Origin: an uncultured Eubacteriales bacterium
Lineage (GTDB): Bacteria > Bacillota > Clostridia > Christensenellales > Aristaeellaceae
DNA length: 64,000 nt
Reading direction: 5' to 3'
NCBI GenBank assembly: GCA_902764875.1
Contig: CACWXP010000015.1
Location: 22,794-86,793 of the forward strand
Part shown: piece after piece, positions 1 through 64,000 of the stretch
Layout of the letters: each line of letters starts with the position of its first letter
How positions within the stretch are numbered: the stretch's first letter is position 1
Made by a program: the position numbers and the translations under genes
Notes under the pieces: model-generated
Told to the model about the DNA's origin: nothing
Seen by the model: only the letters and a program-made list of their open reading frames with translations
The model's database searches: none

Positions 1-1
1 G

Positions 2-565
2 GAGCAGGAACGGCAGATGCACGAAGGCGGGCCGGCACAGTATGTGATTGCCGGAGAAGCCTGGGGAAAGGAAGCAAGATGCTTTGTTTCCATGGTGGAA
101 TACAACTATCTGACGGACTACAGTTTTGAGGACGGCGGAGAAGGCTGGGTGGTTACCGATCTGAAAAACGCCGATGAGCTGTATGTTGAGGACAAGAAGA
201 CCGACTCCCTGACAGGCAGCAAACACCTGCATTTCTGGAGCGCAGCGAAGGACAGCGTCGAATTCACGGCGGAACAGACGATCCGGGACCTGCCGGAAGG
301 GAAATTCCGATTTGCTCTGTCCATCATGGGCGGGGACTGCGGAGACACAGACATTTATGCCTACGTCAGAATCAACGGAGAGGAAGTCGCCCGGTCGGAA
401 CAGATTCCGATCACCGGGTACAATGACTGGCACGAAGGGATTGTTCCCGAATTTGCGCATCCCGCCGGCAGCGAAGTGACGGTCGGGATCTATGTCAGAT
501 GTCAGGGAGCGGGGAACGGCGCTTGGGGGAAAATCGACGATGCAATGGTGAATTCCGTGCAGTAA
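2..565 (+). CDS. C-terminal part of a secreted GH53-like endo-galactanase (5' end outside window)
   Basis: The frame is open from base 2, so the gene begins upstream of the window. The first part (GGPAQYVIAGEAWG..., about 30 residues) looks like the end of a bacterial Ig-like (Big_4 type) domain. It is followed by a roughly 150-residue beta-sandwich, carbohydrate-binding-like module beginning NYLTDYSFEDGGEGW and ending GAWGKIDDAMVNSVQ. This Ig-plus-CBM tail is typical of clostridial arabinogalactan endo-beta-1,4-galactanases, which cleave pectic galactan outside the cell. No catalytic domain is visible here, so the GH53 assignment rests on tail resemblance and on the downstream sugar transporter. 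Another secreted glycosidase with the same accessory modules is possible. Confidence 0.55.
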   Translation, partial: EQERQMHEGGPAQYVIAGEAWGKEARCFVSMVEYNYLTDYSFEDGGEGWVVTDLKNADELYVEDKKTDSLTGSKHLHFWSAAKDSVEFTAEQTIRDLPEGKFRFALSIMGGDCGDTDIYAYVRINGEEVARSEQIPITGYNDWHEGIVPEFAHPAGSEVTVGIYVRCQGAGNGAWGKIDDAMVNSVQ

Positions 566-638
566 AAGGGTATCGGGCCACAAGATGCTGAAAACGATAC
601 CAATTACGGAAGATCAAGGGTTTCCGGAAAATCACATA

Positions 639-667
639 TTGACAAAAACACGAAACCGAACTACAAT
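639..667 (+). promoter_or_regulatory. Sigma-A-type promoter of the sugar transporter operon
   Basis: TTGACA (639-644), a 17-base spacer and TACAAT (662-667): a near-consensus vegetative promoter. Transcription would start near 674, leaving a leader of about 88 bases that contains a GC-rich hairpin before the binding-protein gene at 762. Confidence 0.8.
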
Positions 668-690
668 ACTAACGAATTTGAACGGGATGA

Positions 691-720
691 ACAGACAGGC
701 GCGTTTCCGCGCTGTTTGTT
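691..720 (+). terminator. Leader hairpin with T-rich tail, possible attenuator
   Basis: ACAGACAG(G)CGCG pairs with CGCGCTGTTTGT around a TTTC loop and is followed by TTTTGATT. It sits between the promoter at 639-667 and the start codon at 762. The fold looks like an intrinsic terminator inside the leader, so it could attenuate the transporter operon, or it could terminate read-through from the galactanase gene. Confidence 0.5.
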
Positions 721-761
721 TTGATTCCGGCAAAAAATTACTACAAAAGGAGAAATGACCC

Positions 762-2240
762 ATGAAGAAGTTCCTCGCAATTGTTCTGGCGGCTGTCATG
801 GCCCTGTCCATGGTGTCCTTCGCGACCGCCGACGGCGAAACCTACGACATCAAGATCTGGGTTGCGGAAGCAGCCAAGGATCTGACTGAAAAGCAGATCG
901 CCGATTTCAACGCCAACAATGAATTCGGATTCAAGTTCAACGCTACCATCGAGGCTGTTTCCGAAGCGGATGCCGCCACCCAGATGATCACCGACGTCGA
1001 AGCCGGCGGCGACATCTACTGCTTCGCGCAGGATCAGTTCGCCCGCCTTGTACAGGCCGGCGCTCTGGATGCCCTGGGCAAGAAGGCCAGCGAGACCGTC
1101 ATTGCCAACAATGATGCGGGCACGGTTGCGGCCGCCACTTCTGGCGAACAGCTGTACGCCTATCCGCTGACTGCGGACAACGGCTACTTCATGTACTATG
1201 ATAAGAGTGTCATCCCGGACGAAGACGTTGACTCCCTGGAGAAGTTGATTGCCGACTGCGAAGCTGCCCAGAAGTACTTCGCTTTCGAAATGCAGACTTC
1301 TGCCTGGTACCTGGCTTCCTTCTTCTTCGCCACCGGCTGCCGTAGCGTGTGGATGACCGACGATAACGGCGAATTCATCTCCGTGAGCGACACTTTCGAC
1401 AGCGACAACGGCCTGATTGCCGTCAAGGGCATGAAGAAACTGGTGGATTCCCCCTATCACCTGAGCGCCGGCGGCGCCGACCAGTTCAACCAGAACGCGG
1501 CGGTCCTGGTCAGCGGCACTTGGGACTTCGCGAAGGTTCAGGAATACTTGGGCGACAATATGGGCGTCACGGACCTGCCCTCCTTCGAAGTGGACGGAAA
1601 AGAATATCATCTGGGCTCCTTCAACGGCTGCAAGCTGCTGGGTGTGAAGCCGCAGGTTGACGAAATGAAGGGCGCGGCCATCCATAAGCTGGCACAGTAC
1701 CTGACCGGTGCGCAGTGTCAGATGGAACGGTTTGAAGCGCTGGCCTGGGGTCCCTCCAACCTGGAAGACCAGGCTTCCGAAGCGGTTCAGGCCAACCCCG
1801 GCCTGGCGGCGCTGATCAAGCAGGCTCCCTATTCCGTGCCGCAGGGCCAGATCCACGGCTCCTGGTGGGACATCGCCAAGGTGATCGGCGAAGACGTGAA
1901 GAACGCGACGGACGACGCCGGACTGCAGGCTGCCCTGGACAACTATCAGGACAAGATTGCCAGCCTGTTCACCATGAGCGACGAAGTCAAGAACGCCTGG
2001 ACTGCCATCGGCACGATCAACGGCACCAACTGGGACGCCGATGTGACCATGACGAAGGGCGACGACGGCGTTTGGAAGACGGACGCGCTCGAACTCCACG
2101 CGGGCGAAGAATTCAAAGTCCGTCAGGGTCTGAGCTGGGACAACAACTTCCCGACCGAGAACTTCAAGGTTGAAGCGGACGGCACCTATGTCATCACCTT
2201 CGACGAAGCCGCCACGACCGTTGATATCGTTGCACAGTAA
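762..2240 (+). CDS. Sugar ABC transporter substrate-binding protein with C-terminal SusE/F-like domain
   Basis: This 492-residue exported protein would capture oligosaccharide for the permeases downstream. Residues 1-24 are a signal peptide (MKKFLAIVLAAVMALSM...ATADG) with no lipobox cysteine. Residues 28-405 form a MalE-type (family 1) solute-binding fold: IKIWVAE near the N-terminus, DVEAGGDIYCFAQD, and AVLVSGTWDF. Residues about 410-492 read as a separate beta-sandwich (AIGTINGTNWDADVTM, GVWKTDALEL, GTYVITFDE) like the starch-binding SusE/SusF repeat of Bacteroidetes. The ATG has an AAAGGAGA ribosome site. The neighbouring galactanase tail suggests galacto-oligosaccharides; malto-oligosaccharides are the alternative. 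Confidence 0.85.
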   Translation: MKKFLAIVLAAVMALSMVSFATADGETYDIKIWVAEAAKDLTEKQIADFNANNEFGFKFNATIEAVSEADAATQMITDVEAGGDIYCFAQDQFARLVQAGALDALGKKASETVIANNDAGTVAAATSGEQLYAYPLTADNGYFMYYDKSVIPDEDVDSLEKLIADCEAAQKYFAFEMQTSAWYLASFFFATGCRSVWMTDDNGEFISVSDTFDSDNGLIAVKGMKKLVDSPYHLSAGGADQFNQNAAVLVSGTWDFAKVQEYLGDNMGVTDLPSFEVDGKEYHLGSFNGCKLLGVKPQVDEMKGAAIHKLAQYLTGAQCQMERFEALAWGPSNLEDQASEAVQANPGLAALIKQAPYSVPQGQIHGSWWDIAKVIGEDVKNATDDAGLQAALDNYQDKIASLFTMSDEVKNAWTAIGTINGTNWDADVTMTKGDDGVWKTDALELHAGEEFKVRQGLSWDNNFPTENFKVEADGTYVITFDEAATTVDIVAQ

Positions 2241-2280
2241 TTCCGGACACTGACCGGGAATCCGGTCACCGGCTGCAAAG

Positions 2281-2321
2281 AAACAGCCGGAGCTGAAAGA
2301 TATTCGGCTCCGGCTGTTTTT
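2281..2321 (+). terminator. Intrinsic terminator between binding protein and first permease
   Basis: A perfect 13-bp stem, AAACAGCCGGAGC (2281-2293) with GCTCCGGCTGTTT (2307-2319), ends in a five-T run. There is no obvious promoter between it and the permease at 2356, so it probably lets only part of transcription through. That is a common way to make more binding protein than membrane components. Confidence 0.8.
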
Positions 2322-2355
2322 GAAGTTTTTAGCGGGAGAGGAGAGGATCACGGAT

Positions 2356-3903
2356 ATGGCACAACTCAGTGATCTGGAGTATCTGAGACTTTCCAAAGGG
2401 GCAAAGTTCGGATACAAACTCGGTCGCTTCTTTACCGGAATTCCGAAGGGAATCGGTCACTTCTTCCTGAAAATCGGGCAGGGCCTGAAAAAGGGAGCGA
2501 TGGCTGTCGGCAGAGAAGTGTCGGATATTGTGAGCACTTTTGTTCACGGGGACTGGAAAACCAAGCTTTCCTTTTTCATCATGGGTTTCGGCAGCATTGC
2601 CCGGGGGCAGATCTTGCGCGGGTTGCTGTTCCTGTTGTTTGAAATCGTCTTTATCGGCTATATGATTATGTCCGGCGGATACTGGCTGAGTATGCTGCCC
2701 TCCCTCGGCAAGGTCGGGCCCAGCAAAACTTACAATGAAGATCTGGATGTTTTTGTCACGACCTATAACGATAACTCCTTCCAGATTCTGCTGTACGGCG
2801 TGCTGACGATTTTCTTCATCCTGGCTTTCATCTACACATGGCGGGTGAACGTCCGGCAGAACAAGATGTCTGAGATGATCCTCGCCTCAGGCAAGAAACT
2901 GAAGAGCGGCAGGGAAGACCTGCACAGCATCGTGGATGATCAGTTCCACAAGACGCTGCTGGCGCTGCCGATGACGGGAATTATCATCTTCACCATGCTG
3001 CCGATTCTGTTTATGATTCTGGTGGCGTTCACCAACTATGACGGCACGCACAACGGCTATACCAACAGCCTGTTCACCTGGGTCGGACTGGACAACTTCA
3101 ATACGATGTTTTCCTGGACCGGCGGAGCGGGCGGCACCCAAAGCTATGCGGCCACGTTCTTTGAAGTGCTACTGTGGACGCTGATCTGGGCTTTCTTCGC
3201 CACCTTTACCAACTACTTCCTGGGCATGTTTGTGGCGATGGCCATCAACAAGAAAGGCATTAAGTTCAAGAAGGGATGGCGGACGATCCTGGTGCTGACC
3301 ATTGCCATACCCCAGTTTATTTCCCTGCTGTATGTTTCCAAAATGTTCGCCAAGAACGGCATTATCAACGGCTTCCTGCTGGACATGGGGTGGATTTCGG
3401 AGGCCATTGACTTCTTCGGGGACGCCAGCCGGCCTTGGCTGGCCAGGGTGACGGTGATTCTGATCAACATCTGGATCGGCATTCCTTACCTGATGCTGAT
3501 CACCACCGGCATTCTGATGAACATTCCCGCGGATCTCTATGAATCCGCCAAAATCGACGGCGCCAGCGGATGGAAACAGTACACAAAGATTACGCTGCCG
3601 TACATGCTGTTCGTGACCGGACCGTATCTGCTGACGAGTTTTACCGGCAACATGAACAACTTCAACGTGATCTACCTGCTGACGGCCGGCGCACCGACCA
3701 ATGCCGCGGCGTCGTCCGCCTCGGGATCTGTCGGCTACACGGATCTGCTGATCACCTGGCTGTTCAAGATCACAACCGGCGCGGAATCCAAGTATTACAT
3801 GGCTTCGGTGATCGGTATCCTGGTGTTTGTCGTCGTGGCGCTGATTTCCCTGATCGTGTACAACCTGATGCCGAGTATTAAGAATGAGGAGGATTTCCGG
3901 TGA
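2356..3903 (+). CDS. Sugar ABC transporter permease, MalF/GanP type
   Basis: Inner-membrane subunit of a carbohydrate importer, 515 residues. After a basic cytoplasmic N-terminus come several hydrophobic segments, a long extracytoplasmic part and the core permease domain with the EAA loop (ESAKIDGASGWKQYTKITLPYM, around residues 395-415), which docks on the ATPase. The extended N-terminus of this size is usual for MalF-like rather than short UgpA-like subunits. I use ATG 2356, preceded by AGGAGAGG, rather than an in-frame TTG at 2320 that lies inside the terminator stem. The stop codon overlaps the next start (TGATG). Confidence 0.88.
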   Translation: MAQLSDLEYLRLSKGAKFGYKLGRFFTGIPKGIGHFFLKIGQGLKKGAMAVGREVSDIVSTFVHGDWKTKLSFFIMGFGSIARGQILRGLLFLLFEIVFIGYMIMSGGYWLSMLPSLGKVGPSKTYNEDLDVFVTTYNDNSFQILLYGVLTIFFILAFIYTWRVNVRQNKMSEMILASGKKLKSGREDLHSIVDDQFHKTLLALPMTGIIIFTMLPILFMILVAFTNYDGTHNGYTNSLFTWVGLDNFNTMFSWTGGAGGTQSYAATFFEVLLWTLIWAFFATFTNYFLGMFVAMAINKKGIKFKKGWRTILVLTIAIPQFISLLYVSKMFAKNGIINGFLLDMGWISEAIDFFGDASRPWLARVTVILINIWIGIPYLMLITTGILMNIPADLYESAKIDGASGWKQYTKITLPYMLFVTGPYLLTSFTGNMNNFNVIYLLTAGAPTNAAASSASGSVGYTDLLITWLFKITTGAESKYYMASVIGILVFVVVALISLIVYNLMPSIKNEEDFR

Positions 3904-4772
3904 TGAGTGAAGCAACAGCAAAGCGTCACATGGGACTGAAAGCCTCCCGTGCGGTGACCAATACGGCGATTCATGTGCTGCTGATCGTGATCAGCATTAT
4001 CTGGCTGATTCCATTTGTCTGCATTGTGCTGCAGTCCTTCCGGGTGGAAAACAGCGGACAGGTCGGATATGTGCTTCCGAAAGTCTGGGGAACGGACAAC
4101 TATGTCAACCTGTTCCAGACGGATTTTCCGCGATGGTATACCAATACCTTTATCGCAGCTATCATCACGGCCATCCTGCAAACGGTGATTGTGCTGTGCA
4201 TGAGCTATACCCTGAGCCGTTTCCGCTTTAAAATGCGCCAGCCGCTGATGAAGTTCATGCTGATTCTGGGTATGTTCCCTGGTATGCTTTCCATGATCAT
4301 TCTTTACCGCGTGCTGAAGGATCTGGGGCTGACGCAGGAAAACGCCACACCGGGCCTAATCCTTGTGTATGTTGCATCTTCCGGCATGGGCTACTACGTG
4401 TCCAAAGGATTCTTTGACACGATTCCGATGTCGCTGGACGAGGCGGCGCGGATCGACGGGGCAACGCGGGCGCAGATCCTCTACAAGATTATTCTTCCCC
4501 TTTCCAAGCCGATCGTCATCTATACCGTCCTGACTGCCTTTATGGGACCGTGGGGTGACTACGTCTTTGCACGCTATATCGCCTTTGGTGCATCAGCCGG
4601 CAAGAACGTGGCCGTCGGTCTGTATGACTGGCTGAGCAAGGACCAGATATCCAACAACTATACGATGTTCTGCGCGGGCGGCGTGCTGGTGGCGCTTCCC
4701 GTAACGATTCTGTTCATGTTCCTGCAGAAGTATTACGTGGAAGGCGTTACCGGCGGCGCGGTGAAAGGATAA
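3903..4772 (+). CDS. Sugar ABC transporter permease, MalG/GanQ type
   Basis: Second membrane subunit (289 residues, about six helices) partnering the MalF-like protein. The EAA motif DEAARIDGATRAQILYKIIL lies around residues 178-197 and the usual C-terminal FMFLQKYYVEGVTGGAVKG ending is present; this ending is highly conserved in MalG/GanQ/LacG-type permeases. ATG 3903 overlaps the upstream TGA by one base with GAGGAGG 13 bases before, so the two permeases are translationally coupled. A GTG at 3900 is the only alternative start. Confidence 0.9.
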   Translation: MSEATAKRHMGLKASRAVTNTAIHVLLIVISIIWLIPFVCIVLQSFRVENSGQVGYVLPKVWGTDNYVNLFQTDFPRWYTNTFIAAIITAILQTVIVLCMSYTLSRFRFKMRQPLMKFMLILGMFPGMLSMIILYRVLKDLGLTQENATPGLILVYVASSGMGYYVSKGFFDTIPMSLDEAARIDGATRAQILYKIILPLSKPIVIYTVLTAFMGPWGDYVFARYIAFGASAGKNVAVGLYDWLSKDQISNNYTMFCAGGVLVALPVTILFMFLQKYYVEGVTGGAVKG

Positions 4773-4788
4773 GGAGGGAGAGACGCAT

Positions 4789-5916
<1,128 letters not shown>

Positions 5917-5939
5917 CAGCGGAAGCGTCGAAATTACGC

Positions 5940-5969
5940 TTTCCAAAAACAGTGAATCTGTGCTAGGAT
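5940..5969 (+). promoter_or_regulatory. Possible promoter of the EAL gene
   Basis: TTTCCA (5940-5945), an 18-base spacer and TAGGAT (5964-5969) preceded by TGC, giving an extended -10. The match is moderate. It overlaps the right arm of a weak GGAAGCG...CGCTTTCC hairpin just after the ATPase gene. Confidence 0.45.
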
Positions 5970-6052
5970 AATCTGTCTGAAGAGAACGAAAAAAAGTTCC
6001 GGGAACTGACAATTCAAATTCTTCCAGCATCGGGGAAAAGAGGTGTTCAGGA

Positions 6053-7960
6053 GTGCCGGCTGCGATGCAGATTGAAAAGTATTACTTCGCCAGCGAGATT
6101 ACCGTGCTGGGGGTTTGCTTTGTCATGCTGGTGCTCCTGTTCGTCTCCTTCAAGGTGCGGATGAAGAGCTTCCGGATTTTTGTCACGATGCTGAGCATGC
6201 TGATCGTGGCCACCTGCGCGGATCTGACGCTGCACTATGTGATTGCCGGCCATCCGGACGCTCCGCGGCCGCTGGTTTACGGCCTGCGAAGCGTATACCA
6301 CGTACTGCTGTTCTGCCTGCTGCATCATTACTGCGCATATACCTGCGAAGTGACGAACCTGCCGGCAAAACAGCGGAAGCCATGGATCATCCTGGCGACG
6401 GCCATGCTGATCCTCTTCTCGGTGGCGGACGTCGTCGGGATTTATTCCGGGCGCACGATGCATATTATCGACGGAGAGATTGCCTTTGAGGGATCCGCCA
6501 TTTTTTCGGCGGGATACATCGCCTTTGTAACGATGCTGCTGGCGCTGCTGATCCGGGTGCGTCACCGGCTGTACAAGCGGGTGATGAACGGTTTCTTCGG
6601 CGTGATAGCCATTTCAGAAGTGGTGCTGATCGTTGCCCGGCTTCGCGGACAGTCCACCTATACGGCGGCTACTTTCCTGTTCCCGCTGATTGCGGTGATG
6701 TATCTGATGCACTCCAACTCCTATGACATCCATCTGGGGGCGAACGACCTGCGCGGACTGAACAACCTGATCCGCTACAGCGACGAGCACGACAAGCATT
6801 ATCTGTTCCTGAGCCTGTACATGCGGGAACTGGATGAAACGGGGAAAACCTTTTCCGAAGAGATGCGCGCCCTGATCCGGCATGTGGCGGAATCCTATTA
6901 CCGGGGATCCGCGCTTTTCCAGGTAAGCAACGGGCATATGATTCTGATGGTGCCCATCAGCCGGAATCCCGACTATGAGGAGCGCACGAGAAGAACTCTG
7001 GAACAGTTCGACGTTGAATATGAGAATTTCCGCTATGACTTCAAAATGGTGATCGGACAGAGCACGAAGGAACTGAGCCGGAAAAACGAATACATCAGTT
7101 TTATTCGCAGCATTCATGCCCGGATTCCGGAGAACACGATTTACCGGGTTCAGCCGGACGATCTGAACAAATACCGCAAGTATGAAATTATCCTGAAGGA
7201 ACTGGCGGACATTGCCGCGAAGCAGGATCCGGAGGATCGGCGGGTGCTGGTGTACTGCCAGCCGGTGTACAACATCCGGACGGGAAAATATGACACGGCG
7301 GAAGCGCTGATGCGTCTGAAGAACGATGAACTGGGGATTGTATATCCGGATCAGTTCATTCCCCTGGCGGAAGAAAACGGCTATATTCACGCGCTGACGG
7401 AGATTATCCTGGCGAAGACCTGCCGGGTGCTGCGCAACCTGGTTGCCGAAGGGTATGAAATTACGCGGATCAGCGTGAACGTTTCCGCGCTTGAACTGCG
7501 GGATTCGGACTTCTGCGGGGATATCAGCCGGATCATCGACGGGAACGGCATCGACAGCAGCCGCATTGCCATCGAACTGACCGAATCCCGCAACGACAAC
7601 GACTTCATGCTGATGAAGGAAAGAATTGAAGAACTGAAGGGGAAAGGCATCACCTTCTATCTGGACGATTTCGGGACGGGATACAGCAACATGGAACGGA
7701 TTCTGGAACTGCCGTTCGACATCATCAAGTTTGACCGGAGCATGGTGATTGCCGGGAGCCAGAGCAAGCGATCCGAGCAGGTGCTGGGCAGCCTGGCCGA
7801 ACTTTTCAGCAAACTGAACTATTCCGTGCTGTATGAAGGCGTTGAGAACGAGAAGGACGAGCAGATGTGCTGCGACCTGAACGCATCCTATCTGCAGGGA
7901 TACAAATATTCAAAACCGATCCCCATCAGCGAGCTGCGCGGCTTCCTGGCGAGAGGATAG
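6053..7960 (+). CDS. Membrane-anchored cyclic-di-GMP phosphodiesterase (EAL domain)
   Basis: A 635-residue protein predicted to degrade cyclic-di-GMP. Residues 1-230 hold about seven hydrophobic helices, a probable sensory membrane region. Residues 240-380 look like a degenerate GGDEF domain without the GGDEF signature. Residues 390-635 are an EAL domain with the catalytic set intact: EAL near 416, ISVNVSALEL, IELTES, LDDFGTGYSN near 537, IIKFDRS, YEGVE and LQGYKYSKPI. This suggests real hydrolysis rather than mere binding. The start may be GTG 6053 (AGAGGTG upstream) or ATG 6065 (AGGAG 11 bases upstream). It is probably transcribed on its own. Confidence 0.85.
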   Translation: MPAAMQIEKYYFASEITVLGVCFVMLVLLFVSFKVRMKSFRIFVTMLSMLIVATCADLTLHYVIAGHPDAPRPLVYGLRSVYHVLLFCLLHHYCAYTCEVTNLPAKQRKPWIILATAMLILFSVADVVGIYSGRTMHIIDGEIAFEGSAIFSAGYIAFVTMLLALLIRVRHRLYKRVMNGFFGVIAISEVVLIVARLRGQSTYTAATFLFPLIAVMYLMHSNSYDIHLGANDLRGLNNLIRYSDEHDKHYLFLSLYMRELDETGKTFSEEMRALIRHVAESYYRGSALFQVSNGHMILMVPISRNPDYEERTRRTLEQFDVEYENFRYDFKMVIGQSTKELSRKNEYISFIRSIHARIPENTIYRVQPDDLNKYRKYEIILKELADIAAKQDPEDRRVLVYCQPVYNIRTGKYDTAEALMRLKNDELGIVYPDQFIPLAEENGYIHALTEIILAKTCRVLRNLVAEGYEITRISVNVSALELRDSDFCGDISRIIDGNGIDSSRIAIELTESRNDNDFMLMKERIEELKGKGITFYLDDFGTGYSNMERILELPFDIIKFDRSMVIAGSQSKRSEQVLGSLAELFSKLNYSVLYEGVENEKDEQMCCDLNASYLQGYKYSKPIPISELRGFLARG

Positions 7961-8071
7961 CAAAACACAGAAGGGTGTTCCCTGACGTGGAGTATCCCTC
8001 TTTATAGCTTGCATTGAGGAAAAGCAGGAGAAAGATGGACGAGAAACAAAGAGAACGGGAGGAAAGAGGAA

Positions 8072-9535
8072 ATGTCCTGCACAACAATACTGGTCGGCGC
8101 GAAGGCCAGCCACGACGGTTCCACCATGGTCGCCCGGACGGAGGACGGCCACTTTGACGTGAAGAACATGGTGGTGGTCAACCCGAAGGATCAGCCGAAG
8201 AAATACAAAAGCGTGATTTCCCATTTGACCGTTGAGCTGCCGGACAACCCGATGCGCTATACCGCCTGCCCCAATGTGGACCGGAAGGCGGGGATCTGGG
8301 CAGCCACGGGCATCAACGAGGCCAACGTCGGGATCACGGCGACGGAGACCATCACCACCAATCCACGGGTGCTGGCGGCGGATCCGCTGGTTGTTTACAA
8401 AAAGCCGAAGGGCCGGAAGGAAAAGGAAGTGCCCGGCGGCATCGGCGAGGAAGACATCGTCGTATTGGTGCTTCCGTATATCCGCAGCGCCCGGGAAGGC
8501 GTGCTGCGGCTGGCGGAGCTGCTTGAAAAATACGGGACATATGAGTCCAACGGCATCGCCTTCAACGACGAGCGCGAAGCCTGGTGGATGGAGACCATCG
8601 GCGGGCACCACTGGATCGCCCGGAAGGTGCCGGACGATCAGGTCGTCATTGCGCCGAACCAGTTCGCCATGGACGGGTTTGACCTGAAAGACGCCTTCGG
8701 AAAGAAGGAGAACAGCCTGTGCAGCGCGGATCTGCGGGAATTCGTGGCGGAAAACCACCTGGACCTGAACCAGGACGGCGTGTTCAATCCCCGGTCCGTC
8801 TTCGGGAGCCGGCGGGACATGGACCACGTTTACAATACACCCAGGGCCTGGTTCATGGGGCGGTATCTGGCGCCGAAAACCTATCGCTGGGACGGGGAAA
8901 ACGCGGACTTCACGCCGGAGAGCGACAATATTCCATGGAGCCTGAAGCCGGAAAAGAAGATTACGGCGGAGGACGTGAAATATCTGCTGAGCGGAAACTA
9001 TCAGGGGACGCCCTACAACCCCTATGCCAGACAGGACACCGGCATGGGGGGAAAATACCGCTCCATCGGCATCAACCGGACAGGTGTCACCACGATCTGC
9101 CAGATCCGTCCCTATGCGCCGGAAGCGGTGAAGGGGCTGGAATGGGTCTGCTTCGGATCCACGACTTTTGACGCGATCTTCCCGGTGTATACCAATGTAT
9201 CGAAGCTGCCGGATTATCTGACCAAGGTGACCACGGACGTTTCCACAGAAAACTTCTTCTGGGCAAGCCGCCTGATCGGCGCGCTGGCGGACCCGCATTT
9301 TGCTGCGACCATTCCGCTGGTGAACCGGTATCAGGACGAAGTGTTCATCCGCGGGCGGCAGCTGGTGCTGGAGTATGACCGGAAGATTGCGGAAAGCGGG
9401 GATCTTCGCCTGGCGGAGGAAGCAAACCGGAAACTGTGCGCCATGGCGAAAGAGGAAACCGTTAAGGCGCTGAACGACGTGCTGCTGGCCGCCAGCGAGA
9501 AGATGAAAAACGCGTACCATCTGGAAGATTACTGA
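8072..9535 (+). CDS. C69-family dipeptidase (PepD-like)
   Basis: An N-terminal nucleophile dipeptidase of 487 residues. It begins MSCTTILVGAKASHDGSTMV, in which Cys3 corresponds to the catalytic cysteine of family C69 (formerly U34). The conserved ARTEDG, NEANVGITATETI, NEREAWWMETIGGHHW and QFAMDGF-type segments follow. These enzymes hydrolyse dipeptides in the cytoplasm, consistent with the peptide importer that starts 300 bases downstream. ATG 8072 has GGAGGAAAGAGG before it. The N-terminal nucleophile is not preceded by a signal peptide, so an intracellular role is likely. Confidence 0.9.
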   Translation: MSCTTILVGAKASHDGSTMVARTEDGHFDVKNMVVVNPKDQPKKYKSVISHLTVELPDNPMRYTACPNVDRKAGIWAATGINEANVGITATETITTNPRVLAADPLVVYKKPKGRKEKEVPGGIGEEDIVVLVLPYIRSAREGVLRLAELLEKYGTYESNGIAFNDEREAWWMETIGGHHWIARKVPDDQVVIAPNQFAMDGFDLKDAFGKKENSLCSADLREFVAENHLDLNQDGVFNPRSVFGSRRDMDHVYNTPRAWFMGRYLAPKTYRWDGENADFTPESDNIPWSLKPEKKITAEDVKYLLSGNYQGTPYNPYARQDTGMGGKYRSIGINRTGVTTICQIRPYAPEAVKGLEWVCFGSTTFDAIFPVYTNVSKLPDYLTKVTTDVSTENFFWASRLIGALADPHFAATIPLVNRYQDEVFIRGRQLVLEYDRKIAESGDLRLAEEANRKLCAMAKEETVKALNDVLLAASEKMKNAYHLEDY

Positions 9536-9658
9536 TCCTCAGACAAATTGTTTTTTTCCTGTTTTTTGGATTTTTATAAATCGCAGATCATGTACATACC
9601 GGAGAGCAGCATACAAGATTTATGATTTCGTTGGTGGAAAATGTTAAAACATGGAATT

Positions 9659-9689
9659 GTTTCCGGCCCTGAGACAGGGGGCCGGAAAC
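9659..9689 (+). other. Strong hairpin without T-run
   Basis: TTTCCGGCCC (9660-9669) pairs perfectly with GGGCCGGAAA (9679-9688), extendable by G9659-C9689. No T-run follows on either strand, so it is not a clear intrinsic terminator. It could be a Rho-independent end for the dipeptidase transcript in weak form, or a protein-binding inverted repeat upstream of the opp promoter. Confidence 0.5.
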
Positions 9690-9698
9690 GTAAATTGT

Positions 9699-9726
9699 TT
9701 GCAACCGACGAACAATATGGTAAAAT
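9699..9726 (+). promoter_or_regulatory. Promoter of the opp operon
   Basis: TTGCAA (9699-9704), a 16-base spacer, then TAAAAT (9721-9726) with TGG in front, an extended -10. Start of transcription would be near 9733, about 113 bases before the first gene. Confidence 0.65.
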
Positions 9727-9764
9727 GGCAAAGTATCTTTGTATATAAGGTATGTTTTTTGCCA

Positions 9765-9795
9765 GCTGATTGCTTCGGCATTCAGCATTTTTCTT
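9765..9795 (+). terminator. Leader terminator-like hairpin of the opp operon
   Basis: GCTGATTGC (9765-9773), a TTCG tetraloop, GCATTCAGC (9778-9786) with one mismatch, then ATTTTTCTT. It has the form of an intrinsic terminator and lies between the promoter and the first permease gene, so attenuation is plausible. Confidence 0.6.
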
Positions 9796-9845
9796 CCTCT
9801 CGCCGATGAAAACGGCGGGCAGGGGAGCCGGAGGAGAAGCCAGAG

Positions 9846-10931
9846 ATGGACATGGACATGACGGAGAGAAAACGAAAAGAGCGGCAGCTGATTATTGTCG
9901 CGGTCATCGCCGCGGCGATCTTTGCCGCAGGATGGATTTTTCTGCCGATTCTGGCGGAAAAGATCCTGCTGGGCGTGATCCTGGTGCTGATTGTGGGCGC
10001 CATGTATCTCGACAACAGCACCGGGCGGTATATCTGCAAGCGCATCCTGCTGGCACTGATGACAGTGTTTATCATTGCGGCGATCACATTCTTCACGATG
10101 AATGCGATTCCCGGCGGGCCCTTCTCCAAGGAAAAGGCGCCTTCCGCCGCCGTTCAGGCCGTTCTGGAGGAACGCTTCCACCTGAACGAGCCGGTCGGAA
10201 AGCAGTTTCTGCTGTATCTGGAAGGCCTGATGCAGGGCAATTTCGGCGTATCGACAAAAACGGGACGCGAGATCTCCACGACCATCTTTGACTCCTTTGC
10301 CATTTCCGCCAAGCTCGGCGGCATGGCGGCACTGTTTGCGATCTGCCTGGGCGTGCTTCTCGGCAGCATCGCGGCGCTGAACCGGGCAAAGCTGGCGGAC
10401 CGGCTGATTATTTTCTTCACAACGCTGTTTGTGGCTGTGCCGAGCTTTATCATGGCGACGCTGCTGCTGCTGGTTTTCTGCCTGCAGCTGAACTGGTTCC
10501 CGATCTTCAGCACGGAGAATCCATCCTATGTTCTGCCGGTCGTCGCACTGATGCTTTCGCCGATGAGCTATATTACCCGCCTGACAAAAACTTCCATGCT
10601 GGATGTACTGGGGCAGGATTATATCCGGACGGCCCGGGCCAAAGGTGTGAATCGATGGCTTGTGATATTCAAACACGCTCTGCGCAACGCGCTGATTCCC
10701 GTGATTACTTATGTGGGACCGATGACGGCCTATATTCTGACCGGATCCATGGTGGTTGAAGCCGTGTTTACGACGGGCGGCCTGGGAACCAAGTTTGTGC
10801 AGGGAATCACGAACCGGGACTACCCCATGATCATGGGGACAACCATCTTCCTGGCCACGCTGATGGTGACGGCCACGCTGCTGAGCGACCTGGTGTATAA
10901 ACTGGTTGACCCACGGATTGATTTTGACTGA
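9846..10931 (+). CDS. oppB: Peptide ABC transporter permease, OppB type, with extra N-terminal helices
   Basis: Membrane subunit of the first oligopeptide importer, 361 residues. The canonical OppB start is recognisable at about residue 58 (GRYICKRILLALMTVFIIAA). Before it lies an unusual extension of nearly 60 residues with a charged start (MDMDMTERKRKERQ) and two short hydrophobic segments. The core carries the EAA-like loop DYIRTARAKGVNRWLVIFKH and the conserved GGLGTKFVQGITNRDYPMI ending. The family is usually near 306 residues, so the extension accounts for the excess. GGAGGAG precedes ATG 9846. Confidence 0.88.
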   Translation: MDMDMTERKRKERQLIIVAVIAAAIFAAGWIFLPILAEKILLGVILVLIVGAMYLDNSTGRYICKRILLALMTVFIIAAITFFTMNAIPGGPFSKEKAPSAAVQAVLEERFHLNEPVGKQFLLYLEGLMQGNFGVSTKTGREISTTIFDSFAISAKLGGMAALFAICLGVLLGSIAALNRAKLADRLIIFFTTLFVAVPSFIMATLLLLVFCLQLNWFPIFSTENPSYVLPVVALMLSPMSYITRLTKTSMLDVLGQDYIRTARAKGVNRWLVIFKHALRNALIPVITYVGPMTAYILTGSMVVEAVFTTGGLGTKFVQGITNRDYPMIMGTTIFLATLMVTATLLSDLVYKLVDPRIDFD

Positions 10932-10946
10932 GGAGGCTGAGAGGAA

Positions 10947-12026
10947 ATGAGCGAGTACAATCCCAACATTCCCCCGAAAAAAAGGCCCTTCAGTATGCAG
11001 ATCGACGTTGCAAAATTTGAAGCGGCCACCGACGCGGAAAAAGCCCAGCACGAAGTGATGCGGGAAAGCACGACCTTCTTCCGGGACGGAATGCGGAAGC
11101 TGTTCCGCAATCCGCTGGCTGTCGGCTCCATGATCGTGCTGCTGGTGATTCTGGTGACGATTATCATCGCACCGCTGATCGTTCCCTATTCCTACAGCGG
11201 GATGATCACGGTGGACGGAAAGCGCGACAAAAGCGCCAAGAATCTTCCGCCGTTTACCTATTCGCAGCTGGAACAGCAGGCGATTGAAAAAGGCGAGAAG
11301 ATTTTCCCCCATATTTTCGGAACAGACGAATTGTGCCGTGATTACTTTATCCGGGTGATCTACGGCGCACGGGTATCCCTGGCGGTCGGCTTCTTTGCTT
11401 CGCTGATCGTGCTGGCGATCGGTCTTTTGTACGGCTCGATCGCCGGATACGCGGGCGGAAAGACAGACCTGATCATGATGCGGATCGTGGATGTGATCTA
11501 CTCCCTGCCGGATACCCTGATGGTGATTCTGCTTTCCGTGGTGCTGGACCAGCTGCTGGGACAGAGCCTGCAGAACACGGTGCTGGCCAGCATCGGCCCG
11601 AATATGCTGTCCATGTTCGCCGTCTTCGGTCTGCTGTACTGGGTCGGCATGGCCCGCCTGGTTCGCGGACAGATCCTGAGCATCAAAAACAACGAATATG
11701 TGCTGGCGGCACAGGCCATGGGCGCCAAGCGCGGGCGGATTATCCGGAAACATATTCTGCCGAACTGCATGGGCGTGATCATTATTTCCACGGCGCTGCA
11801 GATTCCTTCCGCCATTTTTACCGAGAGCTTCCTGAGCTTTATCGGCCTGGGCGTCCAGGCGCCGATGCCTTCCCTGGGTTCTCTGGCCAATTCCGCCCGG
11901 CAGGCATTGCAGGCTTATCCTTACAAGATGATATTCCCGGCGGCGGGCATCTGCCTGATCGTCCTGTCTTTCAACTTGCTGGGCGACGGACTTCGCGACG
12001 CCTTCGATCCCAAACTGAGGAAGTGA
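10947..12026 (+). CDS. oppC: Peptide ABC transporter permease, OppC type
   Basis: Second permease of the importer, 359 residues. A cytoplasmic N-terminus with a proline/lysine-rich start (NIPPKKRPFS) leads to the first helix near residues 65-85. The external loop is enlarged (KRDKSAKNLPPFTYSQLEQQ) before the usual FGTDELCRDYFIRVIYGARVSL. The EAA loop is EYVLAAQAMGAKRGRIIRKH and the C-terminus FDPKLRK. It lies 15 bases behind oppB and 4 bases before oppD, a tight operon. Confidence 0.9.
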   Translation: MSEYNPNIPPKKRPFSMQIDVAKFEAATDAEKAQHEVMRESTTFFRDGMRKLFRNPLAVGSMIVLLVILVTIIIAPLIVPYSYSGMITVDGKRDKSAKNLPPFTYSQLEQQAIEKGEKIFPHIFGTDELCRDYFIRVIYGARVSLAVGFFASLIVLAIGLLYGSIAGYAGGKTDLIMMRIVDVIYSLPDTLMVILLSVVLDQLLGQSLQNTVLASIGPNMLSMFAVFGLLYWVGMARLVRGQILSIKNNEYVLAAQAMGAKRGRIIRKHILPNCMGVIIISTALQIPSAIFTESFLSFIGLGVQAPMPSLGSLANSARQALQAYPYKMIFPAAGICLIVLSFNLLGDGLRDAFDPKLRK

Positions 12027-12030
12027 TTTC

Positions 12031-13038
12031 ATGAGTGAAATGCCAATGCTCCAGGTGAAGAACCTGCATACCTCTTTTTTCACGGATGCCGGCGAAGTGA
12101 GAGCCGTAAACGGCATCTCCTATAATCTGGACGCCGGAAAGGTGCTGGGCATCGTCGGGGAAAGCGGCAGCGGCAAGAGCGTATCTGCCTATTCCATCCT
12201 GCGGATCCTGACAGACACCGGACGCGTGACGGAAGGCGAGGTTCTTTTCAAAGGCGAGAATATTCTGGAATATACAGAGCAACAAATGCAGAAATTCCGC
12301 GGCAGCCGGATCTCTATTATTTTCCAGGATCCCATGACATGCCTGAACCCGACGTTCACCATCGGGAACCAGCTGATGGAAGCCATTCTGCTTCATACCG
12401 ACCGGAACAAAAAAGAGGCGGAAGAACGGGCCATTGAAATGCTGCGGCTGGTCGGCATCTCCGAACCGGAAAAGCGCATGAAACAATACCCCTTTGAACA
12501 TTCCGGCGGCATGCGGCAACGGGTTATGATCGCCATGGCGCTGGCCTGTGAACCCGATATTCTGATCGCCGACGAACCGACGACGGCGCTGGACGTTACG
12601 ATCCAGGCCCAGATTCTGGATCTGATTCAGGATCTGCAGAAACAGATGGGCATGGCCGTAATCATGATCACGCACGATCTGGGCGTTATTGCGGATATGT
12701 GCGACGAGATTATCGTGATGTACGGCGGAAAGGTCTGCGAGCGCGGAACGACGGACGAAATCTTCTATAACCCGCGCCATGAATATACAAAGGGACTGAT
12801 CCGGTCCATTCCCCGGATTTCGGAAAAGCATGAGAGACTGATTCCGATTTCCGGCTCCCCGGTGGATCTGCTGAATCTGCCGAAGGGCTGCGCTTTTGCT
12901 TCCCGCTGTGACCGTGCGATGAAAATCTGCCTGGAACAGCCGCCGGAAGAGGTCAGAGTGAATGATTCCCACATCGCCGCCTGCTGGAACAACGTAAAGA
13001 GGATGATGGAAGAAGCGAAGGACGGTGAAGAAGCATGA
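12031..13038 (+). CDS. oppD: Peptide ABC transporter ATPase, OppD type
   Basis: ATPase of 335 residues. Walker [10 protein letters not shown]-loop [10 protein letters not shown], signature [14 protein letters not shown], Walker [13 protein letters not shown] and H-loop [12 protein letters not shown] are all intact. The C-terminal oligopeptide (HPY) region holds the cysteine pattern [14 protein letters not shown]...AACW, which in related ATPases such as DppD binds an iron-sulfur cluster. The last four bases overlap the next gene (ATGA at 13035), so OppD and OppF are translationally coupled and should form a heterodimer. Confidence 0.92.
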
Positions 13039-14000
13039 GCGAACAGAAGCATCTGGTGGATGTACGCGGCCTGAAGGAATATTTCCCCGTTAAATCCGGC
13101 ATGATGAACAGAATCATGCTGAAGGCCGTGGATGATGTTTCCTTCACCATCGACGAGGGGGAGACGCTGGGACTGGTCGGAGAATCCGGCTGCGGAAAAA
13201 CAACGGTCGGAAGAACGCTGCTGCATCTGTACAAACCCACGGCCGGCGAGGTATACTTTGACGGACGGCAGGTTACGGGTAAGAATATCGGCGAATTCCG
13301 CAAGGATATGCAGATTGTTTTCCAGGATCCGTATTCTTCGCTGAACCCCCGGATGACGGTTTCGGACATCATCGGTGAACCGCTGGATATTCACAAGCTG
13401 TACAGCACTAAAAAGGAACGGGCGGACCGGATCAGCGAACTGCTGACGCTGGTGGGACTGAACAGCGAACATGCCACCCGCTATGCCCATGAATTTTCCG
13501 GCGGTCAGCGCCAGCGCATCGGCATCGCCCGGGCCCTGGCGGTGAATCCCCGTTTTATCGTCTGCGATGAACCGGTTTCCGCGCTGGACGTTTCCATCCA
13601 GGCCCAGATTATCAATACCTTTGAGGACCTGCAGCAGAAACTCGGGATTGCATACCTGTTTATTGCCCATGATCTGCTGGTGGTTCAGCACATGAGCAAG
13701 CGGATTGCCGTGATGTATCTGGGGCGCATCGTTGAGATCGGACCCGCGAAAGACATCATCGGTTCACCGATTCATCCCTACACGGAATCGCTGATTTCCG
13801 CCATTCCCATGCCGGATCCGGAAACCGCGCGGAATAAACACCGCATCATTCTGGAAGGTGACGTGCCTTCTCCGCTGCATATGCCGAAAGGCTGTCCGTT
13901 CCGCACCCGGTGCCGCTACGCTACAAAGGAATGCGAGGAGAAACGTCCCGAACTGAAAGAAGTTGCCCCGGAACGGTTTGTGGCCTGCCACCACCGGTAA
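13035..14000 (+). CDS. oppF: Peptide ABC transporter ATPase, OppF type
   Basis: Partner ATPase of OppD, 321 residues: Walker A GESGCGKTT, Q-loop FQDPYSSLNPRMTV, signature SGGQRQRIGIARAL, Walker B FIVCDEPVSALD, H-loop IAHDLLVVQHM. The C-terminus has the same type of cysteine motif (CPFRTRCRYATKEC...VACHH). Start overlaps oppD by four bases. A weak hairpin separates it from the binding-protein gene. Confidence 0.92.
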   Translation: MSEQKHLVDVRGLKEYFPVKSGMMNRIMLKAVDDVSFTIDEGETLGLVGESGCGKTTVGRTLLHLYKPTAGEVYFDGRQVTGKNIGEFRKDMQIVFQDPYSSLNPRMTVSDIIGEPLDIHKLYSTKKERADRISELLTLVGLNSEHATRYAHEFSGGQRQRIGIARALAVNPRFIVCDEPVSALDVSIQAQIINTFEDLQQKLGIAYLFIAHDLLVVQHMSKRIAVMYLGRIVEIGPAKDIIGSPIHPYTESLISAIPMPDPETARNKHRIILEGDVPSPLHMPKGCPFRTRCRYATKECEEKRPELKEVAPERFVACHHR

Positions 14001-14015
14001 AGGAAAGAATATCCG

Positions 14016-14048
14016 CCGGCTTTGTGAAAGACCGGTTGATATAAATTT
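14016..14048 (+). terminator. Weak intercistronic hairpin before the binding-protein gene
   Basis: CCGGCTTT (14016-14023), GTG loop, AAAG-A-CCGG (14027-14035) with one bulged A, then TTGATATAAATTTTTG. Probably a partial terminator or an RNA-stabilising element that sets the ratio of binding protein to transporter. Confidence 0.4.
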
Positions 14049-14068
14049 TTGAAGGAGGAACCTACCCT

Positions 14069-15724
14069 ATGAAGAAACTGTTAGCTCTTCTGTTGGCTGC
14101 CATGATGGTTCTCGGCTGCGTTTCCGCGTTTGCCGATGCCGGCAGCGAACCCGACTGGACCGGCTACGACGCCCGCATTGCGGAGATCAAATCGACCACC
14201 GACTTTGCCGCCCGCGAAAAGCTGATGCATGAAGCGGAAGACGAACTGATGGCCACCGGCGCGATCGTTCCGATCTACTACTACAACGACGTGTACATGG
14301 CGCGGGAAGGCCTGACCGGCTACTATTCCAACGCTTATGCCACCAAGTTCTTCATGTATGCCGACTTTGGCGAGAACACCACCCTGCGCCTGCAGCTGGC
14401 TTCCGAGCCGGACAAACTGGATCCCGCTCTGAACAGCTCCGTGGACGGCGCCTGCCTGGCTGCCAACAGCTTCGGCGGACTCTACACCTATGACGCCAAC
14501 GGCGAACTGGCCCCCAACTTCGCGACCGGATATGAAGTGAGCGAAGACGGCCTGACTTACACCTTCACCATCCGTGACGGCCTGAAGTGGTCCGACGGCA
14601 CGCCCCTGACCGCCAAGGACTTCGAATATTCCTGGAAGCGCGCTGCCGCTCCTGAAACCGCTGCTGACTACAGCTACATGTTCGACGGCATCAAGGGCTA
14701 TCCGGACGATCTGCAGGCGATTGCCTCCGAAGACGGAAAGACCTTCACCGTGACCCTGAACGCTCCCTGCGCCTACATGCTGGACCTGGCTGCTTTCCCG
14801 ACCTTCTTCCCGGTGCAGCAGGCCTGTGTTGAAGCTGCCGCCACCGCGGACAACCCCGGCGCCTGGGCTCTGGAAGCCGGCTTCGTTTCCAGCGGCGCTT
14901 TCGTGCTGGAGAGCTGGGAACACAACAAGTCCATGGTGTATGTGAAGAACCCCAACTACTGGGATGCCGCGAACGTGAAGCTGGAGCGTCTGGAGTTCAT
15001 GCTGAGCGATGACGATACGGCTATTTTCGCTGCTTACCAGAACGGTGACCTGGACTTCACGGATTCCGTGCCGACCGACCAGATCGCTTCCCTGCTGGAC
15101 AACCCCGAGTTCCACATCGTGGACGAACTGGGCACCTATTACGTGATCTTCAACGTGAAGTCCGACATGTTTGCCGGCAAGACCGTTGAACAGGCTGCCG
15201 CGATGCGGAAGGCGATGGGCCTGCTGATCGACCGTCAGTACATCATTGACACTGTCGGCCAGACCGGACAGAAGATCGCCACCTCCTTCATCCCCGCCGG
15301 CATGCTGGACGGCAACGGCGGCATCTTCAAGGATGCTTCCGCCTGGAACTATCCGAACGGTGCGGACGGATACTTCCCCGAAGAGCCCAATGTGGAAGAA
15401 GCGATTGAACTGCTGAAGAGCGCCGGCTTCGAGTTTGACGCCAACAACATGCTGTCCGCTTCCACCCCGATCGCCTTCGAGTATCTGACCAACAACACCT
15501 CCGGTCACGTCGCGATCGCTGAGTGCCTGCAGCAGGACTTTGCCCAGATCGGCATCAACATGACGATCAAGTCCATCGACTGGGCCGTGTTCCTGAATGA
15601 ACGCAAGGAAGGCAACTTCGGTATCGCCCGTAACGGCTGGATCGCTGACTTCAACGATCCGATCAACATGCTGGAAATGTGGACCACCGTCTCCGGCAAC
15701 AACGATGCTCAGTTTGGCCGTTAA
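14069..15724 (+). CDS. Peptide-binding protein, OppA-like, apparently circularly permuted
   Basis: Secreted or lipid-anchored binding protein of 551 residues, the last gene of the opp operon. Residues 1-24 are a signal peptide (VLGC at 14-17, then an Ala-x-Ala-like site). Residues about 25-98 (YDARIAEIKSTTD, EAEDELMATGAIVPIYYYND, YSNAYATKFFMYAD) match what normally forms the C-terminal end of cluster-C binding proteins. Only then comes the usual mature start (TLRLQLASEPDKLDPALNSS, residue 105 on). The protein stops at GNNDAQFGR, exactly where that segment would be expected. Total length is normal, so the end seems moved to the front rather than lost. AAGGAGG precedes the ATG. Confidence 0.85.
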   Translation: MKKLLALLLAAMMVLGCVSAFADAGSEPDWTGYDARIAEIKSTTDFAAREKLMHEAEDELMATGAIVPIYYYNDVYMAREGLTGYYSNAYATKFFMYADFGENTTLRLQLASEPDKLDPALNSSVDGACLAANSFGGLYTYDANGELAPNFATGYEVSEDGLTYTFTIRDGLKWSDGTPLTAKDFEYSWKRAAAPETAADYSYMFDGIKGYPDDLQAIASEDGKTFTVTLNAPCAYMLDLAAFPTFFPVQQACVEAAATADNPGAWALEAGFVSSGAFVLESWEHNKSMVYVKNPNYWDAANVKLERLEFMLSDDDTAIFAAYQNGDLDFTDSVPTDQIASLLDNPEFHIVDELGTYYVIFNVKSDMFAGKTVEQAAAMRKAMGLLIDRQYIIDTVGQTGQKIATSFIPAGMLDGNGGIFKDASAWNYPNGADGYFPEEPNVEEAIELLKSAGFEFDANNMLSASTPIAFEYLTNNTSGHVAIAECLQQDFAQIGINMTIKSIDWAVFLNERKEGNFGIARNGWIADFNDPINMLEMWTTVSGNNDAQFGR

Positions 15725-15748
15725 TCACTGACATCCATCGGTTTTTCA

Positions 15749-15777
15749 GGGGCTGTTGCGAAAGCAACAGCCCCTTT
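15749..15777 (+). terminator. Terminator of the opp operon
   Basis: Perfect 11-bp stem GGGGCTGTTGC / GCAACAGCCCC around a GAAA tetraloop, followed by TTT. It closes the transporter operon 25 bases after the binding-protein stop. Confidence 0.85.
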
Positions 15778-15837
15778 CCGGTGGCGCGCTTAGCGAGGAA
15801 ACCGAATCCTGAATTGGAAATATGGAAACCGGAGAAA

Positions 15838-15987
15838 ATGCCTATGTCCAAGAACATTGAGCTGAAAGCAATCACAGAGGAAAACTTCATTGACGCATTT
15901 AACCTCAGGCTTGCGCCGGGGCAGGAGGACTTCGTTTCTCACCCGATACGAAGTCTTGCACAGGCATATGTTTACAGGATGCGATGA
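15838..15987 (+). pseudogene. Truncated GNAT-type acetyltransferase
   Basis: A 47-50 residue frame (ATG 15838 or 15844, CGGAG upstream) with the typical N-terminus of SpeG-like diamine acetyltransferases: IELKAITEENF, then RLAPGQEDFV and SLAQAYVYR. The full enzyme is around 150 residues, so only the first third remains; the acetyl-CoA-binding motif is missing. The following 130 bases show no continuation in any frame. Confidence 0.6.
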
Positions 15988-16067
15988 GTCACAGGTCGTT
16001 TCCGGCATTATAACGATGTGTAAGGTGGGATGATTCAGAAAACCGTAAAATATGTGACAAATACAGC

Positions 16068-16096
16068 TTGAAAAACCACAATAAATGTGATTAAAT
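16068..16096 (+). promoter_or_regulatory. Promoter of the HipBS/HipT pair
   Basis: TTGAAA (16068-16073), 17-base spacer, TTAAAT (16091-16096) with TG at 16088-16089, an extended -10. It lies 25 bases before the HTH gene, where an autoregulating antitoxin would be expected to bind. Confidence 0.6.
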
Positions 16097-16120
16097 AGAG
16101 ATTGAAAGGAGGCGGGGTTC

Positions 16121-16666
16121 ATGGTTGAGTATATCACACGGGAGTTCATTACGGGAGCGGATCTGCGGGAGATGCGGGCTTTGCTTGGCCTGACGCAAAA
16201 GGAGCTGGCTTCTTTTCTGCGCTGTTCCAAGCGGACGGTGGAGAACTGGGAAACCAAGGCGGAGAAAATCACCGGCCCTCTGGTACCGCTGCTTGAAATA
16301 TTGATCCGCCATCCGGAACAGGTGAAAGCGCTTGAACTGCCACAGGAACGGCTGAAGCTCCGTCTTTGGTATTATTATGAACGTCAGGTATGCACCATTA
16401 TTGATGTCGATGAATTAAGGCAGATGGTTTCCATCCGGAATTACACAAATAATCCGCTGATGCGTGCCTTTGGGATTAATACAGAACCGACGTTTGAGGA
16501 TTATAAGGAATTTCTCGCATCCAGATGCTTTCCGGAGTCCAGAGATAAAATGAAGCTCCAGTTGAAAGAACTCGGGATTCCGTTTTACGATCCGCTCCTG
16601 ATCATTGAAAAAACAGAAGGCCGCATGGCTGACGATCATTTTTGGATTCGGATAGACAGGGGGTGA
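16121..16666 (+). CDS. HTH antitoxin fused to a HipS-like domain
   Basis: A 181-residue protein. Residues 14-65 form an XRE-type helix-turn-helix (LREMRALLGLTQKELASFLR, CSKRTVENWE), the HipB-like part. Residues about 85-181 (SIRNYTNNPLMRAFG, FEDYKEFLASRCFPESRDKM, GIPFYDPLLIIEKTEGRMAD) resemble the small N-terminal subdomain normally found at the front of HipA kinases, or as the separate HipS protein of HipBST systems. The kinase gene follows 5 bases later. The pair therefore looks like a split HipA with its first subdomain attached to the repressor. AAAGGAGG precedes the ATG. Confidence 0.65.
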   Translation: MVEYITREFITGADLREMRALLGLTQKELASFLRCSKRTVENWETKAEKITGPLVPLLEILIRHPEQVKALELPQERLKLRLWYYYERQVCTIIDVDELRQMVSIRNYTNNPLMRAFGINTEPTFEDYKEFLASRCFPESRDKMKLQLKELGIPFYDPLLIIEKTEGRMADDHFWIRIDRG

Positions 16667-16671
16667 CGTAA

Positions 16672-17478
16672 ATGACAGAATTTTTCAGCGAGGAAATTCA
16701 GATGCAGAATCGCCGTTCTTCCAAGGGAAATCAGTTGAAATTCGAACGGAATCATGTTTGGTATAAAGCAGACTACCTAGGTTATGAAGGACTTGTGGAG
16801 TATGTTGTTTCAAAGCTGCTTCGATATTCTTCGCTGCAGGGCTTGGAATATGTTGATTATGAACTGGAACAGATCACCTATAATGGTCAGGTGTTCAATG
16901 CGTGCAAAAGCCAGGACTTTACAGGTGGATGGCAGCTGATTACATTGGAACGTCTTCTGACACAGGTATTTGGAAGGGGACTGAACCAGGTTGTATATGC
17001 GATTGAAGACCATACGGAACGACTGAAAAAGCTGACAGAACTGGTCGAACAAGTGACCGGGATTAGGGACTTCGGAATGTATATGGTCAAGCTGATCACC
17101 ATCGATACTTTTTTCCTGAATGAAGACCGGCATGCGCACAATCTGGCAGTTTTGACGAAAGATTTGAAAGAATTCAGACTTTGTCCTGTCTTTGATAACG
17201 GCGCGGCGCTCCTGTCAGATACGATGCTGGACTATCCGGAAGGAAGGGATCCCTTACAGATGAAGCATCAGGCGAAACCAAAGACATTCTGCGACTCTTT
17301 TGATGAACAGCTGGATATTGCGGAAGCGCTGTACGGAATGCAGATGCGTTTTCAATTTGGATATAATGAGGTAAAGGCGATTCTGGATCAGGCGGATATT
17401 TACACTGCTGAAATCCGCAAACGGGTATTGGATCTGGTGATGTCCCAGAAGTCCCAATATCAGTATCTGTTCACCTGA
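16672..17478 (+). CDS. HipA/HipT-like serine/threonine kinase toxin
   Basis: A 268-residue kinase-like protein lacking the usual HipA N-terminal subdomain. An ATP-binding lysine is plausible in VWYKADYLGYEG near residue 30. The catalytic loop FFLNEDRHAHNLAVL (about 147-160) supplies the Asp and Asn of the HipA DRHxxN motif, and CPVFDNGAALLSD (about 171-183) the metal-binding Asp. HipA-type toxins phosphorylate tRNA synthetases or other translation targets. All key residues are present, so it should be active unless held by the preceding protein. The two genes are co-transcribed. Confidence 0.7.
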   Translation: MTEFFSEEIQMQNRRSSKGNQLKFERNHVWYKADYLGYEGLVEYVVSKLLRYSSLQGLEYVDYELEQITYNGQVFNACKSQDFTGGWQLITLERLLTQVFGRGLNQVVYAIEDHTERLKKLTELVEQVTGIRDFGMYMVKLITIDTFFLNEDRHAHNLAVLTKDLKEFRLCPVFDNGAALLSDTMLDYPEGRDPLQMKHQAKPKTFCDSFDEQLDIAEALYGMQMRFQFGYNEVKAILDQADIYTAEIRKRVLDLVMSQKSQYQYLFT

Positions 17479-17745
17479 AACATTTTTCCGCCCGCTGCAG
17501 AGGCAACTGGAAAAACCGATTCGCTATAATATATTGCAACCGGAAAAGGTCTGTGACGCACGGGAACAGCCGGAATATCAACGATAGATCCCGCAATCGT
17601 CCGAGCTTCGGTATCATTCGGAGAAAGCATCATAAAGGGTATTGTTCAGCAACTGATTAACGAAAAGTGGGACAAAACCCCTCAAAATTTACATATATAT
17701 ATGGGGGAACTTTTTCCCGGGACAAAACGCAGGAGGAAACGGAAC

Positions 17746-17820
17746 ATGAACGACGGGATCAGCGCAGGCGAACGGATGATGAAACAGCCGGTTTTGAAGA
17801 GGGTAAAAAAATTTTTTTGA
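17746..17820 (+). CDS. Possible 24-residue cationic peptide
   Basis: Short frame starting ATG 17746 behind an exact AGGAGG (17731-17736, nine-base gap). It encodes MNDGISAGER, then MMKQPVLKRVKKFF and a TGA stop. The second half is basic and hydrophobic. There is no signal peptide. No homology is recognised. The ribosome site is as good as those of real genes nearby, but the size makes chance a real alternative. Confidence 0.3.
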   Translation: MNDGISAGERMMKQPVLKRVKKFF

Positions 17821-18061
17821 AAACGCACGGAATCAATCCAGTCCAGGGTTACAGTCCAAAATGTTCAATTGAAATTTCGGAAAAGAAGCTGCGGTGAAAG
17901 TATCGGAAGAAAAACACACCGGATTGTTTTTTTGGTGTATTTTGGGTACAGGGAAAGGCGAGGCAGGAAAAAACCACACCATTTTGCGCTCTTCCCCGGT
18001 TTTTTATACCATATGAGGGTTGCGGCTCCGAAAACGTTACCATGAACGCAGAGAAAAGGAT

Positions 18062-18090
18062 TTGCAAAAAAAACGGCGGTATGATATCAT
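18062..18090 (+). promoter_or_regulatory. Promoter of the ami operon
   Basis: TTGCAA (18062-18067), 17-base spacer, TATCAT (18085-18090). Predicted leader is about 120 bases long. Confidence 0.6.
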
Positions 18091-18130
18091 TTTTCAGTGC
18101 TCTTTCTGTGGGTGAATCAGAAATGTGTAC

Positions 18131-18166
18131 CCGTTGAAGAGATCATTCAACGGTGTTTGTTTATTT
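18131..18166 (+). terminator. Leader hairpin of the ami operon
   Basis: CCGTTGAA (18131-18138) pairs perfectly with TTCAACGG (18146-18153), followed by the T-rich TGTTTGTTTATTTG. It resembles the leader hairpin at 691-720, including the TGTTTGTTT tail, and may attenuate the operon. Confidence 0.55.
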
Positions 18167-18219
18167 GTATTATCCGGGCGGAAAGTCCGTGTAATAAAAT
18201 CAAAATGGAGGTATCTACC

Positions 18220-20169
18220 ATGAAAAAGATCCTTTCCCTGGTTCTGGCGATCGCTCTCGTGCTGGGATGCATGAGCTTCGCCGCGGCTGAAGAAGCTGGC
18301 ACTGACACCTATAAGATGATCGACAGCTTCGACATCACCACGCTGGACTATGTTTTCAACAACAAGTCCTCCAACGGTGACTATCTGTGCAACTTTATTG
18401 AAGGCCTGCTCACGCAGGACTCTCACGGGAAACTGATCCCCGGCATGGCTTCTGAGTGGACCCACAATGAAGACGCCAGCGAGTGGACCTTCACGATCCG
18501 CGACGACGCCGTCTGGTCCACCAGCGAAGGCGAAGTATACGACAACGTGAAGGCGGAAGACTTTGTGACCGGTATGCAGCATGCTGTGGCCACTGATTCC
18601 GAAACCCTCGGTCTGGTTGAAGGCCTGATCGTCGGTCTGAAGGAATACAGAGCCGGCACCGGCACCTGGGACGACGTCGGCATCAAAGCTGACGGCAACA
18701 AACTGACCTACACCCTGACCCAGAGCTGCGCCTATTTCGACGGCATGACCACTTATTCCATCCTGTGGCCCATCAATGCCGAGTTCCTTGAATCCCAGGG
18801 TGACAAGTTCGGCGCTGTGGAAGCTTCCAGCATTCTGTACAACGGTGCCTACATCCTGTCCTCTCTGGTTTCCGCCCAGGAAGTTCGTTTCGACGCGAAC
18901 CCCAACTACTATGACAAGGACAATGTCTTTGTTCAGCACGTTGTGGTTTCCTACTATGACGGTAACGACCCCGCCCAGAACTTCAACATGTTCGTTCAGG
19001 GTGAAGTAACTTCGACCGCCATCAACTCTTCCCTGCCGGATGTTGTGAAGAAGGCTGACGAACTGTATGCCGACAATCAGTACAGGAGCCTGACGACGGC
19101 CACCTCCTACTGGGGCGCCTTCAACTTCGACCGTCAGTCCTATGCCCTGTACAACGATCCTTCCGTTTCAACCACCACCAAGGATGACGCGCAGAAGGCC
19201 GATGCCAAGGCTGCGATCCTGAACAAGTATTTCCGCCTGGCTATCTATGCGGCATACTCCACCAAGGCCACCCAGGCTGTGACCAAGGGCGAGGAAAGAG
19301 CGCTGGATGCTGCCCGCAACACGCTGGTACCCTACACCTTCGCTATCACCAGCGACGGCCGCAGCTACGGTTCCATCCTGACCAAGTATGTTGAAGAACT
19401 CGAGCCCGAATTTGCCGGCATCGACCTGAACGACGGTCAGGACGCCTGGTACAATCCCGAAAGAGCTCAGAAGTTCGCTGCAAAGGCCAAGGAAGAACTG
19501 GGCGACACGATCAGCAGCTGGCCGATCATCCTGGACTACCCGGTATACGCTGCCAGCGAAAACCAGAAGAATGCCGCCCTGGCGATGAAGGATTCCATCG
19601 AAAAGGCAATCGGCGACTATGTACAGGTGAACCTGGTCTATCTGGAAGGCAACTCTTCCGTTTACTATTCCGCGTTCTACACTGTGCCCACCGGTGAAGA
19701 CAACTCCATTGACTTCTCCTTCGGCGCCGGCTGGGGTCCTGACTACGGCGACCCGCTGACCTACATCCACTGCTTCGACGCCCTGGAAGGCGACATGCTG
19801 AACTACTCCGGCCTGAACATGGCCAGCGAGACCGAAAGCGAATCCGGCAAAGCCGCCAAGGAAGCAATCGGCCTGTATGCGATCCAGGAAGTGATGGATC
19901 AGGCGATTAAGGCTGTCGGCGACGAGCGTATTGAGCTGTTTGCGAAGTGCGAAGCGATGCTGCTGACCGGCGGCATCCTGCGTCCCTACAGCACCAGCGG
20001 CGCGAACCTGATGGTGAGCAAGGTTGTTCCTTTCACTGCCGGCTACGGTCTGTACGGTCAGGCTTCCTACAATATGGTTCCTTACTTCAAGTATATGAAA
20101 CTGCAGAGCGAGCCTGTAACCACCGAACAGTACGAGGCAGCCAAGGAAGCCTGGTTCGCCGGTGAATAA
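18220..20169 (+). CDS. amiA: Oligopeptide-binding protein, AmiA type
   Basis: Extracytoplasmic peptide-binding protein of 649 residues, first gene of the second peptide importer. Signal peptide 1-25 contains LVLGC, which fits a permissive lipobox, followed by FAAAEE, so either lipoprotein processing or ordinary cleavage is possible. The fold order is the normal one for this family (SEWTHNEDASEWTFTIRDDA near residue 80, NPNYYDKDN, then GWGPDYGDPLTYIHCF towards the end). The size matches streptococcal AmiA/AliA (about 650), clearly larger than OppA. ATG 18220 follows GGAGG; longer readings from TTG at 18097 lie in the leader. Confidence 0.88.
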   Translation: MKKILSLVLAIALVLGCMSFAAAEEAGTDTYKMIDSFDITTLDYVFNNKSSNGDYLCNFIEGLLTQDSHGKLIPGMASEWTHNEDASEWTFTIRDDAVWSTSEGEVYDNVKAEDFVTGMQHAVATDSETLGLVEGLIVGLKEYRAGTGTWDDVGIKADGNKLTYTLTQSCAYFDGMTTYSILWPINAEFLESQGDKFGAVEASSILYNGAYILSSLVSAQEVRFDANPNYYDKDNVFVQHVVVSYYDGNDPAQNFNMFVQGEVTSTAINSSLPDVVKKADELYADNQYRSLTTATSYWGAFNFDRQSYALYNDPSVSTTTKDDAQKADAKAAILNKYFRLAIYAAYSTKATQAVTKGEERALDAARNTLVPYTFAITSDGRSYGSILTKYVEELEPEFAGIDLNDGQDAWYNPERAQKFAAKAKEELGDTISSWPIILDYPVYAASENQKNAALAMKDSIEKAIGDYVQVNLVYLEGNSSVYYSAFYTVPTGEDNSIDFSFGAGWGPDYGDPLTYIHCFDALEGDMLNYSGLNMASETESESGKAAKEAIGLYAIQEVMDQAIKAVGDERIELFAKCEAMLLTGGILRPYSTSGANLMVSKVVPFTAGYGLYGQASYNMVPYFKYMKLQSEPVTTEQYEAAKEAWFAGE

Positions 20170-20213
20170 TCAGATATCCGAAGGATAACTTGATTTTGGT
20201 CAGATAAAAATGG

Positions 20214-20245
20214 CGGAAGCCGGAAGAGCAATCTCCCGGCTTCCG
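20214..20245 (+). terminator. Intercistronic hairpin between amiA and amiC
   Basis: Perfect 10-bp stem CGGAAGCCGG / CCGGCTTCCG with a 12-base loop, no T-run after it. Probably a partial terminator or 3'-end stabiliser that allows more AmiA than permease to be made. Confidence 0.6.
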
Positions 20246-20271
20246 TCGTTCCCTACAGGAAGGTTGACTGT

Positions 20272-21771
20272 ATGAAAAAGGGCTACATTCTGAAGCGATT
20301 GCTTCGTTCGCTGATCTCCATTCTGGTGATTATGCTGGTTGTTTTCATTCTCGTGTATACGCTGATTCCACGGGATAATATTTTCTTTGAGGATGCAACA
20401 TACCGTAAACTGGGTGGCAAGCCGGACGAAAAAACGGACTATGTCTATAACACCTGGGCCAGATTGGGCTATCTTGACTATGTCAAGATTAATGATTACT
20501 GTCTTGAAAAATATGAAGCAGGCAGCGAGGAAATGAAAAAAGCCGTGCTGCCGGATTCTCAGGAGACAGCGAATTTTGTTGCCCTGTATGAATCCAAAGG
20601 ATATACGGTCGAATACATGAAAGTCAGCGGACAGGCATACGCTTATAAAGATATACCTGTGATTCAGCGGCTGGCGACATGGTTCGGCAATCTGATCCAG
20701 ATTGACCATGTGAACCGGGTACAGGACCCGAATAATCCGGATCTGGAGCGGAAGATTTATTTCGGCACGACGCCGACCGGCGGGTGGGCCATTATCGGAA
20801 GCGGAACCTATCACAAGTATCTGTTATATACAGATTCGCATTTCCCGTTTATTCATCAGAATTTTATCACCCTTAACATGGGTAATTCCTATCCGACTTA
20901 TCAGGGACTGGAAGCATTATCAGTCATGTTCTCTCCCCAGGGAACAGAAGTCAAACGTGATGTCACGTTCGAGACAGGGGAAACAGCCTCATCAGCCATT
21001 AACTTCGGAACCCTTACCTACAAAGAGAATCTTGACCGAATGGACAAGAAAAAGTTCGTGGACCATTACGCAAACTATACCACCTTCAAAGATCAGGCGT
21101 CCATGGTGGGCACTTCTTTTACGATGGGTATTTTTGCGATGCTGCTGGCATACGGTATCGGCCTTCCGGTCGGCATGGCAATGGCCAGAAACAAGGACGG
21201 CGTGATTGATAAGCTGGGTATGCTCTTCATCATCTTTATCACCTCCGTGCCGTCTCTGGCATATATTTACATTTTCCGTTATCTCGGCACGACGATTTTC
21301 GGCCTGCCTTCCATTTTCACAACGTTCGGCCCCTCGGATATCCGCAGCTGGATCCTTCCGATTATCTCCCTTGCCCTTCCGTCCATTTCATCCCTGATGC
21401 TGTGGATCAGAAGGTACGTGGTGGATCAGTCCAATTCCGACTATGTCAAATTTGCCAAAGCCAAGGGACTGAGCCGGAAGGAGATCTTCAGGAGACATAT
21501 CTTCAAAAACGCCAGCATTCCGATTGTGCACGGGATTCCAAGCTCGCTGGCGGCCTGCATCACAGGCGCCATCATTACTGAGGCCATCTATTCCGTGGGC
21601 GGCATGGGAAAAATGCTGCCGAATGCCATCAACCAGTACAATAACGTCATGATTGTCGCGCTGACTTTCCTGTTTTCGACGATCTCCGTTGTTTCCGTGC
21701 TCCTCGGAGATATCATCCTGACAAAGGTAGATCCGCGCATCTCATTAACCGAGAAGGCAGGTAGATCATAA
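20272..21771 (+). CDS. amiC: Oligopeptide ABC permease, AmiC type
   Basis: A 499-residue membrane protein, matching streptococcal AmiC in length (about 498) and unlike OppB (about 306). The first helix (ISILVIMLVVFILVYTLIP) is followed by an exceptionally long external region of some 240 residues, then five C-terminal helices. The EAA loop is DYVKFAKAKGLSRKEIFRRH and the ending GGMGKMLPNAINQYNNVMIV is the conserved one. The gene ends TAATGG, overlapping the next start by one base. Confidence 0.9.
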   Translation: MKKGYILKRLLRSLISILVIMLVVFILVYTLIPRDNIFFEDATYRKLGGKPDEKTDYVYNTWARLGYLDYVKINDYCLEKYEAGSEEMKKAVLPDSQETANFVALYESKGYTVEYMKVSGQAYAYKDIPVIQRLATWFGNLIQIDHVNRVQDPNNPDLERKIYFGTTPTGGWAIIGSGTYHKYLLYTDSHFPFIHQNFITLNMGNSYPTYQGLEALSVMFSPQGTEVKRDVTFETGETASSAINFGTLTYKENLDRMDKKKFVDHYANYTTFKDQASMVGTSFTMGIFAMLLAYGIGLPVGMAMARNKDGVIDKLGMLFIIFITSVPSLAYIYIFRYLGTTIFGLPSIFTTFGPSDIRSWILPIISLALPSISSLMLWIRRYVVDQSNSDYVKFAKAKGLSRKEIFRRHIFKNASIPIVHGIPSSLAACITGAIITEAIYSVGGMGKMLPNAINQYNNVMIVALTFLFSTISVVSVLLGDIILTKVDPRISLTEKAGRS

Positions 21772-22700
21772 TGGAAAGAATTTCAGAAGACAATCTGTTT
21801 GAATTTGCGACCTTTGACGAAAAGGAATCGGAGCATATTGCCGCTCCCCGGTATTCCTACTGGAAATCCGTGTGGCGCACATTCTTTAAAAGCAAGGTGA
21901 CGGTTTTTCTGTCCGTCTTTGTGATTGTTCTGGTTGCTTTCGCCCTGATCCAGCCTCTGCAATCCGGTTATTCTCCGACCGTGGCGCCGAACATTAACAA
22001 TGCGGATATGAAATATCTTCCGCCCAGCGCGGAACATATTTTCGGAACCGACAATATCGGAAACGAAGTCTGGGACGTGGTATGGGCAGGCGCAAGGAAC
22101 TCCATTATTGTCAGCTTTGTCAGTACCGCCATCATTATGGTAGTTGGCATTCTTGTCGGAGCCATATGGGGTTTCAGCAAAAAGATGGATAAATGGATGA
22201 TTGAGGTTTACAACGTGGTTGCAAACGTTCCTTATCTCCTGCTGGCCATGGTGCTGTCCTATGTGCTGGGCGCCGGACTTGGAACGCTGATTTTTGTCAT
22301 GACCTGTATTGACTGGATCTATGTTGCATATTTTATCCGTACCCAGGTGATGATCATCCGTGACCGAGAATACAATATGGCCAGTAAATGTCTGGGAACC
22401 AAGACATTTACCATGATCGTCAAGAACATTCTTCCGTATCTTGTTTCCGTCATTGTGACATACATCTCCCGTGAAATTCCCGGGCTGATTTCCTACGAAG
22501 TATTCCTTTCCTATCTGGGTCTGGGTCTTGGTACCAACTATGCCTCTCTGGGCCGGACGATTTCACAGTATAAATCATTCATGACCGGGTATCCTCATCT
22601 GTTCTGGATTCCTGTACTGGTTCTGGCGGCCATTGCGATTTCCCTGTATGTGGTCGGACAGAAACTGGCGGATGCGACGGATCCGCGGACACATCGGTAG
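21771..22700 (+). CDS. amiD: Oligopeptide ABC permease, AmiD type
   Basis: Second permease, 309 residues (AmiD is about 308). Helix 1 is at about 38-60, the FGTDNIGNEVWDVVWAGARN segment follows, and the EAA loop reads EYNMASKCLGTKTFTMIVKN. The conserved ISYEVFLSYLGLGLGTNYAS and ADATDPRTHR ends are present. Start overlaps amiC by one base. Confidence 0.9.
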   Translation: MERISEDNLFEFATFDEKESEHIAAPRYSYWKSVWRTFFKSKVTVFLSVFVIVLVAFALIQPLQSGYSPTVAPNINNADMKYLPPSAEHIFGTDNIGNEVWDVVWAGARNSIIVSFVSTAIIMVVGILVGAIWGFSKKMDKWMIEVYNVVANVPYLLLAMVLSYVLGAGLGTLIFVMTCIDWIYVAYFIRTQVMIIRDREYNMASKCLGTKTFTMIVKNILPYLVSVIVTYISREIPGLISYEVFLSYLGLGLGTNYASLGRTISQYKSFMTGYPHLFWIPVLVLAAIAISLYVVGQKLADATDPRTHR

Positions 22701-22709
22701 GAGGCAGGC

Positions 22710-23783
22710 ATGAAAGATAAAATTATTATTTCCGCGAAGGATATTGAAGTTCAGTTTCGCGTGCGGGACAGATTCCTGACGGCGATCCGGAACGTTTCGC
22801 TGGACCTGTATGAAGGGGAGACATTTGCCATCGTCGGTGAATCCGGAAGCGGAAAATCCGTATTTACAAAAACATTTACCGGTATGCTGGAATCCAACGG
22901 AAAAATCACCAACGGTTCCATTATGTACCATGGACAGGATCTGACCAAACTGAAGAAGGAAAAAGACTGGGCAGGAATTCGCGGCGTCAAGATTGCGACG
23001 GTTTTCCAAGATCCCATGACGTCCCTGAATCCTATCCGAACCATCGGTTTCCAGATCACTGAGGTGATCGAAAAGCATCAGAAGCTTTCCAAATCAGAAG
23101 CCAAAGCCCAGGCAATCAGCATCATGGAGCGGGTTGGCATTCCCAATGCGGCAGATCGGTTTGACAATTATCCTTTCCAGTATTCGGGCGGAATGCGTCA
23201 ACGGATTGTTATTGCCATTGCACTGGCATGCCATCCGGAAATCCTGATCTGTGACGAGCCGACAACTGCCCTGGATGTGACGATTCAGGCACAGATTATC
23301 AAACTGATCAAAGATCTGCAAAAGGAACTTGGATTTACGACCATCTATATTACGCATGACCTGGGTGTTGTTGCCAATGTTGCGGACCGGGTCGGCGTGA
23401 TGTACGGCGGGCAGATTATTGAATACGGAACGGTGAACGAGATTTTCTACGATCCGCAACATCCGTATACCTGGGCGTTGCTATCGGCATTGCCGCAGCT
23501 GGGCGTTAAGGGTGAAGATCTTTACTATATCACCGGAACCCCGCCCTCTCTGTATAATAAAATTGAGGGGGACGCTTTTGCGCCGCGGAACCCTCAGGCA
23601 CTGAAGATCGATTTTGCGAAAGAGCCGCCATTCTTCAAGGTAAGCGATACGCATTATGCCAAAACATGGCTTTTGGATCCGAGGGCCCCGAAGGTGGAAA
23701 AACCGGCAGCGATTCAGAATTTGCATGAGAAGATTCTCAAAATGACCGCTAAAGGAGGTGCTTTCCATGTCGGCAATGACTAA
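22710..23783 (+). CDS. amiE: Oligopeptide ABC ATPase, AmiE type
   Basis: ATPase of 357 residues. Walker [10 protein letters not shown]-loop [10 protein letters not shown], signature [14 protein letters not shown], Walker [14 protein letters not shown]-loop [11 protein letters not shown]. The long C-terminal region lacks the cysteine cluster seen in the OppD of this window ([16 protein letters not shown] replaces it), as is usual for AmiE. GGAGG lies 6 bases before the ATG. Confidence 0.92.
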
Positions 23784-24726
23784 CCGGGATGTGCTGCTCT
23801 CGCTGAAAGATGTGGAAATCTCTTTCGATAACGGCGGAAGAAAAAAATTCAAAGCGGTTCAGGGAGCAACCTTTGATATTTACAAAGGCGAAACCTTTGC
23901 GCTGGTGGGAGAATCCGGGAGCGGAAAGACCACGATCGGACGGGCCATTATGCGGATCAATGAGCTGAGCAACGGGGAAATCCTGTTCGAAGGCAAAAGA
24001 ATTTCCGGAAAACTCAGCAAGCAGGAAGACATGGAAGTCATCCGCAACATTCAGATGATTTTCCAGGATCCTGCCGCCTCGCTGAACGAACGCGCGACGA
24101 TCGAATACTGTATTTCCGAAGGCCTGTATAATTTCCATCTCTATCAGAACGAGCAGGATCGTCTGGTAAAGGTTGACCGTGCACTGGAGGAAGTCGGACT
24201 GCTGCCGGAACACAAATCAAGATATCCTCATGAGTTTTCCGGAGGCCAGCGTCAGCGCGTCGGCATCGCCCGGGCGCTGATTATGGAACCGAAACTGGTT
24301 GTGGCGGATGAACCGATTTCCGCACTGGATGTTTCCATCCGTGCACAGGTGCTGAACCTGATGAACAAGCTGAAAAATGAAAAAGGCCTGACTTATCTGT
24401 TCATTGCCCACGACCTTTCCGTTGTTCGCTTTATTGCCGACCGGATTGCCGTGATTCATCTCGGCCGTATTGTTGAAATCGCAGAGACAGAAGAGCTTTT
24501 TGCGTATCCTCTGCATCCATACACGATTTCTCTGCTCAGCGCAGTTCCCATGCCGGATCCTGTTATTGAAAAGCAACGGGAGCCCATTGTATACAGTGAA
24601 ACAACAGAGGAAAAAACAGGCCCGGATTATGAAATGCGTGAAATACGGCCCGGGCACTTCGTCTATTGCAATCCGGAACAGGCCATGGAATATCAGAAAG
24701 CCGCGGAATCAATAAAAGAAGGCTGA
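23767..24726 (+). CDS. amiF: Oligopeptide ABC ATPase, AmiF type
   Basis: Partner ATPase, about 319 residues: Walker [11 protein letters not shown]-loop [14 protein letters not shown], signature [14 protein letters not shown], Walker [14 protein letters not shown]-loop [12 protein letters not shown] place the start at ATG 23767, seven bases after AAAGGAGGT; a GTG at 23758 sits inside that ribosome site. The gene overlaps amiE by 17 bases, and its end overlaps the convergent minus-strand gene by 18 bases. Confidence 0.9.
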
Positions 24727-25077
24727 GAGAATCCCGGCCAGCAATAACAGCAGGATACTGACGAGGAAAGGATAGTTCAGGCTATTCTTTCTTTCTTCGT
24801 TTTTGTCGGACTTAAAAGCTTCGTAGGATTTCATTTCGGATTTCCGGAAGCTGCGTTTGGAAACATACTCCATGATATCAAAATCACCGTGCCGGATCAG
24901 CGAATAAACCACGCCGAGGATCAGAAGGATCAGGCCGGTGATCGTTAAGGCATCAATGAATTTCAGCAGTTTCTTTTCGGAAGTGATCAGGACGATCAGC
25001 GGATAGACCAGCGCGGCGCACAGACAGGTCAGAAAAGGTCTGACCTGAAACGATTTAAGACGCGAGATCACAGACAT
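24709..25077 (-). CDS. DUF3899-family membrane protein
   Basis: Small membrane protein of 122 residues with two central helices ([17 protein letters not shown] and [19 protein letters not shown]) and a third at the C-terminus ([17 protein letters not shown]). The middle [16 protein letters not shown] is the usual DUF3899 signature as I recall it. Function is unknown. ATG at 25077 has AAGGAG eleven bases upstream; the frame extends further upstream but without another good site. It is the last gene of the minus-strand envelope cluster. Confidence 0.7.
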
Positions 25078-25114
25078 TTTGCTTCTTTCTCCTTTGCGCC
25101 CGGCCGGCGTATGC

Positions 25115-25909
25115 TTATGATTCCGGATCCTCCGCAGAGGCCGTCCCTGCCGGGGTGCCATCCGTGTTCAGGGGATACCGGTTCTTCGGGAGATTGTAAT
25201 AGGGGATCACAACATGCTGAGGCAGCGAGACGGCCAGGGCGGTGATGGATTCCTTCATCGCGCTGCAGATCCGCGCCGTTTCCTCCCGGTTCGGGGCATC
25301 CGGATGATAGAGCACGGACGGACCGAAATGGATTTCGGAAAGTCTGGGGGCGATATACATCGGAACAAAACGGAGAGCTTTTCCGGTTTTCCGGTAGTAA
25401 ACGGCCGCCAGGTCGGCAAAATGCTCCTGGAACTGCCAGAGGATACCGTTATAAGGTTCATTCTTTTCCGGAAAGATGACAATATCGCTTCCGGCGTTCA
25501 GCAGTTCGACCGATTTCCGGAAGGTGGTCAGGACCCGGGTATCGTGCCAGACCGGGACGGTGTGCGCATTGTTCAGAATATACGGCGCCAGCGGCGCGAT
25601 CAGGTGGCTGGCCAGGCGGAAAAACCAGCGGAACGCTTTGGGCTTCATGGACCAGAAATCCCGAAAAGCATAGGCGGGAACTTCTTTCCGGTCCATCATT
25701 TCGCCGACGCACCAGATCGCCTGCTTTCGGGGCATGTACAATTCAGCCGCGACCGGCCCGTACATCTGGGCATGATTGCCGACGATGACGCAGGGCTCCG
25801 CCGGCAGATTCTCGGTGCCGATCAGCCTGTATTTGGGGAAAACCTGTTTGACAATCCGATAGATCAGCCGGAACAGCGGGGGTTTTTTTTCTTTTGCGGA
25901 GGTCTGCAT
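25115..25909 (-). CDS. Lysophospholipid acyltransferase (PlsC-like)
   Basis: A 264-residue acyltransferase-like protein, probably transferring an acyl chain to a lysophospholipid at the membrane. Motif I reads GNHAQMYGP instead of the classical NHxxxxD; motif III is VIFPEKNEPYNG and the end is QHVVIPYYNLPKNRYP. A clostridial subfamily with NHxQMxGP shares this departure, so loss of activity is not implied. It is the fourth gene downstream of the flippase-like gene and abuts the GtrA gene (stop 25910, start 25909). Confidence 0.7.
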   Translation of the reverse strand: MQTSAKEKKPPLFRLIYRIVKQVFPKYRLIGTENLPAEPCVIVGNHAQMYGPVAAELYMPRKQAIWCVGEMMDRKEVPAYAFRDFWSMKPKAFRWFFRLASHLIAPLAPYILNNAHTVPVWHDTRVLTTFRKSVELLNAGSDIVIFPEKNEPYNGILWQFQEHFADLAAVYYRKTGKALRFVPMYIAPRLSEIHFGPSVLYHPDAPNREETARICSAMKESITALAVSLPQHVVIPYYNLPKNRYPLNTDGTPAGTASAEDPES

Positions 25910-26422
25910 TTATGATTTTCCTTTCGACTGTGCGCGGCGGTTGGTGTCGATCGATTCCCCGAAGACGACATACCGGTCAAACAGATATTCTGTCACAAAA
26001 TTGAGCGCCATGTTCAGCCCGGTGACCAGATATTCGTTCCAGCCGCAGGATTTGGTAAGCCAGTCGCCGAGAAGGGTTGTCAAAGGCGTGAACACTGCGT
26101 AATAGGCCGCAACTTTGAGCATGGCCACGGGAACGTTATTGGCCGAGCGGAAGGTGAACTCCCGGTTCAGCGTGAAATTCCAGATCACGGAGAGGACAAG
26201 GGCCGGAAGATAACAGGCCCAGTAGTCCCAGTTTGTCAGTTCCTGCAGCAGGGTGAAGACGACGATTTCCACCACGCCCGCGGAAATGGAAAACAGCACG
26301 AATTTAACCGACCGGGACAGTTCACCGCGATCCGCCGTTTTTTCCTCTTCGGGTGCCTTTCGCCCTTCGGATTCGTTTTTCTCCTCTTTGGGTACTTTTC
26401 TCATTTCGGATTCATTTCCCAT
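25910..26422 (-). CDS. GtrA-family membrane protein
   Basis: 170 residues: a charged, repetitive N-terminus (EEKNESEGRKAPEEEK, about 40 residues) then four helices of the GtrA fold (FVLFSISAGVVEIVVFTLLQ, YLPALVLSVIWNFTLNREF, and LNMALNFVTEYLFDRYVVF at the end). Such proteins help move or retain polyprenyl-linked sugars across the membrane. The Glu/Lys-rich head looks like an internal repeat (KVPKEEKNESE / KAPEEEKTAD). Neighbours are a glycosyltransferase and a flippase-like protein. Confidence 0.8.
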   Translation of the reverse strand: MGNESEMRKVPKEEKNESEGRKAPEEEKTADRGELSRSVKFVLFSISAGVVEIVVFTLLQELTNWDYWACYLPALVLSVIWNFTLNREFTFRSANNVPVAMLKVAAYYAVFTPLTTLLGDWLTKSCGWNEYLVTGLNMALNFVTEYLFDRYVVFGESIDTNRRAQSKGKS

Positions 26423-26439
26423 TCTGATTCACCCGCTTA

Positions 26440-27618
26440 TCATGATTTTTTCATTTGGCTATACCGGTCCATCACTGCCTGATATTCTTCGAGCACCATC
26501 GGCATCAGCTTTTCCCAGGAGAGCGGGATGGTTTCCCGGGCAGCCTCCCCGATTTTCCGGGGGTCTTCCGCGGTGAAGATCCGGATGATTTCATCCCGCA
26601 TGGCCCGGGGGTTATCCGCGGCGGTGAAGCCGTTGACGTTTTTCCGGATGGCCGCGGCTGTGTTGGAGCCTTCTGCTGCCAGCGTCGGGACGCCGAGCAC
26701 CGCGGCTTCCCGGAGAACCAGCGGACTGTTGTCGAACACGGAAGGGAAGAACAGAAGATCCGCGTTCAGATAAACCCCCTGCAGCAGTTCCCGGTCACTG
26801 ATCAGGCCGGTAAAGAGAACCTGCTGATCCGTCAGGCCGAGGGAGGCGGCGTACCGGGCAATGTCCTGCTCATCCTTTCCGCTTCCGGCCATGATCAGGA
26901 ACCAGTCATTGCCCTGATCGCACAGAAGCCGGAAGGTATCCAGAATCAGCCGCTGATTCTTGTACCAGATCTGCTGGCCGACAAAAAGCAGGATATGCTT
27001 TCCCGGGGGGATCCGGAAGGCGGATGCCGCCCTTGCTTTCAGATCCGCCGGATGGGCGGGATAGGCGGTGTCTGTTCCGTTGGGCATCACATGATACGGC
27101 TTGCGGAATCCATAGGAGCGCAGCGTCTCCCCGGTCTCCTCCGAACAGGCCCATACCTCATCGCAGCTTTCATACAGCTTTACGATCTGCCGGGTGACCG
27201 CTCCGGCGATCGCCCGGCTTTTTGTGAATTCCAGGATGGCGTCGTATACCTTGGAATGGAATGTCGCCACCACCGGAATGTTCATCTTCCGCCCCAGGGA
27301 GACCGCGTATTCCCCAAGCAGGGAGGGACTGTGAAAATGAAAAATGTCCGGCTGCGTTTCGGCAATCTGCGCCGGAAGTTTCGGATCCAGCTTCGGAATG
27401 GCACTGGCATACCGGGAGAAGGGGGCACGGATGGTTCCGGATGTCAGGACAGGATACGGAAAACGGTGCTTTTCCAGATAGCGGCTCTCCATGGCCGGAC
27501 AGACCACCACCGCGTCCATATGACGCGCGTATTCGTGTACGGTTTCGGTTACCCCGTCGATGACCGGGAAATAATTGTCGATAAACTGCACCGAGCGGAT
27601 CGGAGAACTCGGACTCAT
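26440..27618 (-). CDS. GT4-family glycosyltransferase
   Basis: A GT-B glycosyltransferase of 392 residues. N-terminal half: VQFIDNYFPVIDGVTETVHE and the DIFHFHSPSLLGEYA loop. C-terminal half: HVMPNGTDTAYP, ILLFVGQQIWYKNQRL and the donor-binding region FFPSVFDNSPLVLREAAVLG with the retained E-x7-E glutamates. It likely uses a nucleotide sugar to modify a lipid (mannosyl- or glucosyl-diacylglycerol synthesis is common for this type). Start ATG 27618 overlaps the upstream gene stop by four bases. Confidence 0.82.
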   Translation of the reverse strand: MSPSSPIRSVQFIDNYFPVIDGVTETVHEYARHMDAVVVCPAMESRYLEKHRFPYPVLTSGTIRAPFSRYASAIPKLDPKLPAQIAETQPDIFHFHSPSLLGEYAVSLGRKMNIPVVATFHSKVYDAILEFTKSRAIAGAVTRQIVKLYESCDEVWACSEETGETLRSYGFRKPYHVMPNGTDTAYPAHPADLKARAASAFRIPPGKHILLFVGQQIWYKNQRLILDTFRLLCDQGNDWFLIMAGSGKDEQDIARYAASLGLTDQQVLFTGLISDRELLQGVYLNADLLFFPSVFDNSPLVLREAAVLGVPTLAAEGSNTAAAIRKNVNGFTAADNPRAMRDEIIRIFTAEDPRKIGEAARETIPLSWEKLMPMVLEEYQAVMDRYSQMKKS

Positions 27619-28661
27619 TCTTTCGTCCTTTCCCGGCGGCGCTTCGCGCTGAGCGCGTTGATGCCGTAAATGGCGCCGCCGATGATGATGAAGGAGTAAT
27701 GGCTGAAAAGCCGCCAGATCAGCATGGCCCAGAACACGCCATCGGATTTCATGGCGGAGAAAACCAGGTAGAAAGCGCCCTCGGCGGCGCCGGCATTCCC
27801 CGGCGTCGGAACCAGGCAGATCGATGCGTAGATATAAATCGTCATCGCGAAAATGCGCCAGTAGCTGACGGACGCGCCGAACATCTTCAGCACGAAGAAC
27901 GGCATGCTGCACAGGGCAAACCGGTAAATCAGCGAAAGAACGATCAGACAGAACAGCAGGAACTTATCCCTGGAGATCACGGAGAAGCTGCTGTGATAGC
28001 TGTCCAGCATTCCCAGAATACGGTTTATGGTTTCCTCCGGATTTTTGACGATTTTCAGCCGGCCGCCCAGCCGGATCACGGCGCTGATGAGCTTCTTCAC
28101 CGTGTTCGGCATAAAGGAAAACATCACCAGCAGGCCGGGAATAAGCGCGAAGAGGAACAGGCCGAAATAGGCGGTGTAGCGGATGGCTTCCAGTTCCACG
28201 GAACTCCAGGTAATAAACACCACCAGCGCCAGCAGGATAAACCCGAGCTGCATGGTCACATATCCGGCAATGGTCATGGCGGAGGAGCCGCCGTCGGAAT
28301 ATCCTTTCTTATGCAGCCAATGGATCTGGAATGGCTGTCCTCCGGCGCCGGAGGGGGTGATGCAGTCGTAATATTTTCCCAGGGCGGCTGTTTCAAAGGC
28401 GACGCGGAAGGAGGGTTTCTCGCCGAGGGACCGCATCATAAGGAAATATTTCAGCGATTCGGCGAAAAGCAGGACAACCAGGCAGAGGGCCGTGCAGCCC
28501 AGGTACAGCCAGGCATGCCCCGTAAACTTCGGCAGGGCGGAATCGGCCGGTTTCCCTGAGAACTCGTTGATTGCGGTGGCTGCGACGACTACGATGTTGA
28601 TCAGGACAAACAGCGCCATCCAAATCCTTTTCTTTTTCCCGGTCGGCTGATAATTGCTCAC
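27615..28661 (-). CDS. LPG-synthase-TM-like flippase (UPF0104/YbhN type)
   Basis: Integral membrane protein of about 348 residues with seven or eight helices, like the membrane half of lysyl-phosphatidylglycerol synthase. Signature regions are YYDCITPSGAGGQPFQIHWL and LVPTPGNAGAAEGAFYLVF. It has no aminoacyl-transferase domain, so a lipid-translocating or lipid-binding role is more likely. An ATG at 28703 exists, but the -10 box ends one base before it, so the transcript would start inside; GTG 28661 with CGGAGG five bases before is preferred. Confidence 0.8.
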   Translation of the reverse strand: MSNYQPTGKKKRIWMALFVLINIVVVAATAINEFSGKPADSALPKFTGHAWLYLGCTALCLVVLLFAESLKYFLMMRSLGEKPSFRVAFETAALGKYYDCITPSGAGGQPFQIHWLHKKGYSDGGSSAMTIAGYVTMQLGFILLALVVFITWSSVELEAIRYTAYFGLFLFALIPGLLVMFSFMPNTVKKLISAVIRLGGRLKIVKNPEETINRILGMLDSYHSSFSVISRDKFLLFCLIVLSLIYRFALCSMPFFVLKMFGASVSYWRIFAMTIYIYASICLVPTPGNAGAAEGAFYLVFSAMKSDGVFWAMLIWRLFSHYSFIIIGGAIYGINALSAKRRRERTKE

Positions 28662-28703
28662 ATGATCCTCCGATTCAATCGCTTGGGGTGGTGCGTACGG
28701 CAT

Positions 28704-28712
28704 ATTATATCA
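28704..28712 (-). promoter_or_regulatory. Extended -10 promoter of the envelope cluster
   Basis: Read on the minus strand: TGATATAAT, a perfect TATAAT with TGn. No good -35 is seen. Transcription should begin near 28697, which excludes ATG 28703 as the flippase start. Confidence 0.6.
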
Positions 28713-28725
28713 TACTTTTCAGATT

Positions 28726-29592
28726 TTATCCGAAAATAATCAGTTTCAGAACGAGAATGATCACCAGATGGGCCGGATACAGAGAATAGCTGATCCACTT
28801 CGGCATATGGAGATCATGCGGAAACCGAATCAGGATCAGCGGGAGGGAGAGAAGGCCGTAGGTTTCCAGCCGCATGAAAGCCTTCAGCGGGGCGGAAAGC
28901 CAGGCCGGCACGGCGGTGAGATCGATGGGAATCCCGAAAAGGGATCTGGTCAGCTCATACCCGGCGCCCCAGAACAGGAAAAAGGAAACCATCACCGCGG
29001 CGATGCCGGGGCGGGTGTTCCGGACCGCGTAGAGCAGGATCAGCAGGGTGACGCCTTTCCAGCCGTAATCCGCGTTCAGAACGGTGGCCAGGGCGATGGC
29101 AACCGCGGGACACCAGATCTGGCTGAGGGCTTTTTTCTCCCGGATGCCCCACAGGGCGAACAGGCCCAGAAACAGCGTCAGGAAGATGTTCGGTTTCTTC
29201 AGGAAGACGGTATACAGCACCTCCCAGAGCGCGGGAAAAGAAAAACCGACGGACAGGGGCGATACGGTTTCCCGAATCAGAAGGCCGAGATGTCCCTGGG
29301 TGTTCAGCGCCAGATAGTACAGGGGCTGGGAGACCAGGCCGGCCTGCAGGATCCGCCCCAGGTATTTCGGGACGCTGCGGGTCCGGCAGAACCCGACGAC
29401 CATGCACCAGGCATAGAGCGGAAAGGCGATACGGCCCAGAAGACGCATATCGGGAGCATTGCCGAAGATGACTTTCCCGGCATGATCGATGAACATGGAA
29501 ACCAGGGCAATCAGTTTCAGCAGGCCGGTGGACAGGTTGCCGGCCAGCTCCGGATGCGGACTGGGCGCAAATCGGCTGGAACGTTCGGACAC
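28726..29592 (-). CDS. TraX-family membrane protein
   Basis: About 288 residues with eight or more helices. The first helix LLKLIALVSMFIDHAGKVIF carries the FIDH motif common to TraX proteins, followed by LLGRIAFPLYAWCMVVGF. TraX of the F plasmid acetylates pilin, but chromosomal Firmicute members have no settled role. The frame extends to TTG 29655, but that TTGACA looks like the -35 box; GTG 29592 with AAGGAG just upstream is preferred. Confidence 0.75.
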   Translation of the reverse strand: MSERSSRFAPSPHPELAGNLSTGLLKLIALVSMFIDHAGKVIFGNAPDMRLLGRIAFPLYAWCMVVGFCRTRSVPKYLGRILQAGLVSQPLYYLALNTQGHLGLLIRETVSPLSVGFSFPALWEVLYTVFLKKPNIFLTLFLGLFALWGIREKKALSQIWCPAVAIALATVLNADYGWKGVTLLILLYAVRNTRPGIAAVMVSFFLFWGAGYELTRSLFGIPIDLTAVPAWLSAPLKAFMRLETYGLLSLPLILIRFPHDLHMPKWISYSLYPAHLVIILVLKLIIFG

Positions 29593-29626
29593 GGTCTCCT
29601 TCCTTTCTGTTTCGGCATTCCAGCTT

Positions 29627-29655
29627 ATTTTGCTTTCCGTTTCCGGATTTGTCAA
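29627..29655 (-). promoter_or_regulatory. Promoter of the TraX-like gene
   Basis: On the minus strand: TTGACA (29655-29650), 17-base spacer, CAAAAT (29632-29627). It supports a start of transcription near 29620 and translation from GTG 29592. Confidence 0.55.
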
Positions 29656-29678
29656 GGAAAGGCCGACAATTTCACCCC

Positions 29679-29767
29679 GCCGGACAGGAACGGCCGGCGG
29701 TTTTCCGGGCCGGACAGGAACGGCTTACAGTTTTACTGTTGTCAAGATGATCCAAAACCGGTATAAT
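29679..29767 (+). promoter_or_regulatory. frr promoter with upstream 16-bp direct repeat
   Basis: TTGTCA (29739-29744), 17-base spacer and TATAAT (29762-29767) form a strong promoter. Upstream, GCCGGACAGGAACGGC occurs twice (29679-29694 and 29709-29724), 30 bases apart. The repeats could bind a regulator or be a small slippage duplication. Confidence 0.8.
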
Positions 29768-29814
29768 AGGCGCAGAATATCATGCTTTGGCTGAAGATAA
29801 GGAGGGAACTCGAA

Positions 29815-30372
29815 ATGGTGGAAGATGTCATGAAAACGGCGGAAGAAAAGATGCAGAAATCCTGCGCGGTGTACGAGCGGGATATGATGGGCCTGCGGGC
29901 CGGCCGCGCCAATCCGAAGCTGCTGGACCGGATTATGGTGGACTATTACGGAACACCCACGCCCATCCCGCAGATCGGCAACATTTCCTCGCCGGAACCG
30001 CGGCTACTGGTGATTGCTCCCTGGGAAGCGAAGATGATCCCCCAGGTTGAAAAAGCCATCCAGAAGAGCGATCTGGGCCTGAATCCTTCCAACGACGGAA
30101 AGATCATCCGCCTGGTGTTCCCGGAACTTAACGAGGAGCGCCGCAAGGAGCTGACCAAGGTCGCCTCCAAAGGCGCGGAAGAAACCAAGGTGGCGATCCG
30201 CTCCATCCGCCGCGACGCCATTGAACAGATCAAAAAGCTGAAAAAGAACAGCGAGATCACCGAAGACGACCAGAAGGACGCCGAGGAAGAGATCCAGAAA
30301 CTGACGGACAAGGCCATCAAGGAAGTGGACGCGATCTACGCCAAGAAGGAAAAGGAAATCATGGAGGTCTGA
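29815..30372 (+). CDS. frr: Ribosome recycling factor
   Basis: 185 residues, the usual RRF length. Conserved segments: MGLRAGRANPKLLDRIMVDY (about 24-43), YYGTPTPIPQIGNIS, and IRLVFPELNEERRKEL. With EF-G it splits post-termination ribosomes. In many Firmicutes pyrH precedes frr; here frr has its own promoter and a divergent TraX-like gene behind it. AAGGAGGG lies eight bases before the ATG. Confidence 0.97.
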   Translation: MVEDVMKTAEEKMQKSCAVYERDMMGLRAGRANPKLLDRIMVDYYGTPTPIPQIGNISSPEPRLLVIAPWEAKMIPQVEKAIQKSDLGLNPSNDGKIIRLVFPELNEERRKELTKVASKGAEETKVAIRSIRRDAIEQIKKLKKNSEITEDDQKDAEEEIQKLTDKAIKEVDAIYAKKEKEIMEV

Positions 30373-30392
30373 CGGAGACTTTCATGCGCTGA

Positions 30393-30424
30393 GGCAAAAA
30401 ACCCGCCTGTGGGCGGGTTTTGCC
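30393..30424 (+). terminator. Terminator-like hairpin between frr and uppS
   Basis: GGCAAAAAACCCGCC, TGTG loop, GGCGGGTTTTGCC. A GC-rich stem flanked by A and T runs that can act in both directions. It may reduce transcription from frr into the isoprenoid/lipid genes. Confidence 0.75.
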
Positions 30425-30451
30425 AGTATAAACAGGGAAGGACAGCAATCC

Positions 30452-31228
30452 ATGAAAGTGAAAGCATGGAAGACGGCGATGTCACTGGCGCTGAAGAAAA
30501 CCCCGAGAACCGTTTCGGAGTTTGAGAAGCTGCCGGAGCATGTGGCCATCATCATGGACGGAAACGGGAGATGGGCGAAGAAGCATCATCTGAATGTTTC
30601 CAAGGGGCATCGGCAGGGAACGGAAACACTCCGGGAGATCATCCGGCACACGGACGATCTGGGTATTAAGGTGCTGAGCCTGTATGCCTTTTCCACGGAG
30701 AACTGGAACCGTTCTGAGGAAGAGGTCAGCGCGCTGATGCAGCTGATGCTGGACTTCTTCGCGTCCGAGATTGACGAACTGGACGCAAAAAACGTGCGGA
30801 TTCTGATCCTGGGCGACAAGGGAAGGCTGCCGGAAAAACAGCGGGAAACGCTGAAGGAAGCCGAAAAGCGCACGGAGAGCAACACGGGCCTGCGGCTGAA
30901 CATCGCCATCAACTACGGGAGCCGGGCCGAAATGGTGAAGGCCGTCCGGGAAATCTCGGTTCTGGTGAAAAACGGCGCGGTGCGGGCGGAGGACATTGAC
31001 GAACAGATGATTTCGGATCATCTCTACACAGCCGGACAGCCGGACGTGGACCTGCTGATCCGGACCAGCGGGGAACAGCGGCTGAGCAATTTCCTGCTGT
31101 ACCAGAACGCTTACGCGGAATTTGTTTTCCCGGAAATACTGTGGCCCGATTTTTCGGTGCATGACTACGATCTTGCCCTGGACGCCTACGGACACAGGGA
31201 CAGAAGGTATGGAGGGCGGAAAGGATGA
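30452..31228 (+). CDS. uppS: Undecaprenyl diphosphate synthase
   Basis: 258 residues. It condenses isopentenyl diphosphate onto farnesyl diphosphate to make the cell-wall lipid carrier. IIMDGNGRWAKK (Asp36 is the catalytic residue), YAFSTENWNRS, and RTSGEQRLSNF near residue 203 are all intact. A longer than usual N-terminus (about 28 residues before the core) is present. Its TGA overlaps the cdsA start. Confidence 0.96.
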   Translation: MKVKAWKTAMSLALKKTPRTVSEFEKLPEHVAIIMDGNGRWAKKHHLNVSKGHRQGTETLREIIRHTDDLGIKVLSLYAFSTENWNRSEEEVSALMQLMLDFFASEIDELDAKNVRILILGDKGRLPEKQRETLKEAEKRTESNTGLRLNIAINYGSRAEMVKAVREISVLVKNGAVRAEDIDEQMISDHLYTAGQPDVDLLIRTSGEQRLSNFLLYQNAYAEFVFPEILWPDFSVHDYDLALDAYGHRDRRYGGRKG

Positions 31229-32085
31229 AACAGAGAACAATCACGGGTCTGGCTTTGACAGCCTTTCTGGCTGTGATGCTGTGGCTGCCCGGATGGTGCA
31301 TGGCGATCGCGGTGATGGTGTGCGTCTCCCTTGCCATGTATGAGGAAATGCGGGCGCTGAAGAAGGCGGGACACAGGATCGTGGTGTGGCCGACCTGGGC
31401 CGCGATGGCGCTCTCCATCCCGCTGACCTATTTCCTGAGCCAGAAGATCATGATCCCCCTGGTCGCGGCGGCGTTCCTGGCGATGTGCGTGCAGGTGCTG
31501 TTCCGGGAGGAACCTGAACTGACGGATCTGGAAATGAGTTCGCTGCCGCTGGTGACGGTGGCGCTGCCGGGGCTGAGCCTGGTAACGCTGAGCCTGATCG
31601 ATCCCTATGCGTGGCACACGCCGGACAATCCCCTGCCGCTGCACGCGGTGGAGGTGGTGACTCTGACGCTGACCTTCGCGATTCCGCTGATGGGCGACAT
31701 GATGGCGCTGTATGTGGGCAAAGCCTGCGGAAAGCGGAAGTTCTGCCCGGCGGTGAGCCCGAAGAAAACGGTTGAAGGCAGCATCGGCGGCCTGGCCGGC
31801 AGCGTGCTGGGCGCGGTAATCATTTATCTGATGACTCTGTGGCTTTGCAACGCGGAAACGCGGAGCTATCTGCCGGAATGGTGGATGTATCCGCTGCTGG
31901 GCCTGCTGGGCGGTTTCGTCGGCCAGATGGGGGACCTGTTCGCCTCCCTAGTGAAGCGGCACTGCGGACTGAAGGACTTTTCAAACATCTTTCCGGGCCA
32001 CGGCGGGATGCTGGACCGGCTGGACAGCGTGCTGTTCATGGCGGTGCTGATGTACTGCTACCGGCTGTTCTTTATGACAGTATGA
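31225..32085 (+). CDS. cdsA: Phosphatidate cytidylyltransferase
   Basis: 286-residue membrane enzyme making CDP-diacylglycerol for phospholipid synthesis. Multiple hydrophobic helices fill the first 200 residues; SPKKTVEGSIGG and the C-terminal signature KRHCGLKDFSNIFPGHGG followed by MLDRLDS carry the catalytic aspartates. It overlaps uppS by four bases. Confidence 0.95.
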   Translation: MKQRTITGLALTAFLAVMLWLPGWCMAIAVMVCVSLAMYEEMRALKKAGHRIVVWPTWAAMALSIPLTYFLSQKIMIPLVAAAFLAMCVQVLFREEPELTDLEMSSLPLVTVALPGLSLVTLSLIDPYAWHTPDNPLPLHAVEVVTLTLTFAIPLMGDMMALYVGKACGKRKFCPAVSPKKTVEGSIGGLAGSVLGAVIIYLMTLWLCNAETRSYLPEWWMYPLLGLLGGFVGQMGDLFASLVKRHCGLKDFSNIFPGHGGMLDRLDSVLFMAVLMYCYRLFFMTV

Positions 32086-32115
32086 TTTTTTTAGGTGCGG
32101 GAGAGGAGACCAGGA

Positions 32116-33165
32116 ATGACAAAAGTTGTGAAAGTCGGACCGCTGCAGCTGGGCGGGGGGAATCCCGTGCTGGTGCAGAGCATGACGAACACGGATACAC
32201 GGGACGCGGAGGCGACGCTGGCCCAGATCCGGGCCCTGGCGGACGCAGGATGCGACATCGTGCGGGTGAGTGTTTACGACGAGGCCTGCGCGGAGGCGGT
32301 GAAGAAGCTGGCGGCGGAAAGTCCCGTGCCGCTGGTGGCGGATATCCATTTCGACTATAAGCTGGCGATCCGCGCCGCGGAGAACGGGATCGCGAAGCTG
32401 CGGATCAATCCCGGCAACATCGGCGGGGAAGCACGGGTGCGGGAACTGGCGGACTGCGCGAAGGCGCATCATATTCCGATCCGGATCGGCGTGAACAGCG
32501 GCTCCGCGGAAAAGGAACTGCTGGAGAAATACGGCGGACCCACGGCGGAATGCCTGGTGGAGAGCGCGCTGAACCACGCGCGGATGCTGGAAAAGGCCGG
32601 GTTTGACGACATCGTGCTGAGCATGAAGAGCAGCGACGTGAAGCTGACGATCGAGGCCTACCGGCTGGCCAGCCGGAAGTGCGACTATCCGCTGCACCTG
32701 GGCGTGACGGAAGCCGGACTGCCGGGACAGGGGACCGTCAAGAGCGCGATCGGCATCGGCGCGCTGCTGGCGGACGGCATCGGCGACACGATCCGGGTGA
32801 GCCTCAGCGGAGACCCGGTGCCGGAGGCCGCGGCGGCCTGGGACATCCTGCGGGCGCTGAACCTGCGGATTCGCGGGGTTCAGCTGATTGCCTGCCCCAC
32901 CTGCGGAAGGACCTGCATCCCGGTGGAAGCCATTGCCCGCCGGGTGGAAAAGGAACTGGCGGACGTACGTGTGCCGCTGAAGGTGGCCGTGATGGGCTGC
33001 GTTGTGAACGGCCTGGGCGAAGGCCGGGAAGCGGACGTCGGCATCGCCGGCGGAAAAACGGGCGGGGTGCTCTTCGTGCGCGGGCAGGAGCCGAGACGCG
33101 TGGAAGGAGACCTGGCGGAGGAACTGATCCGGGAAGTCCGGCAGATGGTTCAGGAGAGAGCGTAA
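32116..33165 (+). CDS. ispG: (E)-4-hydroxy-3-methylbut-2-enyl-diphosphate synthase
   Basis: 349-residue iron-sulfur enzyme of the MEP isoprenoid pathway. The cluster ligands are in CPTCGRTC (about 261) and GCVVNG (about 295). QSMTNTDTRD near the start and RIGVNSGSAEKELLEKYGG in the middle are typical. I use ATG 32116 with AGGAG seven bases ahead; GTG 32095 precedes that site. It lies directly before ispC, an order I believe is less common than having ispG after rseP. Confidence 0.95.
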   Translation: MTKVVKVGPLQLGGGNPVLVQSMTNTDTRDAEATLAQIRALADAGCDIVRVSVYDEACAEAVKKLAAESPVPLVADIHFDYKLAIRAAENGIAKLRINPGNIGGEARVRELADCAKAHHIPIRIGVNSGSAEKELLEKYGGPTAECLVESALNHARMLEKAGFDDIVLSMKSSDVKLTIEAYRLASRKCDYPLHLGVTEAGLPGQGTVKSAIGIGALLADGIGDTIRVSLSGDPVPEAAAAWDILRALNLRIRGVQLIACPTCGRTCIPVEAIARRVEKELADVRVPLKVAVMGCVVNGLGEGREADVGIAGGKTGGVLFVRGQEPRRVEGDLAEELIREVRQMVQERA

Positions 33166-33193
33166 ACAGCGATTGCATCGGAGCGTGGAGAAC

Positions 33194-34327
33194 TTGAAGA
33201 AGATTGCCATACTGGGATCCACGGGATCCATCGGAACACAGGCGCTGGATATCTGCAGAAGGCATCCGGACCGGTACCGGGTGACGGCGCTGACGGCCCG
33301 GGGAAGCCGGGAAAAGCTTTTTGAGCAGGTGCGGGAATTCCGGCCGGAAATGGCCGGGCTGACGGAAGGGATCGATCCTGCGGAAATTCCGGAGGATCTG
33401 AAATTCTGCCGGTGGATGACCGGACAGGAGGCGCTGCACGCCGCCGCGGCGGAGGTGGAAGCGGACAAGGTGCTGGTGAGCATCGTCGGGATCGCGGGAC
33501 TTCGGAGCGTGATGGACGCGCTGGGCGCCGGGCGGCAGGTGCTGCTGGCCAACAAGGAAGCGCTGGTGACCGGCGGCCACCTGGTGACGGATCTGGCGAA
33601 GAAGATCGGGAAGCCGCTGCTGCCCGTGGACAGCGAACACAGCGCGATTTTCCAGTGCCTGCAGAGCGCCGGGGGCAACCGGGCGGAAAAAATCCTGCTG
33701 ACGGCCTCGGGCGGGCCCTTCCGGAAATGGGAGAAGGAACGCATTGAAAAGGCGACGCCGGCGGAAGCGCTGAAACATCCGAACTGGAACATGGGCGCGA
33801 AAATTACGGTGGATTCCGCCAGCATGTTCAACAAGGGCCTGGAGATCATGGAAGCCCGGTGGCTGTTCGACATGCCGGAGGACCGGATTGAAGTGGTGGT
33901 GCATCCGGAGAGCATTGTGCATTCCGCGGTGGTGTTCCGGGACGGCGCGGTGCTGGCCCAGCTGGGGCTGCCGGATATGCGCGTGCCCATCGGATACGCG
34001 ATGTCTTATCCGGAGCGGTTGGAAACGGGCGTTGCGGAGCCGGACCTGTTCGCGCTGGGCAGCCTGACGTTTGAAAAACCGGACGAGAAGAAGTTCCCGG
34101 CGCTGCGGCTGGCGCGGGAAGCGCTTCGGGCAGGCGGCGCGGCCTGCACTGTTTTCAACGGCGCCAACGAAGAAGCGGTGGCGGCCTTCCTGCGGGAAGA
34201 GATTGCCTTCGGGGAGATTGCCCGGCGGGTGGAAAACGCCATGGAGAAACTGAGCGGCCTTCCGGCGGACAATCTGGAAGAGATTCTGGACGCGGACCGG
34301 CGGGCCCGGGAACTTGTGCGCTGCTGA
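33194..34327 (+). CDS. ispC: 1-deoxy-D-xylulose-5-phosphate reductoisomerase
   Basis: 377 residues, first committed step of the MEP pathway. Read from TTG 33194 the protein begins MKKIAILGSTGSIGTQALDI, exactly the family start with the NADPH-binding GSTGSIG at 8-14. VDSEHSAIFQCLQ supplies the metal ligands and NKGLEIMEA another. Upstream TTG 33173 and GTG 33185 are possible but add a non-family tail. The ribosome site (GGAGCGTGGAG) is weak and overlapping, so the start is uncertain. Confidence 0.93.
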   Translation: MKKIAILGSTGSIGTQALDICRRHPDRYRVTALTARGSREKLFEQVREFRPEMAGLTEGIDPAEIPEDLKFCRWMTGQEALHAAAAEVEADKVLVSIVGIAGLRSVMDALGAGRQVLLANKEALVTGGHLVTDLAKKIGKPLLPVDSEHSAIFQCLQSAGGNRAEKILLTASGGPFRKWEKERIEKATPAEALKHPNWNMGAKITVDSASMFNKGLEIMEARWLFDMPEDRIEVVVHPESIVHSAVVFRDGAVLAQLGLPDMRVPIGYAMSYPERLETGVAEPDLFALGSLTFEKPDEKKFPALRLAREALRAGGAACTVFNGANEEAVAAFLREEIAFGEIARRVENAMEKLSGLPADNLEEILDADRRARELVRC

Positions 34328-34415
34328 GCATTTCCGTTCAGCGGCGGATGATGCTGCCGGCTGCGGGAAGTGCAGTATTTTGGGATAAGGTTTATTAAGG
34401 AGCAAGGTAACGACA

Positions 34416-35519
34416 GTGTATATTATTCTGGCGATTCTGCTTTTGGCCATTCTGATTGTCGTACATGAATTCGGACATTTTATGGCGGCGCGGGCGATGA
34501 AAATCGATGTGTGCGAGTTTGCCGTCGGATTCGGTCCGAAGCTGGTCGGATGGAAGAGCAAAAAATATGAGACCACCTTTGCGATCCGGGCGATCCCCAT
34601 GGGGGGATACTGCTCCTTTTACGGGGAGGACGACGCCACCGGAAAGTCGAAGGACGATCCGCGGAATTTCGGGAACCACAGCGTTTGGAAACGGATGTTT
34701 GTGATCCTGATGGGGCCGATGATGAACTTTGTGCTGGCCTTCGTTGCGGCGGTGGTGCTGATCTGGTGCACCGGGATCACGGTGGCGGTGGAACCGGAAC
34801 AGGTGGATCCCTTTATCCAGGAAGTCATGGCTTCCGGGCCGGCCCACGACGCGGGAATGAAGGCCGGGGACGAAGTGCTGGAGATCAACGGAAAGAACAT
34901 GATGGACGGCACCATGGATACGCTGCTGAACACCATTTCTTCCTGGAAGGAAGGAGACGGCCCGCTGCGGATGACCATCCGGCGGAACGGAGAAACGGTA
35001 CAGACGGAAGTGACACCCGTATGGAATGAAGAAGCCGGGAAAATGCAGATCGGGGTATACATTGGCGGCTATTTGCGGACGGAAACGAAGCCCGCCGGCT
35101 TTTTCGGCGGCATCGGCGAAGCCTGGAGAATGTGCACCAACGCCGGCGGAGCGATCCTTCGGGCGCTGAAGAACCTGGTGACCAAGGGCGAGGGTCTGGA
35201 GGACACGGCGGGGCCGGTGGGCATTGTATCCATGATTTCCACCCAGGTGGAGGGCCAGGTGAAACAGGGCGGCGCCGGCGCCGGGATCGACATGTTCACG
35301 CAGCTGCTGATCCTGATTTCCATCAATCTGGGCCTGATGAACCTGCTGCCGATTCCGGGACTGGACGGAAGCCGGCTGGTTTTCGGCATCATTGAAGCGA
35401 TCCGCGGAAAGCCCGTGCCGCCGCAGAAGGAAGCGGTGGTGCACCTGATCGGGATGGGGCTGCTGCTGGCGCTGATGGTGTTCTTTACTTTTAAGGATAT
35501 TATGAGGCTGTTTCAATGA
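34416..35519 (+). CDS. rseP: Site-2 membrane protease RseP/RasP
   Basis: 367-residue intramembrane zinc metalloprotease that cuts anti-sigma factors and signal-peptide remnants. HEFGH (17-21) lies in the first helix; the third zinc ligand is in PIPGLDGSRL near residue 312. A PDZ domain occupies about 125-205 (GMKAGDEVLEINGKN). GTG 34416 gives the family-typical short start; AAGGT is ten bases upstream. Overlaps polC by four bases. Confidence 0.93.
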   Translation: MYIILAILLLAILIVVHEFGHFMAARAMKIDVCEFAVGFGPKLVGWKSKKYETTFAIRAIPMGGYCSFYGEDDATGKSKDDPRNFGNHSVWKRMFVILMGPMMNFVLAFVAAVVLIWCTGITVAVEPEQVDPFIQEVMASGPAHDAGMKAGDEVLEINGKNMMDGTMDTLLNTISSWKEGDGPLRMTIRRNGETVQTEVTPVWNEEAGKMQIGVYIGGYLRTETKPAGFFGGIGEAWRMCTNAGGAILRALKNLVTKGEGLEDTAGPVGIVSMISTQVEGQVKQGGAGAGIDMFTQLLILISINLGLMNLLPIPGLDGSRLVFGIIEAIRGKPVPPQKEAVVHLIGMGLLLALMVFFTFKDIMRLFQ

Positions 35520-38500
35520 GCTATGAAGATCTGATGGCGCGGATTGCGCGGGAGATACCGGAGCTGGCGGGAAGGCTTTCGGCGCCCCGCGTGACGTACG
35601 TCAAATCTCTTCAAAAAACCTATATTACCTTCGAATCCGGCGTGCTGGCGGGGGAAAAGCAGTTTTTGCGGCTGGAAAAGATCCTGCGGGAGCTGTTTCC
35701 GGGGCGGCCGCTGTCCGTCCGCGTGGTTTCGCGGTGCCTGAAAGACAGCTTTCTGGAGGATCCGACGCCTTACCGGCAGGTGCTGGACGATTTTCTGCGG
35801 CGGAACTATCCTTCCGCGGCGGGGTGGGTCGGGCAGATTGACTGGCAGATCGAAAAGAACCAGCTGAGCGGCAGCAATCTGCCGGCGGGGGAAGAGGAAG
35901 CATTGCTGACGCTGGTTTTCCCCAGCGAAATCAGCCTGCATGTGATGGCGGAGCGGAATATCGGCGCCCGGCTGGCCCAGGCGGTTTCGGATATTTTCGG
36001 CGCCCGGATCCGGGTGGAGATGACCGTGGCCGGCGACCGGGAGGAGCGGCTGCGGAAGCTGCAGGCGGAGCGCCGGGACGCGGTGCTGGTCGTGACCCGG
36101 GAAGAAATGGAAAAACGCGCCGCGGAGGAAGCGCAAAAGGCGGCGGCTGCAGGAGGCGCCGGGGAAAAGAAAGCAGGCCCGCGGAAAAAGACGGAAGCGG
36201 AGGGGTCTGCGGCCGCTGCGGCAGCGAAGCCCATCATCGGCAGAAGCATCGGAGACAAGCCGGTGGAGATCCGGGAGCTGACGGGGGAAAGCGGGCTGAC
36301 CGTGATCCAGGGCGAGATCTTCAAACTGGAAACGAAGGAACTCAAGGGCGGCGAAATGCTGCTGGTTTCCTTTGCGGTGACGGACTATACCAGTTCCATT
36401 CTCTGCAAGGCTTTTTTCCGCTACCGTCCGCGCTTTGCGCGCAAGGGGGAGGCGGAGGAAACCCCGATTACTGATGAAGAGCGCCAGGCCGTGAACGACA
36501 AGGTTGCCCGGATCAAGGTGGGCATGAACGTCAAGGTCCGGGGCGAATGCCTGTACGACAGCTATGCCCGGGAAATTTCCGTTAACGTTCGGGATATGGT
36601 GGAAGCGGAGAAGGAAGAACGGGAGGATACGGCGCCGGAAAAACGGGTGGAGCTTCATATGCATACCAATATGTCCACGATGGACGCCCTGACGCCGGCG
36701 GAAGACCTGATTGCCCGGGCTGCGAAATGGGGACATTCGGCCGTGGCCGTAACGGATCACGGCGTGCTGCAGTCCTTCCCGGCGGCGTTTAAAGCGGCTA
36801 AGGGAAAAATCAAGCTGATCCCCGGCTGCGAAGGATACCTGGTGGACGATAAGGCCATTGTGGCCGGCGCGGACGAACGCCTCTACGACGGGCCCATCGT
36901 GGTGCTGGACTTTGAAAGCACGGGACTCAACACCGCCAAGGCGAAGATCATCGAAGTCGGCGCCGTGAAACTGGTGGAAGGCACGGTGGTGGAAACCTTT
37001 GAACAGCTGGTGGATCCGGGGGAAATGCTGCCGCCGAAAATCACGGAAATCACCGGGATTACCGACGCCAATCTCCAGGGACAGCCCACGGCGGCAGAGG
37101 TGCTTCCGAAACTGCTGGCATTTATCGGGGACGCTCCGATTGCCGCCCATAACGCGTCCTTTGACGCGAACCTGATGCGAAGCGAACTGAAACGGCTGGA
37201 TCTGAACTGGAACGGACCGGTGCTGGACACGCTGGTGTATGCCCGGAAACTGTATCCGAAGCTGAAATCCTACCGGCTGGCGGCGCTGTGCAAGCACCTG
37301 GGGGTCAGCCTGAAGAATGCGCACCGGGCGGTGCACGACGCTGCGGCAACGGCCCAGTGCCTGGCCAGGATGTTTGACGAGACACGGGAAAGATATCCCG
37401 AGATGACAACCCAGCGGCAGCTGAACGCAACGCTGCAGGGCGGGGCGATCGGGGAAAGCTGGCATATCATCCTGCTGGCGAAGAACCGGACGGGACTGGT
37501 GAATCTGAACCGGCTGGTGTCCATCAGCCATCTGGAATACTTCCGCCGCACGCCGCATATGCCCCGGGACATTATTCAACAGTACCGGGACGGCCTGATC
37601 CTCGGCAGTGCCTGCGAAGCGGGGGAACTGTTCCGGGCCTGCTGCCGGGGCGAGGATATGGAGAAACTGAAGGAGATTGCTTCCTTCTACGATTATCTGG
37701 AGATTCAGCCCATCGGCAACAACGCTTTTATGCTGCGAAACGGTGAAGCCGACTCGGAAGAGGAACTCCGGAACCTGAACCGCCTGATCGTCCGGCTTGG
37801 CGATGAGCTTGGCAAACCGGTGGTCGCCACGGGTGACGTGCATTTTATGGACCCGAAGGACGCCATCGGCCGGGCGATTATTCAGGCCGGTATGAAGTTT
37901 GACGACGCGGACCTGCAGCCGCCGCTGTACTTCCGGACCACGAACGAGATGCTGCAGGAGTTTGCCTATCTCGGGCCTGAAAAAGCGAGGGAGGTCGTGA
38001 TCGAAAACCCCCGGAAAATCGCGGACATGGTGGAGGAGATCCGGCTGTTCCCGAAGCATCCGAAGGGTGAGGACACGTTCCAGCCTTACTGGGATTTCGC
38101 CGAGGACATGATTCAGGAAATGACATGGTCCACAGCCCGGGAACTGTACGGCGATCCGCTGCCGGAAATCGTGGAGAAACGCCTGACCAAGGAACTGAAG
38201 TCCATTGTCGGCTACGGATACTGCACGCTGTACGCCATCGCACAGAAACTGGTTTCCCGCTCGCTGGAGGACGGATACCTGGTGGGCAGCCGCGGCAGCG
38301 TGGGCTCCAGCCTGGTGGCGCGGATGTGCGGCATCACGGAGGTGAACGCCCTTCCGCCCCATTACCGCTGCACCCGGTGCCGTCAGGGTTTCTTTGACGT
38401 GGACAAAAGCCGGTATCACGTCGGCGTGGACCTGCCGGACAAGGACTGTCCGGTGTGCGGGCAGAAGCTGGTGAAGGACGGTTTCGACATTCCTTTCGAG

Positions 38501-39949
38501 GTTTTCCTGGGTTTCGAGGGCGACAAGGTGCCGGATATCGACCTGAACTTCTCCGGCGAATACCAGAACCGGGCACATCACTATGTGGAGGAGCTCTTCG
38601 GGCACGACCATGTGTTCCGGGCGGGCACGATCAGCGGCCTTGCGGACAAGACGGCCTACGGCTATGTGCTGAAATATCTGGAGGAGCGGGGCATTCAGGC
38701 CGGGAATGCGGAAAAGGAACGCCTGGCCCTGGAATGCACCGGCGTGAAGCGGACGACGGGCCAGCACCCGGGCGGCATGGTCGTCGTTCCGCTGGAGTAT
38801 GAGATCTACGACTTTACCGCGGTGCAGCATCCGGCGGACGACCTGGAAAGCGACTTTACCACGACGCACTTTGATTTCAACTCCATGCACGACATTCTGG
38901 TGAAGCTGGACTGCCTTGGGCACGACGATCCGACCATGCTCCACGAGCTGGAGATCCTCACGGGCATCAACTTCAAGGATGTGCCGCTGGACGATCCGGA
39001 CGTGCGCAGCCTGTTTTCTTCGCCGGAAGTGCTGGGGGTGAAATCCGAGGACATCCTGTGCAACACGGGGACCTACGGCGTGCCGGAATTCGGCACAGGA
39101 TTTGTGCGCGGGATGCTGGAGGAAACCAAACCCCACACCATGGAGGAGCTGCTGCGGATTTCCGGCCTGAGCCACGGAACGGACGTTTGGCTTGGGAACG
39201 CGGCGGATCTGATCGCCTCGGGTACGGCAACGCTGAGCGAGTGCGTGTGCTGCCGTGACGATATCATGAATTACCTGATTGACAAAGGCGTGCAGCCGAA
39301 GCTGGCTTTCACGACCATGGAAAGCGTCCGGAAGGGGAAGGGCCTGAAGCCTGAGATGGAGCAGGCCATGATTGACCAGCAGGTGCCGGACTGGTTCATG
39401 GACAGCTGCAAAAAGATCAAATACATGTTCCCGAAGGGGCATGCGGTGGCATACGTGACGATGGCGCTGCGGGTGGCGTGGTTCAAGGTACATCAGCCGC
39501 TGGCGTATTACTGCGCTTACTTTACGGTGCGGGGAGACGGATTTGACGCCACCACCATGATCCTGAGTCCGGACGCGGCCCGGAAAAAGATCAACGAAAT
39601 ACGCACCATGGACAAACCCACGGCACGGGACAAGGATACGGCGACGTGTCTGGAACTGGTGCTGGAAATGAATCTGCGGGGCATCAAGTTCCTGCCGGTG
39701 GATCTGTACAAAAGCGATGTGCGCAGGTTCCTGATCGAAGACGGGAATATTCGCTGCCCCTTTATCAGCCTGCCGGGACTCGGGGAAAGCGTTGCCGTGA
39801 CAATTGCGGAAGCCCGGGAAGAAGGACAGTTCCTGAGCGTGGAGGACCTGAAAAAACGCGGAAAGGCCGGCAGCGCGGTGGTGGATATGCTGCGGGCCCA
39901 CGGCGCGCTGGACGGCCTGACGGAGACAAATCAGATCAGTATGTTCTGA
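35516..39949 (+). CDS. polC: DNA polymerase III alpha subunit, PolC type
   Basis: 1477-residue replicative polymerase of low-GC Gram-positive type. Order: N-terminal domain; OB fold (about 265-370); PHP domain (VELHMHTNMSTMDALTPAED, from 378) split by the proofreading exonuclease (VVLDFESTGLNTAKAKIIEV from 461, HRAVHDAAATAQCL near 603); a zinc-binding CTRC...CPVC region (about 951-982); the catalytic GDKVPDIDLNFSG (about 1002-1014) and the third aspartate in KLDCLGHDD. The extreme C-terminus NQISMF matches the beta-clamp-binding motif found at the end of PolC. Start overlaps rseP. Confidence 0.97.
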   Translation: MSYEDLMARIAREIPELAGRLSAPRVTYVKSLQKTYITFESGVLAGEKQFLRLEKILRELFPGRPLSVRVVSRCLKDSFLEDPTPYRQVLDDFLRRNYPSAAGWVGQIDWQIEKNQLSGSNLPAGEEEALLTLVFPSEISLHVMAERNIGARLAQAVSDIFGARIRVEMTVAGDREERLRKLQAERRDAVLVVTREEMEKRAAEEAQKAAAAGGAGEKKAGPRKKTEAEGSAAAAAAKPIIGRSIGDKPVEIRELTGESGLTVIQGEIFKLETKELKGGEMLLVSFAVTDYTSSILCKAFFRYRPRFARKGEAEETPITDEERQAVNDKVARIKVGMNVKVRGECLYDSYAREISVNVRDMVEAEKEEREDTAPEKRVELHMHTNMSTMDALTPAEDLIARAAKWGHSAVAVTDHGVLQSFPAAFKAAKGKIKLIPGCEGYLVDDKAIVAGADERLYDGPIVVLDFESTGLNTAKAKIIEVGAVKLVEGTVVETFEQLVDPGEMLPPKITEITGITDANLQGQPTAAEVLPKLLAFIGDAPIAAHNASFDANLMRSELKRLDLNWNGPVLDTLVYARKLYPKLKSYRLAALCKHLGVSLKNAHRAVHDAAATAQCLARMFDETRERYPEMTTQRQLNATLQGGAIGESWHIILLAKNRTGLVNLNRLVSISHLEYFRRTPHMPRDIIQQYRDGLILGSACEAGELFRACCRGEDMEKLKEIASFYDYLEIQPIGNNAFMLRNGEADSEEELRNLNRLIVRLGDELGKPVVATGDVHFMDPKDAIGRAIIQAGMKFDDADLQPPLYFRTTNEMLQEFAYLGPEKAREVVIENPRKIADMVEEIRLFPKHPKGEDTFQPYWDFAEDMIQEMTWSTARELYGDPLPEIVEKRLTKELKSIVGYGYCTLYAIAQKLVSRSLEDGYLVGSRGSVGSSLVARMCGITEVNALPPHYRCTRCRQGFFDVDKSRYHVGVDLPDKDCPVCGQKLVKDGFDIPFEVFLGFEGDKVPDIDLNFSGEYQNRAHHYVEELFGHDHVFRAGTISGLADKTAYGYVLKYLEERGIQAGNAEKERLALECTGVKRTTGQHPGGMVVVPLEYEIYDFTAVQHPADDLESDFTTTHFDFNSMHDILVKLDCLGHDDPTMLHELEILTGINFKDVPLDDPDVRSLFSSPEVLGVKSEDILCNTGTYGVPEFGTGFVRGMLEETKPHTMEELLRISGLSHGTDVWLGNAADLIASGTATLSECVCCRDDIMNYLIDKGVQPKLAFTTMESVRKGKGLKPEMEQAMIDQQVPDWFMDSCKKIKYMFPKGHAVAYVTMALRVAWFKVHQPLAYYCAYFTVRGDGFDATTMILSPDAARKKINEIRTMDKPTARDKDTATCLELVLEMNLRGIKFLPVDLYKSDVRRFLIEDGNIRCPFISLPGLGESVAVTIAEAREEGQFLSVEDLKKRGKAGSAVVDMLRAHGALDGLTETNQISMF

Positions 39950-40011
39950 CAAACGGAAGGAATCGGAAAATAAACGGAGAAATGTATAAGGAAACAGGGA
40001 GGTGAAAAAGG

Positions 40012-40350
40012 ATGCACCGGACCATGACGTTGAAAGGATTCATCCTGATTCTTTTCCTGATTCTGGCGGTGTTTCTGTTTTTTCACCTTTTGATGAAGGG
40101 TGATCTCACCCGCAAGGCGGAGCAGGAAGAATCGCTGCGGGAGGCCCTGGCCCAGCTGCAGGAAGAGGAAAAGGACCTGAAGGCGCAGCTGAGCATTGTC
40201 GGAACGGAGGACTACATTGTTTCCAGCGCCATGGAAAACTACGCCTACGTGAAAAAGGACGATATACGGTTTGAGTTTTCCAATCCCGAAGCGCTCTACA
40301 CTTATTCAGAGGAAGAACTGCGGATTCTCGTGGACGAAATGGCGGACTGA
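40012..40350 (+). CDS. divIC: Septum formation initiator, DivIC/FtsL-like
   Basis: 112 residues: a short cytoplasmic head, one membrane helix (FILILFLILAVFLFFHLLM, about 10-28), a coiled coil rich in Glu/Lys/Leu (about 35-66), then a small external domain (DYIVSSAMENYAYVKKDDIR). This is the DivIC/FtsB layout; such proteins link the divisome parts. GGGAGG precedes the ATG. FtsL is the main alternative. Confidence 0.75.
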   Translation: MHRTMTLKGFILILFLILAVFLFFHLLMKGDLTRKAEQEESLREALAQLQEEEKDLKAQLSIVGTEDYIVSSAMENYAYVKKDDIRFEFSNPEALYTYSEEELRILVDEMAD

Positions 40351-40363
40351 TGGAGGAGAGCAT

Positions 40364-41269
40364 ATGCCGGCTGCTGTGATCGGAATCGGATCCAACTCTG
40401 TTCGCGCTCTGATCGCGCGGAACAATGACGGAGTTTTTGAGCGTCTGTACAGGGACCGGGAAGGCACCCGGCTTTTCGCCGGGCTTGACAGCCGGAATAT
40501 GCTGAACCAGGAGAGCATCCGGAAAACCGCCGACGCGGTGCGCCGCATGGCGTCGGAAGCCAGGAAAAGAGGCGCGGAGGATCTGAGTGTATTTGCCACC
40601 AGCGCCGCCCGGGACGCCGCCAACGGGCAGGATTTTCTGGACGCCGTTGAGCAGGCGGCGGGTGTTCCGCCGATGATTCTTTCCGGGGAGGAGGAAGCCA
40701 GGCTGAGCTTCTTCGGAGCGTCCCGGGCCGTAAAGGATGAATGCTTCTGCGGCGTGATCGATATCGGCGGAGGCAGTACGGAGATCGTCACCGGATGCGG
40801 AGAAGAGATTGAATGCGCGTTTTCCTGCCAGATGGGCGCCGTGCGGCTGTTCCGGGAGATTCCCCTTTCCCGGAAGGAAGACATGGAGGCCGTGGAGAAG
40901 GCCGCCGGGGAGATCCTGGAAGCAAAACTGAAGGAAACCCCGGCAGTCCGTCTGCCGGAAACCTGGATCGGCACGGGCGGCACCTTTACGACACTGGCGG
41001 CCATGGTGAAAGAAATTCCATGGACCGCCCGAACCCATATGCACGGCACCCGGGTCACGGAAAAAGAAATCCGGGAGGTCGGCGAAAAACTGGCCGATAT
41101 GCCGCTGGAAGAGCGGTTCCGCCTGCCCGGCCTGCAGCCCGGACGCGCGGACATTGTCGTGCACGGGATCTGCATTCTCCTGGCGGTGATGAAACGCTTC
41201 GGGATCGAATCGATCACTGTCAGCGAATGGGGCAACATGGACGGCTATCTATGGAAGAAGCTCATGTGA
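40364..41269 (+). CDS. Exopolyphosphatase / guanosine pentaphosphatase family (Ppx/GppA)
   Basis: 301-residue ASKHA-fold enzyme predicted to hydrolyse polyphosphate or pppGpp. Phosphate-binding loops: VIGIGSNSVRALIA (5-18), VIDIGGGSTEIVTG (about 130-143) and GTGGTFTTLA (about 205). It contains only the core domain, as in the short Ppx proteins of Firmicutes. Start ATG 40364 with GGAGGAGAG, 13 bases after divIC; the divIC-ppx pair is a frequent neighbourhood. Confidence 0.88.
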   Translation: MPAAVIGIGSNSVRALIARNNDGVFERLYRDREGTRLFAGLDSRNMLNQESIRKTADAVRRMASEARKRGAEDLSVFATSAARDAANGQDFLDAVEQAAGVPPMILSGEEEARLSFFGASRAVKDECFCGVIDIGGGSTEIVTGCGEEIECAFSCQMGAVRLFREIPLSRKEDMEAVEKAAGEILEAKLKETPAVRLPETWIGTGGTFTTLAAMVKEIPWTARTHMHGTRVTEKEIREVGEKLADMPLEERFRLPGLQPGRADIVVHGICILLAVMKRFGIESITVSEWGNMDGYLWKKLM

Positions 41270-41278
41270 GACTTTTCC

Positions 41279-41509
41279 TCACGTTTCAATGACGATCAGC
41301 GGAATTTTTGCAACATAATCGCCGATCATGCTTTCCAGACATTCATGATTCTTTCCGATTCCGAATAATTTTCCCGAAAGAACTTCATCCCTTGTCAGCA
41401 GAATAAACGAATCTCCGAAATGCTTCCTGAAGATTTCCGGGAAGCTTTGGGATGCGGGCTTTATCACGACTTCGTGTCGGTCCGGTTTTTTCTTTTCAAT
41501 CCGCTCCGC
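41279..41509 (-). pseudogene. C-terminal remnant of an alkaline-phosphatase-superfamily phosphodiesterase
   Basis: The minus-strand frame opens after a stop at 41512 and reads ERIEKKKPDRHEVVIKPA, then SFPEIFRKHFGDSFILLTRD, LFGIGKNHECLESMIGDYVA. The ...LLTxxEVxxxxLFGxGxxHxxxxxMxGDY pattern is the end of a clostridial type I phosphodiesterase / nucleotide pyrophosphatase. No catalytic region is present, so only the final ~75 codons survive. Its first part overlaps the promoter of the GH31 gene. Confidence 0.5.
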
Positions 41510-41521
41510 TCATGATAGAAT
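41493..41521 (+). promoter_or_regulatory. Promoter of the GH31 gene
   Basis: TTTTCA (41493-41498), 17-base spacer, TAGAAT (41516-41521) with TGA before it (extended -10). The leader is short; translation begins at 41555 with TGAGG upstream. Confidence 0.6.
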
Positions 41522-41554
41522 AGCGGCATCAATCTGCAGAAATGAGGTTTTCCT

Positions 41555-43618
41555 ATGATCCGGAAATACACATTCGGTACGCCGATCCCCACCGACGCGG
41601 TCGTCCTTTCCCTGCCGGCGGAAACAGACCCCGTACCTTTTTTCACCCTTTCCCAAAGCGGAAAACAGATGACACTCACCCGGAAGCTTTCTCCGGAGGA
41701 CTGTCTCTTCGGTCTGGGGGAATCCGTCCGCGGCATCAATAAGCGCGGATTCCTGTACCGTTCCTGGAACAGCGACGTCTTCAACCACACGGAAAGCACG
41801 GAAAGCCTCTATTCGTCCCATAACTTCCTGGTTTTCTTCGGACCGGAAAGCTGCTTCGGTATTTATCTGGACGATCCCGGCCGGATCACATGGGATCTGG
41901 GCTACACCCAAACGGATACGGCCGTCATCACTTCGGAAAACGGGGATCTGGACCTGTATGTGCTGGAAGAAGATTCCCTGACGGAGCTGGCCCGTGCCTT
42001 CCGGCGCCTGACCGGGCGCAGCTATCTGCCGCCCCGCTGGGCCTTCGGCTATATCCAGAGCCGCTGGGGCTATGCCAGCGAGCAGGAAGTTCGCACCGTC
42101 GCCGGGGAGCACCGGAAGCATGGGATCCCGCTGGACGGCGTCTGCCTGGATATCGACTACATGGACAATTTCAAAAACTTTACCTGGCGGAAGGACGCCT
42201 TCCCGGACCTGAACCGCTTCAGCGCCGACATGAAAAAGGAGCATATCCGGCTGATTCCGATCATCGACGCAGGGATTAAGGAAGAGCCGGGCTACGCGCC
42301 CTACGACTCCGGAAAAGCCGGGGGCTTCTTCTGCAAAAAAGAGGACGGCACCGATTTCACCGCCGCGGTCTGGCCCGGCGTCTGCTGCTTTCCGGACTTT
42401 ATGCGCGAGGACGCCCGCCGCTGGTTCGGCAGTCTCTATACGCCCCTGCTGGAAGCGGGCGTGGAGGGTTTCTGGAACGACATGAACGAGCCCGCCCTGT
42501 TCTATACGGAGGAGCGGGTGCAGGAAGCCTTCCGCCGGGCGGAGGAACTCTGCGGCGGAAATGTGGACTATGAAGCCATGTGGGGACTGAAAAACGCCTT
42601 CAACGGCATTGAAAACAATCCGGAAGATTACCGTTCCTTCTTCCATTCAGCGGACGGACAGCCCGTCCGCCATGACAAAGTGCACAATCTCTACGGGGCG
42701 TCCATGACCCGGGCCACGGCGGAAGCTTTCCGGCGGTTCGATCCGGACAAACGTTTCCTGCTCTTCTCCCGCTCTTCCTTCATCGGCGCCCACCGCAACG
42801 GCGGTATCTGGCAGGGCGACAATTTCTCCTGGTGGAGCCATCTGAAAATGGCCCTGCAAATGCTTCCGAATCTGAATCTGTGCGGTTTCCTCTTCTCCGG
42901 CTGCGATCTGGGCGGTTTCGGCTGCAACGTTACGGAAGACCTGCTGGCCCGCTTCCTGCAGCTGGGCGTTTTCATGCCGCTGATGCGCAATCACTCTGCC
43001 CTCCACACCCGGGAGCAGGAGATCTACCGCTTCTCCTCCCTGGACATCATGCGCGACACCGTCCGGGTGCGCTATGCGCTGCTTCCCTTCCTGTACAGCG
43101 AATTCATGAAAGCCGCCCTGACAAACGGCATGTACTTCCGCCCACTGGCCTTCGACTATCCCGAAGACCGCCGGGCGGTGCACACAGAGGATCAGATTAT
43201 GCTGGGCGAAGGCTGTATGATCGCCCCCGTACTGGAGCAGAACGCCGTCGGCCGCCACGTCTATCTGCCGGAGGATATGCTGATGATCCGCTTCCGCTCC
43301 CCGGAAGACTACGACCTGATTCCGCTGGACCGGGGCGATCACTGGATCGATCTTTCTCTCCGGGAATTCCCGCTGTTTGTGAAGAAGGATCACCCGGTGC
43401 TGCTGTGCCCCGGCGGGGAAAGCACCGAGCTGCTGGATGATCATATCTTCACCGCCGTATGCAGAACCGACCGGGAAGTCACCTACGATCTTTACAGGGA
43501 CGACGGATCCGATCCGGATCCCGTGCTGTCGCAGCATCTGACAAAAGCCGTTCTGCCTGCTGACGCCGCCTGTTCTTCGGCCGTTCCCGGGGTTGCAATT
43601 TCATCGCTCGTATTATAA
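41555..43618 (+). CDS. GH31 alpha-glucosidase/alpha-xylosidase
   Basis: 687-residue retaining glycosidase, no signal peptide. The nucleophile aspartate is in FWNDMNEPALF (about 307) and the acid/base aspartate in GGIWQGDNFSWW (about 420). The N-terminal beta domain (GLGESVRGINKRGFLYRSWN) and ARWAFGYIQSRWGY-like catalytic start are typical. It probably releases glucose or related sugars from imported alpha-linked oligosaccharides. Codons here are visibly C-ending compared with polC and the GH2 gene. Confidence 0.93.
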   Translation: MIRKYTFGTPIPTDAVVLSLPAETDPVPFFTLSQSGKQMTLTRKLSPEDCLFGLGESVRGINKRGFLYRSWNSDVFNHTESTESLYSSHNFLVFFGPESCFGIYLDDPGRITWDLGYTQTDTAVITSENGDLDLYVLEEDSLTELARAFRRLTGRSYLPPRWAFGYIQSRWGYASEQEVRTVAGEHRKHGIPLDGVCLDIDYMDNFKNFTWRKDAFPDLNRFSADMKKEHIRLIPIIDAGIKEEPGYAPYDSGKAGGFFCKKEDGTDFTAAVWPGVCCFPDFMREDARRWFGSLYTPLLEAGVEGFWNDMNEPALFYTEERVQEAFRRAEELCGGNVDYEAMWGLKNAFNGIENNPEDYRSFFHSADGQPVRHDKVHNLYGASMTRATAEAFRRFDPDKRFLLFSRSSFIGAHRNGGIWQGDNFSWWSHLKMALQMLPNLNLCGFLFSGCDLGGFGCNVTEDLLARFLQLGVFMPLMRNHSALHTREQEIYRFSSLDIMRDTVRVRYALLPFLYSEFMKAALTNGMYFRPLAFDYPEDRRAVHTEDQIMLGEGCMIAPVLEQNAVGRHVYLPEDMLMIRFRSPEDYDLIPLDRGDHWIDLSLREFPLFVKKDHPVLLCPGGESTELLDDHIFTAVCRTDREVTYDLYRDDGSDPDPVLSQHLTKAVLPADAACSSAVPGVAISSLVL

Positions 43619-43669
43619 AATAAAGGTTGATGGATGTTTACCCGCAGACTGAAGGAGGCCGAACGAACC

Positions 43670-44551
43670 ATGGAAATGAACTACGTCTACATGACGGACA
43701 GCGACAGCGACCTGCCCTATCACCTGAAAGCGGAATACGATATTCCCGTCGTCTATATGCCCTATGCCCTGAACGGCAAGGAGTATTTCGACGATCTGGG
43801 CCAGACGCTGGATCATAAAAGCTATTTCGACGCGATGCGCAGCGGGGCCAACCCCGTTACTTCCGCGCTGAACGAGGAATCCTACCTCGAATATTTCGAA
43901 CCTGTGCTCCAAAGCGGAAAGGACCTGCTTTTCGTTGCCTTCTCCAGCAAGCTGTCCTGCACGCTCCAGGCCGCCCAGGCCGCGCGAAAAAAGCTTCTGG
44001 AAAAGTATCCGGACAGGAAGATCACCATCGTGGACACCCTGAGCATTTCCGGCCCCATGACGCTGTTGGTCCTCAAATCCCATGAAATGTACCGGGCCGG
44101 CAAATCCATGGAAGAGGTCGCCGACTGGCTGGAGAATAACAAGCTCCGCTCCCAGGCCTACTTTACCGTGGACGACCTGAAATATCTCAAGCGCGGCGGC
44201 CGCATTTCCGGCGCCGCTGCCGCCGTGGGTACCATGCTGGATCTCAAGCCCATCATCATCGAGGCCAGCGACGGCACCCTGCAGGCAGGCGAGAAGATCC
44301 GCGGCCGTAAAAAGGCCCTGGCATATATTGTGGACGCCATGATGAAGGCGGAGCCGGATCCGGCGGAAAGCCCCATCCTGATCCTGAATGCCGACGCCCC
44401 GGAAGACGCGGAGCGCGTCAAGGCCAGCATCGAGCAGAAGCTCCCCGGCGCCAACATCATGATCGAGCATGTGGGTCCCGTCATCGGCGCCCATGCCGGC
44501 CCCGGAACCGTGGCCCTCTGCTTCATCGGCAAAGAGATCCGCAAACCCTGA
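43670..44551 (+). CDS. DegV-family fatty-acid-binding protein
   Basis: About 293 residues. DegV/FakB fold: YVYMTDSDSDLPYHL at the start, the PVTSALNEESYLEYFEP ligand loop, DTLSISGPMTLLV, YLKRGGRISGAAAA and GPVIGAHAGPGTVAL at the end. FakB proteins hold fatty acids for phosphorylation by FakA. The frame begins at 43634, but AAGGAGG at 43652-43658 favours ATG 43670 (or 43676), which also fits the family N-terminus. Confidence 0.9.
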   Translation: MEMNYVYMTDSDSDLPYHLKAEYDIPVVYMPYALNGKEYFDDLGQTLDHKSYFDAMRSGANPVTSALNEESYLEYFEPVLQSGKDLLFVAFSSKLSCTLQAAQAARKKLLEKYPDRKITIVDTLSISGPMTLLVLKSHEMYRAGKSMEEVADWLENNKLRSQAYFTVDDLKYLKRGGRISGAAAAVGTMLDLKPIIIEASDGTLQAGEKIRGRKKALAYIVDAMMKAEPDPAESPILILNADAPEDAERVKASIEQKLPGANIMIEHVGPVIGAHAGPGTVALCFIGKEIRKP

Positions 44552-44607
44552 GGATTCAGTCGGAAGACTTTAATCCAAAATAATAAAAGAAAAGGAGTTT
44601 TCACAGC

Positions 44608-45792
44608 ATGAAGAAATTTCTGGCTCTGACGCTGGTGCTTTGCATGGCACTGGCCGCAATCCCCGCCCTGGCGGAAACCGATTTCACCGGTACCTGGTAT
44701 CTCGTCACCATGGGACAGACCGCCGGCACCTTTGAACTGAACGCCGACGGCACCTGCGCCGCCACGCTCTACGCCAACACCGAAGAACAAAAGATGGAAG
44801 GCACCTGGTCCGCGGACGGAGACGTCGTTACCATTACCGTGCAGGAGCAGGCTCTGCCCATGACCTTTGACGGAACAGACCTGATCCTCGGCGAAGCGGC
44901 CCTCACAGCCTTCGGCAGTTCTTCCATTCCCGAGGGGATGGATATCTCCATGTTCTCCTCGCTGATCAAGTTCTCCCGTGAACCAGGAAAGATCACCATG
45001 GCTGAACTCAACGCCTACAATAACGACGGCACCATCCCGGAAGGCAAAACCAAGGAAGATATGGACGCTGTCGTGGCCGAAATGCAGGGCATGGTCATGA
45101 GCCTGCTGGGCGGCATGGGCGTCGATCTCGGCGGTGCCGACGTCGGACAGGGCACGCAGGAAGCCGCTCCGCCGCTGTCTGTTCTGGAAGATAACTTCTA
45201 TGTCCGGAAGAGCTGGGGCGACCAGCTGGAAGGCTGCTACATTGCCAAAGTCGCGAACGAAAACGACGCTCCCCTGTCCATTTCCGATGCCATCCTCGTG
45301 CTGAAGGATGCGGACGGCAACGAAGTCGGCAGAACAGAATACCTGGGAAGATCCGGATCCCGTTATCTGGAGCCCGGCGAAGCATCCTTTGTTTCCATCC
45401 GGGCGGATGTGGCTGAAGGAAGCACCGTAGCAAACTATGAGATTTCCTTCGAGACTTCTTCCAGAAGCTACAGCACGGACACGCAGATCGAGGCTGCCAA
45501 TCCGGAACTGCGGGTGAAGGAAGGCTACTGGACAACCTATTACGTCGCCGCCACCGTCACCAACGCCTCTGACGCACCTCTTTCCCAGGCAAGCGTCGTC
45601 ATCGCGCTGAAGGACAGCGAAGGCAAACTGCTGGATCTGGCCACCTCCAGCCTGTATCAGAACGAGCTCGCCGCCGGCAGCACCATCACCCTGATCGACA
45701 GCATCGACAGCACTACCATCGATTACTGCACCGAAAACAACATTCAGCTGGGCACCGTGGAAGCCTTCGGCTGGGTGGAAAGCAACGAATAA
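44608..45792 (+). CDS. Secreted protein with lipocalin-like head and two FxLYD-like repeats
   Basis: 394 residues. Signal peptide 1-22 (MKKFLALTLVLCMALAAIPALA). Residues 23-90 read like a small lipocalin-type beta sheet (DFTGTWYLVTMG, GTCAATLYANTEEQKMEGTW). A low-complexity Gly/Met link (about 165-190) leads to two related beta domains: about 198-275 (FYVRKSWGDQLEGCYIAKVANENDAPLS in part) and about 300-380 (LRVKEGYWTTYYVAATVTNA). Both contain N-x-x-D-A-P-L-S, indicating internal duplication. Function is unknown; an envelope-surface role is likely. AAAGGAG precedes the ATG. Confidence 0.65.
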   Translation: MKKFLALTLVLCMALAAIPALAETDFTGTWYLVTMGQTAGTFELNADGTCAATLYANTEEQKMEGTWSADGDVVTITVQEQALPMTFDGTDLILGEAALTAFGSSSIPEGMDISMFSSLIKFSREPGKITMAELNAYNNDGTIPEGKTKEDMDAVVAEMQGMVMSLLGGMGVDLGGADVGQGTQEAAPPLSVLEDNFYVRKSWGDQLEGCYIAKVANENDAPLSISDAILVLKDADGNEVGRTEYLGRSGSRYLEPGEASFVSIRADVAEGSTVANYEISFETSSRSYSTDTQIEAANPELRVKEGYWTTYYVAATVTNASDAPLSQASVVIALKDSEGKLLDLATSSLYQNELAAGSTITLIDSIDSTTIDYCTENNIQLGTVEAFGWVESNE

Positions 45793-45865
45793 TGCCTGCG
45801 CCGCCTGGGCCGAAAGCCGCATTGCACGGCCGGCTCCGGCAGCAGCGGTCGTATGATCCCATGTA

Positions 45866-45897
45866 AAAGGCCTCATCGCAGTCGCGATGAGGCCTTT
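45866..45897 (+). terminator. Bidirectional terminator between convergent genes
   Basis: Perfect 14-bp stem AAAGGCCTCATCGC / GCGATGAGGCCTTT around AGTC, flanked by A and T runs. It serves the secreted-protein gene on the plus strand and the sufCB pair on the minus strand. Confidence 0.85.
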
Positions 45898-45918
45898 GCT
45901 GGTGTGCCGGGTTTCGTC

Positions 45919-46836
45919 TTATCTCAGGAACCCGTTGATGATCTGTTCCTCGGCTTCCGCCTCGGTCAGTCCCAGGGTCATCAGCTTGGTCAGCTGTTCG
46001 CCGGCGATCTTACCGATGGCCGCCTCGTGGAACAGCGACGCGTCCACATGGTCCGCTTCCAGCCCGGGAACCGCCAGGATCCGTCCTTCGTCCATGATGA
46101 TGGAATCGCATTCCGTGTGCCCGCTGCAGGGCGCCTTGCCGACGATCTTGGCGTCGAATTTCTGGAAGGATTTATCCCTGGCCACAGACCGGCTGACCAC
46201 ATCCGCGCTGGAATCCTTTCCGTTCAGTTTCACGTCGTAAGTGCTGATCGCCTGCTGAACCCCGTGGGTCATCAGCCGCTCCCGCACCACCAGCTTTGCC
46301 CCGGCTTCCAGTTCCGCCACGGTGGTCCTCTCCGTGTCGTCGACGCCCTTGATCTGCACCATTTCCATTTCCATGGTGCTGTTTTCCTTCATATACACTT
46401 CGGTCACCGGGTTCAGGATGCGCTTGCCTTTCCCGTCGCCGGAGCCGTAGTGCTTCTCCACATAACGGACCTTTGCGCCGGGGTCCAGGAAGAACCGGTG
46501 AATCCCGTCGTGCTGGGAATCCTGGTTTCCGCAGTTGTCGATGCCGCAGCCGGCCACGATCACCACATCGGCGTCCTCGCCGATGAAGAAATCGTTGTAG
46601 ACCACTTCCTTCAGGCCGCTCTCCGTCATCACGACGGGGATGTGAACGCTTTCGTTCTTCGTGCCGGGTTTGATCCGGATTTCCAGACCGCTGACGTCCT
46701 GCTTGGAGGTGATCTCAATGTTCGCGGTGGAGCGGCGTCCGGCGGACTGGCTGTTCGCCCGGATATTGTAGGCGCCTTCCGGCACTCCGTGCAGATCCGC
46801 CACTTCCAGCAGCAGCCGTTTCTGAATCTCGTCCAT
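45919..46836 (-). CDS. sufB: Short SufB/SufD-family Fe-S scaffold
   Basis: 305-residue SufB/SufD-like protein, much shorter than E. coli SufB (about 495). It keeps the beta-helix core and the conserved end (GHTECDSIIMDEG, ADHVDASLFHEAAIGKIAGE). Several cysteines are present (AGCGIDNCGN, CSGHTEC). With SufC it matches the minimal two-gene SMS type of iron-sulfur assembly system known from methanogens and some anaerobes. No sufS, sufU or sufD lies beside it. Overlaps sufC by one base. Confidence 0.85.
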   Translation of the reverse strand: MDEIQKRLLLEVADLHGVPEGAYNIRANSQSAGRRSTANIEITSKQDVSGLEIRIKPGTKNESVHIPVVMTESGLKEVVYNDFFIGEDADVVIVAGCGIDNCGNQDSQHDGIHRFFLDPGAKVRYVEKHYGSGDGKGKRILNPVTEVYMKENSTMEMEMVQIKGVDDTERTTVAELEAGAKLVVRERLMTHGVQQAISTYDVKLNGKDSSADVVSRSVARDKSFQKFDAKIVGKAPCSGHTECDSIIMDEGRILAVPGLEADHVDASLFHEAAIGKIAGEQLTKLMTLGLTEAEAEEQIINGFLR

Positions 46837-47591
46837 CAGGCATCCTCCTCTCCGCGCATCTTTTCCATCAGCCGGTCACAGGCCGGCGCTTCCGCGCTGT
46901 CGGCGCCCAGGGAAGGATAAATCTCCTCCCGGGTCCCGTGTTTTTCCACCCGGCCGTCCTTGATGACCACGATCTCGTCGGCAATATTCAGGATCCGCTC
47001 CTGGTGGGAAATCACCAGGATGGAACTGTCCGCGATTTCTACCCGCATGTTCCGGAACACGTCGATCAGGTTCCGGAAGCTCCACAGATCGATGCCCGCC
47101 TCCGGCTCGTCAAACACGGAAAGCTTCGCGTGCCGGGCCAGCACGGTGGCGATCTCGATCCGTTTCAGTTCGCCGCCGGACAGGCTGGCATTCACTTCCC
47201 GGTCCACATAATCCCGGGCGCACAGGCCCACCGCCGACAGATAGTCGCAGGCTTCCGCGGCCGTCACCGCTTTTCCGGCGGCAATGCGGATCAGGTCCAC
47301 CACCCGGATGCCCTTGAAACGGACCGGTTGCTGGAAGGCATAGGCAATGCCCATGCGCGCCCGCTCCGTCACGTTTTTGGCTGTAATATCCTCCCCGCCG
47401 AAGAAGATGCTTCCTCCCGTGGGTTTTTCAATACCGGCAATCAGCCGGGCCAGCGTGGATTTCCCGCCGCCGTTCGGCCCCGTCACGACGATCAGCTTGC
47501 GCTCCGGCACCGTCAGGCTGACATCCCGTACAATTTCCTTTTCCGCTCCTTCCGCATCCACCTGGAAGGAAACGTTTCTGAGCTCCAACAT
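46836..47591 (-). CDS. sufC: Fe-S assembly ATPase SufC
   Basis: 251 residues. Walker A GPNGGGKST (38-46), signature LSGGELKRIEIATVLA, Walker B LSVFDEPEAGID, H-loop VISHQERIL. The KRIE(I/V)A form of the signature and the DEPEAGID variant are characteristic of SufC rather than transport ATPases. It drives conformational change in the SufB scaffold. AAGGAG precedes the ATG at a rather long distance. Confidence 0.92.
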   Translation of the reverse strand: MLELRNVSFQVDAEGAEKEIVRDVSLTVPERKLIVVTGPNGGGKSTLARLIAGIEKPTGGSIFFGGEDITAKNVTERARMGIAYAFQQPVRFKGIRVVDLIRIAAGKAVTAAEACDYLSAVGLCARDYVDREVNASLSGGELKRIEIATVLARHAKLSVFDEPEAGIDLWSFRNLIDVFRNMRVEIADSSILVISHQERILNIADEIVVIKDGRVEKHGTREEIYPSLGADSAEAPACDRLMEKMRGEEDA

Positions 47592-47683
47592 GAATCCATA
47601 AACTCCTTGCGTGATTATAGGATCAACAAATCCGTACCGGCACGGGGCCGGTCCAGAAGGGGGGTGTGATACTCCTGATCCGT

Positions 47684-48112
47684 TTACCGTTTCCTGTTCA
47701 GGATTTCACTCATCACGACGCCGCGGACCATGTCGCTGCCGGTCCATCCCAGCGGGAGGCCGGAGCGCGCCTGCGGCGCGGGAGGCTGATGTTCCTGTGC
47801 CCTGCCCGGCTTACAGACCGGCTCCATATTGCGCATCTGTTCGTCGTGGCAGGGGTCGTAGCCTTCCGTTGAGAAGGCGCCGAGGCTGCCGGTGAAGACG
47901 GAATCATCGTGATCCGGCTCGGAGAGGGTCGGCGTCAGGGGGCGCAGCCGCTCCGGCGCGGCCGGCGCCGGCTTTGCGGAGGTTTCGTCCTCCGCAGGGG
48001 CGGCCGGCCGGACCTGTTTTTTCTGGTTTGCCGCTTTCTTTGCGATGGAAATCGGCAGCCCGACAAAGATCCAGGCGAACAGGAGCAGAAGAATCGGTGC
48101 AAATTCTGCCAT
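47684..48112 (-). CDS. Single-helix protein of the floA operon, unknown function
   Basis: 142 residues: an N-terminal membrane helix (FAPILLLLFAWIFVGLPISIA, about 4-24), a Pro/Ala/Glu-rich linker (about 30-110) and a short ordered-looking end GWTGSDMVRGVVMSEILNRK. I recall a similar 'D(L/M)V(Q/R)G...(F/M)SEIL' tail on small proteins in clostridial genomes but no function. It starts 28 bases downstream of floA with GGAGGAAG as ribosome site, so it is co-expressed with the flotillin. Confidence 0.6.
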   Translation of the reverse strand: MAEFAPILLLLFAWIFVGLPISIAKKAANQKKQVRPAAPAEDETSAKPAPAAPERLRPLTPTLSEPDHDDSVFTGSLGAFSTEGYDPCHDEQMRNMEPVCKPGRAQEHQPPAPQARSGLPLGWTGSDMVRGVVMSEILNRKR

Positions 48113-48139
48113 CTCTACTTCCTCCGATTTCCTTGCGAA

Positions 48140-49246
48140 TTACTTCTTGGCGCGGGGTTCAGGCTCCTGCTGCTGGGGCGTGGCGGCTTTGGCGATGGAA
48201 TCGCGCATTTCGGTATCGGCGATGGTGTTCTTCATCTGGTAGTAATCCAGGACGCCCATCTTGCCTTCACGCAGCGCGGTTGCCATGGCGCGCGGCACTT
48301 CGGCTTCGGCCTCGACCACCTTGGCGCGCATTTCCTGAACGGAAGCTTTCATTTCCTGCTCGCGGGCGACAGCCATGGCGCGGCGCTCTTCCGCCTTTGC
48401 CTGGGCGATGCGGCGGTCCGCTTCGGCCTGGTCCATCTGGAGCTGGGCGCCGACGTTGCGGCCCACGTCCACGTCCGCGATGTCGATGGAAAGAATTTCA
48501 TAGGCGGTTCCGGCATCCAGACCCTTGTCCAGCACGGTGCGGCTGATCAGGTCGGGATTTTCCAGCACCTGCTTGTGGGTTTCGGCGCTGCCGACGGTGG
48601 TGACGATGCCTTCGCCGACACGGGCGATGACGGTCTCCTCACCGGCGCCGCCGACGAGGCGTTCGATATTGGTGCGCACGGTGACCCGGGCTTTGGCCCG
48701 CAGCTCGATACCGTCCTTCGCGATGGCGGCGACCACCGGGGTTTCAATGACCTTGGGGGTGACGCTCATCTGCACGGCCTGGAACACGTCGCGGCCGGCC
48801 AGGTCGATGGCGCAGGCTTTTTCAAAAGCCATTTCGATATTCGCCCGCTGGGCGGCGATCAGGGCGTTGATGACACGGTCCACATTACCGCCGGCCAGGT
48901 AGTGGGTTTCCAGCTGGGAAATGGTCAGGTTCAGACCGGCCTTGTTGGCCTTAATCAGCGGGTAGACCAGGCGCTGGGGCTGGATGCGGCGGATCCGCAT
49001 ACCGACCAGGGAGCCGATGGACACGTGCACGCCGCTGGCCAGGGAAGAAATCCACAGGCCCATGGGCACAAAGTGCAGGAAGATGGCCAGAACGATCAGC
49101 GCGACGACGATGATCGCGATCAGGAGGACGGTCCGGTCGGTGTCCGGGTTGCCGAAAACGCCCGCGGCCGACGCGGCGCCGGCACTGGCGGTCATGAGCA
49201 ACAGGGCGGTGAGAAAGACAAGCAGACGTTTGAGGTTGTTCTTCAT
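48140..49246 (-). CDS. floA: Flotillin-like membrane-microdomain protein FloA
   Basis: 368 residues. A signal-like N-terminal helix ([18 protein letters not shown]), then a membrane helix (about 40-63), the PHB/SPFH domain with [20 protein letters not shown] and [20 protein letters not shown], and a coiled-coil tail rich in Ala/Glu ([20 protein letters not shown]). FloA organises functional membrane microdomains. The extra N-terminal helix is longer than the Bacillus protein start. Partner NfeD gene is immediately upstream. Confidence 0.93.
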
Positions 49247-49289
49247 TTTCAGATTCTCCTTTCACATGGAACAAAGAACATCAGCGGGG

Positions 49290-49775
49290 TTACAGTTTAC
49301 GGACGACGAGATGGTCGCCCTCGGCGCCGGAGACCCGGACGGCCGCTCCCTTTTCCAGGAACTCTCCGGACGTGGAAGCGTTCAGCCGCGTTCCGTCGAT
49401 CTCGATGAAGCCGGCGGGGCGCAGCGCGGTGACGGCGGCGCCTTCCTTATTCAGCCAGCTTTTCAGATCCGGGGCGGAGGAAACGCTTTTTTCCGCCCCC
49501 TTCAGGACAAGGGGACTTTTGCTCAGTCGGCCTTTCATCGCGCTGCGGTAGGAAATGAAAACCGCAACGCCCGCAAACAGGAGCACGCCAAAGGTGCCGA
49601 TCAGGCCCCAGAGCAGGCCGTACCGGGTGCCCGTGAGAACGATCGCGATGATCTCAAGGATGATGCCTGAGATTCCGGCGACGCCGAAACCGGGCATAAA
49701 GGCCTCGGCGATCATCAGGCCGGTGCCGAATACATAACAGAGAATCATAATCACTGTGCCGGTTGTAGCATCCAT
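49290..49775 (-). CDS. NfeD-like membrane protein
   Basis: 161 residues: three or four helices (TVIMILCYVFGTGLMIAEAF, GVAGISGIILEIIAIVL, LLWGLIGTFGVLLFAGVAVF) and a C-terminal OB fold (EGAAVTALRPAGFIEIDGTR, GAAVRVSGAEGDHLVVRKL). This is the short NfeD found beside flotillins, comparable to the yqeZ-yqfA arrangement in Bacillus but without the protease part. Start ATG 49775 has AAGGAGGT seven bases upstream. Confidence 0.88.
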   Translation of the reverse strand: MDATTGTVIMILCYVFGTGLMIAEAFMPGFGVAGISGIILEIIAIVLTGTRYGLLWGLIGTFGVLLFAGVAVFISYRSAMKGRLSKSPLVLKGAEKSVSSAPDLKSWLNKEGAAVTALRPAGFIEIDGTRLNASTSGEFLEKGAAVRVSGAEGDHLVVRKL

Positions 49776-49820
49776 CAAATAACCTCCTTTCCGGAACTTC
49801 ATTTTTCTTTCGGCGGAATC

Positions 49821-49829
49821 ATCATAGCA
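49821..49829 (-). promoter_or_regulatory. Extended -10 promoter of the nfeD-floA operon
   Basis: On the minus strand TGCTATGAT (TGn plus TATGAT), preceded by a run of T. No strong -35. Confidence 0.45.
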
Positions 49830-49974
49830 AAAAAACAGCCTGGAATACATGACAAACCGGGAAAGATAGCAAAACCTATTTTTCTGCCCGGGAGTGAAAC
49901 GACCTTCCTGGGCGAAAAACACTTTATCGTATTATAGCAGAAAAGTAACGGGAATTGCAATGCTCACGCGCGTT

Positions 49975-51384
49975 TTATGCGGCTTTGCGCAGGCGCAGGA
50001 TCTTGCGGCCCGTACGGACCTCCTGCGCATCGGGCATCAGCCGCTGGCGCAGGGAACGCATGATCTGGAAATAGCAGGGGAACAGGAAGACGTCTGCCGC
50101 GACCCAGGCGGCGGGATTGGCGAAGCAGGCGCCGGTGAAGCCGGCGGCGGGCACCACAAAGAGCGCAACCACCGTGCGGGCGACCATCTCGAACAGACCG
50201 GCCAGCATGGCGACACGGGTGAAGCCCATGCCCTGGATGCTCAGGCGGACGATGTTGACGAACAGCAGCGGAATATAAAACGAGGCGTTGATGAACAGAT
50301 AACGGACGCCCATGGACGTGACTTCGGGCGCCGCGTCGGCATCGATGAACAGCCCCAGCATGGGCCGGGCAAACAGTGCGACCACGCCGAAGGCGCAGAC
50401 GCAGTAGACGATGCCGAGGACGGAGGTGCAGCGCAGCCCCTGATGAATCCGGTCCAGCTTGCGGGCGCCCATGTTCTGGCCGGCATAGGTGGCCATGGTG
50501 GAGGCCAGGGCGTCAAAGATGCAGGCGAAGAACATGCTGAGCTTTCCGCCGCCGCTGACCGCGGCCACGGCGTTGACGCCCAGGCCGTTCACAGACCACT
50601 GCACCATGACGGAGCCGATGGCCGTGATGGAAAACTGCAGGCCCATGGGGAGGCCCGTTCCCAGCATTTTCTTCGCCAGGGCGGCATCCGGGCGGCGGTC
50701 TTCCCGGTTCATATGCAGCACCGGGAAGCGGCGGATCATGACGACGACACAGCCGATGCCCGCCAGCAGCTGGCTGACGGCGGTGGCCACTGCGGCGCCG
50801 GCCACATCCATTTTGCAGACGATGATCAGGAACAGGTCCAGCAGGATGTTGACCAGGGAGGCCAGCACGAGGAAAATCACGGGGGTGCGGCTGTCGCCCA
50901 GGGAGCGGAGGATGCCGCCGGCCATGTTGTACAGCACGCAGCAGGGAATGGTGGCAAAGATAATGCCGATATAGGAAGCGGAATGATCCAGGATTTCCTC
51001 CGGGGTGTTCATCAGGCGGAGCAGCGGCTTGCACAGGGTGGCCGACAGCACGGCAAACACAACGCTCAGCACGCCGCTGAGCACCACCGCGTGCCAGACG
51101 CAGCGGCGGACTTCCGTTTCATCCTTCGCGCCGAAGGCCTGGGCGATCGGAATGGAAAAACCGGAGCACAGGCCGAGACACAGGCCGATGACAAGGAAGT
51201 TCACGGAACCCGTCGCGCCGACGGCAGCCAGCCGCTCCGCCCCGAGGAAGCGGCCGACAATCGCCGTGTCCACAAAGCTGTAGAGCTGCTGGAACAGCAC
51301 GCCGAAGAGCATCGGCAGCGCGAAGGAGACAATCAGTTTCAGGGGGCGGCCCTCTGTCAGGTCGCGGGTCATGGTCCTGGACAT
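49975..51384 (-). CDS. MATE-family efflux transporter
   Basis: 469 residues with twelve predicted helices in two similar halves. Typical segments: PLKLIVSFALPMLFGVLFQQ, LYSFVDTAIVGRFLGAERLA, and GGILRSLGDSRTPVIFLV; the second half starts GLPMGLQFSITAIGSVMVQ. Such pumps export drugs or metabolites with Na+ or H+. The frame runs upstream to 51567, but the family start and GAGG site favour ATG 51384 (or 51372). Confidence 0.9.
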   Translation of the reverse strand: MSRTMTRDLTEGRPLKLIVSFALPMLFGVLFQQLYSFVDTAIVGRFLGAERLAAVGATGSVNFLVIGLCLGLCSGFSIPIAQAFGAKDETEVRRCVWHAVVLSGVLSVVFAVLSATLCKPLLRLMNTPEEILDHSASYIGIIFATIPCCVLYNMAGGILRSLGDSRTPVIFLVLASLVNILLDLFLIIVCKMDVAGAAVATAVSQLLAGIGCVVVMIRRFPVLHMNREDRRPDAALAKKMLGTGLPMGLQFSITAIGSVMVQWSVNGLGVNAVAAVSGGGKLSMFFACIFDALASTMATYAGQNMGARKLDRIHQGLRCTSVLGIVYCVCAFGVVALFARPMLGLFIDADAAPEVTSMGVRYLFINASFYIPLLFVNIVRLSIQGMGFTRVAMLAGLFEMVARTVVALFVVPAAGFTGACFANPAAWVAADVFLFPCYFQIMRSLRQRLMPDAQEVRTGRKILRLRKAA

Positions 51385-51507
51385 ACCGGATAAAACCTCT
51401 TTCCGCGGTGATTTTTCAACCGCTCGGAAGGTTATAGCACTTTTCCCGGAACAAAACAAGCGGGAAAAAACAGGCAGATTTCCGGACAGAAAAGCCATGC
51501 TTTCAGC

Positions 51508-51546
51508 AAAAAAGAGCGGGGAGCGTCCTGGCCGGACGCTCCCCGC
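51508..51546 (-). terminator. Terminator of hsp20
   Basis: Perfect 13-bp stem GCGGGGAGCGTCC / GGACGCTCCCCGC with a five-base loop; on the minus strand it ends in six T. It follows the small heat-shock gene. Confidence 0.9.
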
Positions 51547-51571
51547 AGGGAAAGGGGAGGGGGGCATGGGG

Positions 51572-52030
51572 TTACTCGATGCAGATGGTCTTCTTTTCGG
51601 GAACCTTCGGGGCTTCCTTCTTCGGGACGCTCAGGCACAAAACGCCGTTTTCGTACTTGGCCTTCACGTCTTCCTCGGTCACGTGTTCGCCGACATAGAA
51701 GCTGCGGGTCATGGTGCCGCTGTAGCGCTCCTGGCGGAGCACCTTGCCGTTCTGCTCATCCTTGTTTTCCACGGCTTTCGCGGCGGAAATGGTCAGGTAG
51801 CCGTTCTCCAGCTCCAGCTTGATTTCTTCCTTCTTAAAGCCGGGCAGATCCACCGCCAGCTCATAGCCGGTTTCGGTCTCCTTCACGTCCGTCTTCATCA
51901 TGCGGGACGCGTTTTTGCCGTAGAGCACATGCTCCGGATTGTCCCATCCGCGCAGAAGGCTCTGGCTGAAATCATTGAAAACATCCATCAGGTTCTCTCC
52001 GAATACTGCAGGCAGGAAACTATTCATCAT
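51572..52030 (-). CDS. Small heat-shock protein Hsp20
   Basis: 152-residue alpha-crystallin-type chaperone. The core domain spans about 45-140: MKTDVKETETGYELAVDLPG, FKKEEIKLELENGYLTI, ERYSGTMTRSFYV, and the GVLCLSVPKK signature; the tail KTICIE supplies the I-x-I motif for oligomer assembly. Two ATGs are adjacent (52030, 52027), the second being better spaced from GGAGGT. CtsR-type boxes overlap its promoter. Confidence 0.93.
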   Translation of the reverse strand: MMNSFLPAVFGENLMDVFNDFSQSLLRGWDNPEHVLYGKNASRMMKTDVKETETGYELAVDLPGFKKEEIKLELENGYLTISAAKAVENKDEQNGKVLRQERYSGTMTRSFYVGEHVTEEDVKAKYENGVLCLSVPKKEAPKVPEKKTICIE

Positions 52031-52127
52031 AAATACCTCCGTTCATCGTCCGCCGCTTTCTGCGGCGCCGGCGTTGTTTTTGTTTCTGCGGTCTCTTGCA
52101 CCGCCGCGTTCCCCGAACGCTGATTAC

Positions 52128-52182
52128 AGTATACTCGAAGATCAAAGAAAGTCAAAGCACAGAAAGGTCAAAGAAAGTCAAA
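52128..52182 (-). promoter_or_regulatory. hsp20 promoter with two CtsR-type operators
   Basis: On the minus strand TTGACT (52155-52150), a 16-base spacer and TATACT (52133-52128). Two direct-repeat boxes read on the plus strand: GATCAAAGAAAGTCAAA (52140-52156), overlapping the -35, and GGTCAAAGAAAGTCAAA (52166-52182). Both fit the CtsR pattern of two RGTCAAA heptamers three bases apart (first box has one mismatch). The arrangement predicts heat-inducible, CtsR-repressed expression. Confidence 0.75.
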
Positions 52183-52353
52183 AAGAGCGGAAATCTGCGG
52201 TATTTCTCATGAAAACTGGAAAATTCAATCAAAATCAAAAAAATTCGCGAAAACGCAGGAATCCGGAGCATCGGGGAAGAAATCTGTATACAGACAGAAA
52301 AGAGAATCAAGCTGATCAGAAAGTTACGTTTGAAAAGTAATGGGATTGCATAC
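52183..52353. other. AT-rich intergenic spacer upstream of hsp20
   Basis: A-rich stretch upstream of the heat-shock promoter. No gene, hairpin or promoter that I can support; a short minus-strand frame here lacks a ribosome site. Confidence 0.5.
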
Positions 52354-52388
52354 AAAAACGGACGTTCCGCGAAGGAGCGTCCGTTTTT
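52354..52388 (-). terminator. Terminator of the DUF1858 gene
   Basis: AAAAACGGACGTTCC and GGAGCGTCCGTTTTTT form a stem of about 11 bp with one wobble. The flanking A and T runs make it work in both directions; the only gene ending beside it is the minus-strand DUF1858 gene. Confidence 0.8.
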
Positions 52389-52406
52389 TCACCGCCGGAA
52401 GCCGGA

Positions 52407-52619
52407 TTACCGGGCTTCGGCGATTTTGGCGTTGATGGCCTCGATCACGCGGTCCACGGGCATGCCGTGCACGGCGCAGGCGTCCGCCAGGGATTCCGCG
52501 CGGGAAGCGGGGCAGCCCAGGCAGTGCATCCCGATGGAGAGCAGCACTTCGACCGCTTCGGGATACTGGGTAACGATTTCACCGATCAGCGTTTCGCCGG
52601 TTACATATGATTCAGCCAT
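52407..52619 (-). CDS. DUF1858 protein
   Basis: 70-residue protein of the DUF1858 family: TLIGEIVTQYPEAVEVLLSI, then GMHCLGCPAS with the family C-x2-C pair, and a helical end (VDRVIEAINAKIAEA). Members are thought to bind redox cofactors or metals through the cysteines but the role is not settled. AAGGAGG lies nine bases before the ATG. Rubredoxin is encoded 1 kb away, also minus strand. Confidence 0.85.
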   Translation of the reverse strand: MAESYVTGETLIGEIVTQYPEAVEVLLSIGMHCLGCPASRAESLADACAVHGMPVDRVIEAINAKIAEAR

Positions 52620-52713
52620 AGATCAAATCCTCCTTCTGAATTCGGGGTTCATCTTATCATCTTTACGGAAAAAACACAAGCGCTGCGAATTGCAGGGCGC
52701 CGCATTCCGCGGA

Positions 52714-53313
52714 TTACAGGGCACCGCGGATGAGGGAGAGCAGCTCCTCATAGGTCTCGCAGGCGGGAAGCTCCGGATGATCCTTCTGAATCTGCTCGGT
52801 GGAGCGGAACAGGAATCCGGCTTTGCTGGCCTGGATCATGCCGAGATCGTTGTAGCTGTCGCCGGAGGCGATGGTGTCAAAGCCGATGCTCTGGAGGGCC
52901 TTCACGGTGGTCAGCTTGCTCTGGGGCACGCGGATCCGGTATCCGGTGATCATCCCGTCGGCGCCGACCTCCAGCTCGTTGCAGAAGATGGCGGGCCAAC
53001 CGAGCTTCTCCATGAGGGGAGAAGCAAACTGGGTGAAAGTGTCGGAGAGGATCAGCACCTGGGTTTCACTGCGGAGCGTGTCCAGGAACTCCTTTGCGCC
53101 GGGCATGGGATCGATGGTGGCGATGGTGCGCTGGATATCCTTCAGGCCCAGGTTGTGCTCCCGGAGAATGTTCAGACGGAAGCGCATCAGCTTGTCGTAA
53201 TCCGGCTCGTCGCGGGTGGTGCGGCGCAGCTCCGGAATGCCGCTGGCTTCGGAAAAGGCAATCCAGATTTCGGGAACGAGAACTCCTTCCAGGTCCAGGC
53301 AAACGATATTCAT
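52714..53313 (-). CDS. thrH: ThrH-type phosphoserine phosphatase / homoserine phosphotransferase
   Basis: 199-residue HAD-fold enzyme. Motif I is CLDLEGVLVPEIW (D-L-E in place of the usual D-x-D, which is the ThrH hallmark), followed by TTRDEPDYDKLM, motif II VLILSDTFTQFA, and motif IV ASGDSYNDLGM. ThrH dephosphorylates phosphoserine and can pass the phosphate to homoserine. Start ATG 53313 with AAAGGA upstream; a longer frame to 53484 has no support. Confidence 0.88.
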   Translation of the reverse strand: MNIVCLDLEGVLVPEIWIAFSEASGIPELRRTTRDEPDYDKLMRFRLNILREHNLGLKDIQRTIATIDPMPGAKEFLDTLRSETQVLILSDTFTQFASPLMEKLGWPAIFCNELEVGADGMITGYRIRVPQSKLTTVKALQSIGFDTIASGDSYNDLGMIQASKAGFLFRSTEQIQKDHPELPACETYEELLSLIRGAL

Positions 53314-53448
53314 GGTCAAAATCCTTTCTTCGCCGCAAACCGGGATCGTGCGGCGGATATTGTATCCAAATTCTGCCGCAAAACGGGAACGCGCGGCGGA
53401 CACTGTATCCAAGGGAGAATGGTACCACATGCCCCCATGAGCGTCAAG

Positions 53449-53474
53449 AAAAAAACGCCCCCGCGAAGCGGGAG
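53449..53474 (-). terminator. Terminator of the rubredoxin gene
   Basis: On the minus strand GCTCCCGC, TTCG loop, GCGGGGGC-like arm, then seven T. It is immediately downstream of the rubredoxin stop codon. Confidence 0.75.
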
Positions 53475-53489
53475 CGGATCTCACCGGGA

Positions 53490-53642
53490 TCAGGCCGGGG
53501 TGAACGCGTCTTTACCCAGACCGCAGACGGGGCATACCCAGTCGTCCGGGATGTCTTCGAACGCGGTGCCGGGGGCGATGCCGCTGTCCGGATCGCCGGC
53601 TTCGGGATCATAGATATAACCGCAGGGGCATTCGTACTTCAT
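53490..53642 (-). CDS. Rubredoxin with a C-x-C first knuckle
   Basis: 50-residue mononuclear-iron electron carrier. The second iron knuckle is normal ([12 protein letters not shown]) and the body [20 protein letters not shown] is typical. The first knuckle reads [10 protein letters not shown], that is C-x-C-G, one residue short of the usual C-x2-C-G. The ATG has GGAGGAAA upstream. Rubredoxins act in oxygen/superoxide reduction in anaerobes. It is monocistronic, with its own promoter and terminator. Confidence 0.92.
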
Positions 53643-53695
53643 GACAGTTTCCTCCATTTTATTTCTTTTCGGCCTGACGGCCTGTTTCTGATTCC

Positions 53696-53724
53696 ATCAT
53701 ACAGGGCGGAAGGGTCCCCGTCAA
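53696..53724 (-). promoter_or_regulatory. Rubredoxin promoter
   Basis: On the minus strand TTGACG (53724-53719), 17-base spacer, TATGAT (53701-53696). Close to consensus; the leader is about 50 bases. Confidence 0.8.
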
Positions 53725-53792
53725 GAACAATTTTATCAGAGCCCCGGCTGTGCGGTAACGCGGAATAAAGGCTATACATGAAGAGAACCTTT

Positions 53793-53902
53793 TTTGTCGG
53801 GCAAGGTGTGTTATCCTTACAAAAGAATTTTGCAGCTATCGGGTTCCTTTGTTGGACAAGGTGTGATATCCTTACAGAAAGAGTTTTGCGTCCATCGGGT
53901 TC
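53793..53902 (+). repeat. Two tandem ~55-bp imperfect repeats upstream of the GH2 gene
   Basis: Copy 1 is 53793-53847, copy 2 is 53848-53902/3. Both start TTTGT, share CAAGGTGTG(T/A)TATCCTTACA and end ATCGGGTTC. Most bases are identical. The shared AAGG...TCCTT element is partly palindromic. The pair lies 31 bases before the GH2 start and could be a regulator binding region or a duplicated promoter. Confidence 0.75.
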
Positions 53903-53933
53903 TGCCGGAAGGGACAGGGGAGGATAATTCATT

Positions 53934-56900
53934 ATGAAGAAACTGCTGAACGACAAGTGGGAATTTCTGAAGCTCGCAGAGGGCAGCACGAAGGAAGAGG
54001 CCCTGAGCGCTTCAGACTGGAAGAAGGTGGATCTTCCCCACGACTGGCTGATTTGGCAGCATTGGGATCTTTATGAAACCGCGGACGCCTGGTATCGGCG
54101 GGAACTTTGTTTTGAGAAAATCCCGGAAGTCTGCCTGCTTTATTTTGACGGCGTGTATATGGACTGCGACGTGCTGCTGAACGGGGATGTGATCTGCAGC
54201 CACGCCTACGGATATACGGCTTTTACGGCGGAGCTGACCGGAAAACTGCGACCCGAAGGGAATGAAATTCTGGTGCACATCCGCCACCGGAGCCCCAACA
54301 GCAGATGGTATTCGGGCAGCGGCATCTTCCGGGACGTGTTCCTGCTGGAACTGCCGGAGAACCATCTGGTGCCGGACAGTTTCTATCTGGCGGAAAAGCA
54401 GACCGGGGACGGCTGGGCGCTGACCGTGCGCGCCGAGACCTCCAAAGCGGATGGGGAACTGTTCCGGTGCGCGGTGACGGACGCTTCCGGCCGGGAGATC
54501 GCCCGCGGGGAAACGGAAAGCAAAGACGAAAAAATCGAACTGACCCTGGGCCTGAAGGACGCGGAAACGTGGGATACAGATCATCCGGTGCTGTATACGC
54601 TGCGGTACGCGTTCGGCGAAGAGACGGGCGAAAAACGGTTCGGGCTGCGCACCACAGCGTTTTCGCCTGAGAAGGGATTCCTGCTGAACGGACGGGTTGT
54701 GAAGCTGAAAGGCGTGTGCCTGCACCACGATCTGGGGGCCCTTGGCGCGGCGTTCCATGAAAAAGCCGCCCGGCGGCAGCTGACCCTGATGAAGGAGATG
54801 GGCGTGAACGCGCTGCGGACCTCCCACAATCCGCCGGCGTCCAGGCTGCTGGACCTTTGCGACGAAATGGGCATCCTGGTGGACGACGAAGCCTTCGACA
54901 TGTGGGAGCGGCCGAAGACGGAATACGACTATGCCCGGTTCTTCCCGGCGCACGAGGCGGAGGACGTGGCGAGCTGGGTTCGCCGGGACCGGTGCCATCC
55001 GAGCGTCGTGATGTGGTCCATCGGAAACGAGATTTACGACATGCACGCGGACCTGCGGGGAACGGAAGTGTGCGTGATGCTGATGAACCAGGTTCGGTCC
55101 CACGATCCGGAGGGGCACGCGGCGGTGACCTTCGGATGCAACTATATGCCCTGGGAGGGCGGACAGCGGTGCGCCGAGGCGGTGAAGATCGCCGGATATA
55201 ATTACGGGGAAAAGCTGTATGAGGAGCACCACCGGAAGCATCCGGACTGGGTGATTTACGGAAGTGAAACCGCCAGCGTGCTGAGCAGCCGCGGGATCTA
55301 TCATTTTCCGATTGAAAAGAGCATCATGAGCGAGGCGGATCTGCAGTGCAGCGCCCTTGGCAACAGCAACACCAGCTGGGGGGCCACGGATCTGCGGAAA
55401 ATGATCGTGGACGACCTGCAGTGCTCCTTCAGTATGGGGCAGTTCATCTGGAGCGGGATCGACTATATCGGCGAGCCGACGCCTTACCAGACCCGGAGCT
55501 GCTATTTCGGTCAGGCGGACACCGCCTGCTTCCCGAAGGATCCTTACTGGCTGTTCCAAAGCCTGTGGAGTGAAAAGAAGGTGCTGCACATCGGCGTTAC
55601 GTGGGACTGGAACCCGGGGCAGATGATCGACGTTCCGGTGATGACGAACTACGGCCGGGTGGAACTGCTGGTGAACGGCAGGTCCATGGGCGTGCGGGAA
55701 GTGCGGCAGGACGACGCGGAGCAATGCCTGCCGGTGTGGAAGATTCCCTTTGAAGCCGGGGAACTGCGGGCCCGGGCACTGGACGGGGACGGGAACATCC
55801 TGCAGGAGGACGCCCGGCTGACGCCCGGTGAAACGGCCCGGCTTCTGCTGACCGCGGAGGACGAAACGCTGCGGGGCGACGGGCACGACCTGGCTTTCAT
55901 TACGGTGCAGGCGGAGGATGGGGACGGCAACCCGGTCGATAACGCCCGGGACCGGGTTCGGATCACGGTGCGCGGCGGCGCCTACCTGATCGGCACGGAC
56001 AACGGGGATTCCACGGACGAGGACGGATACAAACAGAACTGCCGGAAACTGTTCGGCGGAAAACTGCTGGTGATGATCGCTTCCGACGGCACGGCGGAGG
56101 ACGCGGTGATCACGGCGGAGAGCACGGCGGGAATCCGGGCGGAGCTGCGTCTGCCGGTGATCCCGGCGGAGAAGATCCCCGGGACCTCCTGCCTCGAGCG
56201 GATTCCGGAAGAGGCATTGGACAGAAAGATTCCGGTGCGGAAGATTGAGATCTGCGCCGAAGAAAACACGGCGCTGACGAAAACGCATCCGGCATGCTGT
56301 TTCCGCTGGAAGCAGCTGCCTGAAAACGCGGAGGGAGCGCCGGTGCGCTGGCAGGTGACGAACGACCTGGGCATTGAGACGCCTTTCGCCGCGGCGCAGG
56401 CCGAAGACGACCGGGTGACGGTGACGGCGAGCGGGGACGGGCATTACTGCCTGCGGGCGCTGGGCGGAAACACGAAAGATCATCCGGAAATCATCAGCCA
56501 GATCGAATTCACGGCGGAAGGGCTGGGCAATCCAGCGCTGGATCCTTATCAGTTCGTCAGCGCGGGTCTGTACGACCTGCACGACGGCGATATCGGCACC
56601 GGCAATGAAAAGGGCATCGCCTTTGCCAGGGACGGCGAAAGCATGGCCGGATTCAGCCGGGTGGACTTCGGAAAAGCCGGATCGGATACGCTGATCCTGC
56701 CGATCTTCGCGCTGGACGGCGCGCCCTATGAGATTGAACTGTTTGACGGGGATCCGCGGACAGACGGACGGCGGATCACGGTGCTTCATTATGAAAAACC
56801 GAGCCAATGGAATGTCTATCAGGAAGAAACCTACCGCCTGCCGGAACGGCTGACCGGGCTGCACTGCCTGTGTTTCCGGATGCGGGAAAAGGTGCATATG

Positions 56901-57293
56901 AAAGGCTTCCGGTTTGAACGGCAGAGCAGAGCTTTTGCTGAGCTGAAAGCGGGAGAGGCGGATACGGTTTATGGCGATTCCTTCCGCAGGGACGGGACGG
57001 CCGTCCGGGACATCGGAAACAACGTGTCGCTGGATTTCGGGGAGATGGATTTCGGCGATGTGACTGCATGCCGCCTGGTGATCCGCGGAAGGACGGATCT
57101 GGAGACCAACGCGATTACCCTGCGGATCCGGAACGAGCAGGGCGAAGAAACGACGGAAGTTGCGGATTTCCGCGGAAACGGCGGGGCGGAGCAGGTGTTC
57201 CCGGTGCGCACCCCCGGCGGGCTGTGCAGCGTGACCTTTGTGTTCCTGCCCGGCAGCGCGTTTGACTTCGAGGCCTTCCGGTTTGAAGAGTGA
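53934..57293 (+). CDS. GH2 beta-galactosidase-like enzyme with C-terminal accessory domains
   Basis: 1119 residues, no signal peptide. N-terminal jelly roll (WKKVDLPHDWLIW, AWYRRELCF, NSRWYSGSGIFRDVFL), Ig-like domain, then the TIM barrel with NALRTSHNPPASRLLDLCDE, the acid/base in SIGNEIYDM (about 363) and nucleophile in VIYGSETASV (about 444). After the barrel come an Ig-like DUF4982-type domain and a galactose-binding-like C-terminal module (about 850-1119). The substrate is probably a beta-galactoside, beta-glucuronide being possible within GH2. GGGAGG precedes the ATG. Confidence 0.9.
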   Translation: MKKLLNDKWEFLKLAEGSTKEEALSASDWKKVDLPHDWLIWQHWDLYETADAWYRRELCFEKIPEVCLLYFDGVYMDCDVLLNGDVICSHAYGYTAFTAELTGKLRPEGNEILVHIRHRSPNSRWYSGSGIFRDVFLLELPENHLVPDSFYLAEKQTGDGWALTVRAETSKADGELFRCAVTDASGREIARGETESKDEKIELTLGLKDAETWDTDHPVLYTLRYAFGEETGEKRFGLRTTAFSPEKGFLLNGRVVKLKGVCLHHDLGALGAAFHEKAARRQLTLMKEMGVNALRTSHNPPASRLLDLCDEMGILVDDEAFDMWERPKTEYDYARFFPAHEAEDVASWVRRDRCHPSVVMWSIGNEIYDMHADLRGTEVCVMLMNQVRSHDPEGHAAVTFGCNYMPWEGGQRCAEAVKIAGYNYGEKLYEEHHRKHPDWVIYGSETASVLSSRGIYHFPIEKSIMSEADLQCSALGNSNTSWGATDLRKMIVDDLQCSFSMGQFIWSGIDYIGEPTPYQTRSCYFGQADTACFPKDPYWLFQSLWSEKKVLHIGVTWDWNPGQMIDVPVMTNYGRVELLVNGRSMGVREVRQDDAEQCLPVWKIPFEAGELRARALDGDGNILQEDARLTPGETARLLLTAEDETLRGDGHDLAFITVQAEDGDGNPVDNARDRVRITVRGGAYLIGTDNGDSTDEDGYKQNCRKLFGGKLLVMIASDGTAEDAVITAESTAGIRAELRLPVIPAEKIPGTSCLERIPEEALDRKIPVRKIEICAEENTALTKTHPACCFRWKQLPENAEGAPVRWQVTNDLGIETPFAAAQAEDDRVTVTASGDGHYCLRALGGNTKDHPEIISQIEFTAEGLGNPALDPYQFVSAGLYDLHDGDIGTGNEKGIAFARDGESMAGFSRVDFGKAGSDTLILPIFALDGAPYEIELFDGDPRTDGRRITVLHYEKPSQWNVYQEETYRLPERLTGLHCLCFRMREKVHMKGFRFERQSRAFAELKAGEADTVYGDSFRRDGTAVRDIGNNVSLDFGEMDFGDVTACRLVIRGRTDLETNAITLRIRNEQGEETTEVADFRGNGGAEQVFPVRTPGGLCSVTFVFLPGSAFDFEAFRFEE

Positions 57294-57314
57294 GAAAGCC
57301 GATCAACGCCGGAT

Positions 57315-57340
57315 GAAAAAACGCTGCCGCAGCAGCGTTT
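57315..57340 (-). terminator. Terminator of the Met-rich microprotein gene
   Basis: AAACGCTGC, CGC loop, AGCAGCGTTT; on the minus strand it ends in six T. It lies 16 bases past the microprotein stop and also 22 bases past the GH2 stop on the other strand. Confidence 0.75.
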
Positions 57341-57356
57341 CCAACGCGGAACCGGA

Positions 57357-57503
57357 TTACTTTTTCCGGCCGAACAGACGATGAATGATCCCTTTGGAAC
57401 CGGAGCGCATGCCGCTGTTCAGGGGATTGCGGAGTTCCGCGGCGCCGGCGTCTTCGGCCATCATGGTTGCCATATTCATTGAAGTCATCATCATGTTCAT
57501 CAT
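57357..57503 (-). CDS. Met-rich 48-residue microprotein
   Basis: Small protein whose first 15 residues include nine methionines (MMNMMMTSMNMATMM), followed by an acidic-to-basic tail ending IIHRLFGRKK. GGAGG lies eight bases before ATG 57503; longer starts exist but lack that spacing. It has a promoter divergent from the AraC gene and a good terminator, so it is probably real. I recognise no family. Met-rich peptides can bind copper(I), but that is only a possibility. Confidence 0.55.
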   Translation of the reverse strand: MMNMMMTSMNMATMMAEDAGAAELRNPLNSGMRSGSKGIIHRLFGRKK

Positions 57504-57556
57504 TTTCATTGCCTCCTTCAGTTTCATTGTCTGCAGGTTTCCTGCTCCTGTGCGGG

Positions 57557-57589
57557 TTGACGTCTTTCGCAACTCGCACTATAATAATA
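57557..57589. promoter_or_regulatory. Overlapping divergent promoters
   Basis: Plus strand: TTGACG (57557-57562), 17 bases, TATAAT (57580-57585), for the AraC gene. Minus strand: TATTAT (57589-57584) with TTGTTT 17 bases upstream of it, for the microprotein gene. The -10 boxes overlap, so the two genes should compete or be co-regulated. Confidence 0.65.
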
Positions 57590-57617
57590 TTCACAAACAA
57601 GGAAGGAAACAACCAGA

Positions 57618-58586
57618 ATGGCGACTGATACTATCAAAATATCGTCAACTTCGAAAGACATCCGCATCTCGGACGTCATTATCAGCGGAACCACACAGGA
57701 GGAGCGGGACACGCGAAAAAATCCGCTGCTGCCTTACCGCGGTTTCGTTTACGACCGGCAGGGCGTTCCCGGCGGCGTTTTCCCATGGCACTGGCATGAC
57801 GAGGTGGAATGCTTCAGCATTCGCAACGGTTCCATGTATTACGGCATTCCCGGAGAAGAGATCATTTTTCACGAAGGGGACGTAGGGTTCCTGAACTCGG
57901 GCGTTCTCCATATGACCCAGGGAGCGAACGAATTTTCCTTCAAACAGCAGAATCACATTTTTTCTCCGGACCTGATCTGCGGCGACCGGAACAGCCCGCT
58001 GGGCATGAAATACGTCATGCCGCTGATTTCAAACAAAAGCGCCCGGCTGCTTCGCGTCGAAGCAGCGGATCCGCTCTCGGAAAAGCTGAGGGGCTGGATG
58101 GAGGAAGCCAACCGGGCCCGGGAAGCCGGTGACCCGGGTTATGAACTGACGATCCGTGCGTGTATGACCCAAATCTGGCTTACTTTTCTGAAAATTATGC
58201 CGCCTGTCGGTGAAAGGATCGCTTCGGCGGACGGCGAACGCCTGATGGCCATGCTGAACTGGATCCACGCGAATTATGACCGGAAAGTCTCTCTTGATGA
58301 AATCGCCGCCGCTGCGCATATCAGCGCGAAGGAATGCGAAAGATGCTTCCAGCGCCAGATCCGCACGCTTCCTTTTGATTATCTCATGGATTACCGGCTG
58401 GAAAAAGCCCGCCAGTTTCTGGAAGGCGATCATCTGTCCGTCACGGAAATCACCATGCGATGCGGGTTTGGAAGCACCAGCTATTTCGGCGCCTGTTTCC
58501 GACGGAAATACGGGATGTCGCCCCGCGAGTACCGGCAGCGTATCTTTGACGGAGAGAAGCAAAAGCGACAGGAGTTTTCATCATGA
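57618..58586 (+). CDS. AraC-family regulator with cupin sensor domain
   Basis: 322 residues. The N-terminal cupin (FPWHWHDEVECFSIRNG, EGDVGFLNSGVLHMTQ, about 50-105) should bind a small ligand, commonly a sugar. The C-terminal pair of HTH motifs (about 215-315) includes KVSLDEIAAAAHISAKECER and VTEITMRCGFGSTSYFGACF followed by FRRKYGMSPREYRQR. It is adjacent to the GH2 gene and may control it. AAGGAAGG is upstream. Confidence 0.88.
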   Translation: MATDTIKISSTSKDIRISDVIISGTTQEERDTRKNPLLPYRGFVYDRQGVPGGVFPWHWHDEVECFSIRNGSMYYGIPGEEIIFHEGDVGFLNSGVLHMTQGANEFSFKQQNHIFSPDLICGDRNSPLGMKYVMPLISNKSARLLRVEAADPLSEKLRGWMEEANRAREAGDPGYELTIRACMTQIWLTFLKIMPPVGERIASADGERLMAMLNWIHANYDRKVSLDEIAAAAHISAKECERCFQRQIRTLPFDYLMDYRLEKARQFLEGDHLSVTEITMRCGFGSTSYFGACFRRKYGMSPREYRQRIFDGEKQKRQEFSS

Positions 58587-58675
58587 AAATATATATTGCT
58601 GCTCCGCTGTTTTCGGAAGGCGAACGGGCGTTTAATGAAAAGGTGGATGCTTGCGGATTTGCCCGCCGAGATTGA
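58583..58675 (+). pseudogene. N-terminal fragment of a nucleoside 2-deoxyribosyltransferase
   Basis: ATG 58583 overlaps the AraC stop (ATGA). The 30-residue frame begins MKIYIAAPLFSEGERAFNEK, the family start, and then runs into a stop after VDACGFARRD. The rest of the enzyme (about 130 residues, including the catalytic glutamate) is missing. A following open stretch in another frame (MLADLPAEIEGMPVRKYLET) appears to belong to something else. Confidence 0.6.
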
Positions 58676-58808
58676 AGGAATGCCGGTGCGGAAGTATCTG
58701 GAGACCGATTCTGAAACAAGGATATTTCCCTGAAACGAGTTTGTTCCCCTTTACAGGGCAATAAATTTGCGCCGGAGGGACGGGATACTGCAGAAGGAGG
58801 CGACTGCC

Positions 58809-59017
58809 ATGACGGACGAAATGAATTGGACGAAATCAGGTCGATCGCCAATCCGATTGCGCGAAGGTATAATATTGCCGCACTATATCTCTTTGGCTCC
58901 TATGCACGAGGAGAAGCTACTGCTCAGAGTGATCTTGATTTCAGGGTGGATCGCGGAAAAATGACCGATTTTCTGGAGCAGATCAAACCGGAGGAGGTAC
59001 TGATCTATGCCAGCTGA
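58809..59017 (+). pseudogene. Decayed MntA-type nucleotidyltransferase antitoxin
   Basis: ATG 58809 has an AAGGAGG site, but a one-base loss after five codons shifts the frame. The other frame then reads LDEIRSIANPIARRYNIAAL, LFGSYARGEATAQSDLDFRV, the GSxARG-x5-SDLD nucleotidyltransferase motif. After VDRGK the middle of the protein is missing and the end FLEQIKPEEVLIYA follows directly, so there is also an internal deletion of roughly 35 codons. Confidence 0.7.
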
Positions 59018-59117
59018 TAATCGGGATCGGGATATTGTTGAACACATCCTGCGGTATTGCGAACAGATCGAGACTGCGCATATCTATGAGCCTGATTTGC
59101 CTATCTTTCTGCCGTGA
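59007..59117 (+). pseudogene. Truncated HepT-type HEPN toxin
   Basis: 36-residue frame beginning MPADNRDRDIVEHILRYCEQ, the normal start of HEPN-family HepT toxins paired with MntA. It stops after IETAHIYEPDLPIFLP; the R-x4-6-H RNase motif near the usual C-terminus is absent. The start overlaps the end of the mntA remnant, as in intact systems. Confidence 0.7.
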
Positions 59118-59184
59118 ACAGTAACGTTACCGGCAAAAATCAGCGTTTTATCGAGAATGAAATCTTTGCTTTTTGCCGATGATT

Positions 59185-59193
59185 TGCTATAAT
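59185..59193 (+). promoter_or_regulatory. Extended -10 promoter of the Fic gene
   Basis: TGCTATAAT (59185-59193): perfect TATAAT with TGn. An ATG at 59192 falls inside it, so the transcript begins after that codon and translation should use GTG 59216. Confidence 0.7.
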
Positions 59194-59215
59194 GTTCCTG
59201 GGAGATGATTTTGCC

Positions 59216-60109
59216 GTGAAGTATTTATCTGTTTCAGAAACAGCAAAGCGCTGGAATCTTTCAGAACGCAGTATCCGCAACTATTGTGCGGAGGGACGCA
59301 TAGAAGGAGCCTTTCTGACCGGTAAGACATGGAATATCCCTGAAGATGCCCTTAAACCGCAACGGGCGAATCAGAAGGATGATATGCCCAAGGATCTGCT
59401 GTCCCGTTTAAGAGTTGAGAAAAAGGCGGCAATCAAGGGCGGGATTTATCACAAGGTTCAAATTGACCTGACATACAATTCGAACCATATAGAAGGAAGC
59501 CGGCTGACGCATGACCAAACCAGGTATATCTTTGAAACAAATACAATCGGATCCGGTGAGAATATTCGTGTTGACGATGTTATCGAAACAGCCAATCATT
59601 TCAGGTGTATTGATCTGATTATTGACAGTGCGTCATATGCACCAAGCGAAAGTTTTATTAAGCAGTTGCACGCGGTTTTAAAAAACGGAACATCTGACTC
59701 CAGACTGAACTGGTTTGCCGTCGGTGATTACAAAAAGATGCCAAATGAGGCTGGAGGGAAGGAAACGGCAGAACCAAAAGAAGTACCGGCGAAAATGAAG
59801 GCTCTTCTTGCGGATTTTCATTCAAAGAAGACTCTGAATTTTGACGATCTCCTGGATTTCCACTGGAGGTTTGAATCCATTCATCCGTTCCAGGATGGTA
59901 ACGGACGCATTGGAAGACTGATTCTGTTCAAAGAATGTCTGAGAAATGGGATTGTGCCATTTATTATTTCGGATGATCTGAAGATGTTTTATTATCGCGG
60001 ATTGCAAAACTGGCCTTCAGAAAAGGGGTATCTGCGGGACACCTGCCTCACTGCTCAGGATCAGTTTAAAAAGATACTGGATTATTTCAGTGTGCCGTAT
60101 TCCGAATAA
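59216..60109 (+). CDS. Fic-domain protein with N-terminal HTH and inhibitory motif
   Basis: 297 residues from GTG 59216 (GGGAG upstream). Residues 1-50 are an excisionase/MerR-like DNA-binding domain (KYLSVSETAKRWNLSERSI, TGKTWNIPEDALKP). Near residue 87, NSNHIEGS matches the (S/T)xxxE(G/N) auto-inhibitory helix of class II Fic proteins. The catalytic loop HPFQDGNGRIGR (about 222-233) is complete. Fic enzymes transfer AMP or related groups to proteins. All active residues are intact, unlike the neighbouring remnants. Confidence 0.88.
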   Translation: MKYLSVSETAKRWNLSERSIRNYCAEGRIEGAFLTGKTWNIPEDALKPQRANQKDDMPKDLLSRLRVEKKAAIKGGIYHKVQIDLTYNSNHIEGSRLTHDQTRYIFETNTIGSGENIRVDDVIETANHFRCIDLIIDSASYAPSESFIKQLHAVLKNGTSDSRLNWFAVGDYKKMPNEAGGKETAEPKEVPAKMKALLADFHSKKTLNFDDLLDFHWRFESIHPFQDGNGRIGRLILFKECLRNGIVPFIISDDLKMFYYRGLQNWPSEKGYLRDTCLTAQDQFKKILDYFSVPYSE

Positions 60110-60238
60110 TGCAGGTTCCGGAGCTTTTTTGCGGAAATATGATAAAGACAAAGCAGAAGGTATTATTAGCAATACAGTGAATTGTCGCTTGCGGAGCGAC
60201 CTTTGTGGGAAACCAATGTGCTATGATGTCATTGCAAG

Positions 60239-60600
60239 GTTGACGCACTGGAAGATCAGGCGGAACTGAAGAACTTTAGCCGTCTGCGGGATCTGGAGAA
60301 GTTCGCCAAAACGCCGGCAGAACAGATCCGGAGCAGCGGATACGTCGTGGATACCCTGGAAGCGGTTGTCTGGGCGCTTATCACGACCAGATCCTTTGAG
60401 GAAGCGCTTCTGAAAGTGGTCAATCTCGGGGACGACAGTGACACGACCGGCGCCATCACGGGAGGCCTGGCTGCTCTGTACTATGGCTTTGAAGCGATCC
60501 CGGCTGAATGGGTTGACGCAATCCAGCGGAAGGAATGGATAGAGGCATACTGCACAAAGAAATTATATTCAGAGCAGTTGCGCCGCAATGACATCAACAA
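60239..60600 (+). pseudogene. C-terminal remnant of an ADP-ribosylglycohydrolase
   Basis: The frame opens after a stop near 60226 and reads LEDQAELKNFSRLRDLEKFA, SGYVVDTLEAVVWALITT, then VVNLGDDSDTTGAITGGLAA, the second metal-binding motif (GDDSDTTGA) of DraG-type hydrolases, and WIEAYC at the end. The first half, with the other metal ligands, is missing. The frame has no stop of its own and runs on into the secreted protease gene. Confidence 0.7.
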
Positions 60601-60640
60601 CGCAACCGGGGCGCAAATGATATACGGGAGGGGTAATTTT

Positions 60641-62621
60641 ATGGAGAAAAAACTGCGGAAAATGAAAAAAGCTGTTGCGGTGACGCTTGCCGTGGTGATG
60701 TCGCTCATCTCCGCGGACATAGCCGCCCTGGCTGAAGACGCACCGGCAAAAACCGCAGACGACAGGGTCATTTCGGAAGAGGTCAAAAGCCAGCTGCAAG
60801 CGGCTGCGGATGAGTTTCCCGAAAAGCTCGATCTGCGCGACTACGATAAAGACGGCGACGGAAAGGGAGAGAACTATGTGACCCCGGTCAAGGCGCAGCA
60901 TCCTTTCGGGACCTGCTGGGCCCATGGTACCATAGCGGCCGCGGAGATACGCTGACGATATAAGGACTGACCTGCTCCCCGCGTCGCAGGCCGGCGAAGG
61001 ATTTGACTATTCGGAAGCGGACGCGAAGGACAGGAACAGCTGCTATGACGCGGGGGGCACGGTTAATCACGGTTCAGTCTTCTTTATGTCCGGCCAGGGA
61101 CCTGTGCATGAGCTGGATACGGTTGAAGGATGGGCCGCGGATCAACCCGGCGCGGCGGATGATCATCCTTATGAGTACAAGGGGCTGCATGGCTGGAAGA
61201 TCATGGATCAGAATGAGTCTGACGAGGCGAAGGAAGCCCGGAAAGAATATAATTACCGCAAGTTTTCAGCATATTCCGGAACGGAACTGGAAGCAGTGGT
61301 CCGCGGGATGGGATACACGGATGACATGGATTTCAGGACCTGGTTTGACAGTGTTTATGAGGAGAATATCCGGCCGGGAACCTATATTGATGATCTGGAT
61401 TATTATGCCCCTTTTGACGACTGGACGCTTCCCTTAAACGCCAGGTACCGCTTTGGCGGCGACCGCCTTTACCTGAAGGAGAGCCGCATCATTCAGACGC
61501 CGCCCGGCGCCGCAACAGGGATCTTTACGCTGGATGAAGACATCCTGTGGAGCATCAAAAACGAACTGGTAAACGGTCATGGCGTGGTGCTCGCTTACTT
61601 TGCGGATCAGTCGAGACCCGGAGATGAGATCAGCGAGCAGAGCTATATGAATACCGAGACCTGGTCGCAGTACACCAACAATCGGATGCTGGCAAACCAT
61701 GCGGTGTGCGTTGTGGGTTACGATGACACGTATCCCAGGGAAAACTTTACGAGAATGGTCGACGGAAAAGAAATTGAAGGCAGCACCCCGCCGGGAGACG
61801 GCGCGTTTATCGTAAAAAACAGCTGGGGCTCCCTGGACGGGCCGTCAGGGAGAGACTGGGGCATCGACGGTTCAGGCTATTTCTATCTCTCGTACTATGA
61901 CCAGTCCGTCATCAGCGCTGAGTCTTACTGCTTCTACACAGAGGAGGAAAAGAAAACGATCGGCAGCACGACGATTGCCCAGTATGACCTGCTTCCCGCG
62001 AGTTCATATATCAGCCTGACAGAGGCGGGCGTTGACAACAGCGCGAAAGAATCGAAGATGGCCAATGTGTTTACCGCGGCACAGGGCAATTACCTGTATT
62101 CGATCGCGGTCATCACAAACATCCCTGGAACCTTTGTGGACTATGCGGTCTATAAAGACCTGAAGGATCCGGCGGACCCTCTTTCCGGAACTTTGGCAGC
62201 AGAGGGAACCGAAGTCTTTCTGTACGGCGGATACCAGAGGATCGACCTGAAAGAAGAGGTGCCTGTCAAAGAAGGAGAGGTATACTCCGTTGTGGTTTCT
62301 GAGTACTGCATGGATGACGGCGGCCATGCAATCTATAAAGAGACGATCCCGTTTACCATGGCGACCGGCAGCGGTCAGAAACTGAAAGGCGTGATCAATC
62401 CCAATGAGAGTTTCCTGCTTGACGGAGAATCCTGGAAGGATTTGACGGAGTACAGGGACGTCATTATCAACACCATCTGGGAGCAGTACAATAAAGAGGT
62501 GGCGGAACTGCTGGGGTTTGATATACCAAAGGATGCCTGCCAGCTTGACAACTTCCCGATCAAGGCATACGGACACGGGACCTATTCCGAAAGCGCCGCC
62601 CGGTCCGGCGAATCCGACTGA
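60641..62621 (+). pseudogene. Secreted papain-like (C1) peptidase interrupted by a frameshift
   Basis: Starts at ATG 60641 behind GGGAGGGG, with a signal peptide (KAVAVTLAVVMSLISADIAA). The first frame includes the oxyanion Gln and catalytic Cys (VKAQHPFGTCWAHGTIAAAE, Cys about 91) and stops at 60955. The remainder, in the +1 frame from about 60946, reads YADDIRTDLLPASQAGEGFD and supplies the catalytic His (LANHAVCVVGYDD) and Asn (FIVKNSWGS), ending at 62621. Removing one base near 60950 would restore a protein of about 660 residues. It may be a true mutation or a sequencing error. Confidence 0.8.
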
Positions 62622-62656
62622 CCGGGGAGCCGCCGATCTTTTGTCCACTCGCAATG

Positions 62657-62684
62657 AAAAAACCCCGGCTTGCTCAAGGCCGGG
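62657..62684 (-). terminator. Leftward terminator without a gene
   Basis: CCCGGCTT, GCTC loop, AAGGCCGGG with one bulged G; on the minus strand it is followed by six T. No minus-strand gene ends here. Confidence 0.6.
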
Positions 62685-62764
62685 ATCAGGAGGGGGAGGA
62701 GTCCCATGAAGGTTCTCTGTTCACCAGTGTATACGCAGCGAAGGAGGAGGCTGGCAGCGACATG

Positions 62765-62791
62765 AAAAGAGCCCCGCGGCTGCGGGGCTCT
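62765..62791 (-). terminator. Second leftward terminator without a gene
   Basis: Perfect 10-bp stem AGAGCCCCGC / GCGGGGCTCT with GGCT loop; on the minus strand TTTT follows. No minus-strand gene is recognisable to its right before the abiEi promoter. Confidence 0.65.
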
Positions 62792-62918
62792 GTCAGCGGA
62801 CCCGTGAATTCAACCAGCAGTTGTACCGGAAAATGATGCAAACTCATGATGGAATCAGTGGTATAGTCTAACTGGTTGGGAAAGTATTACTTAAAACAGA
62901 TTTTCATATATTTGTCTA

Positions 62919-62947
62919 TTGCAATCATGTAACGAAAAATATATAAT
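62919..62947 (+). promoter_or_regulatory. Promoter of the AbiE pair
   Basis: TTGCAA (62919-62924), 17 bases, TATAAT (62942-62947). Strong match. Confidence 0.8.
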
Positions 62948-62974
62948 ATTCGTGACATGAAAGGAGGGCTTGCA

Positions 62975-63589
62975 GTGGATAATGGGTTTATGAAAAGCAT
63001 CAGGGATCGCGTTCTGGCTTCAGCAGACGGTTCTGTCTTTACATCTTCTGATTTTGCTGATATTGCGGATACAGGCACGATTCGCCAAAGTCTGAATCGA
63101 CTTGTCCAGGAAAAGATCCTCCGAAGAATCTTACGAGGAGTTTTTGAAAAGCCTAAATACAGTAAATTGCTTGGAGAATATGTTGCTGTCAGTCCCGATG
63201 CGGTTGCGCAGGCTCTGGCCAGAAGCTATCACTGGACAATTGCGCCTTGCGGGGATACTGCTTTGAATCTTTTGGGATTATCTGATCAGGTTACAGCAGT
63301 CTGGAGCTATATCAGCGATGGTCCATATAAAACGTACGAATGGAACCATGTTAAAATCGAATTCCGGCACCGGACAAACAGAGAGATCACAGGACTGTCA
63401 TATATGACCAGCCTTGTGATTCATGGCCTGAAAGCCCTGGGAAGGGAACGAGTGTCTGAAGAAACGATTGAACGCCTGTCTGCACGGTTATCTGAACCGG
63501 AGAAAACTGCTTTGCTCCGGGAATCATCCGAATCAAGTGACTGGATTGTTGACACAGTTCGTAAAATCTGCCTGGGAGGTGCTGCATGA
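62975..63589 (+). CDS. AbiEi-type antitoxin (DUF6088-like)
   Basis: About 204 residues. An N-terminal winged-helix part (VFTSSDFADIADTGTIRQSL, KILRRILRGVFEKPKYS) precedes a C-terminal domain (WTIAPCGDTALNLLGLSDQV, VKIEFRHRTNREITGL). This is the transcriptional repressor/antitoxin of type IV AbiE systems. GTG 62975 has AAAGGAGG seven bases upstream; ATG 62957 overlaps no such site. The stop overlaps the toxin start by four bases. Confidence 0.78.
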   Translation: MDNGFMKSIRDRVLASADGSVFTSSDFADIADTGTIRQSLNRLVQEKILRRILRGVFEKPKYSKLLGEYVAVSPDAVAQALARSYHWTIAPCGDTALNLLGLSDQVTAVWSYISDGPYKTYEWNHVKIEFRHRTNREITGLSYMTSLVIHGLKALGRERVSEETIERLSARLSEPEKTALLRESSESSDWIVDTVRKICLGGAA

Positions 63590-63801
63590 AAACCGTTACC
63601 CGTCTCTCTGCTGAAGATCGCAGTGATCTTTTCCGGAATACAGCAGACCGGATGCAAATGAGCGATGCCATTGTGGAGAAGGATTTCTGGGTATGTTTTA
63701 CGCTGGATTATCTGTTTCATCGCTCTCCATGGAAGGATTCGATTACCTTCAAAGGCGGAACCAGTCTTTCAAAAGCATATCATCTTATGCCACTTGATAA
63801 A
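63586..63801 (+). pseudogene. Truncated AbiEii-type nucleotidyltransferase toxin
   Basis: ATG 63586 overlaps the antitoxin end. About 70 residues match the AbiEii start: MSDAIVEKDFWVCFTLDYLF and then FKGGTSLSKAYHLM, the GGTSLSK nucleotide-binding motif. The catalytic D-x-D block that should follow is missing; sequence passes into the terminator and 3' end of the minus-strand Hsp20 gene. The frame stays open by chance to the window end. Confidence 0.72.
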
Positions 63802-63818
63802 CTCACGTGCTTTGATAA

Positions 63819-63853
63819 GAAAAGGGACTCACCACGGTTGGTGATGAGCCCCT
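63819..63853 (-). terminator. Probable terminator of the second hsp20
   Basis: Imperfect inverted repeat GGGACTCACC / GGTGATGAGCCCC; on the minus strand it is followed by TTTTC. It lies 36 bases past the Hsp20 stop. Confidence 0.5.
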
Positions 63854-63888
63854 CGATTGGTTCAGTTTGCTTGGGATGTACGTCTTTA

Positions 63889-64000
63889 TTATCCTTCGAT
63901 GGCGATCAGCTTCTTTTCAGGAAGCTTCTTATCTGCCTTCTTCGGGATGTTCAGGCTCAGCACACCATGCTCCAGCTTTGCGGTGATATCTTCCTCCGTA
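63889..64000 (-). CDS. Second Hsp20 small heat-shock protein (5' part outside window)
   Basis: Only the last 36 codons are present. They read TEEDITAKLEHGVLSLNIPK and KLPEKKLIAIEG: the end of the alpha-crystallin domain with the GVLSLNIPKK signature and the I-x-I tail. Closely similar to the end of the other Hsp20 (GVLCLSVPKK, KTICIE), so the genome has at least two paralogues. Confidence 0.88.
   Translation of the reverse strand, partial: TEEDITAKLEHGVLSLNIPKKADKKLPEKKLIAIEG

Follow-up and report, generated by a model that had tools for sequence, protein, structure and literature searches.

The closest described relatives of the protein reported here are the cluster C binding proteins of the OppA/DppE type (Pfam family SBP_bac_5), in which both termini normally lie in domain I. 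In BbOppA4, according to the excerpted text of PMC5736914, domain III spans residues 286-503 and both natural ends are in domain I; the excerpted text of PMC11192437 divides AliD into domains like those of BbOppA4, with domain III forming lobe 2, and its model of the Ami transporter proposes that part of one permease touches only lobe 1, while a part of the other touches lobe 2. The nearest precedent for a rotated chain is Tp0684 (MglB-2) of Treponema pallidum, which in the available portion of PMC4990184 is proposed to be a cluster Bc glucose-binding protein that is naturally circularly permuted. Among the open full texts searched, which leave most subscription papers outside, Tp0684 was the only natural permutation of an ABC-importer binding protein that we recognised, and no description of a circularly permuted OppA-type protein was found, in line with what a preliminary description of this locus had supposed.

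We describe a gene in the window (the whole 64,000-nucleotide stretch of DNA that was analysed) whose product we take, with a probability of roughly 0.87, to be a functional, circularly permuted oligopeptide-binding protein belonging to an Opp importer. The ORF at 14069-15724 (+) encodes 551 amino acids, in agreement with the preliminary description, and lies, as expected of cluster C, with its own oppBCDF genes. The features of the locus are as follows.

8072..9535, + strand: gene for a peptidase of family C69, upstream of the opp genes
9846..10931, + strand: OppB-type permease, in the operon of the permuted gene
10947..12026, + strand: OppC-type permease
12031..13038, + strand: OppD-type ATPase
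13035..14000, + strand: OppF-type ATPase, immediately 5' of the permuted gene
14053..14058, + strand: aggagg, by eye the likely ribosome-binding site for the permuted oppA
14069..14134, + strand: predicted signal peptide, residues 1-22, with A-x-A ahead of Asp23 as cleavage site by eye
14150..14368, + strand: moved segment, residues 28-100, homologous to the OppA/DppE C-terminus by sequence comparison
14369..14380, + strand: joint GENT, residues 101-104, connecting what was the C-terminus with the original mature start
14381..15721, + strand: body, residues 105-551, homologous to OppA from its mature start to about residue 442
15749..15777, + strand: probable terminator hairpin (ggggctgttgc-gaaa-gcaacagcccc-ttt), 3' of the stop codon, by eye

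The old C-terminal segment of about 73 residues stands first behind the signal peptide, and the old termini are joined by a turn of about four residues. When the window protein was compared with solved structures using phmmer, residues 107-544 aligned to residues 25-443 of DppE (8ay0) and residues 32-86 aligned separately to residues 452-506; because the two stretches come in the opposite order in DppE, the segment order is swapped. The same swapped order was seen with B. subtilis OppA (8are), where window residues 102-547 aligned to residues 18-450 and residues 39-96 aligned to residues 463-520, the latter match being weak and, alone, not significant. In the five nearest normal-order full-length relatives (L012-L016), the C-terminus shares 48-53% identity with the moved piece (BLASTP E values of about 1e-19 to 1e-20), far beyond chance. 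The circular permutation proposed in the preliminary description is thus borne out by separate matches of the two pieces to OppA/DppE, and of the alignments that it had suggested as a check, that to OppA structures upheld the homology of both and that to SBP_bac_5 the homology of the body. Its placing of the old mature start at residue 105 agrees with ours, as does its view that nothing is lost, since residues 28-100 and 105-551 together cover OppA/DppE from end to end in rotated order, as in other natural circular permutants; its limits for the moved piece (25-98) are better set at about 28-100, followed by the short joint.

The only Pfam match listed for the window protein is SBP_bac_5 (294.2 bits against a curated score of 32.4), with profile positions 1-367 of 368 matched by residues 146-545, and those that were inspected among the listed sequence and fold matches were all family-5 binding proteins; a scan of seven proteins against NCBIfam gave matches only below the curated scores. 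The Pfam model spans just the central part of the protein, so annotation based on it reports such genes as ordinary. Since its segments are not in the usual order and its termini are not in domain I, the window protein is a permuted variant rather than a typical member of the family. The gene is under purifying selection, with dN/dS values against nine relatives of 0.04-0.19 over the whole length and 0.06-0.23 for the moved segment alone.

The window protein is modelled confidently as a monomer with a three-domain OppA fold, using a folding alignment of permuted relatives only, and OppA was the closest fold among the matches listed by the structure search. None of the 50 structure matches listed starts before model residue 81, and no permuted solved structure is among them. 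Because the aligners are sequential, how the moved segment is predicted to pack depends on the confidence of the model and on comparison with L079, a natural fused tandem that contains a normal-order stretch. This stretch, when modelled from unpaired body and C-segment rows, aligns to OppA from end to end (pLDDT 77.6, pTM 0.75, linker mostly below 50), in a model weaker than that of the window protein. By structure comparison, window residue 551 aligns to BbOppA4 residue 454, which lies inside domain III as delimited in the excerpted description, and both new ends are therefore in lobe 2. Hence, within those domain limits, normal OppA has an unbroken lobe 2 inside a split lobe 1, whereas the window protein has an unbroken lobe 1 and a split lobe 2, and the number of lobe crossings is unchanged. 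The preliminary description was right to place the natural termini in domain I, but the new break, which it also put there, falls in domain III.

The order of the window protein (referred to as P1 from here on) is shared widely. In a search of 61 genomes, including its own, four other members of the genus carry it at 90-96% identity (in one of them, the gene is spread across two contigs), as does a genome of a different family (G045) at 63% identity; the remaining loci with both segments all had the normal order except L017, which is permuted differently. Scanning named genomes gave 473 related stretches that were confirmed. The best 80 loci, from other assemblies, were retained, and 77 of them have the P1 order (two of the 77 end at a contig edge), so that the search for the same order in related genomes, which had also been suggested earlier, came out in its favour. 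The other three comprise two fused tandems and one locus split by a stop codon. The labels of the best 80 include Lachnospiraceae, Oscillospiraceae, Christensenellaceae and Anaerolineaceae/Chloroflexi, and the named strain Proteiniclasticum aestuarii SCR006 (L089) is among the carriers. We note that L104:1-1684 (+), from a metagenome bin, is a permuted gene with one stop codon in its A1 segment.

Six-segment profiles were run on the fetched loci, with ORFs having fewer than five of the six segments left unclassified. This gave more ARRANGEMENTS: 242 distinct related ORFs with at least five of the six segments, which divide into 122 normal, 93 P1, nine P2, 14 P3 and one P4, together with two fused P1 tandems and a fragment (L245). 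In P1, the break lies between B and C1; in P2, ahead of the B segment; in P3, just inside domain III, past its entry strand; and in P4 (L136), within the C segment. Single permuted units thus make up 117 of the 242 ORFs, at four break sites, a share that is biased because most loci were gathered with permuted queries. A fifth break site, in domain II (P5), was found outside this set in Subdoligranulum variabile strain TSDC17.2-1.1 (L293), and a further P3 (L329), also outside it, comes from another family within the same phylum. The new ends of P1-P4 were compared beside normal relatives; on the numbering of S. typhimurium OppA, the breaks lie near 442 (P1) and 355-358 (P2) and, by eye from alignments, near 283-285 (P3), 478 (P4) and 130 (P5). 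The rule that every break falls in domain III is true of four sites and is broken by P5, as judged from the domain limits in the excerpted source. No break inside the A1 segment was seen among 80 normal ORFs, the one odd row being a truncated ORF, and a match on a Lactobacillus crispatus plasmid (H5), which had seemed to span the moved segment, proved to be a normal-order gene, the matched stretch having started 5' of the annotated gene start.

P3 occurs in six genomes that form one group or two sister groups, as well as in others, and L286 (G808:C13:44500-62500) holds five adjacent P3 genes in one direction, 220-381 bp apart and 66-85% identical. P4, P5 and the P2 protein L017 are singletons: second copies were not found for L017 in the family of G047 (matches in two of five genomes), for P4 in the family of G253 (matches in one of 18 genomes) or for P5 among the matches listed from 391 genomes of the class and a plasmid collection. 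The fused tandems, L076:3673-7593 (+) and L079:5458-9444 (+), come from bins labelled Chloroflexi and Anaerolineaceae and carry two permuted units per chain, with 1307 and 1329 amino acids from stop to stop and long E/A/V-rich linkers. In even draws that included the window's genome, permuted genes were present in at least 15 of 396 genomes of the order, at least seven of 391 of the class and at least two of 159 of the phylum; these counts are floors because scoring was limited to a few candidates in each genome and fetching to the best matches.

Trees were built on identity-thinned subsets of 66, 64, 73 and 78 rows, the 64-row tree without the long branches L035 and L029 and the 73-row tree without the fused tandems and L245. 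The 78-row tree requires 12 changes of arrangement, of which at least ten are forced by well-supported (starred) branches for the label 'normal', and some of these changes could be reversions. We count about eleven origins (two of P1, three of P2, four of P3 and one each of P4 and P5), a count that allows the L207 and L209 groups as one origin. In AU tests, for which the groups were chosen after the trees had been inspected, a single origin was rejected for all permutants (p = 2.6e-37), for P2 (p = 1.2e-45) and for P3 (p = 5.7e-46) and was weakly rejected for P1; ten is the cautious figure because the two P1 origins depend on p = 0.023 only. One origin was not rejected for the L207 and L209 groups (p = 0.52) or for L124 with L125 (p = 0.40), and the careful tree kept the latter two apart. 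We conclude that the family has five break sites and several separate origins and that the window permutation, which is common to a large family, is one of them. The nearest normal relatives are 73% (L329), 72% (L017), 71% (L207) and 68% (L293) identical to their permuted counterparts; for the window protein the value is 48%, which indicates that its permutation is old and that the gene carries no trace of a recent duplication.

The genomic setting of the permuted genes is that of ordinary oppA genes. Of the P1 ORFs, 68 are preceded by 4 kb of sequence or more, and 67 of these have an opp ATPase gene within 900 bp upstream. L017, L136, L207 and L209, which have other arrangements, are also behind oppF, at a distance of 16-192 bp as counted to the open frame; OppB and OppC lie downstream of L208, and no Opp gene was found within the short flanks of L205. 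Judging from its relatives and its operon, the window protein probably binds peptides; it would fold as OppA, close on its ligand and dock on the OppBC pair encoded upstream, and thus act as the ordinary peptide receptor of the Opp importer with a different chain start. Further along the window, a helix-turn-helix gene followed by one that matches HipA_C weakly and below threshold (16121-17478) stand between two opp clusters, the second of which (18220-24726, Opp/Ami type) is headed by AmiA, with two permeases and two ATPases behind it whose identities were read by eye from the translated sequences. AmiA is colinear with AliB (27-646 to 5-607) and therefore has the normal order, as previously claimed.

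The joint between the old C-terminus and the old mature start is short throughout, as in other natural circular permutants: 4-6 residues in all 93 P1 ORFs, 2-6 in ten ORFs of P2 order (L245 included) and three in P4. Among P3 ORFs, the C2 segment was located in eleven, and their joints have 2-10 residues. Binding proteins of Gram-positive bacteria usually carry an N-terminal lipid anchor. Using a PROSITE-like pattern, we detected a lipobox in 57 of 88 P1 and 64 of 80 normal ORFs, and the median distance from its Cys to the first segment was 32 in P1 (57 ORFs) versus 13 in normal ORFs (64 ORFs), the rows being related. The window protein has a lipobox-like VLGC at residues 14-17, and its anchoring is uncertain because this Cys is not conserved among near relatives in its own clade. 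We observed by eye that, in L077 and L084, the N-terminal part has a hydrophobic stretch at the expected lipobox and then a charged, coiled-coil-like stalk. The most plausible consequence of the permutation, we infer, is that the export signal and the tether are now on lobe 2 instead of lobe 1. Since the Ami permeases, in the excerpted model, contact different lobes, such a shift could change how the receptor is presented.

Most of the genomes concerned are metagenome bins, and P4 (L136), P5 (L293) and the P2 protein L017 are each known from a single genome, so we considered whether a chimeric join in assembly or binning could give a normal gene a permuted look. For the window gene this is refuted, and as an explanation its probability is next to nil: misassembly is ruled out by the many independent assemblies with the same order (77 of the 80 loci, including P. 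aestuarii SCR006), P3 is present in a one-contig genome (G748) and five further genomes, P2 is in six genomes as the L205 kind (one copy being truncated where its contig ends) and in two as the L208 kind, and reading frames, signal peptides and stops are all in place in the inspected ORFs. As to how the order arose, the likeliest route would begin with gene duplication in place, proceed through in-frame fusion of the end of one copy to the mature start of the next and end with the loss of surplus sequence at either outer end, the new start retaining or regaining a signal peptide and a tether. The tandem duplication supposed in the preliminary description accordingly stands as the favoured route, without the traces of recent duplication in the window gene. 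No normal-order fused duplicate, which would be the direct intermediate, was found among the loci classified, where the tandems consist of already permuted units. Splitting of a gene and rejoining of the parts in the opposite order, a mechanism treated in the available portion of PMC3320104, would give the same product with no duplication; we consider it improbable, on the weak grounds that the family has tandem copies and fused tandems and that several break sites suit duplication somewhat better. It is also very unlikely that the moved segment completes a neighboring molecule in an obligate domain-swapped dimer or chain: AliC is reported as a domain-swapped dimer in the excerpt of PMC11192437 and the middle of L079 can be read as a normal-order unit, but the joint has only a few residues and the window protein is predicted with confidence as a monomer.

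A serious rival to the tether-shift idea is neutral drift of the topology, in which new termini are tolerated by the fold, duplications occur often and the permutation has no functional meaning; we give this a little less than an even chance. Permuted genes hold the ordinary position behind oppF, the closest permuted and normal pairs (L329, L017 and L207) are about 70% identical, and the fifth break site, in domain II on the excerpted limits, runs counter to a strict rule. On the other side, domain III makes up about 43% of the BbOppA4 length by the same limits, and about ten of the approximately eleven inferred origins place the ends there. Calculated by hand and with no correction for detection bias, the probability of at least ten of 11 is about 0.002; the longer distance from lipobox to body in P1 also speaks against drift, though the rows are related. 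The alternative, that the chain was rotated independently some eleven times, at five sites and in nearly every case with a shift of the ends from lobe 1 to lobe 2, through convergent selection on how the receptor is held over its transporter, leading to fused tandem receptors, in Clostridia and neighbors, is one that we put forward tentatively and regard as doubtful.

Overall, a common family has been permuted repeatedly, with the closest normal relatives about 70% identical to permuted ones, and these natural pairs allow one to ask whether folding, closing and transporter docking depend on where the chain ends and the tether are placed; annotators should be aware that permuted genes pass as ordinary SBP_bac_5. 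Compared with OppA/DppE, the window protein shares homology over nearly the whole mature length, the fold and the operon partners, and differs in that its segments are circularly permuted, with termini that align with domain III rather than domain I of the excerpted structures. The AmiA/AliB-type protein at 18220 is a related binding protein at the head of the second Opp-type cluster and differs in its normal order. Swaposin and the DNA methyltransferases, as treated in the available portion of PMC3320104, are similar in that duplication, fusion and trimming would also explain the order seen here, but they are not binding proteins. Tp0684 is likewise a natural permutation of an ABC-importer binding protein, and its authors raise an adaptation to tethering. 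Within the excerpted account (PMC4990184), however, it is of structural cluster B with glucose as ligand, whereas the window family is of cluster C; its permutation needs a fourth lobe crossover, whereas that of the window family adds none by the domain limits; its moved part has poor sequence similarity, whereas that of the window protein is clearly homologous; and one arrangement is described for it, whereas the window family has five break sites.
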